Source: an uncultured Clostridia bacterium (GTDB lineage: Bacteria > Bacillota > Clostridia > Oscillospirales > Acutalibacteraceae). From it: DNA of 60,265 bases. How positions within the stretch are numbered: the stretch's first letter is position 1; each line of letters opens with the position of its first letter. Positions 1-60,265 of this stretch are shown piece after piece. The notes under the pieces were generated by a model, which was given only the letters and a program-made list of their open reading frames with translations, was not told the origin of the DNA and searched no databases. The position numbers and the translations under genes were made by a program. The stretch spans positions 1 to 60,265 of the forward strand of contig CALWUY010000037.1 of NCBI GenBank assembly GCA_944384855.1, given 5' to 3'.

Positions 1-1122
1 ACCTTTTGTTGAGGCTTCTGACGCAAATATTTTGTTACAGTAATCAATTGCGACCCCCGCTTTAGAGTTGCTTTTCAGATTTTCATCTGCGGGCAGCGCT
101 TCGGTAAATTTGCGCCTTAAGTGTGCCCAGCATCCGCATCTCCTGACTCCGTTCAGCTTGTTGTAACCATCGTATCCGTCACAAACCAGATACCCCGAAT
201 AATCTCCGAGAAAGTTTACGGCGTTGCTGCCTGCACACGTCTTACAATAGTCATAAAGCACGATGTGTTTATCCGAAGCCATCGGGCTGCAATATACCCA
301 CATTCTCGATTGTGAGGTCGCTTTTCTTCCGTCCTCGTGAAGCACCTGCACGGGTGTTTCATCTGCATGAATGACATCGCCTTTCAGCAGTTCCCGCTTC
401 ATGGCGGAATAAATCGGTTTTGCTTTTTCGAGTGCTGTATATATAATCCAGTTTGCCATAGTCGTTCTGGAAATATCCGCACCGATGTTTTTGAAAGACT
501 TTTCCTGCCTGTAAAGCGGAACGGCATTGATGTATTTTTCATAAATAATGTGCGCGAGAAGCTCTGCGGAACAAAAACTGTGCGGGATCAGCGGGGCGGG
601 CACATCCGCCTTTTTGAACCGGCATTTCTCCACGTCCTCATTTTCAGCATCTCTGCTTTCGTCTGCTCCGCATTTGGTGCATTTAAGCACCTCGGAATAA
701 TGTTTTCGAACAAAAAGTTTTGCAGGGACATATACAAGTTCGTCTCTTACGAATTCCTTTCCGACTGCCGTCATTTCACTGCCGCAAACGTCGCAGCTTC
801 TGTCCTCAACATAATGAACAACTTCCTCGGTCGGAAGATTTCCGATGATTTCCTCACGGCTGCGTTTTTTCTTTCTTTTATGTTCCGGAACCGTAACCAA
901 TTCCTCTTTGTGTTCTTCGGTTTCCGCTTCGTTAAACACACCTTCAAGCGGCATTTGCTGCGAATCCTTAAGAATAACTTCCGTCTTCTCGGATTTCGGG
1001 CCGTACACAGCTTTTTTCAAACAAGCAATTTGCTTACGGAGGTTTTCAAGCTCGGATTTCAGTTCGGAATTTTCTGCTGCAATACGATCATATTCTGCGA
1101 TTTTATCCTTGTCCTGCATCAT
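1..1122 (-). CDS. tnpC: IS66 family transposase TnpC, partial (C-terminus off window)
   Basis: This is the DDE transposase of the IS66 element. The minus frame is open from an ATG ATG pair at 1117-1122 to the window edge, 374 codons. It begins with a coiled-coil-like leader, followed by the SEK-type motif AVYGPKSEKTE (around residue 40), a four-cysteine zinc-binding segment with the pairs CDVCG and CTKCG near residues 110-155, and the RNase H-like core with HADETPVQVL (first catalytic Asp) and later VCDGYDGYNKL. A ribosome site (GGAGG) lies 7-8 bases before the start. Full-length IS66 TnpC proteins are about 500 aa, so roughly the last quarter is missing only because the window ends. No frameshift is visible in the part present. 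Confidence 0.93.
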   Translation of the reverse strand, partial: MMQDKDKIAEYDRIAAENSELKSELENLRKQIACLKKAVYGPKSEKTEVILKDSQQMPLEGVFNEAETEEHKEELVTVPEHKRKKKRSREEIIGNLPTEEVVHYVEDRSCDVCGSEMTAVGKEFVRDELVYVPAKLFVRKHYSEVLKCTKCGADESRDAENEDVEKCRFKKADVPAPLIPHSFCSAELLAHIIYEKYINAVPLYRQEKSFKNIGADISRTTMANWIIYTALEKAKPIYSAMKRELLKGDVIHADETPVQVLHEDGRKATSQSRMWVYCSPMASDKHIVLYDYCKTCAGSNAVNFLGDYSGYLVCDGYDGYNKLNGVRRCGCWAHLRRKFTEALPADENLKSNSKAGVAIDYCNKIFASEASTKG

Positions 1123-1195
1123 TCAAACCTCCGTTCATCCTTAATAAATTTATTATACAACAATAATGTTCCGTAAGAGTTACAAAGTTTTGAAA

Positions 1196-1552
1196 TTAGT
1201 ATAAACAAGCCTTTTTACCCGGCTTAATTGCTCTTTTTTGCTCAATTTCAAGCCCTTCGGTCAACCATCTTATTTGCTGCTCGGTAAGACGCTTCGCTTC
1301 CTGTTCATTTCTCGGCCAGCGGTATTTTCCGTTATCCAGCCGTTTGTAAAGCAACAGAAAACCGTCTCCGTCCCAGACAAGCGCTTTCATTTTCGTGCTG
1401 TTTCTTCCGCAGAAAAGAAAAACATCTGCAGAATACGGGTCACATTTCAATTTCCCCTCGACGATACGGCACAGACCGTCTATGCCACGGCGCATATCCG
1501 TATATCCGGTTACGATGTATACCGTTTGCTTTACAAGCAGTTCCGTCAGCAT
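1196..1552 (-). CDS. tnpB: IS66 family accessory protein TnpB (Orf2)
   Basis: A 118-aa protein with the family hallmarks VTGYTDMRRGIDGL (residues 14-27), DVFLFCGRNSTKMKALVWDGDGF (residues 44-66, split here by G62) and a C-terminal KRLDNGKYRWPR motif. These define the IS66 Orf2 family, which is needed for transposition although its biochemical role is not settled. The length is normal for the family. The gene overlaps the end of tnpA by 7 bases, consistent with translational coupling, and lies 73 bp before tnpC. Confidence 0.93.
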   Translation of the reverse strand: MLTELLVKQTVYIVTGYTDMRRGIDGLCRIVEGKLKCDPYSADVFLFCGRNSTKMKALVWDGDGFLLLYKRLDNGKYRWPRNEQEAKRLTEQQIRWLTEGLEIEQKRAIKPGKKACLY

Positions 1553-1929
1553 TTCAGCGCCTCTAAAATTACCGACAGTAATTTTTCATCCATACAACAG
1601 CCTGTTTCAACGGTTATTCCATTACCGGAAATGCGAAGACCCGTCTTGCTGAATGCCGGTGCAGGAGCCGATACACTTACCGGAACGGCTACCTGTTGGC
1701 ACGGTACTTCGTTTGCAAATTCCGGCGTCATTTGCTCACACAGATGCTCCCGTACCTTTCTGAGCCGATAATAATAGGTGCTTCGGCTTATCTTTTCCTG
1801 CAAACACCACTCTTTTACGTCCATTCCGGATTCCTGTTGCCTACGGATGCTTTCCAACCAGTTCTTCAGCTGTACCTCCATTTTTATGCGTTCTACTCTG
1901 TCCATTGCGTTCAACTCCGTTACATACAT
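1546..1929 (-). CDS. tnpA: IS66 family accessory protein TnpA (helix-turn-helix)
   Basis: A 127-aa protein with an N-terminal segment (RIKMEVQLKNWLESIRRQQ, then MDVKEWCLQEKISRSTYYYR at residues 37-56) typical of the IS66 TnpA/InsA-like helix-turn-helix. It is the first gene of the insertion sequence and is probably a DNA-binding accessory protein for transposition. The C-terminal half (residues 75-127) is poorly conserved in this family and gives no further clue. Promoter elements inside the terminal region were not identified with confidence. Confidence 0.85.
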   Translation of the reverse strand: MYVTELNAMDRVERIKMEVQLKNWLESIRRQQESGMDVKEWCLQEKISRSTYYYRLRKVREHLCEQMTPEFANEVPCQQVAVPVSVSAPAPAFSKTGLRISGNGITVETGCCMDEKLLSVILEALKC

Positions 1930-2060
1930 ATTCCAACGTGCTGCAACCAGGTCTTAAAACCTAATTGAACTTCGTCGGACTTCATTCTACCGGTTTGAAC
2001 TGCCGTTTCATATCCGCGCCTTTATTTGGCGGTTACGCAAAAGAAAGGAGTGCTATGCAC

Positions 2061-2345
2061 ATGACAACACTTGAAGATTTATATTACGGAAACATCAGTC
2101 CGCATGAAAGGTATATTAAGCGAGGGACGAGAGTTGACAAACTCGTCAAGCTGATATGCAAAAACGAGGAAGAATTAAACTCTACCCTCACAGAGAAACA
2201 AAAAGAAACCTTTGAAAAGTTCAAGGACTGCACAAGCGAACTGTCCTGCATCACTGAGCGTGAGGCATTCAGTTCGGGATTTATCCTCGCAACACGCATA
2301 ATGGTGGAAGTGATGGAAGGTCTACAGGAGGTCGAGGATATATGA
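2061..2345 (+). CDS. DUF6809-type small protein
   Basis: The protein starts MTTLEDLYYGNISPHERYI and is 94 aa from this ATG. It resembles a family of small uncharacterised proteins (I recognise it as DUF6809-like) repeatedly found on Clostridia mobile elements; the function is unknown. It is acidic, probably all-helical, and lacks membrane segments. A ribosome site AGGAG at 2046-2050 serves either this ATG (10 bases away) or one at 2055 (4 bases away); the latter adds only Met-His. The IS66 end lies 10 bp upstream of the ribosome site, so the original promoter is lost. The stop codon overlaps the start of the following lipoprotein gene by 4 bases (ATGA type), suggesting one transcript. Confidence 0.7.
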   Translation: MTTLEDLYYGNISPHERYIKRGTRVDKLVKLICKNEEELNSTLTEKQKETFEKFKDCTSELSCITEREAFSSGFILATRIMVEVMEGLQEVEDI

Positions 2346-2737
2346 AAAGAATCATAATCCTTCTTCTCTGCTGTGGGGTGTTCGTAAGCATGGTAGGATG
2401 CGGTGGCAACACCGCACCTCCACCATCCGAGAGTCCGCCATCAACGGTATCGGAAACGATAATAACAGAATCGTCCACCGAAACAACACCGCCTGTAACG
2501 GCGGTAGAGCCGACAGAGAAAGAAAAAGAGCCTCCCCCGACTGAGAGCAAAGCTCAGGCGACCGAGCCGACTGTGACCGCCACAGAGCCTACAACAACGG
2601 CAAAGCCAACGGAAGAAACCAAACCTACGGTAACGACCAAACCGACTGAGCCATCAGCGACGGAAACTCCAAAAGAAAACGGTTGCATCACCATAGTTGA
2701 AACAGATGATCCACCGAAAAACGAAGAAACGCAATAA
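2342..2737 (+). CDS. Lipoprotein signal and Thr/Pro-rich stalk, separated from a CAP domain by an in-frame stop
   Basis: The N-terminus KRIIILLLCCGVFVSMVGC is a lipoprotein signal peptide with lipobox SMVGC, the Cys being residue 20 of the protein. Residues 25-115 form a low-complexity Thr/Pro/Glu/Lys-rich stalk such as would cross a thick cell wall. The frame ends at a TAA at 2735-2737. Directly after it, in the same frame, the coding potential continues as EIY-VGIQWPE into a CAP domain (next entry). In related surface proteins the lipoprotein anchor, stalk and CAP domain would form one chain, so this gene is either split by a nonsense mutation or read through at low level. Sequencing error is also possible. 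The start is coupled to the upstream gene with ribosome site AGGAGG. Confidence 0.7.
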   Translation: MKRIIILLLCCGVFVSMVGCGGNTAPPPSESPPSTVSETIITESSTETTPPVTAVEPTEKEKEPPPTESKAQATEPTVTATEPTTTAKPTEETKPTVTTKPTEPSATETPKENGCITIVETDDPPKNEETQ

Positions 2738-2746
2738 GAAATATAT

Positions 2747-3217
2747 GTGGGCATACAATGGCCGGAAGTCGATCCTGCGGATATCGAAAGACTTGTTATA
2801 GAAAAGGTTAACGCCTACCGCATAGCGCAGGGTGATACGGCAGCTACGTTGCTACCCGGACTAACTGAGGTGGCACGCTACAGAGCAAACGAGCTGACAA
2901 CAAACTTCTCACACACAAGTCCCCGTGATGCGTGCGGTGTCTTAAAATACGGTGAATTTATAGATATGACACTATACGGTCTTACCGCCGAGGATAGTTA
3001 TTACCAAGGCTTCAACCGCGAAGCAATTGGCATGGGTGATTGGTTTGGCACGGCGGAAAGCATGTCCGACCGCATCGCAGACGGATTCCATCACAGCAAA
3101 GGACACTGGTCGTATGTCGGCAGCTCTAAATATCCCTACATTGCCGTGGGCGTAACCAAAGCCAACGGTAAATGGTATGTCTGCATCTGCATGAGCGAGG
3201 AAAATTACGGCGGATAA
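2747..3217 (+). pseudogene. CAP (SCP/PR-1-like) domain, probable detached C-terminal part of the preceding lipoprotein
   Basis: The 156-aa frame reads as a bacterial CAP-superfamily domain: the region VNAYRIAQGD, then RANELTTNFSHTSPRD (residues about 47-62, containing the conserved His), and a second part with HHSKGHWSYVGSSKYPYIAVGVTKANGKWY containing the typical late His and aromatic-rich strand. No ribosome site precedes the only candidate start, a GTG at 2747, and the frame is identical to that of the lipoprotein gene (405 bases from its start). I therefore read it as the C-terminal part of one broken gene. Function of bacterial CAP proteins is generally unknown. No obvious terminator follows before the promoter of the next gene. 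Confidence 0.6.
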
Positions 3218-3377
3218 AACAATATAAAGTGATTTTAGGCAGGTGTATTTTAGTCGAAGCAAACACCTGCCACAAGCTTTGAAACATTTTGTAATTGAGG
3301 AAACACATCTATCATCGTCCCAAATGTACCGTTTTCGAAATGTTTAATATCTTCAATCTTAGAAAATTTTAATAAGA

Positions 3378-3406
3378 TTGTTTATTTCGATTTTTTATGA
3401 TATAAT
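3378..3406 (+). promoter_or_regulatory. Promoter of the DUF4062-like gene
   Basis: TTGTTT at 3378-3383 and TATAAT at 3401-3406 are separated by 17 bp, with an upstream TGA giving an extended -10 (TGATATAAT). The predicted transcript start is near 3413, about 19 bases before the ATG. This suggests the gene is transcribed alone. Confidence 0.75.
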
Positions 3407-3431
3407 TAGTCAAAAGATAGGAGGTCTTATA

Positions 3432-5066
3432 ATGCCGCGTATAGGTGCTACAATTTACGATCTATTATTATCATGTCCTGGTGATGTTATTGATTTAAAA
3501 GATATAATTGATGACTGTGTTAAAAATTTCAACAAACTACTTGGAGAAACAAATAACATAAGAGTCGATTTAAAACATTGGTCGACAGATAGTTTTCCTC
3601 AGTCCGGTGATAAACCACAGAATTTACTTAACAAACAATTCATTGATGATTGTGATTTATGCGTAGCACTGTTGGGTAATCGCTTTGGAACACCGACAGA
3701 TAATTATGATTCCGGCACGGAAGAAGAAATAGAAAACATGATTGCCAATGGAAAACAAGTTTTTTTATACTTTATCGAGAGATCAGTGGACCCAAGCACT
3801 ATAGATACAGAACAATTGTCTAAAGTGAGATCATTTAAGGAAAAATATACTGACAAAGGGATATATTCTGTAATAAAAAGTGAGGAAGAATTAAAAGCCC
3901 AATTCCTCAATAGTTTATCTTTATATTTCATCAAAAATATATTTAATACAGGTGATTCACAACACACTTATTCGCCTAATTTAATAATCACACCACAAAA
4001 CGGCGATAACGAAAAAGTATCATTATCGAATAATTGCTATTCAAATTTAAAGATCATCTCCGCCAAAGAAAATGCAATAGAAAAACTAATAGAACAGATT
4101 AATAGTATTACTCTTGAGATATCTGAATTCAAAGCCCATGAAGAAGAGGCGCCAGATGTTTCAAAGGAAGTTATTGAAAAGATGAGTTACCAGGAAGTGG
4201 TAACAGCTATTAAAGAAAAACGAATGAGCGAGAAAAGTTTGGGTGTGTTTATGGGATTGAATCCAGCGACATACGAAAAAGCGGAGATTTCTCAACAAAA
4301 AATATCTCTCATTACTGATTATTGTTCTTCAAAAAATATTCATCTTTCAGAACTGTTTTTTGATTTGGGTAATTTGCAAATCAAAAAAGGAACTCTTTCA
4401 TTTTCTGCTTCAATTTTTGGATCAGAGAGTGTTTCTTACGAGGGTAGTGATACAGAAAAGAAAAAGAAAGAACTAATATATGATCTTTGTCACAAGATTT
4501 ATGAGTATAAAGATGCGTGTTCATACTTTGAAAAGCTAAATGCTTATTACAGATTGTCTTTGATTGTAAACAATATTGGTTCCTCTTTTGATGAAGATAT
4601 TGATGTAAAGATTTTTATAGAAAAAGGTAAATTAGCAGATATAAATGATATTCCTCACCCGGAATCATTTTTTATTGAAGAAGTATTGAAAGCAAATGCA
4701 CCATATTTTCTTTTCTCCGGGAAAAAAGATCCCGATATAGACGAATATTCTAATTATCCACCGGAGGCAGTTCATATTCCAAAGGTTCAACTTCCTCCAT
4801 TATTTTCCTCAGGTAATGATGACGAGGAATTTTTAGAAGAATACGAAGATATGATAGAGCGAATTTTTTGTTATGATGCTCTTGAAAATGATACTGAGGT
4901 TATTCTTTCGTTTAACATACGGTATTTGAAACAAAATACTAAAATGTTCTTTCCTTCATTTTTGTTTTTCAAAGAAAAGCCAACCTATATTCGATATGAA
5001 ATGCGTTCCAAACACTCTCCGAATGTTTATAGTAAAAAAATTGACTGTATTGAGTATGTTGATTAA
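3432..5066 (+). CDS. DUF4062-like (TIR/SEFIR-related fold) protein, putative anti-phage effector
   Basis: The protein is 544 aa from an ATG preceded by AGGAGG at the right distance; an upstream in-frame codon at 3378 lies inside the promoter and was rejected. Residues 1-115 have the layout of DUF4062-type domains: LLLSCPGDVIDLKDII, then WSTDSFPQSGDKPQNLLNKQ, DDCDLCVALLGNRFGTPT and an SGTEEEIENMI helix. Such domains are distantly related to TIR-like nucleotide-cleaving effectors and are often linked to sensor modules. Residues about 195-265 may form a coiled coil and an HTH-like helical stretch; the remaining 280 residues match nothing I know. A single-gene, AT-rich locus with its own promoter and terminator inside a mobile element is typical of defence cargo, but that role is inference. 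Confidence 0.6.
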   Translation: MPRIGATIYDLLLSCPGDVIDLKDIIDDCVKNFNKLLGETNNIRVDLKHWSTDSFPQSGDKPQNLLNKQFIDDCDLCVALLGNRFGTPTDNYDSGTEEEIENMIANGKQVFLYFIERSVDPSTIDTEQLSKVRSFKEKYTDKGIYSVIKSEEELKAQFLNSLSLYFIKNIFNTGDSQHTYSPNLIITPQNGDNEKVSLSNNCYSNLKIISAKENAIEKLIEQINSITLEISEFKAHEEEAPDVSKEVIEKMSYQEVVTAIKEKRMSEKSLGVFMGLNPATYEKAEISQQKISLITDYCSSKNIHLSELFFDLGNLQIKKGTLSFSASIFGSESVSYEGSDTEKKKKELIYDLCHKIYEYKDACSYFEKLNAYYRLSLIVNNIGSSFDEDIDVKIFIEKGKLADINDIPHPESFFIEEVLKANAPYFLFSGKKDPDIDEYSNYPPEAVHIPKVQLPPLFSSGNDDEEFLEEYEDMIERIFCYDALENDTEVILSFNIRYLKQNTKMFFPSFLFFKEKPTYIRYEMRSKHSPNVYSKKIDCIEYVD

Positions 5067-5095
5067 TTTAAATTGAAAATAAACAAGTATAAAAA

Positions 5096-5156
5096 TACCC
5101 ACTGGATGCGGCGGTTCAACAGAGGACTTTGCTACAACATCCAGTGGGTATTTTTT
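5096..5156. terminator. Bidirectional terminator with an unusually long loop
   Basis: An AT-flanked stem of about 16 bp (AATACCCACTGGATG pairing with CATCCAGTGGGTATT) encloses a 29-base loop and is followed by a T run on the plus strand and, reading leftward, on the minus strand. It closes the DUF4062-like gene. The loop is long for a simple terminator. Confidence 0.8.
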
Positions 5157-5261
5157 TATTTTGCCTTTGTAGCCGTTTGTTTTATCCGAAACGGCCTACG
5201 GGTCGATAAAACTATTTCTGTTCGATTGTAGGGGGTATTCAATTCATATCAAAAAAACAGG

Positions 5262-5290
5262 TGGTTTGTACCAATTTGTTGTACAAACCA
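5262..5290. repeat. Short inverted repeat in the intergenic region
   Basis: TGGTTTGTAC at 5262-5271 and GTACAAACCA at 5281-5290 form a perfect 10-bp inverted repeat with a 9-base loop. It lies between the terminator of the DUF4062-like gene and the stop of the leftward ATPase gene. No T run follows in either direction, so it is not an obvious terminator; it could be a protein binding site or a degenerate end of an element. Confidence 0.5.
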
Positions 5291-5381
5291 AATACCGCAT
5301 AGACACTGGTTTTTTGAGGTGTTTTTATATCAAAAGTGGTTAAAGCCAAAATGTAATAGAAACCTCTTTTTGATGCGGGGA

Positions 5382-6740
5382 TTACATCTCATCGAGCGAT
5401 AATCTGTAATGTTCATGACTATGGTATTGTGCTGTAAAGGCGGTGAGTTGAACCAAACGAAGATTATCGTATTTGCTTGACATCTTCCAACAGAAGTCAC
5501 TGAACCGGTGTATAGAAAACAGAATATAAGTATTGTTTTCCTTTCTGCTGAATTTAGTTGTAATGCGTTCGATTTCAGTCCAATCCTCTTTTGTACAATG
5601 CTCACCCAACGTGTCAAAATATTTTATGAAAATATATTCGCCGTAGAGTTCGTGGATAATATCAAAGGATAATTTTCTGATTCTGGCGTTGCGATGAAGA
5701 TTATCGTTATCTTTTACGAAGTCGCTATTTACATATCGGTATGAACGGGTGTTATAAAATAACCAATATTCGCACTCTTTTCTAAAGGCTCTTTTTACCA
5801 AAACATCTTCAATATACTTTATCATATTATTGAAAACGGTTTCGTTGTGAAAATCTTGCTTTGTAAAAATATAACGGAACCAAAAACTTAAATATTCGTT
5901 GGTGATTTCATAGTACGCTTTGCGTTTACCTCTGGCAGCTACGTGTTTTACAATTCCATTTTTAATTAGCGATTTAAGATACTTATCGCATTTGTTGTTT
6001 GGATAACCCGAAAATTCTGCAAGTTCCGAAACTCTCTTTTTGCCGATTGAAAGACCGTAAAGCAAAGTATTATAACTATCAGGAGTGCGATAATATTCTT
6101 TAATAATACGCTCGGCTAACAAACGGAAATAAGAATTGGGTTGTAAAAACCTTTTGAGATTAGTTTCAAAATCAAGTTTGGGATTGTAAAGTGCAACCAA
6201 ACTTGAAATGCAGCCGGTAATAGATTTAACAAGGACAACTTCTTCATCGGTTAATTTGGGATATATTTTCTTTATCTCTGCAATGTGAAGTGGCGTAAAC
6301 ATACGTTGCCCGTGCTTGTCCTCAATATAGACAAAAACGGTTCGGTGATGGTCGTTATAAAATTTATCGGCAAGCTGTGAGTGAAAATCGCTGTCCTTTT
6401 TTATGACAAAAGAGTCAAAGAACACTGTGCAATTTCTTCTTTGGCACCAAGCATATAACTGTTCAAAAAACATTGCCCAATCCGCAGTGTCAGAGAAAAT
6501 TTGAGGATACTTTTTTGGGAAAAGTTTTAACGCAAGAGAATGCTCGATGTTTTCAAAAGAAAAGTATAGGCAATTACTATATTTTTTACAGTAATCTAAA
6601 ACGGCAGATGTTTTACCCGTGCCTATCCATCCGGTGTAGGTAAGAATTCCTATCTTTTCTTTTTTGCGATGCATTTTTTGTCTGGCGTTGTCTATACCGA
6701 TCCGAAGCATTTCAACATAGAAATCATTACACTCATGCAT
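5382..6740 (-). CDS. AAA-type ATPase of the archaeal-ATPase/DUF234 kind
   Basis: A 452-aa protein from the ATG at 6740 (ribosome site GGGGAG 8 bases upstream; a GTG 9 bases earlier is a weaker choice). It has a P-loop LTYTGWIGTGKTSAVLDY near residue 35-50, a hydrophobic strand TVFFDSF that may act as Walker B, a winged-helix-like central part (LLYGLSIGKKRVSELAEFSG, then a KNGIVKH wing), and a C-terminal region typical of DUF234 proteins with many aromatic residues. Proteins of this type are common, of uncertain function, and usually single genes on mobile or accessory DNA. It points opposite to its neighbours and has its own promoter with an overlapping palindrome, suggesting autoregulation. 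Confidence 0.7.
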   Translation of the reverse strand: MHECNDFYVEMLRIGIDNARQKMHRKKEKIGILTYTGWIGTGKTSAVLDYCKKYSNCLYFSFENIEHSLALKLFPKKYPQIFSDTADWAMFFEQLYAWCQRRNCTVFFDSFVIKKDSDFHSQLADKFYNDHHRTVFVYIEDKHGQRMFTPLHIAEIKKIYPKLTDEEVVLVKSITGCISSLVALYNPKLDFETNLKRFLQPNSYFRLLAERIIKEYYRTPDSYNTLLYGLSIGKKRVSELAEFSGYPNNKCDKYLKSLIKNGIVKHVAARGKRKAYYEITNEYLSFWFRYIFTKQDFHNETVFNNMIKYIEDVLVKRAFRKECEYWLFYNTRSYRYVNSDFVKDNDNLHRNARIRKLSFDIIHELYGEYIFIKYFDTLGEHCTKEDWTEIERITTKFSRKENNTYILFSIHRFSDFCWKMSSKYDNLRLVQLTAFTAQYHSHEHYRLSLDEM

Positions 6741-6759
6741 TTTCCTCACTCCCCTTAAA

Positions 6760-6806
6760 AATCATATCGTAATATGATTATATTTCAAAACCCCCATTTT
6801 TGCAAT
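6760..6806 (-). promoter_or_regulatory. Promoter and palindromic operator of the DUF234 ATPase gene
   Basis: On the minus strand TTGCAA (6800-6805) and TATAAT (6777-6782) are 17 bp apart. A palindrome AATCATAT-CGTA-ATATGATT at 6760-6779 overlaps the -10 box and the expected transcript start, which is where a repressor would block transcription. The repressor is not identified. Confidence 0.6.
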
Positions 6807-6851
6807 AAAAACAGAAAAATTTCAAAAACTTTTTTCTTTCGAAATTCCTTT

Positions 6852-6886
6852 AACCGCCTATGTTTTTGGCGGTTTTTATTTTTTGA
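6852..6886 (+). terminator. Rho-independent terminator or attenuator hairpin
   Basis: AACCGCC at 6852-6858 pairs with GGCGGTT at 6868-6874, followed by TTTATTTTTT. It faces rightward with no annotated rightward gene before it, so it may be an attenuator for the mobilization operon or the end of an unseen small transcript. The rest of 6887-7056 is AT-rich and holds no convincing gene. Confidence 0.55.
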
Positions 6887-7056
6887 TAGAAAATTTTTTT
6901 CAAAAAAGGCAGTACAAAATCCCGAAACGAGGACTACAAGTGAAGGGACAAGATAGAAAGAAAAATAAAAAATTTTTGAAAAATGGTTGTAAAAACTGAT
7001 TTTTCGTGCTCTACCCATTGAGGAGGTGAAAAAGTTTTGGCCCGAAATCGAGTTTT

Positions 7057-7125
7057 TTGCCAAATAAGGAATGGAGGGATAAATGTGTAGGCTACAAATT
7101 TTAAAAAATTGCCAAATAAGGAATG
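7057..7125 (+). repeat. Two 17-bp direct repeats before the element ATPase gene
   Basis: TTGCCAAATAAGGAATG occurs at 7057-7073 and again at 7109-7125, 52 bp apart. The repeats include AAGGA motifs that could act as ribosome sites; the first lies at the end of an 18-codon TTG-initiated frame preceded by GAGGAGG, the second just before a GTG that opens the frame of the ATPase gene. They may be a regulator binding pair, a recombination-derived duplication or leader-peptide remnants. Confidence 0.5.
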
Positions 7126-7174
7126 AGGGGTGATTACAATTTCAAATTCAATTAAACAGAAAGGAAGTGGCGGA

Positions 7175-8134
7175 ATGTCAGAAACAATTATCAGAAAAAT
7201 GTCAGAGGTGGAACTACAAGAGGTGCGGTGGCTATGGAAACCGTATATCCCGTTCGGAAAACTCACCATTATCCAAGGTGATCCCGGCGAAGGTAAAACA
7301 ACATTTGCGTTAAGGCTTGCCGCCGCTTGTTCGTCAGGCGTGGCTCTGCCCGGTATGGAAACCACAGAACCCTTCAATGTGATTTACCAAACAGCAGAGG
7401 ACGGACTCGGTGACACCATCAAACCAAGGCTCATTGAAGCAGGGGCAGATGAAAATATGGTACTCAATATTATTGAAGACACCGATCCTCTTTCTCTGTC
7501 GGATGAGCGTATTGAAAAAGCGATAACCGAAACGGGTGCACGTCTTATGATACTTGATCCTATTCAAGGCTATATCGGCGAGGATGTTGATATCAACCGC
7601 GCAAACGAAATACGAACGGTGCTGAAAAAGGTTGCTGCCGTTGCTGATAGGACAGGCTGTGCAATTGTTTTGGTCGGTCACCTTAACAAAGCCAAAGGCG
7701 CAAGCTCACAGTACCGAGGACTCGGTTCTATTGACTTCCGTGCCGCCGCTCGTAGCGTGTTGCTCGTCGGTCGTCTTCGCAAAGAACCGAATGTGCGCAT
7801 CATCGTTCACGATAAATCTTCGCTGGCGCCCGAAGGAAAGTCGATGGCATTCAATCTCGGAAACGAGGACGGCTTTTATTGGCTGGACGGTTACAGTGAG
7901 ATAAGCGCCGAAGAACTCCTCTGCGGTTATTCTACCGAAACCAAAACGGCGGTTGCCGAAGAACTGATTCGGGATATGCTTGATGACGGCAAAGAGGTTA
8001 TGGCAGATGAAATTTTCCGAATGGCTGAAAGCAAGAATATTTCGCGCCGAACGGTGAACGAAGCCAAGAAAAAGATACCGAATATCAAAACCCGAAAGGT
8101 CGGCAAGGGCTGGGCGTGGTCGATACCCGAATAA
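7175..8134 (+). CDS. RepA/DnaB-like AAA ATPase (AAA_25 type) of the mobilizable element
   Basis: A 319-aa P-loop ATPase. Walker A is IIQGDPGEGKTTFALRLAAA (around residues 35-54) and Walker B is RLMILDPIQGYIG (around 130-142); further on, VLVGHLNKAKGASSQYRGLGSIDF resembles the DnaB/RepA-like sensor region, and the C-terminus looks like a winged-helix unit (ADEIFRMAESKNISRRTVNEAKK). Such proteins are thought to unwind DNA during replication of plasmids and excised mobile elements. The ATG at 7175 has ribosome site AAGGAAG 7 bases upstream, better than the GTG at 7130. It precedes the oriT-mobCA region and probably belongs to the same module. Confidence 0.8.
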   Translation: MSETIIRKMSEVELQEVRWLWKPYIPFGKLTIIQGDPGEGKTTFALRLAAACSSGVALPGMETTEPFNVIYQTAEDGLGDTIKPRLIEAGADENMVLNIIEDTDPLSLSDERIEKAITETGARLMILDPIQGYIGEDVDINRANEIRTVLKKVAAVADRTGCAIVLVGHLNKAKGASSQYRGLGSIDFRAAARSVLLVGRLRKEPNVRIIVHDKSSLAPEGKSMAFNLGNEDGFYWLDGYSEISAEELLCGYSTETKTAVAEELIRDMLDDGKEVMADEIFRMAESKNISRRTVNEAKKKIPNIKTRKVGKGWAWSIPE

Positions 8135-8437
8135 AGATTGCAACATTGCAGTGTGTCCTTTCTGCATTGTAAAAATGATGACAATGGGAGTCATTTGCAT
8201 TGTTGCATTGTTAAATTCCGCCGCCGATTATGCGCCGTGATTCGCCCTGTGTGGCGACCAAAACACAAAAAGGAGTAAACACCCCACTTCTGAATTAAAA
8301 TGCGAATTTGGGGCGGTTTTGGAAACTTCAGGTTTTCGACACCCAGACTTCAGTCTGGGGCAAGCAGAGCGTCCGGCTATCCGCCGTGTCGCCAAAATTA
8401 CGGGCGGTAGCCCGAACCCACTATTATTACGAAAGGA
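8135..8437 (+). other. Candidate origin of transfer region upstream of mobC
   Basis: This 300-bp gap has no gene but contains several structured segments: clustered TGCATTG and CAATG motifs at about 8143-8213, a CACCCC/GGGGCG pair around 8281-8316, and a hairpin CCCAGAC-TTCA-GTCTGGG at 8342-8359. Mobilization genes usually start next to oriT, so this is the best candidate here. The nick site cannot be assigned by eye. Confidence 0.45.
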
Positions 8438-8446
8438 ATGATGGAA

Positions 8447-8776
8447 ATGGCAGAAAACCGTAGGCGCAGTGAAACGCTGACCGTCCGCCTCACCAAAGCG
8501 GAAAAGGCGGCGATCATTGCAAAATCAAAGCGAGCCAAGATGACATTGACCGAATATCTCTTGGCGGTGTCAAGGGACACAAAAATCGTGTTACCGCCCG
8601 ACATTGCGCCGATCATTTTGGAACTAAAGCGCATCGGCAACAACCTAAATCAAATCGCAGCGAAGGTTAATTCGGGCGTGACCTATGTAGAAAATCTAAC
8701 AGAAGTAATCGAAAATCAAAATAAGATTTACGATTTACTTTTGAAACTCACGGAGGAATGCAGATGGCAACGGTAA
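8447..8776 (+). CDS. mobC: MobC-like relaxosome accessory protein
   Basis: A 109-aa basic protein starting MAENRRRSETLTVRLTKAEK, with a ribbon-helix-helix-like beginning (TVRLTKAEKAAIIAKSK, MTLTEYLLAVSRD) and the bacterial mobilization motif LKRIGNNLNQIAAKVN at about residues 62-77. MobC proteins bind oriT and assist the relaxase in opening the DNA. The ATG at 8447 is 9 bases after AAAGGA; two earlier ATGs at 8438 and 8441 are too close to it. The end overlaps the relaxase start by 13 bases, implying translational coupling. Confidence 0.9.
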   Translation: MAENRRRSETLTVRLTKAEKAAIIAKSKRAKMTLTEYLLAVSRDTKIVLPPDIAPIILELKRIGNNLNQIAAKVNSGVTYVENLTEVIENQNKIYDLLLKLTEECRWQR

Positions 8777-10251
8777 CTTTTATTCCAGAAACAAAGCAGT
8801 CGATCAGTGCAATGCGCGGTCTCATCAATTACTGTTTGCAAGACTGCAAAGTCCGTGACGAGCGAAGCGGTCGCAGACTTGTGGGCGGCGTAAATTGTAA
8901 CGGCGAGAACGCTTACACCGAGTTTATGACAACAAAAAATTCTTACGGCAAAACAACGGGTATGAATTTTTATCAGTACGTTCAGTCCTTCTCACCAAGA
9001 GAGGATATCACTCCCGAAAGGGCGCATCAAATCGGTTTGGAGTTTTCACAAAAAGCGTGGCCCGGTCACGAAGTATTAGTGACTACCCACAGCGATGCCG
9101 AGCATATTCATTCCCACTTTGTTATAAACTCGGTGAACTTTGAAAACGGATATAAGCTCCGTCAAAACCCACAGTCGCTTATAAAACTTCGTGCACTCAG
9201 CGATGAGATATGCAAGGCGTATGGACTGAGTATCCTCACCCGATATGAAGGCGGCGGCTCAAAAGTTTCAAGCCGCGAGTACCGAGCCGCCGTCAAGGGT
9301 GAGAGTTGGAAGTTCAGGCTGATGTCTGATATCGACTCGGTGATGAACAAAAGCGGCAACAAACAAGATTTTATATCCGAAATGCAAAGGCGCGGATATG
9401 AAATCACTTGGACGGACGAGCGAAAATATATTACTTTCACTTGTCCTAACGGTAAAAAATGCAGAGATAAAACTCTGCACGATGAAAAATATTTAAAGGA
9501 GAATATCGAATATGAATTACAATTCAGACAGCAGCACTACAAGAACAGAAAACAGTTTGGTGGAGAACCTTACCAAAAAAAACGCGCAAGGGATAGCCGA
9601 GATGCGCACAGACGCTCTGCCCGTTATGGTTCCAATTCAGGAAAAAGATTGGGATACGATGGTAGGACTGTTGCAGTCGGCGGTGGACTTTCAACCGAAG
9701 GTGTACGAACTGATGAGAACCCTTCTAACCGTATCAAAAATGAAATCGATGATGGAACAGTGGTCGGCAACGGAACAGCAACAGTTCGACAAGGTGATCA
9801 AGGAGATGACCTACAAGCTGAGCAGTCAGCAGACGGCGGTGGAAAATATTTTACTTCAGATGAAGAACTACGAGCAACAGGCTGGGAGTCATCTCGAAAA
9901 AGTTATGAACGATACCTTGGCACAGGGCAAGGAACTGGAGAAGGCTATCGCCAAGGCGCAGGAGAAAACAGACCGCCGCACATGGCTGATCCGCACGGCG
10001 ATATCGGTGGGAGCATTGCTGTTGGCGGCGGTGTTATCAACTCTGCTCTGCGCTCTTTGGCTGGTGTAACAGACGGCAGTGAAGATCCCGAGGAACGCCG
10101 TAAAAGAATTGAGGCAGAACAAAATGCCTCAAACCTCGGTGCAGTTATCGGTCTTGCGGTAGGGCTTGTCTCTGCCGCAACCGACAGCACCGACGATGAA
10201 CTTCCCGAGGATCTCGCGGAAGAACAAAACGAAATAACTATGAAAATGTAA
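8764..10251 (+). CDS. mobA: MobA/VirD2-type relaxase
   Basis: A 495-aa relaxase that nicks oriT and pilots the strand in conjugation. Residues 1-190 hold the catalytic domain: a histidine triad HSDAEHIHSHFVINSVN at about 109-125, of the HxDxxHxHxH kind, and an N-terminal Tyr-containing segment (GLINYCLQ, around residues 19-26). The ATG at 8764 lies 7 bases after GGAGG; an ATG at 8758 is too close. From about residue 250 to the end the sequence turns into Gly/Arg/Asp-rich low complexity with little predicted structure. This exactly coincides with a second reading frame in the same DNA (next entry), so the relaxase tail seems constrained by the nested gene. Confidence 0.9.
   Translation: MATVTFIPETKQSISAMRGLINYCLQDCKVRDERSGRRLVGGVNCNGENAYTEFMTTKNSYGKTTGMNFYQYVQSFSPREDITPERAHQIGLEFSQKAWPGHEVLVTTHSDAEHIHSHFVINSVNFENGYKLRQNPQSLIKLRALSDEICKAYGLSILTRYEGGGSKVSSREYRAAVKGESWKFRLMSDIDSVMNKSGNKQDFISEMQRRGYEITWTDERKYITFTCPNGKKCRDKTLHDEKYLKENIEYELQFRQQHYKNRKQFGGEPYQKKRARDSRDAHRRSARYGSNSGKRLGYDGRTVAVGGGLSTEGVRTDENPSNRIKNEIDDGTVVGNGTATVRQGDQGDDLQAEQSADGGGKYFTSDEELRATGWESSRKSYERYLGTGQGTGEGYRQGAGENRPPHMADPHGDIGGSIAVGGGVINSALRSLAGVTDGSEDPEERRKRIEAEQNASNLGAVIGLAVGLVSAATDSTDDELPEDLAEEQNEITMKM
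9512..10069 (+). CDS. Gene nested in the relaxase gene, MobB-like coiled-coil membrane protein
   Basis: A 185-aa frame lies wholly inside mobA in a different frame. It has its own ribosome site (AAAGGAG, 10 bases before the ATG). The product looks like a real protein: residues 40-135 are helical and Gln/Glu/Lys-rich (for example VENILLQMKNYEQQAGSHLEK), probably coiled coil, and the C-terminus has a single membrane segment AISVGALLLAAVLSTLLCALWLV after basic residues. In ColE1-type plasmids, mobB is encoded inside mobA in the same manner and its product is membrane-associated. By contrast the mobA frame here is low complexity. I infer a mobilization accessory protein; sequence homology to MobB is not demonstrated. 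Confidence 0.75.
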   Translation: MNYNSDSSTTRTENSLVENLTKKNAQGIAEMRTDALPVMVPIQEKDWDTMVGLLQSAVDFQPKVYELMRTLLTVSKMKSMMEQWSATEQQQFDKVIKEMTYKLSSQQTAVENILLQMKNYEQQAGSHLEKVMNDTLAQGKELEKAIAKAQEKTDRRTWLIRTAISVGALLLAAVLSTLLCALWLV

Positions 10252-10293
10252 TTGAGATATCCGGTACGGAAATCTTGAAGAAAGGAACCGCTT

Positions 10294-10611
10294 ATGAATA
10301 TTAGAAATTATTATACGATGTTTAAAAATGAACCCGATGTGTTGACCGTGCCGGATGTGGTAAGGCTGTTGCAGTTTGGTAAAAATACCGTTTACAGTCT
10401 TATCAAAGAAGGTAGGATTGGTAGCATCAAACAAGGCAAGAAAATTATTGTGCCGAAGGTTTGTTTGGTTGAGTTCTTGACCAATGCAGGAAACTATCAG
10501 ACACCGTCCCCGACAGTCCCGAATAATCTCTGGACTTATGAAGATGGTTGTGATAGTGTTGGTGTTGCCCGAGAATACACCAAACCTAATTCTCAAAAGA
10601 AAGGAGCGTGA
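10294..10611 (+). CDS. Excisionase-like helix-turn-helix protein
   Basis: A 105-aa protein with an excisionase/MerR-like HTH: VLTVPDVVRLLQFGKNTVYSLIKEGRIGSIKQGKKIIVPKVCLVEFL at about residues 16-62 (the strand-turn KKIIVPK is the characteristic wing). Residues 65-105 are Pro/Thr-rich and less conserved. It is located 4 bp before the integrase gene, the usual place of a recombination directionality factor, and has ribosome site AAAGGAA. It probably controls the direction of integrase action and may regulate transcription too. Confidence 0.85.
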   Translation: MNIRNYYTMFKNEPDVLTVPDVVRLLQFGKNTVYSLIKEGRIGSIKQGKKIIVPKVCLVEFLTNAGNYQTPSPTVPNNLWTYEDGCDSVGVAREYTKPNSQKKGA

Positions 10612-10615
10612 GTAA

Positions 10616-11803
10616 ATGAAACGAATCACAGGACACCTGACCGAGAAAAACAAAAAGTGGTATGCGGTCATCAATCTGTATGACACAGACGGTAAGCGCA
10701 AAGAGAAATGGCAAGGTCTGAATCTTGATGCGAACAAAGGTAACAAGCGTGAGGCGGAACACCGCCTCCGCCAAATCCTTGACCAATACAACACCGACGA
10801 CCTATACAAGCGTGAGAATATGTCCCACGCCGACAAAGAGCGTAGCCGAGTGGCACACATGCAGGTGGCGGATTATCTTCCTGAGTGGCTCGAGTCGCAC
10901 AAGGTAAACGTGTCGGAAACCACCTACGAAGGCTACAAGCTGATGATACAGTCACGAATGGTTCCGTTCTTCCGTGCCTGCGGTGACCTCAAGGTCAAGG
11001 ACATTACGGGTGATGAAATCAACGATTACTATGTTCGCATCCGCAATGACGGACTCAAAGGCACAACTGCTCAACGCCATCACGCACTGTTGCATCTTGC
11101 TTTCAAGTCGGCGGTCAAGCGCAGGGTGATACCGAGCAATCCCGTTGAGCAAGCCGACAGACCGAAGGCGCAACAGTATATCGGCAAGTATTATAACACC
11201 ACCGAGCTGAAAGAACTGCTCGACAAAACGGTGAATGACCCGATACACATTGTAATCTTCCTTGCAGCTTACTATGGGCTTAGGCGTAGCGAAGTGCTTG
11301 GACTGAAATGGTCGGCGGTGGACTTTGAAAACAAGACGGTCAGCATCAGTCACAAGGTGGTACAGAACGATAAAGGCGTTGTCGGTATGGACGTTATGAA
11401 GACGAAATCTTCCTACCGCACACTGCCTTTGATACCTCAGGTGGAAGAAGTTCTCCTTGCTGAGAAAGAAAAGCAAGAGGAAATGATGCGAGTGATGCGC
11501 CGAGGTTATTGCAAAAAATACACCGACTACATCTGTGTAGATGCAATCGGTGAAATTATAAAACCCAACTACGTGACCGACCATTTTAAAGTGGTGCTGA
11601 AAGAAAAGGGATTAAAACCTGTACGCTTTCACGACCTGCGACACAGTTGTGCATCACTACTCCTCGCAAACGGTGTGCCGATGAAAATGATTCAGGACTG
11701 GCTCGGTCATAGTGATATGGGAACAACCGCAAATATTTACAGTCACATCGATAGTGAGAGCAAGAAAGCAAGTGCGATGGCGATCGGATCAGCTTTGGGA
11801 TAA
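10616..11803 (+). CDS. int: Tyrosine recombinase (site-specific integrase)
   Basis: A 395-aa integrase that inserts and excises the element. Residues 1-60 look like an arm-binding domain (AP2-like, YAVINLYDTDGKRKEKW), 80-175 a core-binding SAM-like domain, and 195-385 the catalytic domain. Catalytic residues seen: R223 in GLRRSEVLGL, K252 or K254 in the beta-hairpin, H329 and R332 in HDLRHSCASLLL, H355 in WLGHSDMGTT, and nucleophile Y365 in ANIYSHID. All are intact, so the enzyme should be active. It follows the xis-like gene by 4 bp and ends 42 bp before tRNA-Ser, which is thus the likely attachment site. Family length is normal (380-400 aa). Confidence 0.95.
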   Translation: MKRITGHLTEKNKKWYAVINLYDTDGKRKEKWQGLNLDANKGNKREAEHRLRQILDQYNTDDLYKRENMSHADKERSRVAHMQVADYLPEWLESHKVNVSETTYEGYKLMIQSRMVPFFRACGDLKVKDITGDEINDYYVRIRNDGLKGTTAQRHHALLHLAFKSAVKRRVIPSNPVEQADRPKAQQYIGKYYNTTELKELLDKTVNDPIHIVIFLAAYYGLRRSEVLGLKWSAVDFENKTVSISHKVVQNDKGVVGMDVMKTKSSYRTLPLIPQVEEVLLAEKEKQEEMMRVMRRGYCKKYTDYICVDAIGEIIKPNYVTDHFKVVLKEKGLKPVRFHDLRHSCASLLLANGVPMKMIQDWLGHSDMGTTANIYSHIDSESKKASAMAIGSALG

Positions 11804-11811
11804 AAGAGAAA

Positions 11812-11841
11812 ACTCCTTGAAGGATAAAACCTTCAAGGAGT
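11812..11841 (+). terminator. Hairpin between the integrase gene and tRNA-Ser
   Basis: ACTCCTTGAAGG and CCTTCAAGGAGT form a perfect 12-bp stem with loop ATAAAA. No T run follows on the plus strand, but on the minus strand the stem is followed by TTTTCTCTTTTATC, so it most likely terminates the tRNA-Ser transcript and may act for both directions. Confidence 0.6.
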
Positions 11842-11844
11842 CCT

Positions 11845-11933
11845 TGGCGGAGACGGCGAGATTCGAACTCGCGGGGGATTGCTCCCTAACTGATTTCGAG
11901 TCAGCCCCGTTATGACCACTTCGATACGTCTCC
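11845..11933 (-). tRNA. tRNA-Ser (anticodon CGA)
   Basis: The minus strand folds as a complete tRNA-Ser: acceptor GGAGACG pairing with CGTCTCC, anticodon loop CTCGAAA giving anticodon CGA, a long variable arm, T-loop GAGTTCGAATCTC and encoded CCA. The 3' half (from the anticodon loop on) borders the integrase gene and the 5' half is on the chromosomal side, so the gene appears reconstituted by the element. No good promoter is seen immediately upstream; the closest strong one is at 12,555-12,583, beyond two more partial copies. Confidence 0.92.
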
Positions 11934-12076
11934 ATATAAAATTGTAAAGGCAAAGCCAATTTACCAAATTGCGAGAAAACTGCGAGATGCAGAATTCTGA
12001 AAATGCAAACCGAAGTCCCCAAACCCCCGATAAATAAAGGGTTTACGGAGAAAGGCAAGTGACAGACCCGACTATG

Positions 12077-12116
12077 TTTCGAGTCAGCCCCGTTATGACC
12101 ACTTCGATACCTCTCC
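12077..12116 (-). pseudogene. tRNA-Ser(CGA) 5' half, copy 2
   Basis: The 40 bases from the anticodon-loop segment CTCGAAA back to the 5' end repeat the tRNA at 11,845-11,933 with one visible substitution in the acceptor strand (GGAGAGG for GGAGACG). The match stops at the anticodon loop; beyond it the sequence is unrelated. It looks like a remnant attachment site. Confidence 0.85.
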
Positions 12117-12267
12117 ATGTATGTTAACTCGGAAAACCGAGATTAACGCAAGTATTCGGTTGTATTAGAATTTCTGTTAGAACTCACGGTGTGCCTGCGG
12201 CGGGCGAATGCCCGAAACCCGCACGGTTAAAGGCTTTTCGGAAGTCTGGCTTCCGTTTGCCGAAGGA

Positions 12268-12308
12268 GATTTCGAGTGCCGCACCTTCGACCTCTCGGAC
12301 AACTCTCC
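12268..12308 (-). pseudogene. 5' half of a second type of tRNA-Ser
   Basis: GGAGAGTTGTCCGAGAGG followed by TCGAAGGTGCGGCA and the loop CTCGAAA matches the 5' half of another common bacterial tRNA-Ser, again ending at the anticodon loop. Upstream (right) a possible promoter TTGGTC, 17 bp, TATACT precedes it. No matching 3' half was found. It differs from the neighbouring copies across the D arm, so it came from another serine tRNA locus or host. Confidence 0.7.
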
Positions 12309-12471
12309 ACGAGTATATTTCAATCTGTTTTTCCGACCAATAAAAATTCATTCAAAAAACTTTTGGGAAGAAAAACAGGAAAGAAAACTAAAAATTATTC
12401 GATTTTCAAGTTTGAAAACCTCAATAAAATCAAGGTTTTTCTACAGACGTAACTACCAAACGGTCTTAAAT

Positions 12472-12511
12472 TTTCGAGTCAGCCCCGTTATGACCACTTC
12501 GATACGTCTCC
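12472..12511 (-). pseudogene. tRNA-Ser(CGA) 5' half, copy 3, at the probable ancestral site
   Basis: It is identical to the 5' half of the intact tRNA-Ser over 40 bases up to the anticodon loop. It lies directly downstream of a strong promoter and a leader hairpin, so this is likely the original chromosomal 5' end of the tRNA gene, displaced from its 3' half by one or more integrations. Between the copies, 11,934-12,471 holds no recognisable gene. Confidence 0.8.
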
Positions 12512-12515
12512 ATAT

Positions 12516-12583
12516 TAATCAGTGCTATATAAAAAATATTATACAGCACTGATTATTATATTAAATTTCATTTATATTGTCAA
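12516..12583 (-). promoter_or_regulatory. Promoter and leader hairpin of the tRNA-Ser region
   Basis: On the minus strand TTGACA (12,578-12,583) and TATAAT (12,555-12,560) are 17 bp apart, a consensus promoter. Just downstream AATCAGTGCT and AGCACTGATT form a 10-bp stem ending a few bases before the tRNA 5' half. It would drive leftward transcription through the partial copies to the intact tRNA-Ser 650 bp away. Confidence 0.8.
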
Positions 12584-12629
12584 GGATTAAAATCAAATTA
12601 TATATTTTAATATTTAATTATAAGTTTGA

Positions 12630-13946
12630 TTATTTTAAATACTCAGGGAGTAAATCATTTGCAGTTATATATTCATAGCTCTGTCTTTTGATTGCCAGAC
12701 TGCTTTTTCCGTTATTTACCAGAATTAATGCAGGAACTGTATTCCTGTTATAATTGCTTGCCATTGAATAATTATATGCTCCGGTGGTGAGCACAGCTAA
12801 AATATCGCCTCGTGCAAGGCTGTGGGGCATAGGGGTGTCCCAGGTGATCATATCTCCGGATTCGCAGCATTTTCCCGCTATTGAAACAAATCTGTCATGT
12901 TTCTCGTTCATTTTTGATGCGCAGTATGCCGTGTATTTTGCGTCGTAAAGTGCTGTGCGAACATTTTCAAACATTCCGCCGTCACACATACAGTAAGTTC
13001 GTATATCGGTTATTTCTTTCATACCGTTTACGGTGTAAAGAGTTGTTCCGGTTTCTCCGATAATACTTCTGCCGGGTTCAATTGAAACCAACGGCAACGG
13101 ATAGTCTCTTTCGCTGCAAAGTGTAGTTAGACTTTCAGAAATAAGTTTTATGAAAGCTTCAAACTGTTTTGGCTCATCCGCTTCGGTATATCTTACACCG
13201 AAGCCGCCTCCGCAGTTGAATTCCTTTATTACTGCTCCGAGCTTTTCTCTCACATCACACGCAAAATCCACGAAATGCCTGCATAGTTCCTTGAACGGAT
13301 CTTCGCTGAATATCTGAGAACCTATGTGACAATGTATTCCGTGAAGATTCATCCATTTGCTGTTATTGATGATTTCTGCCGCTTTTATTGCCTGACCGTC
13401 AATTACACCGAATCCGAACTTACAGTCCATTTTTGCTGTCTGCACTGCGTGATGGGCATGTACGTCAATATTCGGACGAAGCCGGATGGATACGTTTATT
13501 GGCTTGCTCAGCTCTTGACATACCTCTTCTATCATCGTTAATTCATCAAAGCCGTCGGCGATTATGCAGTAAATATCGTTTTTTACCGCCATTTCAATTT
13601 CATCCTTAGTTTTGCTGTTGCCGTGAAGTTCTAACTTTTTAGGACTTATCCCTGTTTCCAGTGCTGTGTAGAGTTCTCCTCCGGAAACTGTGTCAATGCC
13701 GAGACCTTCGCTGTCGACAATCTTAAGAATCGCTTTTGTATTAAGTGCTTTTGATGCATACATTACGCGTCCGTTTTTGAAATATTTTTCCATTGCGGAT
13801 TTAAACTTCCTGCAGTTTAGTCTCAGAAAATCTTCGTCTATTACATACAGCGGAGTGCCGTATTGCCGTGCTAAATCAACTGTATCGCATCCGCTTATGG
13901 TCAGATGTCCTTTTTCGTTTATATCCATTCCGTAGTGTAAGTTCAT
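12630..13946 (-). CDS. lysA: Diaminopimelate decarboxylase
   Basis: LysA is a PLP enzyme that converts meso-diaminopimelate to L-lysine, the last step of lysine synthesis. The 438-aa length is normal. Visible motifs: MYASKALNTKAILK (K of YASKA binds PLP, about residue 65), HGNSKTKDE, HCHIGSQI, EFNCGGGFGVRY, EPGRSIIGETG, and near the C-terminus CMCDGGMFENVR and CESGDMI (Cys-Glu-Ser-Gly-Asp). The start has ribosome site GGAGG. It is the last gene of the long leftward operon, after dapL with a 15-bp gap, so the lysine branch is grouped with glutamine-dependent nucleotide genes. The downstream 100 bp contains the tRNA promoter but no clear terminator for the operon. Confidence 0.95.
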   Translation of the reverse strand: MNLHYGMDINEKGHLTISGCDTVDLARQYGTPLYVIDEDFLRLNCRKFKSAMEKYFKNGRVMYASKALNTKAILKIVDSEGLGIDTVSGGELYTALETGISPKKLELHGNSKTKDEIEMAVKNDIYCIIADGFDELTMIEEVCQELSKPINVSIRLRPNIDVHAHHAVQTAKMDCKFGFGVIDGQAIKAAEIINNSKWMNLHGIHCHIGSQIFSEDPFKELCRHFVDFACDVREKLGAVIKEFNCGGGFGVRYTEADEPKQFEAFIKLISESLTTLCSERDYPLPLVSIEPGRSIIGETGTTLYTVNGMKEITDIRTYCMCDGGMFENVRTALYDAKYTAYCASKMNEKHDRFVSIAGKCCESGDMITWDTPMPHSLARGDILAVLTTGAYNYSMASNYNRNTVPALILVNNGKSSLAIKRQSYEYITANDLLPEYLK

Positions 13947-13961
13947 AGTATAACCTCCATA

Positions 13962-15146
13962 TTAACCTAATAGTTTTATGAGTCTTTCTGCCGCTTCTTT
14001 TGTGTCCTCCGGACTGCCGAATGTTGAAAATCTGAAATATCCTTCCCCGCAGGCACCGAAGCCTTCTCCCGGAGTTCCTACAACTTGAATCTCATTAAGC
14101 AGATAATCAAAAAATTCCCAGCTTCCCATTCCGTCGGGACATTTCATCCAAATGTAAGGCGCATTTTTTCCTCCGCAGTACCATATACCCAGTCGATCTA
14201 ATGCTGACATTAAAATCTTGGCGTTGTTTTTATATATTTTTATGTTGCTGTGAATTTGTTTCTGACCCTCTTCGGTGAAAACAGCGGCTCCGCCTTTTTG
14301 TATAATGTAGGAAACACCGTTGGTTTTTGTTGTTCGGTTTCTTACCCACATATTATTAAAGTTCATGCCCTGACGTTCCAATTTTTTCGGTATTACGGTA
14401 TATCCAAGCCGAGTCCCTGTAAAACCGGCTGTCTTTGACAGTGAGCAGATTTCAATTGAGCAGGTATCGGCTCCTTTTAATTCAAAAATACTGTGAGGAA
14501 GAGATTCATCTTCTATAAATGCTTCATAGGCTGCGTCGAACAATATAATACTGCCGTTACGGTTTGCAAAATCCACCCAGTTTTGCAGTTTTTCTTTTGT
14601 AAATACTGCTCCTGTAGGGTTGTTAGGTGAACATATATATATTATATCAGCCTTTGTTTCATCATTCGGCTCAGGTAAAAATCCGTTGTCCTGTGAAGAG
14701 GATAAATGCAGAATTTCCCTTCCGGCTATAATATTAGCATCCACATAAGCGGGGTAGGCAGGCTCTATTACAAGGCAGGAACTGCTGCGGTCAAACAGGT
14801 CAAGGATATCGCCGAGTTCATCGCTTGCGCCGCTCGATACAAACACTTCGTCAGGGGAGAGAATTACACCGCGGTTACGGTAGTATTCAGCAATCGCTTC
14901 GCGTAAAAACGCAGCTCCGCATTCCGGCATGTACCCGTGAAATCTTTCTTTTACGGCCTGATCCTCGACTGCGCTGTGAAGTTCTTTTATTACTGCATCA
15001 CACAAGGGCAAGGAAACATCGCCTATGCCCATGCGGTAAAGTTTTTTATTGGGATTTTTAGACAGATAATCTTTAGTCTTTTTTGCAATGTTATAAAATA
15101 AGTATGATTCTTTTAAATCTGCATAATGCATATTAGGCGTTATCAT
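13962..15146 (-). CDS. dapL: LL-diaminopimelate aminotransferase
   Basis: DapL is a PLP aminotransferase that makes LL-diaminopimelate directly from tetrahydrodipicolinate using glutamate as the amino donor, so it bypasses the succinyl or acetyl variants of the lysine pathway. The 394-aa protein shows IGDVSLPLCDAVIKE near residue 42, YICSPNNPTGAVF (residues about 170-182), the Asp-Ala-Ala-Tyr motif, and the PLP-lysine motif SLSKTAGFTGTRLGY. The start overlaps the dapF stop by 3 bases (ATGA), implying coupling. Together with dapF and lysA it gives the end of the lysine/cell-wall DAP pathway; dapA and dapB are not in this window. Confidence 0.95.
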   Translation of the reverse strand: MITPNMHYADLKESYLFYNIAKKTKDYLSKNPNKKLYRMGIGDVSLPLCDAVIKELHSAVEDQAVKERFHGYMPECGAAFLREAIAEYYRNRGVILSPDEVFVSSGASDELGDILDLFDRSSSCLVIEPAYPAYVDANIIAGREILHLSSSQDNGFLPEPNDETKADIIYICSPNNPTGAVFTKEKLQNWVDFANRNGSIILFDAAYEAFIEDESLPHSIFELKGADTCSIEICSLSKTAGFTGTRLGYTVIPKKLERQGMNFNNMWVRNRTTKTNGVSYIIQKGGAAVFTEEGQKQIHSNIKIYKNNAKILMSALDRLGIWYCGGKNAPYIWMKCPDGMGSWEFFDYLLNEIQVVGTPGEGFGACGEGYFRFSTFGSPEDTKEAAERLIKLLG

Positions 15147-15934
15147 TCATCAATTTCTCCTTCATAAACTGTGGCTGCAGGACCGCGCATTGTAACTGTG
15201 CCGTCATTAGAAACAGTTATATGCAGAATCCCTCCGTCAAGTAAAACAGATATGTCAGTTCCGCAGTCACAGTATTTCATGCTTATTGCCGCAGCGGCGC
15301 TTGCGCAGGCTCCCGTACCGCAGGCAAAAGTAATACCGCTGCCTCTTTCCCAAACACGCATTCTGAGTTCAGTCTTAGAAATAACCTGGACAAATTCAAC
15401 ATTTACACCGCCGGGAAAGGCACTGTGGTGCTCTATCGCCGGACCTGTTGTTGTGAGTTCTGCTTTTGATATGTCGTCAACAAATATTACCGCATGCGGA
15501 TTTCCTACCGATACAGGTATCAAAGTAACTGAACGACCGTCAATATCTAAAGTCTTTTTGTCAAATGCCTCGGCTTTACCCATATCAACCGTAACGCTGT
15601 TGACTTTGCCCGATGAAACCGATAATTCCAGTGTTTTTATTCCTGATAAAGTTTCGATTTTCAGAGTTGTTTTATCCGTATAACCCTTATCATAAAGATA
15701 TTTTCCGACACATCTGATTCCGTTGCCGCACATTTTTGCTTCGCTGCCGTCAGCATTGAAAATTCTCATTTTAAAATCAGCTTTATTTGAATGGCTGATA
15801 TAAATCATACCGTCACTTCCGGCGCCGAAGTGTCTGTCGGACAGTCGGCGGGAAAGCTCGGCGATATTTTCCGGAACCTCACCGAAAACATAAAGATAAT
15901 CATTTCCGAGTCCGTGCATTTTTGTAAAATGCAT
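15143..15934 (-). CDS. dapF: Diaminopimelate epimerase
   Basis: DapF converts LL- to meso-diaminopimelate for lysine and peptidoglycan. It is a cofactor-free epimerase using two cysteines: MCGNGIRCVGKYLY (C about residue 69) and FACGTGACASA (C about residue 207) are both present, as are the N-terminal TKMHGLGNDYLY and the GSDGMIYI motifs. The 263-aa length is slightly shorter than the usual 270-280. The ribosome site AAGGAGG precedes the ATG. It is 13 bp after carB and overlaps dapL, within the long leftward operon. Confidence 0.96.
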   Translation of the reverse strand: MHFTKMHGLGNDYLYVFGEVPENIAELSRRLSDRHFGAGSDGMIYISHSNKADFKMRIFNADGSEAKMCGNGIRCVGKYLYDKGYTDKTTLKIETLSGIKTLELSVSSGKVNSVTVDMGKAEAFDKKTLDIDGRSVTLIPVSVGNPHAVIFVDDISKAELTTTGPAIEHHSAFPGGVNVEFVQVISKTELRMRVWERGSGITFACGTGACASAAAAISMKYCDCGTDISVLLDGGILHITVSNDGTVTMRGPAATVYEGEIDE

Positions 15935-15947
15935 TGTAAAAACCTCC

Positions 15948-18900
15948 TTAGGCGTCTATAGTGGATATTCCTATTGTAGTTTCTTCCAAAACTTTTAAAA
16001 GAACTTTAACTGTATCAAGACTGGTAAGCATTGTGATATTATTTTCGGTAGCACAGCGGCGTATTGCAACACCGTCTTCATAATGAACGCCTGAAAGTAT
16101 GGCTCTTGTGCATATTACATAACTTACATAACCCGCCCGTATAGACTCAAGAATCTCCTGACTTCCTTCCGACAGTTTTCTGCGTATGCGTGTGCGGATG
16201 CCGTGTTCTTTCAGAAAGACTGCCGTACCGATGGTCGCTTCAATGTTAAATCCGAGATTATAGAATTTCCGGACAAGCGGCAGAGCTTCTTCCTTGTCCT
16301 CATCGGCAAGTGTCACCAGCAGAGTTCCGTAATTTTGAACCTTTATTCCGCTTGCAGTCATTGCTTTGTACATGGCTCTCGGCAATGTTTTGTCGTAGCC
16401 TATGGCTTCGCCTGTAGATTTCATTTCAGGAGACAGATATGAATCCATTCCGTGAAGTTTAGAGAAAGAAAATGCGGGAGCTTTTACATAAAAACGTTCT
16501 TTTTCTTTAGGATAAACTTCGTAAAAGCCCTGTTCTTTAAGAGATTTACCCAGTATTACAAGGGTAGCGATGTCCGCAAGGGAATATCCGGTTGCTTTTG
16601 ATAGGAAAGGAACTGTGCGCGAAGAACGCGGATTTACTTCTATTATATAAACATCTTCATTTTCATCGACAATGAATTGGATATTGTAAAGACCGATAAT
16701 TCCTATTCCCAAACCCAGCCGCTTTGTATAATCAATAATTATATCTTTTACTTTCTGAGATATACTGAATGACGGGTAAACGCTTATCGAGTCTCCTGAG
16801 TGAACACCGGTGCGCTCAACAAGCTCCATTATGCCCGGAATGAAAACATCTTTACCGTCGCATACAGCGTCAACTTCCACTTCCTTACCGCGCAGATATT
16901 TATCAACCAAAACAGGTTTGTCAGCGTCAATTTCAACGGCGGTTTTAAGGTAATGCTTCAAATCGACAGGTTTTGCCACAATCTGCATGGCTCTTCCGCC
17001 AAGTACAAATGACGGACGTACAAGAACTGGATATCCGATTTCTTCCGCTGCTCTCAAACCTTCGCTTATGCTTGTTACCGCCCTGCCTTTAGGCTGGGGT
17101 ATTGACAGACTCCGAAGCAGTTTTTCGAATGAATCACGGTTTTCTGCCTTATCTATTGCGTCGCGGTCTGTGCCTATTATGTTTACACCGAGCTGATAAA
17201 GCGGCTCTGCAAGGTTTATTGCTGTCTGACCGCCGAGCGTGGCAATAACGCCGAACGGTTTTTCCATTTCAATAATATTCATTACGTCTTCTACGCAGAG
17301 CGGTTCAAAGTAAAGCTTATCCGAACAGGTATAGTCAGTGGAAACTGTCTCCGGATTGTTGTTTATTATTATAGCCTCAAATCCGGCGGATTTGATGGTT
17401 TGCACAGCATGCACCGTAGAATAGTCAAACTCAACGCCCTGTCCTATTCTTATCGGGCCTGAACCGAGTACGATTACCTTTTTCTTGTCTGATACTATGG
17501 ATTCGTTTTCGTCCGCGTATGTGGAATAGAAATAGGGTATATAGCTTTCGAACTCTGACGCGCAGGTATCTATCATTTTATAAACCGGAACAATACCGTG
17601 TTTTTTTCTTAGCGCTCTTATGCAGTTTTCATCGGTATTCCATGATTTAGCTATCCATTTATCTGAAAATCCCATAATTTTAGCAGCCTTTAAAGCTTTT
17701 TCGCTGCCGGGATTTTTATTAAGCATGTTTTCAGTATCTGTGATGTTTTTTAACTTGCGTATAAAAAACAGATCTATCTTTGTAAGTTCATTTATCGTGT
17801 CAGGCGATATGTCTCTGCGAAGCAGCTCCGCAATCGCATAAATACGGTCATCTGTTCCGATTTTAATGTATGAAAGAAGGTCTTCGGATGTTTGGCTGTC
17901 GAATTTTTTGTTGTATAGATGAAACAATCCGATTTCCAGAGAACGTATGCCCTTAAGAAGACTTTCCTCAAAATTTCTGCCTATGCTCATAACCTCTCCG
18001 GTGGCCTTCATCTGAGTGGAGAGAGAATTATCTGCATCGGTAAATTTATCAAAAGGGAAACGTGGCATTTTTGTAACCACATAATCAAGAGTAGGCTCGA
18101 AAGCTGCGGGCGTATTGGCGATTCTGATTTCGTCAAGGGTCATTCCAACACCTATTTTGGCCGAGACTCTTGCAATAGGATATCCGCTTGCCTTAGATGC
18201 CAGTGCGGATGAACGTGAAACTCTGGGATTAACTTCAATAAGATAATACTGAAAAGAGTTGGGGTCCAACGCGAACTGAACATTGCAGCCGCCTTCGATG
18301 CCGAGCGCTCTGATAATTTTAAGCGCGCTGTTTCTCAACATTTGATATTCTTTGTTTGTAAGAGTCTGAGAGGGACATACAACTATTGAATCACCTGTGT
18401 GAATACCTACCGGATCAACATTTTCCATATTGCATACAGTAATAGCCGTATCATTTGCATCTCTTATAACTTCATATTCAATTTCCTTGTAGCCTTTAAT
18501 GCTTTTTTCAATCAGAACCTGTTTTACGGGGGATAATGACAGCGCATTCTTCATAAGTGGCAAAAATTCTTCTTCATTATCCGCAAATCCGCCGCCCGTG
18601 CCGCCCAAAGTGAATGCCGGACGAAGTACTACCGGAAAGCCGATTTTATAGGCGGTTTTGAGACCGTCTTCAACAGATGTAGCAATGTCTGACGGAAGCA
18701 CGGGCTCTCCTAGTTCTTCACAGAGCTCTTTGAATAATTCTCTGTCTTCAGCCCTTTCTATACTTGAGCTGGGGGTTCCGAGAAGTTCTACGCCGCATTC
18801 GCTTAGAACGCCCTTTTTTTCCAGCTGCATTGCGAGATTTAGTCCGGTTTGACCGCCTATTCCCGGAAGTATAGCATCCGGACGTTCAAAACGCACAATC

Positions 18901-19127
18901 CTTGATATATATTCAAGTGTGAGCGGTTCCATGTAAACTTTGTCGGCAATTGATGTATCTGTCATGATGGTTGCGGGGTTGGAGTTGCACAGTACCACTT
19001 CGTAACCTTCCTCTTTAAGCGCAAGGCAGGCCTGTGTTCCCGCATAGTCAAATTCCGCCGCCTGACCGATGACGATGGGACCGGATCCTATAACTAATAC
19101 CTTATTAATATCGGCTCTTTTAGGCAT
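15948..19127 (-). CDS. carB: Carbamoyl phosphate synthase large subunit
   Basis: CarB forms carbamoyl phosphate from ammonia, bicarbonate and two ATP for pyrimidine and arginine synthesis. The 1059-aa protein has the duplicated layout: two N-terminal [11 protein letters not shown] / [11 protein letters not shown] synthetase halves (starting about residues 11 and 550), ATP-grasp motifs such as [19 protein letters not shown]-like segments in both halves (first [15 protein letters not shown], second [15 protein letters not shown]), an oligomerisation region around 400-545 and a C-terminal MGS-like allosteric domain ([18 protein letters not shown]). The start overlaps the end of carA by 8 bases, so the two subunits are coupled. 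All major parts are intact. Confidence 0.97.
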
Positions 19128-20214
19128 TTTTGTTTTCCTCCATCATCTGCAAAAATTTATCAAACAAATACCTGCTGTCTTCCGGTCCGGGAGCGCTTTC
19201 AGGATGATACTGCACTGAAAAAACTTTGTCTTTTTTGTTTTCGACACCCTCTACGGTATTATCGAGCAGATTGATATGAGTGACAGTCAGAGGAGTATTT
19301 TTAAGACTTTCAATATCTACCGCATAAGAATGATTCTGAGAGGTGATTTCGATTTTTCCGGTTTCAAGATTTTTTACCGGATGATTTCCGCCTCTGTGTC
19401 CGAATTTCAGCTTATAGCATTTTGCGCCATAAGAAAGACTGATTATCTGATGGCCGAGACAAATTCCGAACATAGGATATTTTCCGTGGAGAGATTTTAT
19501 TGTATTTATAAGCTTGTCAACATCCTGGGGATCACCCGGACCGTTTGAAATAAAAATTCCGTCAGGAGACATACTGATTATATCTTCGGGCTTAATATCG
19601 TAAGGCAAAACTGTAACTGAGCAGCCCCTCTCATTAAAGCTCCTGATGATATTGTGTTTCATTCCGCAGTCGATAGCCGCCACATGAAACAGCGGATCGG
19701 GGATTTCCTTTTTCATAATTTCTGAAGGTGTAACCTGGGATACCGCGTTTTTGGGTATCCCGGTTTTTTTAAGCATATCGAGACAGTCTTCATGCGGAGT
19801 ATTGATGTTGCAAATCAAAACTTTGCACATACCGTTATTCCGTATATATCTTGTCAGTTTGCGTGTATCTATACCTGATATTCCGGGTATACTGAATTTT
19901 CTCATCACTGAGTCAAGAGTTGCGGTACTGCGGAAATTTGAAGGTTCATGGTTTACTTCGCTGACAATAAATGCTCCGAGCGTAGGGAAATCGGTTTCAT
20001 AGTCAGCGTCCGCCATACCGTAATTTCCTATAAGCGGATAGGTCATAACTACAGCCTGATAGGTATATGACGGATCAGACAAAATTTCCTGATATCCCAC
20101 CATAGAGGTATTGAAAACCATTTCACACACCTTATCACACTCTGCTCCGAACGAGTAGCCGGAAATTTCGGTGCCGTCTTCCAAGACAAGTTTGCGGTCA
20201 AATTCTCTAATCAT
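19120..20214 (-). CDS. carA: Carbamoyl phosphate synthase small (glutaminase) subunit
   Basis: CarA hydrolyses glutamine and passes ammonia to CarB. From the ATG at 20,214 the protein is 364 aa, the normal family length; a longer frame upstream lies inside purF and has no ribosome site. The class I amidotransferase triad is visible: nucleophile Cys in [10 protein letters not shown] (about residue 243) and His/Glu in [12 protein letters not shown] (about 330-341). The N-terminal domain shows [15 protein letters not shown] and EVNHEPSN. The start codon overlaps the purF stop by 8 bases, so purF, carA and carB are translationally linked. Confidence 0.97.
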
Positions 20215-21640
20215 TTTTAATACCTCTCTTTTGGGATAACTTTTGTTCAAAACGGTCTTTGCGTGTGTCGCTCGGTATCGCGGTAGGATAATTTCCGTCA
20301 AAACACGCGCTGCAGTAAAAATTGTTTTTGAGCATGTCTTTCAAACTTTCTGCCGGCAGATACCCTAAAGTATCTGCGCCTATGATTTCGGCGATTTCTT
20401 CAGCGGAATGATTGCATGCGATAAGATTTTCCTCGCTGTCAATATCTGTTCCGTAATAGCACGGATGCAGAAACGGGGGAGAGGAAATTCTCATGTGTAT
20501 CTCTTTAGCTCCGGCATCCTTAAGCAATTTTACAATTCTTCCGGATGTAGTACCTCTGACTATGGAATCATCAACTAATATAACTTTTTTACCTTTTATG
20601 TTTTCCTTTATGACAGACAGTTTTATCTTGACCTGGTCAATTCTGGCGGACTGTCCCGGAGATATAAAAGTTCTGCCTATATATTTGTTTTTGATTAGAC
20701 CGACCGAGTAGGGAATACCGGATGCTTTGCTGTATCCTAAAGCTGCGTCAACTCCGGAATCCGGAACACCGATTACTATATCTGCGCCGACAGGATGCTT
20801 TTTTGCCAATATCTCTCCGGCGCGGAATCTTGCGCTGTGTACCGGCAGTCCGTCTATGACCGAATCAGGCCTTGCGAAATATATGTATTCAAACGCGCAA
20901 AGCTTTTTTGGCTTTGTGCGGCAGTGCTCTGTTTTTGAAATTACACTTTTACCGTCGAAAACTATTATTTCTCCCGGTTCAACATCTCTGATAAATTCGG
21001 CACCTACCGCAGTCAGCGCAGCGCTTTCGGAGGCTGCGACATAAATATCATCTTCCGTTTTTCCGAAACACAGCGGTCTGAAGCCGTAAGGGTCCCTCGC
21101 CAGTATCAGCTTCTGAGGCGACATCAAAATGAGAGAATAGGCTCCTTCAAGCGAATTCATGGCACGGCTTACAGCTTCTTCAATAGAGCCGCAGGTGAGT
21201 CTTTCCTTAGTGACGATATAAGCGATCGTCTCAGTGTCGCTTGTGGTATGAAAAATAGCGCCGTTAATTTCAAGACTGTTCCTAAGCTCCGCTGCGTTGC
21301 TGAGATTGCCGTTATGTGCGATTGCCATACGTCCTTTCTGATGGTTTACCTCGATAGGCTGGCAGTTATTGCGGTTGTTTCCTCCGGTAGTTCCGTATCT
21401 TACGTGACCTACAGCGATTTTCCCTTTCGGCAGTGAGGACAGCACTCCGTTGCCGAATACTTCACCCACAAGTCCCAAATCTTTATGGGAGGTAAATACA
21501 CCGTCGTCATTAACTACAATGCCGCAGCTTTCCTGACCCCTGTGCTGTAATGTGTAGAGTCCGTAATATACAATACCTGCTATATCTGTATCTTGTTTTG
21601 AGATTGCGCCGAACACGCCGCATTCTTCATGGATACTCAT
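20207..21640 (-). CDS. purF: Amidophosphoribosyltransferase
   Basis: PurF commits PRPP to purine synthesis using glutamine. The ATG at 21,640 gives 477 aa and begins [13 protein letters not shown], a short 6-residue propeptide before the Cys that becomes the N-terminal nucleophile of the class II glutaminase. Further motifs: [41 protein letters not shown], and in the phosphoribosyltransferase half [20 protein letters not shown] (PRPP loop). Cysteines in the C-terminal part ([15 protein letters not shown] region) fit the Fe-S type found in Bacillus. It overlaps pyrG by 14 bases and carA by 8 bases. Confidence 0.96.
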
Positions 21641-23249
21641 TTTTTTCTTCCTTTGAATGATTAAAAGCTGCTTCGATAAATCCCTTAAACAGCGGATGCG
21701 CCCGGTTTGGACGGCTCGCAAATTCGGGATGATACTGAACGCCTACAAAAAACGGTCTGTCACTGAGTTCTACGGTTTCAACAAGTCTTCCGTCAGGGGA
21801 AGTGCCGGCAAGCGTAAGACCCGCATCAGTAAACCGTTGGCGGTAGTCATTGTTGAATTCGTAACGGTGACGGTGGCGTTCACTGATTTCGGTTGATCCG
21901 TACAGTTTTGCAAGTGTAGTGCCAGGCTTGATGACACATGGGTACGCGCCGAGCCTGAGTGTGCCTCCCTTATCGACTTCGTCGCTTTGCCCCGGCATAA
22001 AATCGATTACCTTATGCGTGCAGGCTTCATCGAATTCTCCGGAATTAGCGTCCTCCAATCCAAGGACATTGCGCGCATATTCAATGACTGCTATCTGCAT
22101 ACCGAGACAAATTCCGAAGTACGGAAGATGATTTTCTCTTGCGTATTTTGCGGCGGTTATCATACCTTCTATTCCTCTGTCGCCGAAACCTCCCGGTACT
22201 ATAATACCGTCAACGCCGCCTAATATGTTCTCCGCGTCGGAAGAGTTTAATTTTTCCGAATCTATCCAGTGTATGTCAATATATGTGTTATAAACATATC
22301 CCGCGTGTCTGAGCGCCTCTGCGACAGAAAGATAAGCGTCGTGGAGTTCGGTGTATTTTCCTACGAGTCCGATATTCACACTGTAAGTACGGTTCTTGAT
22401 TTTATCAACCATTTCGGACCATTCAGTCAGATCAATCGGTTTTGTTTCAAGATTCAGCTCTCTGCAAACAACTTCGGAAAATCCGGATTTTTCAAGCATC
22501 AGCGGAGCCTCATAAAGAATCGGAAGGGTAATGTTTTCAATAACGCAGTCAGGCTTTACATTACAGAAAAGTGATATTTTCTTGAAAATGGAAGCCTCAA
22601 GCGGCCTGTCGCATCTGAGAACAATGATGTCGGGACTTATGCCCATACCCTGAAGTTCTTTTACGGAATGCTGGGTGGGCTTGGATTTGTGTTCGTCTGA
22701 GCCGCTCAAAAACGGCACCAGCGTTACATGGATAAACAGACTGTTTTCTTTGCCTACCTCAAGAGATATCTGTCTTATCGCCTCTAAAAACGGCTGTGAC
22801 TCAATATCGCCTATAGTTCCGCCGATTTCGGTTATTACGACATCGGCGTCAGTCTGTTTTCCTACTCTGTAAATGAACGCTTTGATTTCATCTGTAATAT
22901 GAGGAATAACCTGAACAGTAGAACCTAAATATTCACCGCGGCGTTCTTTATTAAGAACATTCCAGTATACCTTGCCGGTAGTGAGGTTTGAGAATTTGTT
23001 AAGGTTCTCGTCAATAAATCTTTCGTAATGTCCTAAATCCAAATCGGTTTCCGCGCCGTCAACAGTGACAAATACCTCTCCGTGCTGATACGGGCTCATA
23101 GTACCCGGATCGACATTTATATACGGATCGAGCTTTTGTGCCGCGACTTTCAGGCCTCTGCATTTGAGCAGCCGACCGAGAGATGCGGCTGTAATGCCTT
23201 TTCCCAGTCCCGATACAACGCCGCCGGTCACAAAAATATATTTTGCCAT
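21627..23249 (-). CDS. pyrG: CTP synthase
   Basis: PyrG aminates UTP to CTP using glutamine and ATP. The 540-aa length is typical. The synthetase domain begins with [22 protein letters not shown] (residues 4-25; GKG P-loop), followed by [20 protein letters not shown] and FLEAIRQ. The C-terminal class I glutaminase has [10 protein letters not shown], nucleophile Cys in [12 protein letters not shown] (about residue 381) and [12 protein letters not shown] with the catalytic His/Glu. It sits between glmS (10 bp upstream) and purF (overlap) in the leftward operon of glutamine-using enzymes. Confidence 0.97.
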
Positions 23250-23259
23250 AAATATCGCC

Positions 23260-25077
23260 TCATTCCACTGTTACGGATTTTGCTAAATTTTTGGGTTTGT
23301 CAATATCGCAGCCGTTAAGCTTTGCCACATAATACGCCATAAGCTGCAACGGTATAATTTCAAGTATCGGAGCAAACGGCGAGTCAAATTTCGGAACGGT
23401 GATAATATCGTTTGCGAGCATGGCAATATTTTTATCGTCATTTAAAGATACCGCCAGCACTCTCGCTCCGCGCGATTTGACTTCAACTATATTGCTCATG
23501 GTTTTTTCTTTGATATCTTGGTTGCAGGCAAGCGCAATAACGGGTGTGCCTTCGCTGATCAGCGCAATGGTACCGTGTTTTAATTCTCCCGCCGCATAGC
23601 TTTCTGCGTGAATATAAGAAATTTCTTTCATTTTCAGCGCTCCTTCAAGCGCCAGCGCATAATCGGTATTTCTGCCGATAAAAAACATCGAATCGGATGT
23701 ATAGTATTTTTTTGCGGTATTTTCGATTTTTGAGTTCATATCCATTGTGTTTTGCAGAAGTTTGGGAATGCTCATTAAATCATCCAAAAGCTTGCTGTAT
23801 TCATCCGCTTCTATTCTGCCTAATATTTCCGCCGCGTACACCGCGAACAGATACAGTACCGTAAGCTGAGTGGTATAACCTTTTGTAGTGGCAACCGCGA
23901 TTTCAGGTCCGGCATGTGTATAGAGTGTATAATCAGCAAGATTAGCTATGGTACTGCCGACAACATTTACTATTGCCAGTGTTTTAGCTCCTCGCTGACT
24001 GCACTCTTTCATTGCTGCAATAGTGTCGGCGGTTTCACCCGACTGCGACAGAACAATAAGCAGAGTTTTATTGTCGATAATCGGGTCTGAATATCTCAGC
24101 TCGCTTGCCAGCTGAAGTTCTACGGGAATGCGGCAGAGCTTTTCTATAATATATTTTCCTGCGCATCCGGCATAGTAAGCCGAACCGCAGGCAGTTATCA
24201 AAATTTTGCTGATACCGTCAAGCTCGATATTAAGATTGTCAAGCATTATTTTTCCGTCTTTAATTCTCGGGGTAAGGGTAGCTTTTACGGCTCTCGGCTG
24301 TTCAGTTATTTCTTTGAGCATAAAATGCTCATACCCGCCTTTTTCCGCCGCCTGAATATCCCAGTTCACACGTGAAACCGGCTTTTTTATCTCATATCCT
24401 GCGCAGTCGAAGATTTTTATCTCATCGGGAGTGATTTCGGCGAATTCTCCGTCCTCAAGGTAAATGACATTCTGAGTATAATTTATCAGCGCAGTCACAT
24501 CGGACGCAAAGTAATTTTCGCCCGCACCGATGCCTAAAATTAACGGGCTTGACTGTTTTGTAGCGAATATTTTATTCGGATTTTCGGTACAGAGAATTCC
24601 GAGTGCGTACGAACCCTTTAACTTGGAAGCTATCTTGCGTATACAGCTGTGCATATCTCCCTTATAGTATTTTTCAAGCAAATGAACCACTACTTCGGTA
24701 TCGGTTTCGCTTTCAAAGATGTATCCGCTTTCAATCAGTTTGGATTTCAGCTCCATATAGTTTTCGATTATTCCGTTATGCACTACCGCGAATCTTCCGT
24801 CGTTGCTTAAATGCGGATGCGCGTTTGTGTCGGTCGGAGCACCGTGCGTGGCCCACCTGGTATGGCCTATGGCAGTTGTACCGGGCATTAATTCGCCGTT
24901 TTCGGTTTTTTCTCTGAGCGCGGCAATTCTTCCGGTTACTTTTGTTATATTTATAATACCGTCGTTCAATACCGCTATACCTGCGGAGTCATAGCCTCGG
25001 TATTCCAGTTTTTCAAGACCTTCAAGTATATTAGGGGCGGCATTATCCATACCGGTAAATCCAACTATTCCGCACAT
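23260..25077 (-). CDS. glmS: Glutamine-fructose-6-phosphate aminotransferase (isomerizing)
   Basis: GlmS makes glucosamine-6-phosphate from fructose-6-phosphate and glutamine, the entry to amino sugars and cell wall. The ATG at 25,077 is chosen because the product must begin MCGIVGF with Cys at position 2 as the nucleophile; the longer frame lacks sense. The 605-aa protein has [25 protein letters not shown] and [11 protein letters not shown] in the glutaminase half, then two SIS sugar-isomerase domains with [19 protein letters not shown] and the C-terminal LAKSVTVE. No glmS ribozyme is expected or seen here: only 25 bp separate it from guaA, so it depends on the operon promoter. Confidence 0.97.
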
Positions 25078-25102
25078 AAATAAAATCCTTTCTAAAAACA
25101 GA

Positions 25103-26638
25103 TTACTCCCATTCAACAGTAGCAGGGGGCTTGGAAGTTATATCGTATACAACTCTAGTGATTTCCTTTATTTCGCCGTTTATTCGGTTGCTTGCCCTCT
25201 CAAGCACATCATAGGGAATACGGGTCCATTCAGCCGTCATAAAATCATCGGTTGTAACGGCTCTCAGCGCCGCCACATAACCGTATGCGCGCATATCGCC
25301 CTTTACGCCTACGCTGTATGTGTCCGTAAGCACGGCAAAATATTGATTTGTATCTATTTTTTCGGTACTCCCGTCAATTTCCTCACGGAAAATAGCATCC
25401 GCTTCTTTTAATATTCTTAGCTTTTCTTTTGTGATTTCTCCGATTATTCTGACCGCAAGACCGGGACCGGGGAAAGGCTGACGGAAAACAAGTTCACGCG
25501 GAAGCCCCAGTTTGAGTCCGACTTCACGTACTTCATCCTTGAACAAATCGCTTAAAGGTTCCGCGATGCTCTCAAATGATATTATATCCGGAAGCCCGCC
25601 TACGTTATGATGACTTTTAATAACGGCAGAATCTCCTTTGCCGCTTTCAATTATATCGGTATAAATCGTTCCCTGAGCAAGAACATCTATTTTGCCCAGC
25701 TTTTTTGCTTCGTCTTCGAAAACCCGTATGAACTCTTCACCGATTATCTTGCGTTTGTGTTCGGGTTCTGTTACACCCGCCAGTTTTTTGAGAAAACGGT
25801 CCTCAGCATTTATTCTAACCAAATTCATGCCGAATTTATCCTTGAATGTATTTTCGACAAAATCTCCTTCGCCTTTTCTCAGAAGTCCGTGGTCCACAAA
25901 TACACATGTGAGGTTTTCGCCTGCCGCTTTATGCAGTAATGCAGCCGCTACGGATGAATCGACTCCTCCAGAAAGCGCCAGCAGAACTTTTTTGTTTTTA
26001 AGCTCTGCTTTATATTTTTGTACGGTCCTGTCGATAAAATCTTCCATTTTCCAGTCGCCGCTGCATTTGCATACATTGAAGAGAAAATTGTGAAGCACCG
26101 CTTTACCGTACTGAGTATGAGTTACCTCGGGATGAAACTGAACGCCGTAAATACCGCTTTTTTTGCTGCAGAAAGCGGCAACAGGACATTTATTCGTTGT
26201 AGCCGTAATTTCATATTCGTCAGGCAAAGCGCAAACGTAATCGGTATGGCTCATAAAGCAGTCGCTGTATTCCGGTATATTATCAAACAGAGCATTTTCT
26301 TTGACTCTCAAAAGAGTATTCCCGTATTCGCTGTTTTCGGCGGCACTCAGTATTTTTCCGCCTGCCATGTAAGCTATAAGCTGAGCTCCGTAGCAAATTC
26401 CTAATATAGGAATCCCCAAATTCAATATTTCCGGATCAAAGTGAGGGGAAGACTCATCGTATACGCTGTTAGGTCCGCCTGTAAAAATAATACCTTTATA
26501 ACCGGCATTATTTATATCGTTACAACTGATTTTGTTATAAGGCTTGATTTCCGCATAAACCTTTTGTTCGCGGACACGTCTTGCGATAAGCTGGTTATAC
26601 TGACCTCCGAAATCCAGAACAAGAACCTTTTCGTTCAT
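25103..26638 (-). CDS. guaA: GMP synthase (glutamine-hydrolysing)
   Basis: GuaA aminates XMP to GMP. The 511-aa protein has the class I glutaminase first ([20 protein letters not shown], nucleophile Cys in [12 protein letters not shown] at about residue 77, [14 protein letters not shown]), then the ATP pyrophosphatase domain with the P-loop [20 protein letters not shown] at about residues 220-240, and the dimerisation domain ending KPPATVEWE. Length and motifs are standard. It is 13 bp after purB and 25 bp before glmS in the same operon. Confidence 0.97.
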
Positions 26639-26651
26639 TATTTTACCGCCT

Positions 26652-28067
26652 TTACAATGTGATTTGCGCAGTTGTGCGATCTATATCTGTAATCAAATGT
26701 TTAATTTCATTCAGATAATTCTCAACCTGTTCTTCGCATCTGCCAATGTAAAGAGAAGGTTTCAGCAGCTGTTCCATTTCTTCTTTCGATAACCCGAATT
26801 CCTGTTCTTCTGCCAGATATTTAAGCAAATCGCAGGCGCCGCCGTTTTTCATTTCTTCAGTAGCTTTCATGGAGCAGGTGCGTATTATTTCATGTATGCT
26901 CTGACGGTTTCCGCCCTTTTTGACAGCTTCCATCATAAGATTTTCTGTGGCAATAAAGGGAAGATACTCTTTTACGGTTTTTTCTATTATCTTTTCATTT
27001 ACATGAAGACCGTCCGTAACATTCTGGCACAGCCTGAGAACAGCGTCTGTACACAAAAAGCCTTCAGGCATGGAAATACGCCTGTTTGCCGAATCATCAA
27101 GTGTGCGTTCCAACCATTGTGTTGAAGCGGTCATTGCGGCATTTGTTACGTCGGAAATGATATAGCGAGACAGTGAACATATTCTTTCGCTTCGCATGGG
27201 GTTGCGCTTATACGCCATTGCCGAAGATCCGATTTGGTTTTTTTCAAACGGCTCTTCGACCTGGCGGTCATGCTGAAGAAGCCGTATGTCGTTTGCCATT
27301 CGGTAGGCGCTCTGAGCGATGGCTGAAAGCGTACTCAGTATTCTTGAATCGAGCTTTCTCGGATAAGTCTGTCCGCAAACCGAGAATTTTTTGTTGAACC
27401 CGAAATCTGCGGCTATCATTTCATTCATTTTATCTATTTTGGCAGTGTCACCGTCAAACAGCTCTAAAAAGCTGGCTTCCGTACCGGTGGTGCCGCGACA
27501 GCCTAAAAATTTGAAGTTTTCGAGTATAAAATCTATTTCTTCAAGATCGGAAACAAAATCCTGCATCCAAAGAGCGGCTCTTTTGCCTACGGTTACAAGC
27601 TGAGCCGGCTGATAATGAGTGTATCCGAGTGTCGGCAGGGATTTGTACTTTTCCGCAAAATCGGCAAGATTTGCGATGACCTTAAGCAGTTCATTCCTTA
27701 TGTATTTCAGAGCGTCTCTGTAAATAACAATGTCCGCATTGTCTGTGACATAGCAGCTTGTGGCACCGAGATGTATTATGCCGGCGGCATCTGGAGCGGC
27801 AGCTCCGTAGGCATATACGTGTGCCATAACATCATGCCGCACTTCAGCCTCTCTTTTTCTTACGCATTCATAATCGATGTTGTTTACGTTGTCTTCCAGC
27901 TCTTTGATCTGCGCATCGTTTATGGGAAGTCCCAATTGTTTTTCCGCTTTTGCGAGCGATACCCAGAGTCTGCGCCAGGTACGGTATCTCGTATCAGACG
28001 AAAACAGTTTCAGCATATAATCGGATGCGTATCTTGAAGACAAAGGGGATTCATATTTTCCGGTCAT
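26652..28067 (-). CDS. purB: Adenylosuccinate lyase
   Basis: PurB cleaves SAICAR (after PurC) and adenylosuccinate (after PurA), so all three purine steps that use or release aspartate-derived nitrogen are in this operon. The 471-aa length is in the range of the longer PurB type found in Clostridia and eukaryotes. The fumarase/aspartase signature is [17 protein letters not shown] (about residues 283-299), with [14 protein letters not shown] and [16 protein letters not shown] earlier holding catalytic His residues. Its start overlaps the nfnB stop by 4 bases. Confidence 0.95.
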
Positions 28068-29467
28068 AATGTTTCTCCTTGTGCAGTAAGTTTTTTGTGT
28101 ATTGCAGCCGCAGCTTTTTTGCCGGCGCCCATTGCAAGTATTACGGTAGCTGCTCCCGTTACGGCATCTCCTCCCGCATAGACAAAAGGCTTAGAGGTTG
28201 CGCCGTCTTCATCGGCGACAATACATCCTCGGTTTGTGGTTTCAAGACCTTCGGTAGTCTTTCTTATCAGCGGGTTGGGGGACTGTCCGATTGCTACTAT
28301 AGCGGTATCGATATCTATCAGATGTTCGGAATTTTCTATAATTTCCGGACGTCTTCTTCCGCTTGCGTCGGGTTCGCCGAGTTTCATATCCGAAACCTTG
28401 ACTCCGGTAAGGTTTCCTTTCTCGTCACCGACAAATTCCGACGGACTTTTCAGAAGCAGAAATTCAATTCCTTCTTCCTTTGCATGAGCGATTTCCTCCG
28501 CACGGGCCGGAAGTTCCTCCATTCCTCTGCGGTAGATAATATATACGTCATCCGCGCCCATACGTTTTGCGCACCTCGCGGCGTCCATAGCTACGTTTCC
28601 GCCTCCGAAAACGCCGACCTTTTTGCCGCAGTATACCGGAGTGTCATACTCAGGGAAACGGTATCCTTTCATTAGATTTATGCGTGTCAGGAATTCGTTG
28701 GCGGAGTATACCCCGTTTAATGCTTCTCCGGGTATCCCCAAAAATTGAGGCAGACCGGCTCCGGTGGATATATACACAGCATTATAACCCATCGTATCCA
28801 AAAGTTCATCAAGCAGGAATGACTTGCCTATGATTACATTGGTTTCAATTTTAACTCCTGAGTCTTTCAGCTTTTCAATCTCCTTCTGCACAATGCTTTT
28901 AGGAAGCCTGAATTCCGGAATTCCGTACATAAGCACTCCGCCTGCAGTATGAAAGGCTTCATATATCGTAACATCGTATCCCATTGACGACAGGTCGCCC
29001 GCACAGGTGAGTCCTGAAGGACCGGAACCTATAACTGCAACCTTTTTGCCGTTGCTTTTTCTTTTTTGAGGGACATCCTGTTTATGGTTCAGATGATAGT
29101 CAGCAACAAAGCGTTCAAGTCTTCCTATTGCCACAGATTCACCTTTTATTCCTCTGACACACTGTGCTTCGCACTGTTTTTCCTGAGGACATACTCTTCC
29201 GCAGATTGCCGGCAAAGAATTGGTTTCGGTTATTTTATCGTAAGCCCCGTCAAAATCGCCGTTTGCCACCAACGAAATAAATTCGGGTATTTTCACACCT
29301 ACGGGACACCCGTTCATGCAAGGACGGTTTTTACAGTTAAGACAGCGCTGCGCCTCGTCAATTGCGGTTTCCGGAGAATATCCCAGCGTAACTTCCGAAA
29401 AGTTGCGGTTTCTCACATCGGCCGGCTGCTCTGGCATTGGATTTTTGATATTTGACATATTAGCCAT
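28064..29467 (-). CDS. nfnB: NfnB-like / glutamate synthase small-subunit-type FAD-NAD(P) oxidoreductase
   Basis: A 467-aa flavoprotein of the GltD/NfnB family. The N-terminal two 4Fe-4S cluster motifs are CLNCKNRPCMNGCPVG and CGRVCPQEKQCEAQC (residues about 40-105); FAD-binding VAVIGSGPSGLTCAGDL (about 145) and a second Rossmann site VGVFGGGNVAMDAARCAKRMG (about 285) follow. Paired with the upstream NfnA-like subunit this matches NfnAB, the electron-bifurcating NADH-dependent ferredoxin:NADP oxidoreductase. In this neighbourhood it could also supply electrons to the Glx-type glutamate synthase, whose large subunit genes at 40-43 kb lack a GltD partner. Overlaps nfnA by 8 bases and purB by 4. 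Confidence 0.88.
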   Translation of the reverse strand: MANMSNIKNPMPEQPADVRNRNFSEVTLGYSPETAIDEAQRCLNCKNRPCMNGCPVGVKIPEFISLVANGDFDGAYDKITETNSLPAICGRVCPQEKQCEAQCVRGIKGESVAIGRLERFVADYHLNHKQDVPQKRKSNGKKVAVIGSGPSGLTCAGDLSSMGYDVTIYEAFHTAGGVLMYGIPEFRLPKSIVQKEIEKLKDSGVKIETNVIIGKSFLLDELLDTMGYNAVYISTGAGLPQFLGIPGEALNGVYSANEFLTRINLMKGYRFPEYDTPVYCGKKVGVFGGGNVAMDAARCAKRMGADDVYIIYRRGMEELPARAEEIAHAKEEGIEFLLLKSPSEFVGDEKGNLTGVKVSDMKLGEPDASGRRRPEIIENSEHLIDIDTAIVAIGQSPNPLIRKTTEGLETTNRGCIVADEDGATSKPFVYAGGDAVTGAATVILAMGAGKKAAAAIHKKLTAQGETL

Positions 29468-30311
29468 TTATATTGCTCCTTCCGATTCTGCATGTGCCTT
29501 CCTCACAGGCTCTTTTTTCCTGAGATTTAAGCGCGTTCTGTCTTTTAAGCGCTATATCCCAGTCGATTTTATGACCGTCAAAATCCGGACCGTCAACACA
29601 TGCGAACATAGGTTTGCCGTCTACGATTACTCTGCAGCCACCGCACATTCCGGTGCCGTCGATCATGACCGGGTTCATTGATACAGTTGTGGGGAGATTG
29701 TATTGTTTTGTAAGATCGCATACTGCTTTCATCATCAGCAGCGGTCCTACGGCTATCGCCTCGTCAAATAGCTCTCCGCTTTCAAGTTCTTCTTTCAGTC
29801 TGTCGGTAACAAAACCTTTCAATCCGTTTGAGCCGTCATCTGTAGTTATTATAAGTTTATCTGAAACTGCAGCTAATTCTTCACTTAGTATAATGCTCTC
29901 TTTGTTTTTAAACCCGGCAATCATGGTAACTTCGGCGCCGAGAGATTTCAGCTTTTTGGCCTGGGGATATGTAATAGCCGTACCGAGTCCTCCGCCTATA
30001 ACAACCGCTTTTTTTATGTTTTCAAGCGGGGTAGGCATACCTAAAGGACCTGCGAAATCGAGAACAGAGTCACCGCTTTTTAATTTCTGCATATCCATGG
30101 TCGTCTTGCCTGCAACCTGAACTATAATAGTTACGGTACCCTGTTCACGGTCAAAATCCGCTATGGTAAAGGGTACGCGTTCGCCGTACTCATCTGTTCT
30201 GAGTATTATGAACTGACCGGGCTCTGCCCTGTGGGCAACCGCCGGAGCAACTATTTTCAAAAGAAATATCTGAGGGCTGAGATCGCGTTTTTCAATGATT
30301 TTATATGACAT
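29460..30311 (-). CDS. nfnA: NfnA-like sulfide/dihydroorotate dehydrogenase-type FAD/2Fe-2S subunit
   Basis: A 283-aa protein of the ferredoxin-NADP reductase fold. Visible are the FAD-binding PGQFIILRTDEYGERVPFTIAD-type region (VPFTIAD, around residue 52), a nucleotide-binding VVIGGGLGTAITYPQAK (about residue 104), and the C-terminal [2Fe-2S] loop GTGMCGGCRVIVDGKPMFACVDGP (residues about 220-243) with four cysteines. It pairs with NfnB, overlapping it. Dihydroorotate dehydrogenase PyrK is related, but the partner gene here is NfnB rather than PyrD, which decides the call. The gene starts 15 bp after purA. Confidence 0.88.
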   Translation of the reverse strand: MSYKIIEKRDLSPQIFLLKIVAPAVAHRAEPGQFIILRTDEYGERVPFTIADFDREQGTVTIIVQVAGKTTMDMQKLKSGDSVLDFAGPLGMPTPLENIKKAVVIGGGLGTAITYPQAKKLKSLGAEVTMIAGFKNKESIILSEELAAVSDKLIITTDDGSNGLKGFVTDRLKEELESGELFDEAIAVGPLLMMKAVCDLTKQYNLPTTVSMNPVMIDGTGMCGGCRVIVDGKPMFACVDGPDFDGHKIDWDIALKRQNALKSQEKRACEEGTCRIGRSNING

Positions 30312-30325
30312 TATACTTAAGCTCC

Positions 30326-31606
30326 TTAATCTTTTATAATAATGCTGTCCCTCTCAGGACCTACGGATATATACTTGATAGGACAGCCTATTTTTTCCTC
30401 AATAAAAGTCACATATTCCTTAGCTGCCTGCGGCAGATCCTGCCAGCTTCTGACACCGGATATATCCTGCATCCAGCCGTTTACGTAATGTATAACGGGT
30501 TTTGCGTCGTTAAGAGCCGCAGGGAAGGGAAAACGTGTTGTTTTTTTACCGTCAAGCAGGTATGCGACACACACGGGAATTTTATCAAAGCCGGACAGTA
30601 CATCTAATTTTGTAAGAGCGATTTCTGTGGCATCCTGTACTTCGATTCCGTAGGAAGTCGCGACCAGATCCAAAGCGCCTACTCTGCGCGGACGCCCTGT
30701 TTTTGCGCCGTACTCATTGCCGGCGCTGCGGAGGTTTTCGGCTTCGTCACCGAACATTTCAGAAACGAACGGACCTTCTCCCACACAGGTGGAATATGCT
30801 TTTACAACTCCTAATATGCGGTCTATTTTAGCTGCCGGAAACCCTGAACCGATAGGTGCATAAGCGGCGATAGTGTTTGAGGAGGTCGTGTAAGGATAAA
30901 TACCGTAGTCGAGGTCTCTGAGCGATCCTAACTGTGCTTCGAACAAAATGTTCTTTCCACTTTGGGACACTTCTTTAAGTACTTTTCCGGTATCGCATAT
31001 AAAGGGTTTGATTTTTTCACAGTAATCGGAAATCCATTTGTCAATTGATTCAAGGGTTATGGCATCGGCGCCGTAAACACCGGTAAGAGTAAGATTTTTC
31101 CATAAAAGGAGGTCGTTGAGATGCTCTTTCAACTTTTCGGGATAGAAGAGTTCACCTGCCAGCACGGTTTTCTTTTGGTATTTGTCTGAATAGAAAGGTG
31201 CTATACCCTGTTTTGTGGAACCGTATTTTTTATCTGCTAATCTTTTTTCCTCAAGTTCATCCATTTCTCTGTGCCATGGAAGCAGAAGTGACGCTCTGTC
31301 GCTGATTTTAAGGTTTTCAGGAGTAATCGAAACGCCTTTTTCAGTGACCCCGCATATTTCATTCCATAAGTTTTCGGGATCCAGAGCTACTCCGTTGCCC
31401 AGTATGTTTATAACGCCGTCCCTGAAAATACCGGATGGAAGAAGATGAAGGGCAAATTTGCCTTTATCGTTTATTACGGTATGGCCTGCATTTCCTCCTC
31501 CCTGATAACGTACTACAACATCATAATTTTCGGTCAGGAGATCAACCATGCGGCCTTTTCCTTCGTCGCCCCAGTTAATTCCGACTATGGCACAATTTTT
31601 TCCCAT
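30326..31606 (-). CDS. purA: Adenylosuccinate synthetase
   Basis: PurA joins IMP and aspartate with GTP on the way to AMP. The ATG at 31,606 (ribosome site GAGGAG) gives 426 aa, the usual length; the frame upstream covers a hairpin-bearing spacer and is not plausible. The GTP-binding start CAIVGINWGDEGKGRMVDLL contains GDEGKG; note the N in GINWGDEGKG where Q is usual in many species (GxQWGDEGKG). Later KTGRPRRVGALDLV and the base-recognition KLDVLSG are present. Together with purC and purB it completes the aspartate-dependent purine steps. Confidence 0.95.
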   Translation of the reverse strand: MGKNCAIVGINWGDEGKGRMVDLLTENYDVVVRYQGGGNAGHTVINDKGKFALHLLPSGIFRDGVINILGNGVALDPENLWNEICGVTEKGVSITPENLKISDRASLLLPWHREMDELEEKRLADKKYGSTKQGIAPFYSDKYQKKTVLAGELFYPEKLKEHLNDLLLWKNLTLTGVYGADAITLESIDKWISDYCEKIKPFICDTGKVLKEVSQSGKNILFEAQLGSLRDLDYGIYPYTTSSNTIAAYAPIGSGFPAAKIDRILGVVKAYSTCVGEGPFVSEMFGDEAENLRSAGNEYGAKTGRPRRVGALDLVATSYGIEVQDATEIALTKLDVLSGFDKIPVCVAYLLDGKKTTRFPFPAALNDAKPVIHYVNGWMQDISGVRSWQDLPQAAKEYVTFIEEKIGCPIKYISVGPERDSIIIKD

Positions 31607-31664
31607 TACTGTTACTCCTCGCTTGATGTTTTTGTCTTTATAAATCCGTGATAAAAAATTATCC

Positions 31665-31710
31665 TGTCCGAAGCGGCGCCGCTTTCTCAGCGGCGGTACG
31701 AATTCGGACA
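31665..31710 (-). other. Two-part hairpin between purC and purA
   Basis: TGTCCGAA at 31,665-31,672 pairs with TTCGGACA at 31,703-31,710, and an inner GC-rich GCGGCG/CGCCGC stem fills most of the space. On the transcript it lies about 60 nt before the purA start and is followed, after GGATAA, by TTTTTT. It may be an intercistronic processing site or a weak attenuator lowering expression of the 13 downstream genes. Confidence 0.55.
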
Positions 31711-31729
31711 ATACAAATAATATTCGGTG

Positions 31730-32452
31730 TTATTTGCTTTCAATATTTTTTTCCAGTCTTGACATTATTTCGTTATATGCGTCTTCCACGCCGCCCAGGT
31801 CTCTGCGGAATCTGTCTTTATCAAGTTTTTCGTGTGTTTTGCTGTCCCACAGACGGCAGGTATCCGGACTTATCTCGTCTGCTAACACAATGGTGCCGTC
31901 GGACAGTCTGCCGAACTCGATTTTAAAATCAACCAGGATAACTCCGCATTCTTCCCAGAATGATTTAAGAAAATCATTTACCTTAAAAGCATAATCTTTT
32001 ATGATTTCAATTTCATCGCGTGTGCAAAGTCCCAAAGCTACTGCGTGATAGCTGTTGCAGAGCGGATCACCGAGTTCGTCGTTTTTATAAGAAAACTCAA
32101 TTGTGGGGGAGAGAAATTCCGTTCCTTCCGGAACGCCGTAATTCTTTGAAAAGGAGCCTGCGGCAATATTTCTTATAATAACTTCTAGCGGAACTATCTC
32201 GACTTTCTTTACAAGTGTTTCTCTGTCGTTAAGTTCCTCTACAAAATGTGTCGGAACGCCCGCTTTTTCAAGACGCTGCATAAGTCTGTTGCTCATCTTG
32301 TTGTTTATGACGCCTTTACCTGTAATCGTTCCTTTTTTTAGGCCGTTAAAGGCGGTTGCGTCATCCTTGTAGGATACGATCAACAATTCCGGATCTTCTG
32401 TTTTGAAAACTTTTTTTGCCTTTCCTTCATAAAGCTGACTCAATTTTTCCAT
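31730..32452 (-). CDS. purC: Phosphoribosylaminoimidazole-succinocarboxamide (SAICAR) synthase
   Basis: PurC adds aspartate to CAIR in purine synthesis. From the ATG at 32,452 (GAGGTG 7 bases upstream) the protein is 240 aa, the family norm; the 25 extra upstream residues are not family-like. Motifs: [10 protein letters not shown] at the N-terminus, [30 protein letters not shown] and [10 protein letters not shown] with SPDTCRLW near the C-terminus. It is the first gene of the leftward 14-gene operon, 267 nt downstream of a clear promoter and with a hairpin leader. Confidence 0.96.
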
Positions 32453-32562
32453 TTTTTTACACCTCATATTTATATTTTCCGCTGTCTCAAGGCGGATGCC
32501 TTTACATGCAGTGGATAATTTACGCAATACAATAATCGTGATAACATACGGTTTTTATTTAT

Positions 32563-32607
32563 ACGCAACTATACAGAAGCCGCTGTCCGGCTTCTGTATA
32601 GTTGCGT
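32563..32607 (-). repeat. 20-bp perfect hairpin in the purC leader, paired with one before asnB
   Basis: ACGCAACTATACAGAAGCCG pairs perfectly with the segment ending AGTTGCGT, loop CTGTC. A near copy stands before asnB at 34,434-34,469; the stems differ at a base pair (A-T here, G-C there) in a compensating way. It is not followed by a T run on either strand, so it is not a standard terminator. It lies inside the transcribed leader, between the promoter at 32,727-32,755 and the purC start. Confidence 0.75.
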
Positions 32608-32671
32608 TATCAATTATTATCCGGGCTTTTCATAAAACGGGTTCATAAAGCGGAGTGATCTGCCTTAATAA

Positions 32672-32755
32672 ATCCGAGTCGGATATTGTATTCAGTCAAA
32701 AAAATGATATTATCACAAACACTATAATTATATCAGAAAACATTAAAATAATCAA
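32672..32755 (-). promoter_or_regulatory. Promoter of the purC-lysA operon with a downstream palindrome
   Basis: On the minus strand TTGATT (32,750-32,755) and TATAAT (32,727-32,732) are 17 bp apart with a TG extension of the -10. A 13-bp palindrome ATCCGA-G-TCGGAT at 32,672-32,684, about 40 nt into the transcript, could be an operator or a small RNA hairpin. The remaining 32,685-32,825 is AT-rich with no gene. Confidence 0.75.
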
Positions 32756-32825
32756 TAATAATTACTGTACTAATACTGTATTAACATTTAAAAAAAATTG
32801 TTGAAATTTGTGTAAAAAATGTTCA

Positions 32826-34406
32826 TTATTTTCCGCTGTCGCCGTAGTTTGAAAGAACACGCGCAGAAGGGTCGTTAACGTCACAGCCTTTCCAGGATTT
32901 GTTAGGCATCCAGAAATCAGATATCATTTCGGATTGTCCGTTGTAATATTTTTCGAATATTTCCCGGTATAGAAGCGATTCCTTTGTGAAAGGAACAGCA
33001 TGTTTATATTTTTTGCTTAAGGTTTCAAAATCGCTGTCCGAATATAAACTTTGAGCATATTCTTTCAGATAGTCAACCATTGAATGTCCTACCGCGTCGG
33101 AAAAAGCGGCTTTTTCCCTCCACAATATTTCGTCCGGCAGTATGTTCTGTCCTTCGAAGGCGTGACGCAACAGGTATTTGCCTTTCCCGTAGGTGTTGAG
33201 CTTGAGCTCGGGATTTACCGACATAACGTATCTGACAAAATCCAAATCCCCGAACGGTACTCTGGCTTCAAGCGAGTTTACTGAAATACAGCGGTCGGCT
33301 CTGAGTACGTCGTACATGTGAAGCTCTTTTATACGTTTTTGAGATTCTTTCTGAAATTCCTCCGCATCAGGGGCAAAATCGGTATATTTGTAACCGAACA
33401 GCTCATCAGATATTTCTCCGGTCAGAAGCACCCTTATATCTGTCTGTTGGTGTATGGCTTTACATAAAAGATACATTCCCATACTCGCCCTTATGGTTGT
33501 TATGTCGAACGTCCCGAGAGCATAAATTACTGTTTCAAGCGAGGAAATCACCTCGTCAGGAGTCATAAATATTTCGGTATGCTCGCTTCCGATAAAATCC
33601 GCGACCTGTTTTGCGTATTTCAGATCAATCGCGTCTTCGCTCATACCTATGGCAAAGGTGCGTATGGGTTTTTCACTTTTGCGCGCCGCAATAGCGCATA
33701 CAAGAGAAGAATCCAGTCCGCCTGACAGCAAAAATCCTACTTTTGCATCGGCAATAAGGCGTTTCTCAACACCGCAGGTCAGTTTTTGACGTATTTTACT
33801 GCAAACAGTCTCAAGATCATCGTCAGAAATTTTGTCTGGCGAAGCTATATCGTTGTAGCATATAAATTTTCCCCCTTTGTAATAATGTCCGGGAGGGAAG
33901 GGCATTATTTTTTCGGCTAAACCCATAAGATTTTTGGGCTCGCTGGCAAACAGTATGCAACCGCTGCTGTCATATCCGTAATATAGCGGACGTATTCCTA
34001 TAGGATCTCTTGCGGCTATATATTCTCCGGTCTCGCCGTCATAAATAATCATAGCAAATTCGGCGTCAAGCATGCGGAACATATCTGCTCCGTACTCTTT
34101 GTACAGCGGAAGCAGAATTTCGCAGTCGGATTCACTTTTGAATGTGTATTTTTCTTTCAGTTTATCCTTGAATCTATGAAATCCGTATATTTCGCCGTTG
34201 CAGACGCAAAGGCTGTTTTTAAGACGGAAAGGCTGCATTCCTTCGGGGTGAAGTCCCATAATAGCCAGCCGGTGAAAGCCGAGCAGTCCTTTGCCGGTAT
34301 CGATTATGCGGGTGTCGTCCGGTCCTCTTGACTTGGTTTCGCTTAAACCTTGCTTAAATTTATCCATTGCGGCGGAGGTACCGCACCATCCCATTATCGA
34401 ACACAT
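32826..34406 (-). CDS. asnB: Asparagine synthase (glutamine-hydrolysing)
   Basis: AsnB forms asparagine from aspartate, ATP and glutamine. The 526-aa protein begins MCSIMGWCG, so Cys2 is the class II nucleophile; ETKSRGPDDTRI, LGFHRLAIMG and CNGEIYGFHRFK follow in the glutaminase domain. The synthetase domain has the PP-loop VGFLLSGGLDSSLVCAIAA at about residues 228-246. Length is within the AsnB range. It lies 102 bp downstream of the amt gene, after a strong hairpin, and before the separate purC promoter. Its own promoter was not found, so it probably ends the gdhA-glnN-amt transcript. Confidence 0.96.
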   Translation of the reverse strand: MCSIMGWCGTSAAMDKFKQGLSETKSRGPDDTRIIDTGKGLLGFHRLAIMGLHPEGMQPFRLKNSLCVCNGEIYGFHRFKDKLKEKYTFKSESDCEILLPLYKEYGADMFRMLDAEFAMIIYDGETGEYIAARDPIGIRPLYYGYDSSGCILFASEPKNLMGLAEKIMPFPPGHYYKGGKFICYNDIASPDKISDDDLETVCSKIRQKLTCGVEKRLIADAKVGFLLSGGLDSSLVCAIAARKSEKPIRTFAIGMSEDAIDLKYAKQVADFIGSEHTEIFMTPDEVISSLETVIYALGTFDITTIRASMGMYLLCKAIHQQTDIRVLLTGEISDELFGYKYTDFAPDAEEFQKESQKRIKELHMYDVLRADRCISVNSLEARVPFGDLDFVRYVMSVNPELKLNTYGKGKYLLRHAFEGQNILPDEILWREKAAFSDAVGHSMVDYLKEYAQSLYSDSDFETLSKKYKHAVPFTKESLLYREIFEKYYNGQSEMISDFWMPNKSWKGCDVNDPSARVLSNYGDSGK

Positions 34407-34433
34407 ATTTTTTCTCCCTTCTTAATGTATGCA

Positions 34434-34469
34434 ACTGTACAGAAGCCGGTTTTGCGGCTTCTGTACAGT
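34434..34469 (-). repeat. Hairpin in the asnB leader, sibling of the purC leader hairpin
   Basis: ACTGTACAGAAGCCG (34,434-34,448) and CGGCTTCTGTACAGT (34,455-34,469) form a 15-bp perfect stem with loop GTTTTG. On the transcript, AAGCCGGTTTT at about 34,483-34,493 just before it is an exact complement of AAAACCGGCTT inside the hairpin's 3' side, so an alternative 11-bp pairing excludes part of this stem. This looks like a switch rather than a terminator, and it ends 27 nt before the asnB ATG. Confidence 0.7.
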
Positions 34470-34508
34470 GCGTGCCGATTTATAAAACCGGCTTTTTGAC
34501 GCTGCTTG

Positions 34509-36236
34509 TTATTCTTCGTCCTGAAGCGCGTCAAAGCCTTCTTCGCCGGTACGCACCTTAACGACATTTTCCACATCGTAAACGAAAATCTTGCCGTCGC
34601 CGATGTGACCTGTATAAAGAACCTTTTTGGCAGCTTCAATAACATTTCTTACGGGCACCTTGCTGACGACAATATCAACCTGTACCTTGGGAAGCAGCGT
34701 GGCTTCTACAGGAGCGCCTCTGTAATATTCCTGTCTGCCTTTCTGAACACCGCAGCCAAGCACATGGGAAACGGTCATACCGGTTATACCGATGTTCATC
34801 ATTGCTGTTTTAAGAGCTTCAAGCCGGTGCTCCTTGCAGATTATTTCAACCTTTGTAATCTTAGGAACCTTATTGTCCGGAGAAATGTTTTCTTTAACAG
34901 GTATCGCCGCTTCGACCGGAACTTCTCCTGTAATTTCGGATTCGCTTGCTTCACCAAAATCCATGCTTTCTACAGCCGGAACAAAGTCGGGATATGCGGT
35001 GTTTCCGTGTTCGCCGATATCAAGACCCGAGAGTTCCTCTTCGGCTGATACCCTTATGCCGACTGTATGCTTAAGCACTATCCAAACGAGTGCAGAAGCA
35101 GCAAATGTAAATGCGCCTACCGCAATAATTCCTATAATTTGTGTGCCGAGTAGCCCCCAGCCTCCTCCGTAAAACAGTCCGTTGCGGCCTGAGAGGGTAG
35201 TGACACCTTCTTTGGCGAAGAGTCCTACGCAGATCGTTCCGAAAACGCCGCAGCAGAGGTGAACGGCTGTAGCTCCGACAGGATCGTCGATATGGATGCG
35301 GTCGAAGAACATTACCGCAAATACTACTATAATACCGGCAATGGCGCCTATAAGCAGAGATATTTCTATACTTATATATGCACAGGAAGCGGTAACGCCG
35401 ACAAGTCCGGCGAGACATCCATTAACGGTCATTCCGAGATCCGGCTTGCCGATAAAAATCCACGAGGTGATTGTGGAGGTCAACACTGCCGCGATAGCCG
35501 AAGTGTTAGTCGTCATAAGTATGTGCATAATATCGCTTGGATTCTGGAAGCTCATTGTTGAACCCGGGTTGAATCCGAACCATCCGAGCCATAGAACAAA
35601 TAAACCGATTACGGCTAATGACATACTGTGTCCGGGAATAGCGCGGGGCTTGCCGTTTTTATCATACTTCCCGATACGCGGACCTAAAATCAGCGCTCCT
35701 GCAAGAGCGGCCCAGCCTCCTACCGAATGAACAGCGGTATCGCCCGCAAAGTCCATAAACCCGATATCAGCCAGCCATCCGCCGCCCCAAATCCAGTGAC
35801 CTACTACCGGATATATAAATAATGTCAAAACAAACGAGAAAATAATAAATGAAATATATTTTACACGTTCCGCTACAGCGCCCGAAACAATGGTTGCCGC
35901 CGTACCGCAGAACACGAGCTGAAAGAAGAATTTGCCCCAAAAAGGCACGTTGGACGTCAGTGTTTCGTCATAAAAAGAAAGATCTGTATCTCCCAAAATC
36001 CATAAATGCTCTGTACCTATGATAGGGTTGTCGCCGCCGAACATAAATCCCCAGCCGAGAAGCAGAAATCCCATTGACGATACGGCGAAAACGATGAAGT
36101 TTTTAGAAAGTATGTTTACGGTGTTCTTTGCCCTCGCAAAGCCTGCTTCTACCGAAGCAAAGCCGAGGTTCATAAAGAATACCAGTATCGCTGCCAGGAA
36201 AACCCAAAAAGTGTCTATAATCATTGCTGTGCTCAT
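34509..36236 (-). CDS. amt: Ammonium transporter fused to a PII signalling domain
   Basis: The first 400 residues are an Amt/MEP ammonium channel with eleven expected membrane helices; conserved stretches include NLGFASVEAGFARAKN, GGWAALAGALILGPRIGKY and LWLGWFGFNPGS. Residues 405-455 are a Ser/Glu-rich linker. Residues about 457-575 are a complete PII (GlnB/GlnK) domain: KITKVEIICKEHRLEALKTA, the T-loop with Tyr in GRQEYYRGAPVEATLLPKV, and HIGDGKIFVYDVENVVKVRTGE. PII normally plugs Amt as a free trimer, so a covalent trimer of fusion chains would carry its own gate and energy/2-oxoglutarate sensor. The gene is 28 bp after glnN, clearly cotranscribed. Confidence 0.95.
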   Translation of the reverse strand: MSTAMIIDTFWVFLAAILVFFMNLGFASVEAGFARAKNTVNILSKNFIVFAVSSMGFLLLGWGFMFGGDNPIIGTEHLWILGDTDLSFYDETLTSNVPFWGKFFFQLVFCGTAATIVSGAVAERVKYISFIIFSFVLTLFIYPVVGHWIWGGGWLADIGFMDFAGDTAVHSVGGWAALAGALILGPRIGKYDKNGKPRAIPGHSMSLAVIGLFVLWLGWFGFNPGSTMSFQNPSDIMHILMTTNTSAIAAVLTSTITSWIFIGKPDLGMTVNGCLAGLVGVTASCAYISIEISLLIGAIAGIIVVFAVMFFDRIHIDDPVGATAVHLCCGVFGTICVGLFAKEGVTTLSGRNGLFYGGGWGLLGTQIIGIIAVGAFTFAASALVWIVLKHTVGIRVSAEEELSGLDIGEHGNTAYPDFVPAVESMDFGEASESEITGEVPVEAAIPVKENISPDNKVPKITKVEIICKEHRLEALKTAMMNIGITGMTVSHVLGCGVQKGRQEYYRGAPVEATLLPKVQVDIVVSKVPVRNVIEAAKKVLYTGHIGDGKIFVYDVENVVKVRTGEEGFDALQDEE

Positions 36237-36264
36237 AAAAATCTCTCCTTTTTCAATCGATTAC

Positions 36265-38361
36265 CTACCTTACGCTGAACAGTATGTCAGCATAGGACGG
36301 GAACGGCCAGAATTCCTTTGAAGTAATTGTCTCTGCCTCATCAACGGCAGCTCTCAATTCTGCCATTTTGCCGAGAACGTTATCGCGTATCATGTAAGCT
36401 TCACTGTCGATATTTTCTGCGTCGCTCAGTTTCAAAACCTCATTTTCGAGTTCATCGGCTGATTTTGCAATTCTGTCGGTAAGGACTGACAGCCGCTTTA
36501 CAATACCGGTCTCATATCCGCACGGAACCGAAGCGTCAAGCTGTTTTTTAAGCGCCGCGTTTTTGGCAATGACCGCGGTATATTTTTCAATTGCCGGTGC
36601 ATAAGAACACTTTGCCATATCTACCATTGTATTTGCTTCTATGATTACTGTCTTGCAGTAATTTTCAAGCATTATTTCCTCACGGGATCTAAGCTCTATT
36701 TCGCTGTACACTTTGTGAGAGGTAAGCATATCCACATTTTTCTTATCAAGCAGGTGAGGCATACAGTCGGCAGTTGTGCGGTAATTCAGAAGTCCGCGCT
36801 GCTCGGTAGCTTCCTTTATCCAGCCGTCGTCATATCCGTTGCCGTTGAAAATGATTCTTTTGTGGTCTTTTATTGTTTTCTTTATCATTTCATGCAGCGC
36901 TGTTTCAAAGTCTTCCGCTCCTTCAAGCCTATCCGCATAAATCTTGAGAGATTCGGCTACCGCGGCATTAAGCATGATGTTGGCGCAGGCTATGCTGTTG
37001 GAAGAACCGAGCATACGGAACTCAAATTTATTTCCCGTGAATGCGAATGGTGAAGTACGGTTGCGGTCGGTGGTATCTCTGGTGAATTTCGGAAGTACGC
37101 TTACACCGAGCTTCATCTTTTTCTTTCCTGCCGAAATGTAAGGAGTATCATTCTCTATGGCGTCAAGAATGGCGTTCAGCTCGTCTCCGAGGAACATCGA
37201 AACCACAGCCGGAGGAGCTTCGTTTGCACCGAGACGGTGGTCGTTGCCGGCGGTCGCTACTGCAATTCTCAGCAAATCCTGATAATCGTCGACCGCCTTT
37301 ATTACGGCGCACAGGAAGAGTAAAAACTGTGCGTTTTCATAAGGTGTCTCTCCGGGAGACAGAAGATTTATTCCTGTGTCTGTGGAGATTGACCAGTTGT
37401 TGTGCTTACCGCTGCCGTTAACTCCTGCAAAGGGTTTCTCGTGCAACAGGCATACAAGTCCGTGTTTTGCGGCTGCTTTCTGCATAATTTCCATAGTCAG
37501 CTGGTTATGGTCGGTAGCTATATTTGTTGTGGTATAAATCGGCGCCAGTTCGTGCTGCGCGGGAGCAACCTCATTATGTTCGGTTTTGGCGAAAATGCCA
37601 AGCTCCCAAAGCTCATTGTTAAGGTCCTCCATATATTCGGCAACCTTAGGTTTGATAACTCCGAAGTAATGGTCGTCCATTTCCTGCCCTTTGGGAGGCT
37701 TTGAACCGAAAAGAGTTCTTCCGGTAAACCTTATATCCGGGCGCGCGTCATACATTTCTTTGGTAATCAGGAAATATTCCTGTTCCGGTCCCACTGAAGT
37801 TTTTACGCATTTAACAGTATCGTTTCCGAACAGTCTGAGTATCCGGAGCGCCTGGATATTCAGTGCCTGCATTGAGCGCAGCAGAGGAGTCTTTTTGTCA
37901 AGAGCTTCTCCTCCGTAAGAACAGAAAGCTGTGGGGATGCAAAGGGTTTTTCCTTTGATAAACGCGTATGAAGTAGGATCCCATGCTGTATATCCGCGCG
38001 CTTCAAATGTCGCTCTGATTCCGCCTGAAGGGAATGAAGATGCGTCAGGTTCTCCTTTTATGAGTTCTTTTCCGGAAAATTCCATTATAACGCCGCCGTC
38101 GGGCGACGGTGTTATAAAACTGTCGTGTTTTTCAGCGGTTATTCCTGTAAGCGGCTGGAACCAATGGGTGTAATGGGTGGCTCCGTTTTCTACCGCCCAG
38201 TCTTTCATGGCTGAGGCAACAGCGTTTGCCACGCTGATATCCAAATCGGCATTTTCGTCGATGGTTTTCTTAAGTGTATTGTAGATTTTTTCGTCAAGCC
38301 GCGATTTCATTACGCGGTCATCAAATACCTTGCTGCCGAAAAATTTTGTTACTGTGCTCAT
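36265..38361 (-). CDS. glnN: Glutamine synthetase type III
   Basis: GSIII makes glutamine from glutamate, ammonia and ATP as a dodecamer of large subunits. The 698-aa length and the motifs [28 protein letters not shown] (about residue 190), [30 protein letters not shown] and the C-terminal helical region are diagnostic of GlnN, typical of Bacteroides, cyanobacteria and Ruminococcus-type Clostridia. The gene lies between gdhA and amt-PII in one leftward unit. Its leader carries an ANTAR-type hairpin with terminator and a separate long inverted-repeat structure, so it can be controlled independently of gdhA. Confidence 0.96.
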
Positions 38362-38384
38362 AGTTATCTTTCCTTTCTTTAAAA

Positions 38385-38483
38385 TGTATAATTTTTTTCG
38401 GGTGCGTCGGAGATTAAGACAAGTATTAGGAGGGGGACCCTGCCCGAATCTCCGGACACAGACCCGAAATTAAAAATTATACA
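38385..38483 (-). other. 99-bp imperfect palindrome (structured leader element) before glnN
   Basis: The ends TGTATAATTTTT and its counterpart AAAAATTATACA pair, then TTTCGGGT with ACCCGAAA, then CGGAGATT with AATCTCCG, around a loop containing CCCCCTCCTAAT on the transcript strand. That loop is complementary to Shine-Dalgarno sequences. It lies after the ANTAR-type terminator and 23 nt before the glnN ATG. I do not recognise it as a known riboswitch class; a short palindromic transposable element is an alternative. Confidence 0.55.
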
Positions 38484-38533
38484 AAAAACAAAAGGCGCCT
38501 TTAATTCTTTCAAATTAAAGACGCCTTTGCCTT
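38481..38533 (-). promoter_or_regulatory. ANTAR-type antiterminator hairpin overlapping a terminator before glnN
   Basis: On the transcript, AAGGC-AAAGGC-GTCTT forms a 5-bp hairpin with hexaloop AAAGGC (A at position 1, G at 4, the ANTAR hallmark). The loop and its 3' arm are also the 5' arm of a perfect 16-bp terminator stem (38,491-38,506 with 38,513-38,528, loop of 6) followed by TTTTGTTTTTTG. The two folds exclude each other. No strong promoter is visible between gdhA and this element, so it probably attenuates readthrough from gdhA. Confidence 0.75.
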
Positions 38534-38566
38534 ATAAATACTCTTATATTTGCCTTTTTTAAAATA

Positions 38567-40015
<1,449 letters not shown>

Positions 40016-40065
40016 GGCTTTTTTTGAAAAAAATAAAAAAAACTTCAAAAAAATAATCTTTGTGA

Positions 40066-40164
40066 TTGACAAAGCTTATTTTTTGCTGTATAATATACGC
40101 TAATGAGCAAAGGCGTTCATTTTATTGCAGAAACTTCTGCGGTGAAATGAACGCCTTTTATATT
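40066..40164 (+). promoter_or_regulatory. Promoter and ANTAR-type attenuator of the glx-glnA operon
   Basis: TTGACA (40,066-40,071) and TATAAT (40,089-40,094) are 17 bp apart. Then ATGAGC-AAAGGC-GTTCAT (40,103-40,120) gives a 6-bp stem with hexaloop AAAGGC, and GCAG-AAACTT-CTGC (40,127-40,140) a second hexaloop hairpin after a 6-nt linker. AAAGGCGTTCATTT (40,109-40,122) also pairs perfectly with AAATGAACGCCTTT (40,145-40,158), a terminator followed by a TATATTTATAT tail. Two hexaloop hairpins beside a competing terminator is the published architecture of ANTAR target RNAs; the second loop lacks the usual G at position 4. Confidence 0.85.
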
Positions 40165-40194
40165 TATATCGTAAGGAGAAAGGACGCGGAATTT

Positions 40195-41292
40195 ATGAAA
40201 AGTATTGAAGGTCAGATAAGAATACCGTCCGGATGCGCGATTGCCGCCGTAATATCAAGAGAAGGGAATTGTATGACCGGCGAAAAAATAGTGGAATCAA
40301 TGAAACCTATGCACGACCGCTCAAACGGACTCGGCGGCGGCTTTGCGGCTTATGGAATTTATCCGGAATATCGTGATTTTTATGCTTTGCATATGTTTTT
40401 TAATGATCGCGCCGCAAGAAAAGACTGTGAGGTATTTCTGAAGGAACGCTTTGAGATAGTAAAAAGTGAGATAATACCTACAAGAAAGATCCCCAGCATC
40501 ACTGATGAGCCGGTGATATGGCGGTATTTTGTTTCTCCGCTGCAGTCACAGCTCAAAAACCTCCAGCTTGACGAAAAAGAATATGTGGCGAGAACTGTTA
40601 TGAAGATAAACTGCGAGATGGCCGGTTCGTATGTGTTTTCAAGCGGCCAAAATATGGGAGCCTTCAAGGCAGTAGGATTTCCGGAAGATGTAGGAGTATT
40701 TTATAAACTGGAAGAATATGAAGGTTATTCATGGACGGCTCACGGCAGATATCCTACCAATACTCCTGGCTGGTGGGGAGGAGCTCATCCGTTTACGCTG
40801 CTTGACTATTCCATTGTTCACAACGGTGAGATCTCTTCTTATGATGCAAACCGCAGATTTATTGAAATGTTTGGTTATAAATGCACTCTGCAGACCGATA
40901 CAGAGGTTATTACATATATAATGGATTATCTCCTTCGTGTTCAGAAACTAACGCTCGCCGAGGCGGCAAACGTTATTGCCGCTCCGTTCTGGAGTACGAT
41001 AGAGAGCAAGACTGATGCTTACGAAAGAAAGAAATATGAGTTTTTGCGTACGGTATTTCCGAGTTTGCTTATTACCGGACCGTTTTCAATCGTGTTCGGA
41101 TTTAACGGAGGACTTATGGCGCTCAACGACCGGTTAAAGCTGCGTTCAATGGTGGTTGGAGAAAAAGAAGATAAAGTATTTATAGCCAGCGAGGAAGCGG
41201 CAATACGGGTTATGGAACCGGAGGCTGAAAATATATACGCTCCGGCAGGAGGAGAACCTGTAATCGTTAAATTAAAGGAAGGTGCGTTTTAA
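40195..41292 (+). CDS. Class II glutamine amidotransferase subunit of a Glx/archaeal-type glutamate synthase
   Basis: The 365-aa protein corresponds to the N-terminal glutaminase domain of GltB as a separate chain (GlxB-like). Near the start, residues 10-20 read IPSGCAIAAVIS, with Cys14 the candidate nucleophile; WTAHGRYPTNTPGWWGGAHPF and YSIVHNGEISSYDANRRFIE carry the expected Arg and Asn-Gly oxyanion residues. It would release ammonia from glutamine for the synthase subunit encoded next, with which it overlaps by one base (taATG). The start at 40,195 follows AGGAG; an upstream in-frame TTG coincides with the promoter and was rejected. Confidence 0.9.
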   Translation: MKSIEGQIRIPSGCAIAAVISREGNCMTGEKIVESMKPMHDRSNGLGGGFAAYGIYPEYRDFYALHMFFNDRAARKDCEVFLKERFEIVKSEIIPTRKIPSITDEPVIWRYFVSPLQSQLKNLQLDEKEYVARTVMKINCEMAGSYVFSSGQNMGAFKAVGFPEDVGVFYKLEEYEGYSWTAHGRYPTNTPGWWGGAHPFTLLDYSIVHNGEISSYDANRRFIEMFGYKCTLQTDTEVITYIMDYLLRVQKLTLAEAANVIAAPFWSTIESKTDAYERKKYEFLRTVFPSLLITGPFSIVFGFNGGLMALNDRLKLRSMVVGEKEDKVFIASEEAAIRVMEPEAENIYAPAGGEPVIVKLKEGAF

Positions 41293-42794
41293 TGGCTATG
41301 CTGTTTTATCCTGAATTTGAAGTTGTAAGAAACGAAAGCAGATGTATTGCCTGCCGTGTATGTGAAAAGCAGTGTGCCAATGAGGTGCATAGCTACGATG
41401 CCGTAACGGGAACGATGCTTTCGGATGAAACAAAGTGCGTAAACTGTCAGCGCTGCGTAAGTCTTTGTCCTGCGAGAGCGCTGAAAATAGTAAAGAGCAA
41501 CTGCGGTTTCAGAGAAAACGCAAACTGGCAGGACGATACAATAAAAGAAATATATAAACAGGCAAATTCCGGCGGTGTGCTTTTATCATCTATGGGAAAT
41601 CCCAAACCGTTTCCGGTTTACTGGGATAAAATACTGATAAATGCTTCACAGGTTACCAATCCGTCTATTGATCCGCTGAGGGAGCCTATGGAAACAAAGG
41701 TGTTTTTAGGCAAAAAACCCAGTAAGATACAAAGAGACGATGACGGAAAAATAAAATTTGATCTGCCGCCGCAGCTTGAGCTGTCAATGCCTGTTATGTT
41801 TTCGGCGATGAGTTATGGTTCTATCAGCTACAATGCTCACAAATCGCTGGCATCTGCGGCGCAGGAGCTCGGTATTTATTATAATACCGGCGAGGGCGGA
41901 CTTCACGAGGATTTTTATGTTTACGGTAAAAACACGATAGTTCAGGTGGCATCGGGACGATTCGGAGTATATAAAGATTATCTGGAAGCCGGCGCGGCAG
42001 TGGAAATAAAAATGGGACAGGGAGCAAAGCCCGGCATCGGCGGACATTTGCCCGGGACCAAAATAGTCGGAGATGTATCGCGGACAAGAATGATTCCGGA
42101 GGGGAGCGACGCTATATCACCGGCGCCTCACCATGATATTTACTCCATAGAAGATTTGAGGCAGCTTGTATATTCGCTTAAGGAAGCTACCGGGTATAAA
42201 AAGCCGGTTATAGTCAAGGTGGCTGCCGTACATAATATTGCGGCTATAGCCAGCGGAATCGCAAGAAGCGGGGCAGATATAATAGCTATCGACGGCTTCC
42301 GCGGAGGTACGGGAGCGGCACCTACAAGAATAAGGGATAACGTGGGAATACCGGTGGAATTGGCGCTGGCAGCGGTTGACAAGAGACTCAGAGACGAAGG
42401 TATACGCAACAATATATCTCTGGTAGCAGGAGGGAGCATACGCTCCGCGTCGGATGTAGTAAAGGCGGTGGCCTTAGGCGCCGATGCCTGTTATATTGCT
42501 ACCGCGGCTTTGCTTGCGCTCGGATGTCATCTGTGCCGCACCTGTCAGACAGGAAATTGCAACTGGGGTATAGCTACCCAGAAACCCGAGCTTGTAAAGC
42601 GGCTTAATCCCGAAAAGGGCAGTGAATGCCTTGTGAATCTCATGACCGCCTGGAAACATGAAATTAAGGAGCTTATGGGCGGTATGGGTATAAATTCCAT
42701 TGAATCGCTGCGCGGAAACAGATTAATGCTCAGAGGTATAGGACTCAGCGAAAAAGAACTTGATATACTTGGTATTACTCATGCGGGGGAATAA
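41292..42794 (+). CDS. Glutamate synthase FMN subunit with N-terminal ferredoxin domain
   Basis: A 500-aa subunit (GlxD-like, archaeal-type GOGAT). Residues 10-75 carry two ferredoxin motifs, CIACRVCEKQC and CVNCQRCVSLCPAR. The rest is the FMN-binding glutamate synthase barrel with MSYGSISYNAHKSLASAAQE, TGEGGLHEDF, GQGAKPGIGGHLPG, DGFRGGTGAAPTRI and VAGGSIRSASDVVKAVALGADACYIATAAL; CHLCRTCQTGNCNWGI supplies further cysteines for the 3Fe-4S cluster. It makes glutamate from 2-oxoglutarate and channelled ammonia, taking electrons probably from ferredoxin or an NfnB/GltD-like partner. Coupled to the upstream subunit by overlap. Confidence 0.94.
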   Translation: MAMLFYPEFEVVRNESRCIACRVCEKQCANEVHSYDAVTGTMLSDETKCVNCQRCVSLCPARALKIVKSNCGFRENANWQDDTIKEIYKQANSGGVLLSSMGNPKPFPVYWDKILINASQVTNPSIDPLREPMETKVFLGKKPSKIQRDDDGKIKFDLPPQLELSMPVMFSAMSYGSISYNAHKSLASAAQELGIYYNTGEGGLHEDFYVYGKNTIVQVASGRFGVYKDYLEAGAAVEIKMGQGAKPGIGGHLPGTKIVGDVSRTRMIPEGSDAISPAPHHDIYSIEDLRQLVYSLKEATGYKKPVIVKVAAVHNIAAIASGIARSGADIIAIDGFRGGTGAAPTRIRDNVGIPVELALAAVDKRLRDEGIRNNISLVAGGSIRSASDVVKAVALGADACYIATAALLALGCHLCRTCQTGNCNWGIATQKPELVKRLNPEKGSECLVNLMTAWKHEIKELMGGMGINSIESLRGNRLMLRGIGLSEKELDILGITHAGE

Positions 42795-42796
42795 AT

Positions 42797-42919
42797 ATGT
42801 CTGTAACATGTGAAAATACTTCAATATATATTGTTGATTTCTGCTGTTCAGTGGGAAATGCTTCGCTTTTTGCGCTTTCTGACGAAAATTGTAGAAAAAA
42901 GCTTGGAGGTGTGGTATAA
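42797..42919 (+). CDS. Possible 40-aa protein between two glutamate synthase genes
   Basis: An ATG at 42,797, preceded at a good distance by GGGGGA, opens a 40-codon frame ending at 42,919, only 4 bp before the next gene. The product has four cysteines and a hydrophobic centre (SIYIVDFCCSVGNASLFAL) with a charged end. The next gene's ribosome site GGAGGT lies inside this frame, so translation of the small frame could couple to it. I recognise no family. A non-coding spacer is the alternative. Confidence 0.4.
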   Translation: MSVTCENTSIYIVDFCCSVGNASLFALSDENCRKKLGGVV

Positions 42920-42923
42920 TACT

Positions 42924-43640
42924 ATGGTATTGAACGCAAACGGTATTGAATTTAAGGAACTCAATGAAAAACTGCGCGGATCGGATAATAAAATAACCGT
43001 TAACGGCTGCTGCGGACAGAGATTCATCGCTTCCGGGATGAAAAACAAGAAAATCACGATAGAAGGTATACCGGGAAACGCTCTGGGAGCTTATCTTGAC
43101 GGTGCCGAAATCACGGTAAAAGGCAACGCGCAGGATGCAGTAGGAGATACTATGAATGACGGGAAAATTGTAATTCACGGTAATATCGGAGATGCCGCAG
43201 GGTACGCTATGAGAGGCGGCAGGATATACATCAAAGGCAATGCCGGATACCGTGCCGGAATACATATGAAAGAATATAAGAACAAGGTGCCTGTAATGAT
43301 AATCGGAGGCAGTGCGGGGAGCTTTCTCGGTGAATATCAGGCAGGCGGAATTATAATTGTATTAGGCATGAAATCCGGCGGAAAGCTTGTCGGCAATTTT
43401 CCCTGTACGGGCATGCACGGCGGAAAGGTATTTTTCAGGGGAGAACCGGCCGAAGATATTTTTCCGAAAAATGTTTGTCTGAAAGCCGCTTCGGCAGATG
43501 ATATGAAATGTATAAACGAACAAATTTCAGAATATGCCGATATATTCGGTTTAGACAAAAATGAAATATTACAGTCAAAGTTTACCGTTGCCACACCTGA
43601 CAGCAACAATCCTTATAAGCAGATGTATGTGGCAAACTGA
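42924..43640 (+). CDS. Glutamate synthase GXGXG-domain subunit
   Basis: A 238-aa protein corresponding to the C-terminal beta-helix domain of GltB as an independent subunit (GlxC-like). The repeated Gly pattern of the helix is clear: GIPGNALGAYLDGAEITVKG, GNAQDAVGDTMNDGKIVIHG, GNIGDAAGYAMRGGRIYIKG, GNAGYRAGIHM. The ATG at 42,924 is chosen since the family begins here; a longer frame contains an unrelated leader. It completes the three-gene synthase of this operon. The ribosome site GGAGGT is 13 bases away, rather far, which suggests dependence on translation of the upstream frame. Confidence 0.93.
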   Translation: MVLNANGIEFKELNEKLRGSDNKITVNGCCGQRFIASGMKNKKITIEGIPGNALGAYLDGAEITVKGNAQDAVGDTMNDGKIVIHGNIGDAAGYAMRGGRIYIKGNAGYRAGIHMKEYKNKVPVMIIGGSAGSFLGEYQAGGIIIVLGMKSGGKLVGNFPCTGMHGGKVFFRGEPAEDIFPKNVCLKAASADDMKCINEQISEYADIFGLDKNEILQSKFTVATPDSNNPYKQMYVAN

Positions 43641-43656
43641 AAGTGAGGTATAAGCT

Positions 43657-44868
43657 ATGAAGTATTCGAAGGAAGAGGTCATGCAGTATGTGCATGAAGA
43701 GGATGTAAAATTTATCCGCCTTGCGTTTTGCGATGTATTCGGGAGGCAGAAAAATATATCTATTATGCCGCCGGAACTTTCCCGCGCTTTTGAATACGGT
43801 ATTCCGTTTGACGCGGCGGCTATAACCGGTTTTGTGGATGAAACCCATTCTGATTTGATTTTACATCCCGATCCCGAAACCCTTATGGTTCTTCCGTGGA
43901 GACCGGAGCACGGCAGGGTAGTGAGAATGTTTTCATACATTACTTATCCTGACGGTACGCCTTTTGAATGCGATACGCGTTGGCTTTTGAAAAAGGCAGT
44001 GGATTATGCTTATAATGAAGGATATGTGTTTGATTTCGGTTCCGAGCAGGAGTTTTATCTGTTTTTGCTTGATGAGAACGGAAAACCTACCGTCACGCCG
44101 TATGATGAAGCCGGGTATATGGACATAGCTCCGGATGACAGAGGAGAGAACATACGTCGTGAAATCTGTCTTACTCTGGAGCAGATGGGAATCAGGCCGG
44201 AAACTTCGCATCATGAGGAGGGTCCCGGACAGAACGAAGTTGATTATCAGTATTCCGATCCGCTTTCGGCGGCTGACAACACTATGACTTTTCAAACTGT
44301 AGTAAAAACAGTTGCGAGGCGTAACGGCTTATATGTTGATTTTTCACCAAAACCGCTGAAAGATAAACCCGGAAACGGATTTCATGTAAATATCTCCTTG
44401 TCGGATAACGAGGATATCCGCAGTGTACATAATATAATAGCCGGTGTGCTCAACAGAATCCGCGAAATGACGGCGTTTTTAAATCCCACAGAAAAATCTT
44501 ATGACAGATTCGGCGAGTATAAGGCTCCCGCCTATGTTTCATGGGCAAGAGAAAACCGCACCCAGCTGATACGGGTACCTTTCTCGGAAAAAATAAACAA
44601 GCGGGCGGAGATCCGTTCACCTGATCCGAGCGCTAATCCGTATATTGTATTTGCACTTGTTATATACGCGGCTGTTGAAGGATTAAAAAATAAAATGGAA
44701 CCTATTCCGGCATCTGAAATCAATATGTTTAATGCTGATGCAGATACATTGAAAGGTTTCACAAAGATTCCGGTAAGCCTGAAAGAAGCTTGTGAGATTG
44801 CGGCAGGCAGTGAGTTTATAAATAGGTATATTCCTGAAAAACTAATCAACATTTACTGCGGCAGGTAA
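43657..44868 (+). CDS. glnA: Glutamine synthetase, type I family (short form)
   Basis: A second, unrelated-class glutamine synthetase in the same cluster. The 403-aa chain is somewhat shorter than classical GlnA (about 440). Motifs: FIRLAFCDVFGRQKNISI, ATP/glutamate site GSEQEFYLF, HHEEGPGQNEVDY (residues about 188-200), GNGFHVNIS, and the family-specific RSPDPSANPYIVFALVI. The adenylylation Tyr motif was not evident and adenylylation is not expected in this group. It may be a true GS or a specialised member of the family acting on another amine. It is 16 bp after the glutamate synthase subunit and 32 bp before the ANTAR gene. Confidence 0.9.
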   Translation: MKYSKEEVMQYVHEEDVKFIRLAFCDVFGRQKNISIMPPELSRAFEYGIPFDAAAITGFVDETHSDLILHPDPETLMVLPWRPEHGRVVRMFSYITYPDGTPFECDTRWLLKKAVDYAYNEGYVFDFGSEQEFYLFLLDENGKPTVTPYDEAGYMDIAPDDRGENIRREICLTLEQMGIRPETSHHEEGPGQNEVDYQYSDPLSAADNTMTFQTVVKTVARRNGLYVDFSPKPLKDKPGNGFHVNISLSDNEDIRSVHNIIAGVLNRIREMTAFLNPTEKSYDRFGEYKAPAYVSWARENRTQLIRVPFSEKINKRAEIRSPDPSANPYIVFALVIYAAVEGLKNKMEPIPASEINMFNADADTLKGFTKIPVSLKEACEIAAGSEFINRYIPEKLINIYCGR

Positions 44869-44900
44869 TATGCCGCTGATATGAAAAGGGGGGACGGCAA

Positions 44901-45485
44901 ATGAGTCTGGAAGCACGGGTATACAGTGTTCTTGTGGTTTCTTCATCTGAAACTTTCAACAGTGCCGCAACCGATTTGCTGTCTCCTTCAAGATATCAGC
45001 CTGTTGTTTTCACTTCAAATATAAGCGAGGCAAAAAGACATTTCGCCGAACGCAGTTTTGATTTTGTTATCATTAACTCTCCGCTTCCGGATGAATCCGG
45101 AACCAGATTCGCGATTGATTGCTGTTCCTCTATGACAACATCGGTACTGCTTATCATACGCAGTGACATCTACGCAGAAATACACGGCAAGGTGGTTGTG
45201 CACGGAGTGTTTACTCTGCCTAAGCCCACGTCAAAAGCTGTAATAATGCATGCGCTCGGCTGGCTGTCGAGTTCACGCGAAAGACTGAGGAAATTGGAAA
45301 AGAAAACTTTGTCCGTAGAGGACAGGATGAAGGAGATACGTATCATAAACCGTGCAAAGATACTGCTTGTAAGCGAACTGCACATGACTGAGCAGGAGGC
45401 ACACAGATACATAGAAAAACAGGCTATGGACGCCTGCGTGTCAAAGTGTGAAATAGCGGAAAATATTATAAAAACATACTCTTAA
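44901..45485 (+). CDS. ANTAR-domain RNA-binding antiterminator with a degenerate receiver domain
   Basis: A 194-aa two-domain regulator. Residues 1-120 fold as a response-regulator receiver, but the expected phosphoacceptor Asp is Asn59 in FVIINSPLPDESG, and the acidic pair at the end of strand 1 is replaced (VLVVSSSETF); the Lys of KP (K108) remains. Residues 137-194 are an ANTAR domain: LSVEDRMKEIRIINRAKILLV, then MTEQEAHRYIEKQAMDACVSK. ANTAR domains bind dual-hexaloop RNA hairpins and prevent termination. Without the Asp it is probably not phosphorylated and may be controlled by a protein partner or ligand, as AmiR is by AmiC. It closes the glx-glnA operon, whose leader carries a matching RNA hairpin. 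Confidence 0.93.
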   Translation: MSLEARVYSVLVVSSSETFNSAATDLLSPSRYQPVVFTSNISEAKRHFAERSFDFVIINSPLPDESGTRFAIDCCSSMTTSVLLIIRSDIYAEIHGKVVVHGVFTLPKPTSKAVIMHALGWLSSSRERLRKLEKKTLSVEDRMKEIRIINRAKILLVSELHMTEQEAHRYIEKQAMDACVSKCEIAENIIKTYS

Positions 45486-45571
45486 TATTAATTACCGTGC
45501 TTGTCCGGATAAAATGTTCTGATTAAGGATTCTTAAAAGTTTATAGACTGTGATATGAAAGGGAGATAAAA

Positions 45572-46183
45572 ATGGCTAAATTTTTAAATTTTGGTTCATT
45601 GAATCTTGATTCAGTCTATTCGGTTGAGGATATAGTTGTTCCCGGTGAAACGATATCTTCTTTGGGAATGGCGCGTTATTGCGGTGGAAAAGGCCTTAAT
45701 CAGTCTATTGCGCTGGCTCGGGCGGGAGCTGAGGTTTATCACGCGGGGAATATTGGCTTTGACGGAGATATTTTACTCGATAAGCTGAAATCATTCGGCG
45801 TGCATACCGAATATGTGCGTAAACTGGATACCGAGCCCACGGGTAATGCTATAATTCAGGTTGACAGTAAAGGGCAGAATTCGATTATTTTATTTGGCGG
45901 AGCCAATCAGAAAAATGACAGGGAATATATTTACCGGGTACTTGCGGATTTCAGGCAAAATGATGTTTTAATTTTGCAAAATGAAATCAACGGTATATCG
46001 GAGATTATAGATTTAGCTTATGAAAAGGGTATGACTATAGTGCTGAATCCAAGCCCGATGAATGAACGTATAATGTCATGTGATTTAAACAAAATATCGG
46101 TTTTTGTGCTTAACGAAATAGAAGGTTCGCAAATTACAGGAAAAACGGAATTTCAGTATACGCATTTTTTAGTAACAGTTTAA
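45572..46183 (+). pseudogene. Ribokinase/PfkB family kinase, C-terminally truncated
   Basis: The N-terminal 190 residues match the PfkB sugar kinase family: FLNFGSLNLDSVYSVE, the substrate motif GGKGLNQSIALARAGAEV (about residues 37-54), NPSPMN and VLNEIEGSQITG. The frame then ends after EFQYTHFLVTV at residue 203, whereas family members are about 300 aa and need the C-terminal GAGD motif and ATP site. No continuation was found in another frame before the terminator, so the 3' part seems deleted. The product would lack the catalytic Asp. A good promoter is not evident; ribosome site GGGAG precedes the ATG. Confidence 0.75.
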
Positions 46184-46199
46184 TTTGTTATATAAAACA

Positions 46200-46237
46200 A
46201 AAACTGCCGCCGGTATTAAAATGCCGGCGGCAGTTTT
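46200..46237. terminator. Bidirectional terminator between the ribokinase remnant and hsp20
   Basis: AAAACTGCCGCCGG (46,200-46,213) pairs with CCGGCGGCAGTTTT (46,224-46,237) across a 10-base loop, giving a 14-bp stem with A/T-rich ends in both directions. It serves the two convergent genes. Confidence 0.9.
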
Positions 46238-46241
46238 GCTA

Positions 46242-46700
46242 TTATTCTATTTCAAGACGCTTGGTTTCCGGTAACGACTGTTCCTTTTTCGGCAGAGTAA
46301 GTTTCAGAACACCGTCTTCATATTTACTCTTGATTGCATCGGTATCAATTCCGCTTACATCAAACTGCCTGCAGTAAGAGCCGTAAGAGCGTTCACAGCG
46401 GATGACTTTATTCTTCTTGTCTTTCTCTTCGTTTTTGGAACTTCTTTCCGCCTTGATGGTAAGCGTATCGCCGCTTAAATCAATGTGGATATTTTCCTTT
46501 GCGAATCCCGGTAGATCAGCTTCAAGCTCATAATGATCACCTTCATCGGTTATATCGGTTTTGAATTCTGCAAGATCATGCGAAGTAAAGAAATTGTCAA
46601 ACGGTCTGCCGAAAAATCTCTTTTCGAATTCTTCCATTTCACGGAAAGGATTGTAATAGTCAGCTATGTGGTTATTATTTCTACGAGTAAGTTCAAACAT
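46242..46700 (-). CDS. hsp20: Hsp20/alpha-crystallin small heat shock protein
   Basis: A 152-aa small heat shock protein that holds unfolding proteins without ATP. The alpha-crystallin domain spans about residues 45-140: ITDEGDHYELEADLPGFAKENIHIDLSGD, KIIRCERSYGSYCRQFDVSG-like region (VIRCERSYGSYCRQFDVSG) and the end motif GVLKLTLPKKE, which carries the I/V-x-I/V-type contact near the tail. The ATG at 46,700 follows GGAGG. Upstream lies a perfect CIRCE operator, so expression should be repressed by HrcA and induced by heat. Confidence 0.95.
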   Translation of the reverse strand: MFELTRRNNNHIADYYNPFREMEEFEKRFFGRPFDNFFTSHDLAEFKTDITDEGDHYELEADLPGFAKENIHIDLSGDTLTIKAERSSKNEEKDKKNKVIRCERSYGSYCRQFDVSGIDTDAIKSKYEDGVLKLTLPKKEQSLPETKRLEIE

Positions 46701-46901
46701 AAAATATACCTCCAAAAAAATTAAATTAATATTTTTGTCGGCCTATTGTTTTTCATCCGACCAGGTCGGCATCAGTCGGAAATTTCAAATTGTACATAAT
46801 CGACCATCTCTTTTTGTCTTTTTGTCTTTTTCCTTTTGACAATTATATTGTATCCCCGAAAATCACATTTTGTATTACATTTTTATTAACAATTTGTAAA
46901 T

Positions 46902-46928
46902 TTAGCACTCTTAAGCGTAGAGTGCTAA
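46902..46928. promoter_or_regulatory. CIRCE operator (HrcA binding site)
   Basis: TTAGCACTC and GAGTGCTAA separated by 9 bases match the CIRCE consensus exactly. It lies about 200 bp before hsp20. On the minus strand a candidate promoter TTTACA, 17 bp, TAATAC follows the operator directly, and another TATAAT box lies nearer the gene (around 46,846). Confidence 0.95.
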
Positions 46929-46941
46929 AATAATTTTTTTC

Positions 46942-46978
46942 AAAAAACTTCGCCTGCCAGAAGCAAGCGAAGTTTTTT
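46942..46978. terminator. Terminator after the trpB region
   Basis: AAAAAACTTCGC (46,942-46,953) and GCGAAGTTTTTT (46,967-46,978) form a 12-bp stem with a 13-base loop and T runs on both strands. It terminates leftward transcription from trpB through the broken ECF gene, and protects the hsp20 operator. Confidence 0.85.
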
Positions 46979-46985
46979 GATGGTG

Positions 46986-47304
46986 TCATTTTATACCACG
47001 TAATCGGTTAAAGGCCGTGACAATCGTTAAACCTGCTGCGATTGAACACAATCCCTGAATAATGTTTCCCGGCAGCGAGGCGGCAGCGCCTGGTATATTG
47101 TATAGAATACAATCATATACAAAATAACCGCATATCATTATCAATTCGGAAAGCAGTCCCCGACAGCCAAAAGCGATATTTTCGCGAATTTATTATTAAA
47201 AATTTTTTTGTGGTATATTGCTGCTGTTACGGCTGCCATTGATGATTTTATCAGCAGGGTAGCGGGTGCATATGCTTGTCAATAAGGGCGCCTCCGAATG
47301 CGAT
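46986..47304 (-). pseudogene. Remnant of an ECF transporter substrate-binding (S) component
   Basis: The minus strand encodes typical S-component segments in three different frames: IAFGGALID, then AYAPATLLIKSSMAAVTAAIY, and finally ELIMICGYFVYDCILYN with GAAASLPGNIIQGLCSIAAG before a stop at 46,986. The order matches the C-terminal two thirds of vitamin-type ECF S components (the PGNIIQG motif is characteristic), but at least two frameshifts and the loss of the N-terminus make it nonfunctional. The substrate cannot be assigned. It lies directly downstream of trpB. Confidence 0.75.
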
Positions 47305-47306
47305 GT

Positions 47307-48680
47307 TTATTTTATTTCAGGAAGTTTTGCGGCATAAGACTTTAATTCTTCATCAGTTGGGATATAGTCGTTCATTTGATTGTCATGAAACTTTTCGTAT
47401 GCAACCATATCAAAATATCCTGTACCTGTAAGTCCGAATACTATCGTTTTGTCTTCTCCGGTTTCACGGCATTTTACCGCTTCGTCAATAGTGGCTTTTA
47501 TTGCATGAGCGCTTTCCGGAGCAGGAAGAATACCTTCAACCCGGGCAAAATATTCAGCGGCTTCAAATACGTCGGTCTGTTTTACCGAAACGGCTTCCAT
47601 AAGACCGTCATCGTACAGCTGTGACAGCGTTGAACTCATACCGTGATAACGCAGTCCTCCGGCATGATTTGCAGAAGGAATAAAATCACATCCCAGCGTA
47701 TACATCTTTGCAAGCGGACAGACCATTCCGGTATCGCAGAAATCGTAGGCATATACGCCCCGTGTCAAGCTCGGGCAGGACGCCGGTTCCACCGCGATAA
47801 TACGGTAGTCGGCTTCGCCTCTCAGTTTTTCTCCCATAAAAGGAGCTATCAAACCGCCGAGGTTTGAGCCGCCGCCGGCGCAGCCGATAATAATGTCGGG
47901 CTTTACATTGTATTTGTCAAGCGCGGTTTTGGTTTCAAGCCCGATTACCGACTGGTGCAGAAGCACCTGATTAAGCACACTGCCGAGAACGTATCTGTAT
48001 CCTTCGCTGGAAACCGCTTTTTCAACTGCTTCGCTGATTGCGCAGCCGAGACTTCCGGTTGTTCCCGGATGTTCTGCAAGTATTTTTCTGCCTACATTTG
48101 TTTCCTCAGACGGAGAAGGCGTCACCGATGCGCCGTAGGTCCTCATAACTTCGCGTCTGAAAGGCTTCTGCTCGTAGGAGCACTTTACCATATATACTTT
48201 ACAGTCCAGTCCGAAATATGAGCATGCCATAGAAAGCGCAGTACCCCACTGGCCTGCTCCGGTTTCGGTGGTAACACCCTTTAAACCCTGCTTTTTAGCA
48301 TAATAAGCCTGTGCGATAGCGGAGTTAAGCTTATGCGATCCGCTTGTATTGTTTCCTTCAAACTTATAGTAGATTTTTGCCGGAGTATTCAGTTTTTCTT
48401 CAAGACAGTAAGCTCTTACAAGGGGAGACGGCCGATACATCTTATAAAAATTTCTGATATCTTCCGGGATATCGAAAAAGGCAGTTGTATCGTCCAGTTC
48501 CTGTTCTACCAATTCTGCGCAGAAAACGCCTGAAAGTTCTTCGGCGGTCATGGGTTTGAGAGTTGCCGGATTAAGCAGCGGCGCCGGTTTGTTTTTCATG
48601 TCGGCGCGCAGGTTATACCAAGCTTTCGGCATCTCGCTTTCTTCAAGATAAATTTTGTAGGGAATTTTCTTTTCTGACAT
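47307..48680 (-). CDS. trpB: Tryptophan synthase beta chain, TrpB2 type
   Basis: A PLP enzyme that joins indole and serine to tryptophan. From the ATG at 48,680 (AAAGGAG upstream) it is 457 aa, the TrpB2 length; the longer frame runs through the T-box. Motifs: RPSPLVRAYCLEEKL, PLP-lysine region FEGNNTSGSHKLNSAIAQAYYAK (KxN, about residues 110-117), ETGAGQWGTALSMACSYFG, GCAGGGSNLGG and HAGGLRYHGMSS. TrpB2 usually occurs outside the trp operon and may recycle indole on its own. Control by a tryptophan T-box supports a role in tryptophan supply. The gene is monocistronic, followed by an ECF remnant and a terminator. Confidence 0.94.
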   Translation of the reverse strand: MSEKKIPYKIYLEESEMPKAWYNLRADMKNKPAPLLNPATLKPMTAEELSGVFCAELVEQELDDTTAFFDIPEDIRNFYKMYRPSPLVRAYCLEEKLNTPAKIYYKFEGNNTSGSHKLNSAIAQAYYAKKQGLKGVTTETGAGQWGTALSMACSYFGLDCKVYMVKCSYEQKPFRREVMRTYGASVTPSPSEETNVGRKILAEHPGTTGSLGCAISEAVEKAVSSEGYRYVLGSVLNQVLLHQSVIGLETKTALDKYNVKPDIIIGCAGGGSNLGGLIAPFMGEKLRGEADYRIIAVEPASCPSLTRGVYAYDFCDTGMVCPLAKMYTLGCDFIPSANHAGGLRYHGMSSTLSQLYDDGLMEAVSVKQTDVFEAAEYFARVEGILPAPESAHAIKATIDEAVKCRETGEDKTIVFGLTGTGYFDMVAYEKFHDNQMNDYIPTDEELKSYAAKLPEIK

Positions 48681-48712
48681 GTTTATGTCTCCTTTCGTAA
48701 ATTTTGCTGAGA

Positions 48713-49044
48713 CAAAACAAAAAGTCCTGTCCCAAGCTGTAATAATGCTGGGACAGGACTTGATAATACATTCCTGCGGTGCCACCCGGCTTGACGTATC
48801 ATTACAATACGCCCACTTTTCACGTACAAATATACGCAGACCTTTGTTTACGGAGAGCCACACTCCGTCTCGAATACTCAGAGCTTATCAAAACTCTTTT
48901 CTGCTTGCCCTCAGAAGTCCATTCAGTATCATATATTCCGCTGCAATCGCACTGTCTGCAGCTCTCTGTAGAAAAAGTGATGAAACCTACTTACTCTTCC
49001 TCAACGGTTTAATACAGTATATCATTTTATATCGCAGATGTCAA
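48713..49044 (-). promoter_or_regulatory. Tryptophan T-box leader with promoter and terminator
   Basis: On the minus strand a promoter TTGACA (49,039-49,044), 17 bp, TATACT (49,016-49,021) starts a 300-nt leader. The T-box sequence GGGTGGCACCGC is at 48,776-48,787, followed by a terminator stem AAGTCCTGTCCCA paired with TGGGACAGGACTT and a T run at 48,713-48,761. In stem I the segment GAATGGACTTCTGAG contains TGG (48,919-48,921), the tryptophan codon in the usual specifier position. Uncharged tRNA-Trp should therefore permit trpB expression. Confidence 0.93.
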
Positions 49045-49115
49045 CACTTTTTATGAAAATATAGTTTTATATGCTTATGACTCTGTATTTAATGAAGCGA
49101 GCAATAAGATATTTA

Positions 49116-49144
49116 TTGACTTTTAGCGGAAGATATGTTATCAT
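49116..49144 (+). promoter_or_regulatory. Promoter of the degV gene
   Basis: TTGACT (49,116-49,121) and TATCAT (49,139-49,144) are 17 bp apart. It stands back to back with the T-box promoter and leaves a leader of about 130 nt before the ATG, in which no clear structure was seen. Confidence 0.65.
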
Positions 49145-49279
49145 ACATGTCAGATGTTGAATTTTCAACAACTACGTTTTCGCAAATTAAAAATTCTTTA
49201 TAATTCGGGTTATAGTATCAAGTTTAACATGTGAAAGCGTTAAAAATTTATATCATTTTCTGTGAGGTATTAATCGAAT

Positions 49280-50125
49280 ATGGAAAAAATCAGAATTATA
49301 ACAGATTCGGGGTCGGATATAGCGCAAAATTTCAATTCAAATATTACTGTGCTGCCGATGTCTATACGTTTCGGGGATACTGAATATCTTGACGGGGTGA
49401 ATCTGTCGGTAAACCAGTTTTACGAAAAACTTATTGAGAGCGATGAGCTTCCTACCACAAGTCTGATAACTCCGGCCGCTTTTGAAGATGCTTACAGGCA
49501 ATCTGCAGAAAAAGGGGAAAAGGTCATTGTTATAACTATATCAGGCAAACTTTCCGGAACATATCAAAGTGCGGTTTTGGCAGCGTCGGAGTATGAAAAC
49601 GAGGTATTCGTAGTAGACAGCAAAAATGTCGCTATAGGAGAACGGATTCTCGTGCTTTTGGCGTTGGATCTCATAAAATCCGGAATGACCGCAAAGGAAA
49701 TAGCTTTAAAACTTGAAGAGGAAAAGGAAAAAATTCATTTGATTGCGGTCCTTGATACATTGGAGTATCTTAAAAAAGGCGGACGCATATCAAAGTCTGT
49801 TGCGTTTGTAGGCGGGGCGCTGTCAATCAAACCTGTTATAGCGATTAAGGAAGGCGAGGTCGCAATAATCGGAAAGGCAAGGGGATCGCGCAACGGAAAT
49901 AATTATCTTATAAAAGAGATTGAAGAAACTTCCGGTGTGGATTTTACAAAACCCTTGTGTTTAGGATATTCGGGTCTTGACGAAACGATGCTGAAAAAAT
50001 ATATTGAAGACAGCAGACAGCTCTGGGAGGGATATGAGGATTGTCTCAGCATCTCGCCTATCGGCGCTACGGTAGGGACTCATGCCGGGCCGGGTGTAAT
50101 AGGAGTTGCTTTTTTCGAAAAATAA
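49280..50125 (+). CDS. DegV family fatty-acid-binding protein
   Basis: A 281-aa DegV protein. The family binds a fatty acid in a cleft between two domains and in many Firmicutes acts as FakB, presenting exogenous fatty acids to the kinase FakA. Motifs: IITDSGSDIAQNFN (residues 5-18), PTTSLITPAAFEDAY (the TS after PT contact the acyl carboxylate, about 58-72), VITISGKLSGTYQSA, LEYLKKGGRISKS and the C-terminal IGATVGTHAGPGVIGVAF. All are intact. It is transcribed from its own promoter and separated from the glycosyltransferase operon by 185 bp. Confidence 0.93.
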   Translation: MEKIRIITDSGSDIAQNFNSNITVLPMSIRFGDTEYLDGVNLSVNQFYEKLIESDELPTTSLITPAAFEDAYRQSAEKGEKVIVITISGKLSGTYQSAVLAASEYENEVFVVDSKNVAIGERILVLLALDLIKSGMTAKEIALKLEEEKEKIHLIAVLDTLEYLKKGGRISKSVAFVGGALSIKPVIAIKEGEVAIIGKARGSRNGNNYLIKEIEETSGVDFTKPLCLGYSGLDETMLKKYIEDSRQLWEGYEDCLSISPIGATVGTHAGPGVIGVAFFEK

Positions 50126-50226
50126 TAGTATACTCCCGGTAGAATTGAATATATAGAGGTAGAGAGAATAAAATGTACTCTCTTTCGGCGCTTTAAGCGA
50201 ATAGAGTTTTAAATTTTGACGGTAGG

Positions 50227-50255
50227 TTGAAAATAAGCGAAAGTTGTTATATAAT
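50227..50255 (+). promoter_or_regulatory. Promoter of the glycosyltransferase-acyltransferase operon
   Basis: TTGAAA (50,227-50,232) and TATAAT (50,250-50,255) are 17 bp apart, about 55 bp before the first gene. The five genes that follow are tightly spaced and probably share it. Confidence 0.75.
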
Positions 50256-50310
50256 AGCAACCATAGGCAGTTCAAATAAAGTTAAAACTTCGCAAGGAGA
50301 ACTGATATGA

Positions 50311-51150
50311 ATGAATATATTATTTTGCGGTGACGGCAATATAGCAGACGGTGTGATAATATCGGTACTGTCTCTTCTGAAAAACGCAAAAGGTAAAATT
50401 AATATATATTTGCTGACTGCTACGGTAAGATATAAAAGTACGTATTATAAAGCGCTGTCAAGTGAATTTGCTGACAGTCTTGACCGTTTGGTAAAGGAAT
50501 ACGATGGGGATAATTCGGTAAAGCTTTTCGATATATCGGATTTGTTTGCGGCAGAGCCGCCGCGGGCGAATATGGAGACAAGGTTTACACCCTGCTGTAT
50601 GCTCAGGCTTTATGCTGATATGGTTGATTCATTGCCTGAAAGGATATTATATCTTGACAACGATGTTATTTGCCGGGCTGATCCGTCACAGTTTTATAAT
50701 ACTGATATGAAAGGCTCTGCTGTGGCAGGATGCCTTGATTATTACGGAAGCTGGTTTTTCAAGCATCATCTTATCCGGCGCGATTATTTGAATTCAGGCG
50801 TTCTGCTTTTGGATATGGATAAAATCAGGGAAACAGGGCTGTTTAGAAAATGCCGTGCCAGATGCGCTGAAACCGAAATGTTTATGCCGGATCAATCGGC
50901 GATAAACAAGCTTGCCGAAAAAAAGATTATAGTGCCGCGCAGGTATAATGAGCAGAGAAAACTGCATAAGGATACCGTATTTCAGCATTTTACAACAAGT
51001 TTTCGCTTTTTCCCATGGCTGCATACAGTCAGTGTAAAACCGTGGAATATAGACGGTATGCATAATATTTTAAAAATTACTGAATATGACAGTATATTGC
51101 AGGAATACATTAACATAAAACAAAATTTTATGAGCAAGGAGAAAGCGTAA
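50311..51150 (+). CDS. Glycosyltransferase family 8 protein
   Basis: A 279-aa GT8-type glycosyltransferase that would use a nucleotide-sugar donor. It starts MNILFCGDGNIADGVIISVLSLL, contains the metal-binding DxD region RILYLDNDVICRADPSQF (about residues 109-126), a GVLLLDMDKIRETGLF strand-helix, PDQSAINKLAEKKI and a C-terminal QHFTTSFRFFPW with His, the usual second metal ligand region. The acceptor is unknown. The next gene is a second GT8 member starting at the base after this stop, so the two are probably translated together and build one product. Confidence 0.88.
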   Translation: MNILFCGDGNIADGVIISVLSLLKNAKGKINIYLLTATVRYKSTYYKALSSEFADSLDRLVKEYDGDNSVKLFDISDLFAAEPPRANMETRFTPCCMLRLYADMVDSLPERILYLDNDVICRADPSQFYNTDMKGSAVAGCLDYYGSWFFKHHLIRRDYLNSGVLLLDMDKIRETGLFRKCRARCAETEMFMPDQSAINKLAEKKIIVPRRYNEQRKLHKDTVFQHFTTSFRFFPWLHTVSVKPWNIDGMHNILKITEYDSILQEYINIKQNFMSKEKA

Positions 51151-52107
51151 ATGATACAAAGAGAGATTCCGATATTTTTTTCAATAGATGACGGATATGC
51201 GCCGTTTTTAGCTGCGGCTCTGAGGTCGGCTGTTTTGAAAGCTTCACCTGAAAGAAAATACAGAGCCGTTATTCTTTATCAGGATTTAAGCGAAGACAAC
51301 CGCATAAAATTAGGAAAAATAGCTGCAGAAAATTTCAAAATAGAATTCAGGGAAATGCAGAGCGGACTTGAAAGTATAACCGATAAGATGTCTAACAGGC
51401 TGCGTTGTGATTATTTTACACTGACTATTTATTACCGGCTGTTTATTCCGGTAATGTTTCCGGAATATGATAAAGGCATATATGTTGACAGCGATGTTGT
51501 ATTAAACGGCGATATAGCGGAACTGTTTGACATTGATATAGAGAATTACTATATAGGAGCATGTACCGATGCCTCAATACAGGAGATTCCGGAACTTGTC
51601 TATTATATTGAAAACGGTGTGGGAGTAAAACGGCAGGAATACATAAATTCAGGAATACTTTTAATGAATTTGAAGAAACTGCGGGAAGTCAGACTTGACT
51701 ATCATTTTTTAAGGCTGCTCAACAAATATCATTTTGACTGTATAGCTCCGGATCAGGACTACATCAACGCTCTTTGCAACGGAAACATTTGTTATCTGGG
51801 AGAAGAGTGGGACGCGATGCCGAATGACAGCAAGCCACCTCAGGAGAATCCAAAGCTTATACATTATAATCTGTTTTCAAAACCGTGGTGCTATGACGGT
51901 GTTCAGTACGGTGAGCTTTTCTGGAAATACATAAAGGATACTGACTATTTTGATCAGGCCAGAGCTTACAAGGAAAATTATTCGGAAGAGCAGAAGAAAT
52001 CCGATGAAAGCTGCCTGTCTTTGCTTATTTCCCGTGGAAAAGCGATACCGGAAGCTGACATAACATTTAAAAAACTTTATGAGAGCGGAGAAAAAATAAG
52101 GATATGA
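51151..52107 (+). CDS. Glycosyltransferase family 8 protein
   Basis: A 318-aa GT8 protein resembling bacterial general-stress/LPS-type GT8 enzymes: IPIFFSIDDGYAPFLAAALRS at the N-terminus, YDKGIYVDSDVVLNGDIAELF with the DSD metal motif (about residues 108-128), EYINSGILLMNLKKLRE, PDQDYINALCNG and KLIHYNLFSKPWCY with the HY ligand region. It directly follows the first GT8 gene and overlaps the next gene by 4 bases. The operon also encodes two PlsC-like acyltransferases, so a glycolipid or acylated glycan product is a reasonable guess. Confidence 0.92.
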   Translation: MIQREIPIFFSIDDGYAPFLAAALRSAVLKASPERKYRAVILYQDLSEDNRIKLGKIAAENFKIEFREMQSGLESITDKMSNRLRCDYFTLTIYYRLFIPVMFPEYDKGIYVDSDVVLNGDIAELFDIDIENYYIGACTDASIQEIPELVYYIENGVGVKRQEYINSGILLMNLKKLREVRLDYHFLRLLNKYHFDCIAPDQDYINALCNGNICYLGEEWDAMPNDSKPPQENPKLIHYNLFSKPWCYDGVQYGELFWKYIKDTDYFDQARAYKENYSEEQKKSDESCLSLLISRGKAIPEADITFKKLYESGEKIRI

Positions 52108-52961
52108 TTATCGGCGAAAACAGAACCGCGGTTATAGAAAACATAAAGGAAGCACTTAAAAAATTGGATTTTTATGCAAAGGTAGAAACCAATGATCCTG
52201 TACTTACTGATCAGGAGAGCAGCGAAATAATCGAAAAATTTTTGTCTGACAGGAAGAAAATCGGTTATAAGTTGAAAATGCGTACGGCTTGTTTTGCCGC
52301 TGACGTTGTGACTGCTTTTATCAATAAGAATACCGAAATTATCGGTTGTGAGAAGGCGGAAAGAATCAGCGGCGGCGCGATTATAACAAGCAATCATTTT
52401 TCTCCTATTGAGAATACGGTAGTCAGACATTATGTAAACAAAAAACTCAAAAAGCGTCTTTGCATAGTGAGTCAGGTAACAAATTTTGCCATGAAGGGAA
52501 TAATAGGCTTTTTTATGAACTTTGCAAACACTGTTCCTTTATCCGGCAATATAAAATTTATGACAGGCGATTTTATGAATGTATTAAACGAACACATTCA
52601 TAATAATGAGGTTATTTTAATATACCCCGAACAGGAGATGTGGTTTAATTACCGTAAGCCGCGTCCTCCTAAAAGGGGCGCTTATTATTTTGCGGCAAAA
52701 TTAAACGTACCGGTAATATCCTGTTTTGTTGAAATTATAGATTTGGATAAAAACGATACCGATGAGTTCAAAAAAATAAGATACCGTATTCATATACTTG
52801 ATGTGTTGAAACCGGACCCTGACGTCAGCGTCAGAGAAAACAGCCGCAGGCTTTGCGATGCGGATTACGGTTTAAAAAAGACGGCTTATGAAAACATTTA
52901 CGGTAAAAAGCTCAGTTACGAGTTTGAAAACAGTGATATAGCAGGCTGGAACAATATATGA
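52104..52961 (+). CDS. PlsC-like acyltransferase (variant active site)
   Basis: A 285-aa protein of the lysophosphatidate acyltransferase superfamily. Residues about 88-110 contain ITSNHFSPIENTVV, equivalent to the NHxxxxD motif but reading H-x4-E, and VILIYPEQEMWFNYR replaces the usual FPEGTR motif. About 75 N-terminal residues are helical and variable. Such variation suggests an acceptor other than lysophosphatidic acid. It starts within the GT8 stop (4-base overlap) and overlaps the next acyltransferase by 4 bases. It lacks an obvious long membrane anchor but has hydrophobic helices. Confidence 0.8.
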   Translation: MIIGENRTAVIENIKEALKKLDFYAKVETNDPVLTDQESSEIIEKFLSDRKKIGYKLKMRTACFAADVVTAFINKNTEIIGCEKAERISGGAIITSNHFSPIENTVVRHYVNKKLKKRLCIVSQVTNFAMKGIIGFFMNFANTVPLSGNIKFMTGDFMNVLNEHIHNNEVILIYPEQEMWFNYRKPRPPKRGAYYFAAKLNVPVISCFVEIIDLDKNDTDEFKKIRYRIHILDVLKPDPDVSVRENSRRLCDADYGLKKTAYENIYGKKLSYEFENSDIAGWNNI

Positions 52962-53713
52962 GCAGGGATAAGATATTCAGTTATAAAAGTTTAAGCGATG
53001 ATTTTTTTGAAGACGGCAGAGAGCACAAGCTGCCGAAAGATTACCGTTACATCAAGACGGGATTTGGATTTAAAATCAAATCTGCGGCGGTTTACAGCTT
53101 GGCGGTGTTATTCGGTGCGGTGTACTGCCGTCTGTTTCTGCATATGAGGATAAAGGGCGCTGAGAAAATGCGGATGTACAGAGGCGGTTTTATTGTTTAC
53201 GCCAACCACACTCAGCCGGTGGGAGATGTGGTTATACCTGCGCTGGTATGCTTCCCGAAAAGAATCTATACGGTTGTAAGTCCTGCAAATCTGGATATTC
53301 CGATAATCGGAAAAATACTGCGTCCGCTGGGAGCCTTGCCGCTTCCTTCATCTCTCGGGGGTATGAAAGCTTTTACCGAAGCATTTGGCAAAAGAGTGGA
53401 AAAACACCCGGTAGTTATTTATCCGGAAGCACATGTATGGCCGTATTATACGGACATACGGCCTTTTTCAGACGGAGCTTTCAAATATCCGGATAAATAT
53501 AATGTTCCGGCATTTGTAATGACAATGACGTATCAGAAACGGAGATACGGCAGAAAACCGAAATCAACAGTATATGTAAACGGTCCGTTTTATCCGCACG
53601 GAGATACGGCAAAAGCGAAAGCCGAGTCACTGCATGACGTTATATACAGCCAAATGAAAGAATTCAGCAAAAACAGCAATTATGAGTATATAGAATATAA
53701 GTCTAAGGAATAA
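52958..53713 (+). CDS. PlsC-like acyltransferase (second copy, variant active site)
   Basis: A 251-aa member of the same superfamily as the preceding gene. A hydrophobic helix AAVYSLAVLFGAVYCRLFLHM (about residues 45-65) probably anchors it. The active-site segment is IVYANHTQPVGDVVIPAL, where His and Asp are separated by five residues rather than four, and HPVVIYPEAHVWPYYTDIRPF replaces the EGTR motif. The two copies are only distantly alike, so they may add different acyl chains or act as a pair. Coupled to the upstream gene by overlap. Confidence 0.8.
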   Translation: MSRDKIFSYKSLSDDFFEDGREHKLPKDYRYIKTGFGFKIKSAAVYSLAVLFGAVYCRLFLHMRIKGAEKMRMYRGGFIVYANHTQPVGDVVIPALVCFPKRIYTVVSPANLDIPIIGKILRPLGALPLPSSLGGMKAFTEAFGKRVEKHPVVIYPEAHVWPYYTDIRPFSDGAFKYPDKYNVPAFVMTMTYQKRRYGRKPKSTVYVNGPFYPHGDTAKAKAESLHDVIYSQMKEFSKNSNYEYIEYKSKE

Positions 53714-53743
53714 AGAATACTGGAAAGTACATAAAGGAGAAAA

Positions 53744-54448
53744 ATGATTAAGGTAATTTTATTTGATTTGGATGGGACACTGCTTCCCATGGATCAGGAT
53801 ATATTTGCGAAAGCGTATTTTAAAGGTTTGGCCGAAAAAGCACAGCCTTACGGTTATAAAACGGAGGATTTAATCAGTACAATCTGGCAGGGAACTGCTG
53901 CAATGGTGACAAATGATGGAAGAGACACAAATAAAAATGTGTTTTGGAGTGTATTTACTGCTAAATACGGTCCGGAGTCGCTGAAAGATGTTCCTGTATT
54001 TGACGAATTTTATGAAAATGAGTTTGAACGCGTAAGAGAATACTGCGGTTTTAATCCGCAGGTGAAAGAGTGTATAAAATCTATTAAAGATATGGGTTAC
54101 AGAATTGCACTTGCGACAAATCCGATATTTCCGCAAACTGCCACGCAGTCGCGTATACGCTGGGCCGGACTGTCACCTGAAGATTTTGAGTTTTACACAA
54201 CATATGACAACAGCGTACACTGCAAACCGAATCCTGAATATTACCGCGATGTAGCAGAAAAACTGGGTGTGGATTTTAAAGAATGCCTGATGGTCGGAAA
54301 TGATGTAGATGAAGATATGGTAGCCAAAACACTTGGAATGAAAGTTTTTCTGATCATCGATTGTATGATAAATAAGAATAATAAGGATATTAACGTATAT
54401 CCTAACGGTAATTTCGAGGATTTAATCTCATATATTAGAAGCTTATAA
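53744..54448 (+). CDS. HAD superfamily hydrolase
   Basis: A 234-aa HAD phosphatase. Motif I is ILFDLDGTLLPMD (nucleophile Asp8 and the +2 Asp), motif II lies in RIALATNPIFPQTATQSR (T of ATNP), the conserved Lys region is HCKPNPEYYRDV, and motif IV is CLMVGNDVDEDMVAKTLGMKVFLI with the acidic residues. The substrate is not predictable. It is 30 bp after the acyltransferase gene with ribosome site AAAGGAG, so it may belong to the glycolipid-like operon. Confidence 0.9.
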   Translation: MIKVILFDLDGTLLPMDQDIFAKAYFKGLAEKAQPYGYKTEDLISTIWQGTAAMVTNDGRDTNKNVFWSVFTAKYGPESLKDVPVFDEFYENEFERVREYCGFNPQVKECIKSIKDMGYRIALATNPIFPQTATQSRIRWAGLSPEDFEFYTTYDNSVHCKPNPEYYRDVAEKLGVDFKECLMVGNDVDEDMVAKTLGMKVFLIIDCMINKNNKDINVYPNGNFEDLISYIRSL

Positions 54449-54566
54449 ACTCCGGAAAATTAACAGAAGATATAAAACAAAAAACGGCGGCAAATTTGCT
54501 AACGCCATATAAGGCAGTAATTTGAAAACAATATTGAAATACAGCTTATGGGCGTTGCAAAGGCAA

Positions 54567-54614
54567 AAAGACAGCGTAGAAGGCAGAAATGCTTTTTACG
54601 CTGTCTTTCTTTAT
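54567..54614 (+). terminator. Terminator-like hairpin between HAD gene and the accessory island
   Basis: AAAGACAGCGTA (54,567-54,578) pairs with TACGCTGTCTTT (54,597-54,608) around an 18-base loop that itself contains AAGGCA/TGCTTT, with a short T-rich tail. The region 54,449-54,688 holds no gene and is probably the junction between chromosome and island. Confidence 0.7.
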
Positions 54615-54688
54615 GTTCAAAAATGAAATCGCACATTCGTCAAACAAGACCTTCCTTGCTACAATGTGAGTGAAGGAGGTAAGCGGAT

Positions 54689-54874
54689 ATGCGAAATCAA
54701 AAACACTACATAGCGATTGATGAAAGTGAACGGAGAATTATTCTAAATGCTCTTAATGCGCTGCGGAACAATCTGCTGGCAGAAGGCAGATATACGGACG
54801 CAGTAGATGATGTTCTAATCAAAGTAGTCAACGCACCTGTCAAGAAATTCAAAATCAGAATCACGGAGGTTTAA
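54689..54874 (+). CDS. Small conserved mobile-element protein
   Basis: A 61-aa protein, MRNQKHYIAIDESERRIIL at the start, with a central helical ALNALRNNLLAEGRYTDAVDDVLIKVVNAP stretch. Small proteins of this kind commonly accompany TnpV-like genes in Clostridia transposons; the function is unknown. GAAGGAGG precedes the ATG, and the next gene starts 4 bp after its stop, so the pair is cotranscribed. Confidence 0.7.
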   Translation: MRNQKHYIAIDESERRIILNALNALRNNLLAEGRYTDAVDDVLIKVVNAPVKKFKIRITEV

Positions 54875-54878
54875 GGTT

Positions 54879-55253
54879 ATGAAAAAGACAATATTTGAAC
54901 AGATGGGTGGCACATACGAACAACAGGGAGATTATCTTATCCCCTGTCTCGCCCTTCCTGCCAAAGACGTAGTGCCGATAGGATTGTGGGGGCAAAGACA
55001 CCTTCAATACATTAAACAACATAGAAAAATATTTTATACTAATTTGATTACAAGTGGTGATTTATATAGCTATCTTGCTGATATTGACGAGTTAGCAAAT
55101 AGCATCTATGAAAATATGGTACCGCTATATAAATCGTTATACCAAGTTACTGAAGAACTTAAAAAATCCAATCCTTTTGAATGGGTGCACAGAAACAACG
55201 ACATTATAGATGTTATTAATGAAATTATATATAATGATGTGATATTCCGATAA
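54879..55253 (+). CDS. TnpV-like transposon-encoded protein
   Basis: A 124-aa protein with the features of TnpV from Tn4451-type elements: FEQMGGTYEQQGDYLIPCLALP at the N-terminus, IGLWGQRHLQYIKQHRK (residues about 35-51) and a helical C-terminal half. The role of TnpV in transposition is unclear. No large resolvase TnpX gene is present in the window, so this is probably a remnant or a passenger, but it marks the start of the accessory island. A terminator follows directly. Confidence 0.85.
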   Translation: MKKTIFEQMGGTYEQQGDYLIPCLALPAKDVVPIGLWGQRHLQYIKQHRKIFYTNLITSGDLYSYLADIDELANSIYENMVPLYKSLYQVTEELKKSNPFEWVHRNNDIIDVINEIIYNDVIFR

Positions 55254-55260
55254 ACTAGTA

Positions 55261-55290
55261 AATGGCGAGGTGTTTCACCTCGCCATTTTC
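55261..55290. terminator. Bidirectional terminator between tnpV and the restriction-like operon
   Basis: AATGGCGAGGTG (55,261-55,272) pairs with CACCTCGCCATT (55,276-55,287) across a 3-base loop, 12 bp in all, with TTTTC after it on the plus strand. It separates the convergent tnpV and nuclease genes. Confidence 0.85.
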
Positions 55291-55299
55291 GCTTAATAA

Positions 55300-55794
55300 T
55301 TAGATTTTCGGAATCATACTCGCGGAATTAGGAGCATTGGCTTGCATATTCCAGATAGCTATTTTCATCTTTTTAATACGCTTACCATCACCAAAATCAA
55401 GCAAATCTTCCCTTTTATAAACATTCAAAAGTTTATTTAACGATCCCAAGTCCGCAGATGTCATTAAAAACGCTTCTTCCGGATCGATTAGTTTGCAGTA
55501 TGCCCACAGTTGTCCTAAATCACGCAGAGTTAAACTTGTCTTTTTTGCTTCAATAAAAAACAGTTTGAACTCATCTGCCTTCTTTACTATGCCGAGAACA
55601 TCAATTTGAATATCTACACCGATAGCTTCTTCTTGAATGATACCGTACTTTCTAAGAACTCTATCCAATCGTTCGCTGTGTGAGTCAACTACGATTATTT
55701 CCTCAGCAGATTTGTATTTATCTTTCAGGTATGCTTTAAGCCATAGCTGCATTGGTGGGTATAAGTCAAATTCTCTCATATCTTTATTCTCCAT
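55300..55794 (-). CDS. PD-(D/E)XK nuclease, probable cleavage subunit of a restriction system
   Basis: A 164-aa protein with a minimal PD-(D/E)XK core: IQIDVLGIVKKADEFKLFFIEAKK, where Asp65, Glu82 and Lys84 are the expected metal-binding and catalytic residues, preceded by helices with Glu/Asp and followed by LRDLGQLWAYCKL, the typical alpha helix after the core. It is the last gene of a seven-gene leftward operon with two DNA methyltransferases and overlaps the LAGLIDADG-like gene by 11 bases. I infer it supplies the cut and that its partner supplies sequence recognition. A Holliday junction or repair role is less likely given the context. Confidence 0.8.
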   Translation of the reverse strand: MENKDMREFDLYPPMQLWLKAYLKDKYKSAEEIIVVDSHSERLDRVLRKYGIIQEEAIGVDIQIDVLGIVKKADEFKLFFIEAKKTSLTLRDLGQLWAYCKLIDPEEAFLMTSADLGSLNKLLNVYKREDLLDFGDGKRIKKMKIAIWNMQANAPNSASMIPKI

Positions 55795-56671
55795 ATCCTA
55801 AATCTTTGGCTATTTGCTTCCACGAATCATAGTGTTTGCCTCTTATCTCGGATGGAATAAAGCCATCATTTTCGCTTGGGTGATGTGGTTTGTTTTTATT
55901 TCTTTCGCGGCCTTCCCAATAGAATTTGTGAGTTACTTCTTCAGGTTTTTTCCCCTCTGATTCAAGACCATCGATTAATTCGGTTGCAAACTGAGCAAGA
56001 GCTTCTCTTTTGTGCAGAACAGCAAATCCTATGGGCAAAAATTCATTCGCCCATATTTTAATTTGATGTTCTTTTTTCCAAAAATCAGGCTTCCCTTCCT
56101 TGAATTTAACAAGATTGCCGTCACGCATATTGGGATGAGCCCAATCTATTGCCTGTACAGGAATATTAACATCTTTAAGTAAACGACAAACATCGCTAAC
56201 CAAATACCAATTATGTGGCACTTCTAAGTAAACACGATGCATATAGTTTTTAAAAAAGTAGTTACTTCTGCGAATGTAACCCGTCACATCAGCAAATCCT
56301 TGCAAAAAAGATATCTTCTCATCACGAGTAAAGGAAAAAATTTCTTCATCAATTCTAATATTTTCGTGGGATACCGCATTGCCGATATAACGTAAAATTT
56401 CTCGCATCATATATTCGTCATTTCTCTTAGTGAAAGAGATAATAGAATAATTATCCTGCTGAGTAAAGCTCAATCCTGTGCCGATTAGAGGTTCTAATAC
56501 TGTGCGAATATCGGTTATACTTGCACGTACATATATTCTAACATCGTTATTATTTTCTGTTACCAGTTTTTTATGTGGAATTTCAACAGATATGGTGGTT
56601 TCTGATGCACCACGTCTCACTTCTCCATTGCCACAAATCATACCTAAAAGGTAAGACATCTCTAGATTCAT
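55784..56671 (-). CDS. LAGLIDADG-fold protein without catalytic acids, putative recognition subunit
   Basis: The 295-aa protein has two LAGLIDADG-type helices in the usual places: YLLGMICGNGEVRRG at residues 7-21 and SFLQGFADVTGYIRRSNYF at 121-139, each followed by beta-strand-rich segments as in homing endonucleases. In active enzymes each helix ends with an acidic residue before Gly (the last D of the motif); here these are Asn15 and Thr130, so metal-dependent cleavage seems impossible. The C-terminus (FIPSEIRGKHYDSWKQIAKDLGY) resembles a small HTH. Because the next gene encodes a PD-(D/E)XK nuclease, this protein probably recognises DNA while the partner cuts. The arrangement is not known to me. 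Confidence 0.75.
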   Translation of the reverse strand: MNLEMSYLLGMICGNGEVRRGASETTISVEIPHKKLVTENNNDVRIYVRASITDIRTVLEPLIGTGLSFTQQDNYSIISFTKRNDEYMMREILRYIGNAVSHENIRIDEEIFSFTRDEKISFLQGFADVTGYIRRSNYFFKNYMHRVYLEVPHNWYLVSDVCRLLKDVNIPVQAIDWAHPNMRDGNLVKFKEGKPDFWKKEHQIKIWANEFLPIGFAVLHKREALAQFATELIDGLESEGKKPEEVTHKFYWEGRERNKNKPHHPSENDGFIPSEIRGKHYDSWKQIAKDLGYGE

Positions 56672-56686
56672 ACAATCACAATCCTT

Positions 56687-57046
56687 TTAATTCAAGCCTA
56701 TTCTATATCCATTGTTGAATAATTCCCGAATAATTCTATTATCATTAAGACGATATAAATACTCGGCCTTATAAACTCTGTTTTTTCCAAATAAGTGTGC
56801 TATGTCAGCGGGTGGGGCAACAGGAACATAGAGCCTTAATTCCAGAGCCCATTTGTTAGCATCTTCTTGTAAAACAATTATTCCCTCGCTATATAATGTG
56901 ATAGCAGGAGTATGAGTTTGATTATAATCGTTGATAAATTTGGCCATTGTTCCCGGTTTTGCTTCTGCTTCTATAAAGAAGTCTCCGCCATTCTGCTTAA
57001 TATCATTTAAAAAGTCTAAAATTCTTTTTAGCATATGATCCTCCAT
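56687..57046 (-). CDS. Unknown 119-aa protein of the restriction-like operon
   Basis: I do not recognise a family. The sequence appears mixed alpha/beta with no signal peptide or membrane segment: MLKRILDFLNDIKQNGGDFF at the start, PAITLYSEGIIVLQEDANKWALELRLYVP in strands, and a KAEYLYRLNDNRIIRELFNNGYRIGL end. Its start overlaps the stop of the 151-aa gene by one base and it ends 15 bp before the LAGLIDADG-like gene, so it is made together with them, probably as a complex partner. A second ATG, four residues later, is also possible. Confidence 0.75.
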   Translation of the reverse strand: MEDHMLKRILDFLNDIKQNGGDFFIEAEAKPGTMAKFINDYNQTHTPAITLYSEGIIVLQEDANKWALELRLYVPVAPPADIAHLFGKNRVYKAEYLYRLNDNRIIRELFNNGYRIGLN

Positions 57047-57501
57047 TACAAATTATATCCCCGATCAAAGTCTGTAAGATTTGCAGGATGTAAGCGTGAG
57101 ACAATAGCTCGTATGGCTGCAACATTTTGATATTCCCCAAAATGGAAGCCATAATCTCTAACAATTTTCTCTACAAACTTGCCTTTATTGATTCTTCTCA
57201 CATAACTGGTGTTTCCCTCGCCTAAAAAAGGAAGAAGAACAGAAGGACAATTATTTATATTGTTAAAATAAATACGAAGTTGATGGCTTCTTTTCATCGA
57301 ATATCCACCTGTCGTTTCACCTTGAGTTATAGGGTAATATTCTTCATCAGGAAATTCTCTTTCGAACATAAACGCTTTTTCTTCTGGAATCTGTGCTTCA
57401 ATAAGCCCGATTCTTCCAGGGCTACATAAATACCCTAAAATCAAACAAAAGTCTGCGGTGTTAACCTCTATATCGAGAGCCCTGGATCCTAATAATGCCA
57501 T
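57046..57501 (-). CDS. Unknown 151-aa protein of the restriction-like operon
   Basis: I do not recognise a family. The protein is soluble and mixed alpha/beta: LDIEVNTADFCLILGYLCSPGR at the start, then EKAFMFEREFPDEEYYPITQGE, and a C-terminal part GEYQNVAAIRAIVSRLHPANLTDFDRGYNL rich in conserved-looking charged residues. No nuclease or methylase motif is visible. The first half (LILGYLCSPGRIGLIEA) vaguely recalls the YLLGxxxGxG helix of the LAGLIDADG-like neighbour, so a distant half-domain relation is possible but unproven. It begins 5 bp after the second methyltransferase. Confidence 0.75.
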   Translation of the reverse strand: MALLGSRALDIEVNTADFCLILGYLCSPGRIGLIEAQIPEEKAFMFEREFPDEEYYPITQGETTGGYSMKRSHQLRIYFNNINNCPSVLLPFLGEGNTSYVRRINKGKFVEKIVRDYGFHFGEYQNVAAIRAIVSRLHPANLTDFDRGYNL

Positions 57502-57506
57502 AACAT

Positions 57507-58280
57507 CTACTCCTTAACAAATATCAAAAGGTATTCATGAACCTTATTGATACGGAATTTGTATGGATATCCAAGCGGCCGCATATTATTGTAATCTGCT
57601 TGTCTATCCCAAATAATTAGATCGTCGTAAATGAATCCAATTTTTTGTAATGCTGTAGCTAAATCGCTATGCAAAGGATAAAAATTGCTTTTTTTACGAA
57701 TATCCATTACATTTACGATACAATAACCACCTTTTTTCAAAACTCTACTAACTGAAGCAAAAAGGTTTGATAATGTATTTATAAATTCACTATAATTTGC
57801 AATATTTCCCACATCGTTGGTCTTATCAGAGTAATTTACAGCATTCTTTTGGTCGGCACTTCGTTTCATATTGAGAATATCCCAATACGGTGGGGATGTA
57901 ACACAAATATCGAAGTGATTTGCAGGAAGTGTTTTTAGCACCTCAAAACTATCACCGTTAATTATCTGAATTTTATCATCTTTGCCCACACGTTGTTTTG
58001 CTATATTACAAAAATCCTCAGATAAATCGATTCCTACAGCTTCGCATCCAAGTTTTTGTGCAGCAACAGTTGTGGAACCAATACCATTAAAAGGATCTAA
58101 TACACGCGAATTTGCTTTTGAAAAAGTGCGTATTAGTTTTTCGCACAACGAAACCGGGTAGGATGCGGGATGCTTAAATTCTTTCTCTTCTTTTGTTTTC
58201 GATAAATCTCGCCAAATGCTAAAAGAATTTTGAAGCCACTCCTTGCCGGTGAGATCATTGCATTTTTTAGAGTTGTCCAT
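57507..58280 (-). CDS. DNA methyltransferase, N4-cytosine or N6-adenine type
   Basis: A 257-aa enzyme of the N6/N4 amino-methyltransferase class. Motif order is X (FKHPASYPVSLCEKLI, about residues 37-52), I (RVLDPFNGIGSTTVAAQ, about 58-74), then IV (DICVTSPPYWDILNMKRS, about 130-147), and a target region; TSPPYW is often seen in N4-cytosine enzymes. This X-I-IV order differs from the common IV-first arrangement of enzymes with TSPPYW. It overlaps the first methyltransferase by 14 bases. Two methyltransferases next to each other usually protect the two strands of an asymmetric recognition site. Confidence 0.9.
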   Translation of the reverse strand: MDNSKKCNDLTGKEWLQNSFSIWRDLSKTKEEKEFKHPASYPVSLCEKLIRTFSKANSRVLDPFNGIGSTTVAAQKLGCEAVGIDLSEDFCNIAKQRVGKDDKIQIINGDSFEVLKTLPANHFDICVTSPPYWDILNMKRSADQKNAVNYSDKTNDVGNIANYSEFINTLSNLFASVSRVLKKGGYCIVNVMDIRKKSNFYPLHSDLATALQKIGFIYDDLIIWDRQADYNNMRPLGYPYKFRINKVHEYLLIFVKE

Positions 58281-59679
58281 TGGGTATCCACCTTTTTGAT
58301 TGAATTCTTTTTACTTCACAATCAATATAATCGGATTCTTTTTTGTTAATACCGTATGCTTTGTACACTATCTGATTTAATTCCTCTAAACAGTCGAACC
58401 ATTCTTGACTCATATAATCATTGCTTTCTAATCTGCTAACTAAACTGAGTATAGAATCAAAATATATTTCTTGTTGATTAGTTGACGGAAGTGGTATTTT
58501 TTTTAAGTATTTTGCATCTGTATGCATTGTAAGTTTGGAGTAATTATAACAGTATTTGTACAAGAAAAGATTGCACAAGCGAGAATGAAGTATGCCTAAT
58601 ATGTAACGACACATTTTTTCGTCACCGTCCGTGAATACAGTAACTGTCTGCGTTGCTTCCATATTACCGCCAAAAGCAGCTATTATACCTGCTTCTGCAC
58701 TATAAATATTTTGAATAAAAACCTTATTACCTGTTGTAGGCACAGTATGATTTTTATACCCAAATTTACGTATTTCTTTTCCTGCTATCGCATCTTTTGA
58801 CACAGATTTTCCTCTACCAACATAACCATTACATAAATCAGATAAAGTTTGATATGAGGAAGTTAATTTTTTATAAGTCGAATAATCCTCTGAACAGTTA
58901 AAGATTAGAATTTCATCTTTGTAAAATGATTGAGGAATACTGCACATAGATACAAAGCGGTTGCTTGACAATTTTTTTAATTTGATTTTATGCTTTCTAT
59001 CTGCTGCACAATTTTTAACTGTAAGAATAATTTGCTCTCCTCGAACATTCTTGAAATAAGCGCCGATATCAATAATGGATATAATCGTTTTTTCTTCAAG
59101 AATAGTTCTTCGCAACAAGCTATATCCAGCTACGTGTAGAAAGTTTTTTGGAATTATGTAAGATACAATACCATCGGTTTTTACAATCTCAAAAGCTCGA
59201 ATTAATGCTGCCACAAACAGATTGTTGCCAAAATCAGATACTCTACGTCTGAAAAGATAATCACAGTTTAATTCAATATCACCCAACAAAGGAACATAAG
59301 GGGGATTACCTATAACAACATCCGGTTGATCAGCTAATTCAAATTCACTCAATAGAGTAGAAGCCGTTCTGCCAATGGAGTCGCAAGCAGCAAAAGAAAC
59401 ATTGTTAATGTTATTTAAGCAAAACTTGATAGCATTTTTATCTTGATCTGCACCAAAAAGGTTAACAAATCCATGCTTTTTTGCGGCATAAAGAAATACT
59501 CCTGAACCACAGCAAGGATCCATGATCACTGTATCTTTCGGAAGTTTTAGTTCCATTAACATTTTTTCAGCAAGTGGTAAGTCTGTATAAAAAACTCCAT
59601 TGTCTTTTTTATAGCTGTTTTCAAGAGAGCTTTCATATACATTAGAAGCATCTATGTAAGCGTTTTGAGCAAGACTCAT
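58267..59679 (-). CDS. DNA N6-adenine methyltransferase (NPPY type) with target recognition domain
   Basis: A 470-aa gamma-class methyltransferase. Motif I is TVIMDPCCGSGVFLYAAK (about residues 46-63), motif IV is DVVIGNPPYVPLLGDIE (about 121-137), and FGNNLFVAALIRAFEIVKTDG with SYIIPKNFL follows. The C-terminal half (residues 240-470) is a target recognition domain like that of TaqI/Eco57I-type enzymes, with KKIPLPSTNQQEIYFDSI at the end. It modifies adenine in one strand of a specific site. It follows the HTH gene by 15 bp and is the second gene of the operon. Confidence 0.92.
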   Translation of the reverse strand: MSLAQNAYIDASNVYESSLENSYKKDNGVFYTDLPLAEKMLMELKLPKDTVIMDPCCGSGVFLYAAKKHGFVNLFGADQDKNAIKFCLNNINNVSFAACDSIGRTASTLLSEFELADQPDVVIGNPPYVPLLGDIELNCDYLFRRRVSDFGNNLFVAALIRAFEIVKTDGIVSYIIPKNFLHVAGYSLLRRTILEEKTIISIIDIGAYFKNVRGEQIILTVKNCAADRKHKIKLKKLSSNRFVSMCSIPQSFYKDEILIFNCSEDYSTYKKLTSSYQTLSDLCNGYVGRGKSVSKDAIAGKEIRKFGYKNHTVPTTGNKVFIQNIYSAEAGIIAAFGGNMEATQTVTVFTDGDEKMCRYILGILHSRLCNLFLYKYCYNYSKLTMHTDAKYLKKIPLPSTNQQEIYFDSILSLVSRLESNDYMSQEWFDCLEELNQIVYKAYGINKKESDYIDCEVKRIQSKRWIPNGQL

Positions 59680-59694
59680 AGCAAGCTCTCCTTT

Positions 59695-59901
59695 CTATTC
59701 TTTTTCAATAATATCCATAATGTCTCCAATATTACAATCCAAGACACCACACAGTTTCATCATTACTTCCATTGATACAGGCTGATTTTTGCTTAGTTTT
59801 GATAAAGTTGTAGAACCAATACCTGCGGCTTCTTTCAATTGCATTTTTTTCATATTCTTATCAATGAGAAGTTTCCACAGTTTATTATACGAAACAGCCA
59901 T
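59695..59901 (-). CDS. Cro/C1-type HTH regulator, probable controller (C) protein
   Basis: A 68-aa helix-turn-helix protein: KLWKLLIDKNMKKMQLKEAA, then IGSTTLSKLSKNQPVSMEVMMKLCGVLDCNIGDIMDII. It is of the small YozG/Xre type that often opens restriction-modification operons. As the first gene, next to a promoter overlapped by a half-site of an inverted repeat, it probably times methyltransferase and nuclease expression. GAGG precedes the ATG at a distance of about 9 bases. Confidence 0.88.
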   Translation of the reverse strand: MAVSYNKLWKLLIDKNMKKMQLKEAAGIGSTTLSKLSKNQPVSMEVMMKLCGVLDCNIGDIMDIIEKE

Positions 59902-59936
59902 AACGAATAACCTCGCTTTCAGATATAACCATTTTA

Positions 59937-60044
59937 ATTATAACATGGAACTCGATAGGTTGCAATAATTTTGCGATATAAAAGAAAAAAATTCCCACCT
60001 ATCGGTTGTTTGAGATTGATTAACTTGGGTATTTGTGATACAAT
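59937..60044. promoter_or_regulatory. Divergent promoters with a candidate controller operator
   Basis: Leftward: TTGCAA (59,960-59,965), 17 bp, TATAAT (59,937-59,942). Rightward: TTGATT (60,016-60,021), 17 bp, TACAAT (60,039-60,044) with TG extension. CGATAGGT at 59,953-59,960 and its reverse complement ACCTATCG at 59,997-60,004 form a widely spaced pair: the first lies inside the leftward promoter spacer, the second just before the rightward -35 box. A single regulator could thus control both sides. Confidence 0.7.
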
Positions 60045-60065
60045 TTTAACCACGAGGTAGATTGC

Positions 60066-60265
60066 ATGTTGAATATTATTGATTTTAAACTATATAAAGC
60101 TATATTTGTGTCAGAAGGAAAAAGCAGGTTTATTTGCAAAATTTCATATAATGATGAAATCCTTGAGTGTTATGTTCCAATTACGTGTAAACTCAGTAGT
60201 TTAATATCGCTTGATGATAAAGAAATTTTGATAAGAGAAACGACCAAAGCAGCCAAACGAATTAA
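60066..60265 (+). CDS. SfsA-like protein, partial at the window edge
   Basis: An ATG at 60,066 after ACGAGGT opens a frame of 66 codons to the end of the window. The segment FICKISYNDEILECYVPITCKLSSLI, followed by KEILIRETT, resembles the N-terminal OB-like part of SfsA proteins (RFLARVEIDG-EEVECHVPN type), which carry a PD-(D/E)XK nuclease-like domain further on. The match is weak and the usual Asn-Thr-Gly in that motif is missing here, so this may be a divergent relative. It is divergent from the restriction-like operon and shares its promoter region. Confidence 0.5.
   Translation, partial: MLNIIDFKLYKAIFVSEGKSRFICKISYNDEILECYVPITCKLSSLISLDDKEILIRETTKAAKRI

Follow-up and report, generated by a model that had tools for sequence, protein, structure and literature searches.

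The operon between positions 55300 and 59901 of the window, i.e., the whole 60,265-nt stretch of DNA from an uncultured Clostridia bacterium that was analyzed, quite probably encodes a Type II restriction-modification system that is mobile and has a two-subunit endonuclease, with LAG, a predicted LAGLIDADG-fold protein, reading the target site and PD, a PD-(D/E)XK-type nuclease, cutting it. The first-pass annotation had proposed a multi-subunit restriction enzyme. This reading is supported by the predicted fold of LAG and by the linkage to methyltransferases; the complex of LAG with PD and the division of labor between them are what we infer.

Organization of the locus

Seven open reading frames, all on the minus strand, are present where they had previously been placed. 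Together with three putative control elements they are as follows:

59953..60004: inverted repeat with arms CGATAGGT and ACCTATCG, a putative operator for HTH
59937..59965, minus strand: promoter-like site, TTGCAA-17-TATAAT, second hexamer preceded by TG
59695..59901, minus strand: HTH, Cro/C1-type HTH protein, 68 aa; Pfam HTH_26 E 1.6e-18, above cut-off
58267..59679, minus strand: MT470, Eco57I/N6-type adenine methyltransferase, 470 aa, NPPY motif; Pfam Eco57I E 1.8e-14, N6_Mtase E 2.2e-14
57507..58280, minus strand: MT257, N6_N4-type methyltransferase, 257 aa, TSPPYW motif; Pfam N6_N4_Mtase E 3.1e-35
57046..57501, minus strand: P151, 151 aa, accessory protein, homologous to P119 (hhalign)
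57046-56687, minus strand: P119, small protein, 119 aa; homologue of P151 (hhalign)
55784..56671, minus strand: LAG, predicted double-motif LAGLIDADG-fold protein, 295 aa; Asn15 and Thr130 at the catalytic Asp positions
55300..55794, minus strand: PD, PD-(D/E)XK-type nuclease, predicted cutter, 164 aa; D65, E82-x-K84, Q95, Y99
55260..55288, minus strand: terminator-like hairpin with a 13-bp perfect stem, directly 3' of PD

The genes are spaced as closely as had been claimed (at most 15 bp), with gaps of 15 bp between HTH and MT470, 5 bp between MT257 and P151 and 15 bp between P119 and LAG, and with overlaps of 14 bp between MT470 and MT257, 1 bp between P151 and P119 and 11 bp between LAG and PD.

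Conservation of the LAG-PD pair

Relatives were compared in a table of 89 loci, from which 15 of 104 loci were left out, 11 as short, superseded or without LAG (L001-L010 and L020) and four as repeats of records fetched otherwise (L015-L018). Identical or near-identical loci are still found among the 89 (e.g., L011/L012, L013/L082, L091/L093 and L097/L098/L099), and of 140 loci confirmed in the genome scan the best 80 were kept, a sample that leans to closer relatives. PD directly follows LAG in 89/89 loci, with both genes as open frames. Methyltransferase genes, counted by family on the same strand and within 4.5 kb of LAG, are neighbors of LAG in all 89, and the association of nuclease, LAG and methyltransferases noted in the window therefore recurs elsewhere; this linkage is what is expected of a Type II system. 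Both methyltransferases were found in 87 of the loci, and the other two, which are cut by a contig end, have one only. The initial description of a seven-gene unit applies to the window, where all seven open reading frames are present, but the conserved core is limited to LAG, PD and two methyltransferases; an HTH gene similar to that of the window was found in 19/89 loci and the P119/P151 small-protein family in 50/89. LAG-PD was found in genomes from 11 phyla of bacteria with names. The carrier of the window is a gut bacterium.

The dN/dS ratio was 0.045-0.077 for LAG (dS was computable in 3 of 6 comparisons) and 0.050-0.066 for PD (2 of 6). Taking into consideration that these values are below 0.1 and that PD follows LAG in every tabulated locus, the LAG-PD composition is not due to chance. 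Two relatives, L165 and L167, look like remnants, as might be expected if LAG and PD had ceased to function and the unit were degenerate, or epigenetic without restriction. Such a reading is so improbable as to be nearly negligible, given the low dN/dS in all five computable comparisons and the open frames of both genes in 89 loci.

LAG and the loss of its catalytic residues

Structure prediction for LAG gave the LAGLIDADG fold that had been suggested for this protein, i.e., a tandem alpha-beta-beta-alpha-beta-beta-alpha arrangement. In the predicted structure, the double-motif fold spans approximately residues 1-250, and a conserved C-terminal tail (residues 240-295) extends beyond it. Hom_end was the most common Pfam match of LAG (15/70 members, best E 0.034, below cut-off), with better best E-values for DUF2525 (9 members, 0.01) and pEK499_p136 (6 members, 0.0055), and no PDB relatives of LAG or of PD were found by sequence profile. 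Residue counts for LAG and PD refer to 97 rows, comprising the window and 96 fetched rows, with a few records fetched twice; at a 92% similarity cut, 74 of the 96 fetched LAG rows remain, and the structure alignment of LAG (A5) contains 70 of the 74 rows of A4.

As first noted for the window, the acidic residues have been lost at both LAGLIDADG helices. Asn15 and Thr130, which in a profile alignment fall on Asp residues of intein homing endonucleases, were found in 97/97 rows, and neither helix ends in an acidic residue as it does in active LAGLIDADG homing endonucleases. Ten other residues, D128, E150, N154, H179, N181, K200, H264, P265, R277 and G278, are invariant even in two distant relatives (10/10 rows), and given the invariant D128, LAG may contain a cryptic active site. 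LAG could therefore still be a nuclease that nicks one strand through a rearranged active site (candidates being D128, E150, H179, N181, K200 and the tail motif HPxE...IRG) while PD nicks the other, similar to Type IIT enzymes, some of which, according to the available extract of PMC4081073, have large subunits that both read and cut. We consider this unlikely, as both metal-binding acidic residues are absent in every row and no nuclease motif other than LAGLIDADG was found in LAG by Pfam.

Eight LAG positions separate the main methyltransferase sets, and as three of these (177, 178 and 182) lie beside a strand in the second half, the target of LAG may change with the methyltransferase set.

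The predicted PD nuclease

The residues of the D...(D/E)xK motif reported for the window, D65, E82 and K84, are kept in 97/97 rows, as are Q95 and Y99. The most common family match of PD in Pfam was YhcG_C PDDEXK, a weak match found in 12/45 members with a best E of 0.0025, and single PD members match unrelated families equally well or better (PPL4, 0.0016). By hhalign, PD matched YhcG with an E of 0.0016 and a probability of 16, compared to E of 0.24-0.41 for four controls, and the distant relative L166 showed a weak match to PDDEXK_3 (E 0.024). The alignments of PD (A7) and of P119/P151 (A6) each contain 45 chosen rows.

Methyltransferases and the target site

NPPY was found in at least 43 MT470 relatives among the matches listed, and for MT257, SPPYW (N6_N4-family motif IV, SPPY type) was found in 47/47. 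The SPPY motif points to N4-cytosine methylation, and judging from its sequence, MT257 probably methylates N4-cytosine. In other loci the MT257 slot is taken by a C5-cytosine methyltransferase, and LAG is also paired with C5 and EcoRI-type methyltransferases; methyltransferase families are exchanged between loci, and an adenine-type family is paired with a cytosine-type one. The presence of two different methyltransferases in a locus fits an asymmetric recognition sequence, and the pairing of adenine-type with cytosine-type families strengthens this reading, which is plausible.

The small size of MT257 (257 aa) would also fit an HsdS-like role of LAG as a shared specificity subunit that guides MT257 as well as PD, and L165, a distant LAG relative, retains an MT257 homologue (50%) with no PD or MT470 nearby, suggesting that LAG can persist without PD, unless this locus is a remnant. 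This role appears improbable, since the C5 and EcoRI-type methyltransferases with which LAG also pairs have known relatives that recognize DNA by themselves.

Accessory and control genes

P119 and P151, for which the initial description gave no identity, are homologues of one another by hhalign (probability 98, E 6e-14). The P151 family is fused to a NOV_C domain in L010 (Pfam) and, by similarity, in 8/89 loci. The HTH protein probably controls the operon and is a candidate control (C) protein as known from R-M systems, which would bind an operator at its own promoter; the inverted repeat, with 20-nt arms that are 80% complementary and 12 nt apart, lies over the -35 region just upstream of HTH. 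Promoter-like matches in the region numbered 22, compared to 23.7 expected from shuffles, and terminator-like matches numbered 4, compared to 2.9 expected.

Proposed mechanism and significance

In the two-subunit mechanism that we favor, LAG would have a homing-endonuclease fold from which both metal-binding aspartates have been lost and which now serves DNA reading only, the beta-strands of the second half contacting the site more than those of the first. PD, the gene for which overlaps that of LAG, would be recruited to the site by LAG and would then cut it. As each PD has one active site, cutting would probably involve either two paired PD subunits or two nicks. MT470 (adenine) and MT257 (cytosine, probably N4) would each protect one strand of a short asymmetric site, and P119 and P151 would be dispensable accessories.

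The chances are about even that LAG-PD represents a new structural class of restriction endonucleases, with a constant site and with P119 and P151 as subunits that have a fold unseen in solved structures. A homing endonuclease deprived of its cutting site would then have retained the saddle with which it reads DNA and become the specificity subunit of PD, and the target site would have stayed constant while unrelated methyltransferase families replaced one another, including a swap of N4- for C5-methylation, maybe at the same cytosine. If this is right, LAGLIDADG would be added to the folds with which restriction enzymes read sequence, and LAG-PD would be a natural counterpart of engineered nucleases that combine a DNA-binding module with a separate cutter. 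The exchange of methyltransferases would amount to a natural experiment with two predictions: one endonuclease can be blocked at a given site by N4- as well as by C5-methylation, and two adenine methyltransferases that are not related to each other have the same specificity. For specificity engineering, the saddle of LAG may be useful as a compact scaffold, provided that it is adapted to a short site.

Comparison with known systems

LAG resembles I-Tsp061I, PI-PfuI, PI-SceI and I-DmoI in its predicted double-motif LAGLIDADG fold. Unlike LAGLIDADG homing endonucleases, it is coupled to a PD-(D/E)XK gene and to methyltransferases, both catalytic Asp residues are replaced (97/97), and it carries the extra tail (240-295). 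As far as the available source text describes it, WhiA/DUF199 has kept a LAGLIDADG fold for DNA binding, as is predicted for LAG. LAG could be a WhiA-like transcription regulator of the operon, with PD acting alone; this is very improbable, as the operon has a separate HTH protein, PD follows LAG directly in 89/89 loci, the 164 aa of PD would leave little room for site recognition and a sequence-profile comparison of LAG with WhiA gave no match. WhiA itself has lost nuclease activity; it is a transcription factor that carries an HTH domain of its own and has no known nuclease partner, whereas LAG adjoins PD. For PD, an E/D-x-K ... GQ...Y stretch of the YhcG (DUF1016) PD-(D/E)XK protein aligns weakly, but PD is a stand-alone protein.

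Among restriction systems, Type IIS systems such as Alw26I and EarI have m6A/m4C or m6A/m5C methyltransferase pairs, one methyltransferase for each strand of an asymmetric site; the predicted pairing of adenine and cytosine methyltransferases is alike, and the restriction enzymes differ. The restriction subunit of LlaJI is of the GTPase type, whereas the LAG-PD core contains no NTPase. As presented in the available part of PMC11779793, LlaJI has a specificity subunit (R1), a nuclease subunit (R2) and two methyltransferases, and the LAG-PD system, with two methyltransferases and a predicted separation of specificity and cleavage on different proteins, is similar in these respects. In the Type IIT systems BspD6I/BstNBI, BsrDI and BtsI, the large subunit reads an asymmetric site, the small subunit is without specificity and two methyltransferases, separate or fused, are found, according to the accessible sections of PMC4081073; a reading subunit and a small cutter are likewise predicted here, together with two methyltransferases. 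As precedents, the Type IIT large subunits differ in that they also cut one strand, whereas LAG has a predicted LAGLIDADG fold without the acidic residues. Type IIT enzymes have two different catalytic sites; here PD alone has a recognizable one, although LAG, having lost its LAGLIDADG site, may contain another, and the system is not assigned to Type IIT.

Operon organization and domain matches

As placed by the first-pass annotation, the seven genes of the operon run from 59901 down to 55300 on the minus strand, and no gap or overlap between neighbours exceeds 15 bp. Three flanking features were identified:

59965-59937, minus strand, promoter-like site just 5' of the HTH gene
59953-60004, inverted repeat just 5' of the HTH gene
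55288-55260, minus strand, terminator-like hairpin (13-bp stem) directly 3' of the PD gene

Because the first two features precede the HTH gene and the hairpin follows the gene for PD, the putative nuclease, all seven appear to be transcribed together as one unit. The promoter-like and terminator-like calls are weak, since such matches are about as frequent in the region as in shuffled sequence (22 observed vs 23.7, and 4 vs 2.9, respectively). Pfam assigned gene 1 to HTH_26 and the two methyltransferases, MT470 (gene 2) and MT257 (gene 3), to Eco57I/N6_Mtase and N6_N4_Mtase. For the small proteins P151 and P119, the LAGLIDADG-fold protein (LAG) and PD, Pfam gave no match above cut-off and NCBIfam and PADLOC no convincing model; the sole NCBIfam/PADLOC matches among these four were of PD to Cas4 (E 0.089 and 0.024).

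Linkage of LAG, PD and the methyltransferases

In all 89 loci retained for the linkage analysis (15 of the 104 fetched stretches were set aside), LAG is followed by PD on the same strand. One adenine-type (MT470 or EcoRI-type) and one cytosine-type (MT257 or C5) methyltransferase family, counted if on the same strand and within 4.5 kb, accompany the pair in 87 of these loci; the remaining two stop at a contig end and show the nearest enzyme only, which is cytosine-type.

Methyltransferase sets in the 87 loci with both enzymes
MT470 + MT257: 46 loci
EcoRI-type + C5: 34 loci, 16 of these fused as a single protein
MT470 + C5: 7 loci
EcoRI-type + MT257: none

Among eight EcoRI-type or C5 proteins checked against Pfam, six contain EcoRI_methylase (E 4e-109 to 1.5e-123), seven DNA_methylase (E 1.8e-68 to 7e-76) and five both domains; the other proteins of these families were assigned through similarity to two proteins of locus L010. 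SPPYW was found in 47/47 MT257 relatives, NPPF in 33/34 EcoRI-type relatives and NPPY in at least 43 MT470 relatives, all of those among the matches listed. On a quick LAG tree, weakly supported at 25 of 83 inner branches, the set switched at least five times, with at least three switches each in the adenine and cytosine slots. LAG and PD, the putative endonuclease pair, make up the constant part of these loci, and one methyltransferase can replace another, provided the set keeps one adenine-type and one cytosine-type enzyme.

Four loci stand against a strict four-gene rule. L165 (genome G681) carries LAG (33%) beside an MT257 homologue, and neither PD nor MT470 was found in this locus. In L167 (G917), which looks like a remnant, an MT257 homologue runs into a LAG tail. 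L166 (G772; L166:4931-7978), a distant relative, has one C5 methyltransferase together with relatives of LAG (464 aa, E 1e-18) and PD (E 2.6e-4). L171 is truncated and carries a related C5 and LAG; these two perhaps represent a second clade with a single methyltransferase.

The candidate nuclease

Residues E8, D65, E82, K84, Q95 and Y99 of PD are invariant in all 97 aligned rows. The most frequent Pfam match of the PD family was the YhcG PDDEXK nuclease (12/45 members, best E 0.0025); unrelated families were matched by one or two members at similar E-values. When the PD profile was compared with genome-derived YhcG proteins, E82-x-K84 ... GQLWAY aligned to the matching YhcG stretch (E 0.0016, probability 16), and four control comparisons gave E 0.24 to 0.41. 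Searches of the PDB with sequence profiles of LAG and PD returned no match up to E 10. The cutting role would be assigned to PD, a 164-aa protein with a YhcG-like motif. Two YhcG-type PD-(D/E)XK genes (G000:C17 and G000:C74) are also present in the window's own genome.

Distribution and mobility

The LAG-PD system is rare: 7 of 398 genomes matched in the family sample, a count that takes in the window's own genome and one match that is spurious, and 4/398 in the phylum and 4/391 in the class sample, own genome and weak matches included. The best 80 of 140 confirmed loci from a species scan, many of them from metagenome bins, where stray contigs occur, fall into Bacillota (53), ten other named phyla (24) and no phylum (3).

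Window positions 54481-60265 are 99.88% identical to a stretch in G090, a genome from a different genus within this family. Merdimmobilis hominis An559 shares 54495-60265 at 99.83%, and a relaxase gene comes next on its contig; Phascolarctobacterium ET69 carries most of the block at 86-88%. The operon is flanked by:

54879-55253, plus strand, TnpV (PF14198, Pfam)
60066-60265, plus strand, divergent from the operon, SfsA-type homologue (PF03749, E 1.8e-12), whole at L015:14154-14828

TnpV and a 61-aa ORF (together 54689-55253, plus strand) lie just past the operon, within the block shared at 99.8-99.9% across genera. SfsA-type relatives occur at eight further fetched LAG loci, two of which repeat the window's block. 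Nine neighbour proteins were scanned, and among these, relatives of the system adjoin an OLD-type ATPase-TOPRIM protein (L008), an AAA_13 protein (L018) and Hachiman-type genes for HamA and a DEAD helicase (L010:5349-9421), which come directly after the LAG system on a viral contig.

Proposed target recognition and comparison with known systems

Given a constant LAG-PD pair with exchangeable adenine- and cytosine-type methyltransferases, the simplest reading is that a single asymmetric target, methylated at adenine on one strand and at cytosine on the other, would be read by LAG. In line with a single target, the LAG strands that would face DNA, an assignment taken over from the LAGLIDADG fold family, are well conserved, the second half (0.95, 0.86, 0.78 and 0.82) more so than the first (0.84, 0.73, 0.57 and 0.63). 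Across 90 rows, R146, Y148, E150, H202, Q203 and K205 are each at least 99% conserved. A tail motif, HPxE...IRG (residues 264-280; 55832-55882, minus strand), is retained even in two very distant relatives. Eight LAG positions distinguish the two main methyltransferase sets (threshold at least 80% vs at least 60%); positions 28 and 204 are on strands and change conservatively. Because positions 177, 178 and 182 flank a strand, the target may shift along with the set.

The finding of the first-pass annotation stands. Among the titles and abstract openings listed for LAGLIDADG or homing endonucleases with restriction, and for fused methyltransferases, no restriction system with such a set of genes appeared, a scope outside which REBASE, most subscription papers and preprints fall. 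In a review of Type II enzymes (PMC4081073), LAGLIDADG is absent and the Type IIT enzymes, with a large reader, a small cutter and two methyltransferases, provide a precedent for the LAG-PD layout. According to the same review, the Type IIT large subunit also cuts, whereas LAG is proposed as the reader. The system is of an already known kind, Type II restriction-modification, and its composition is, as far as seen, new.
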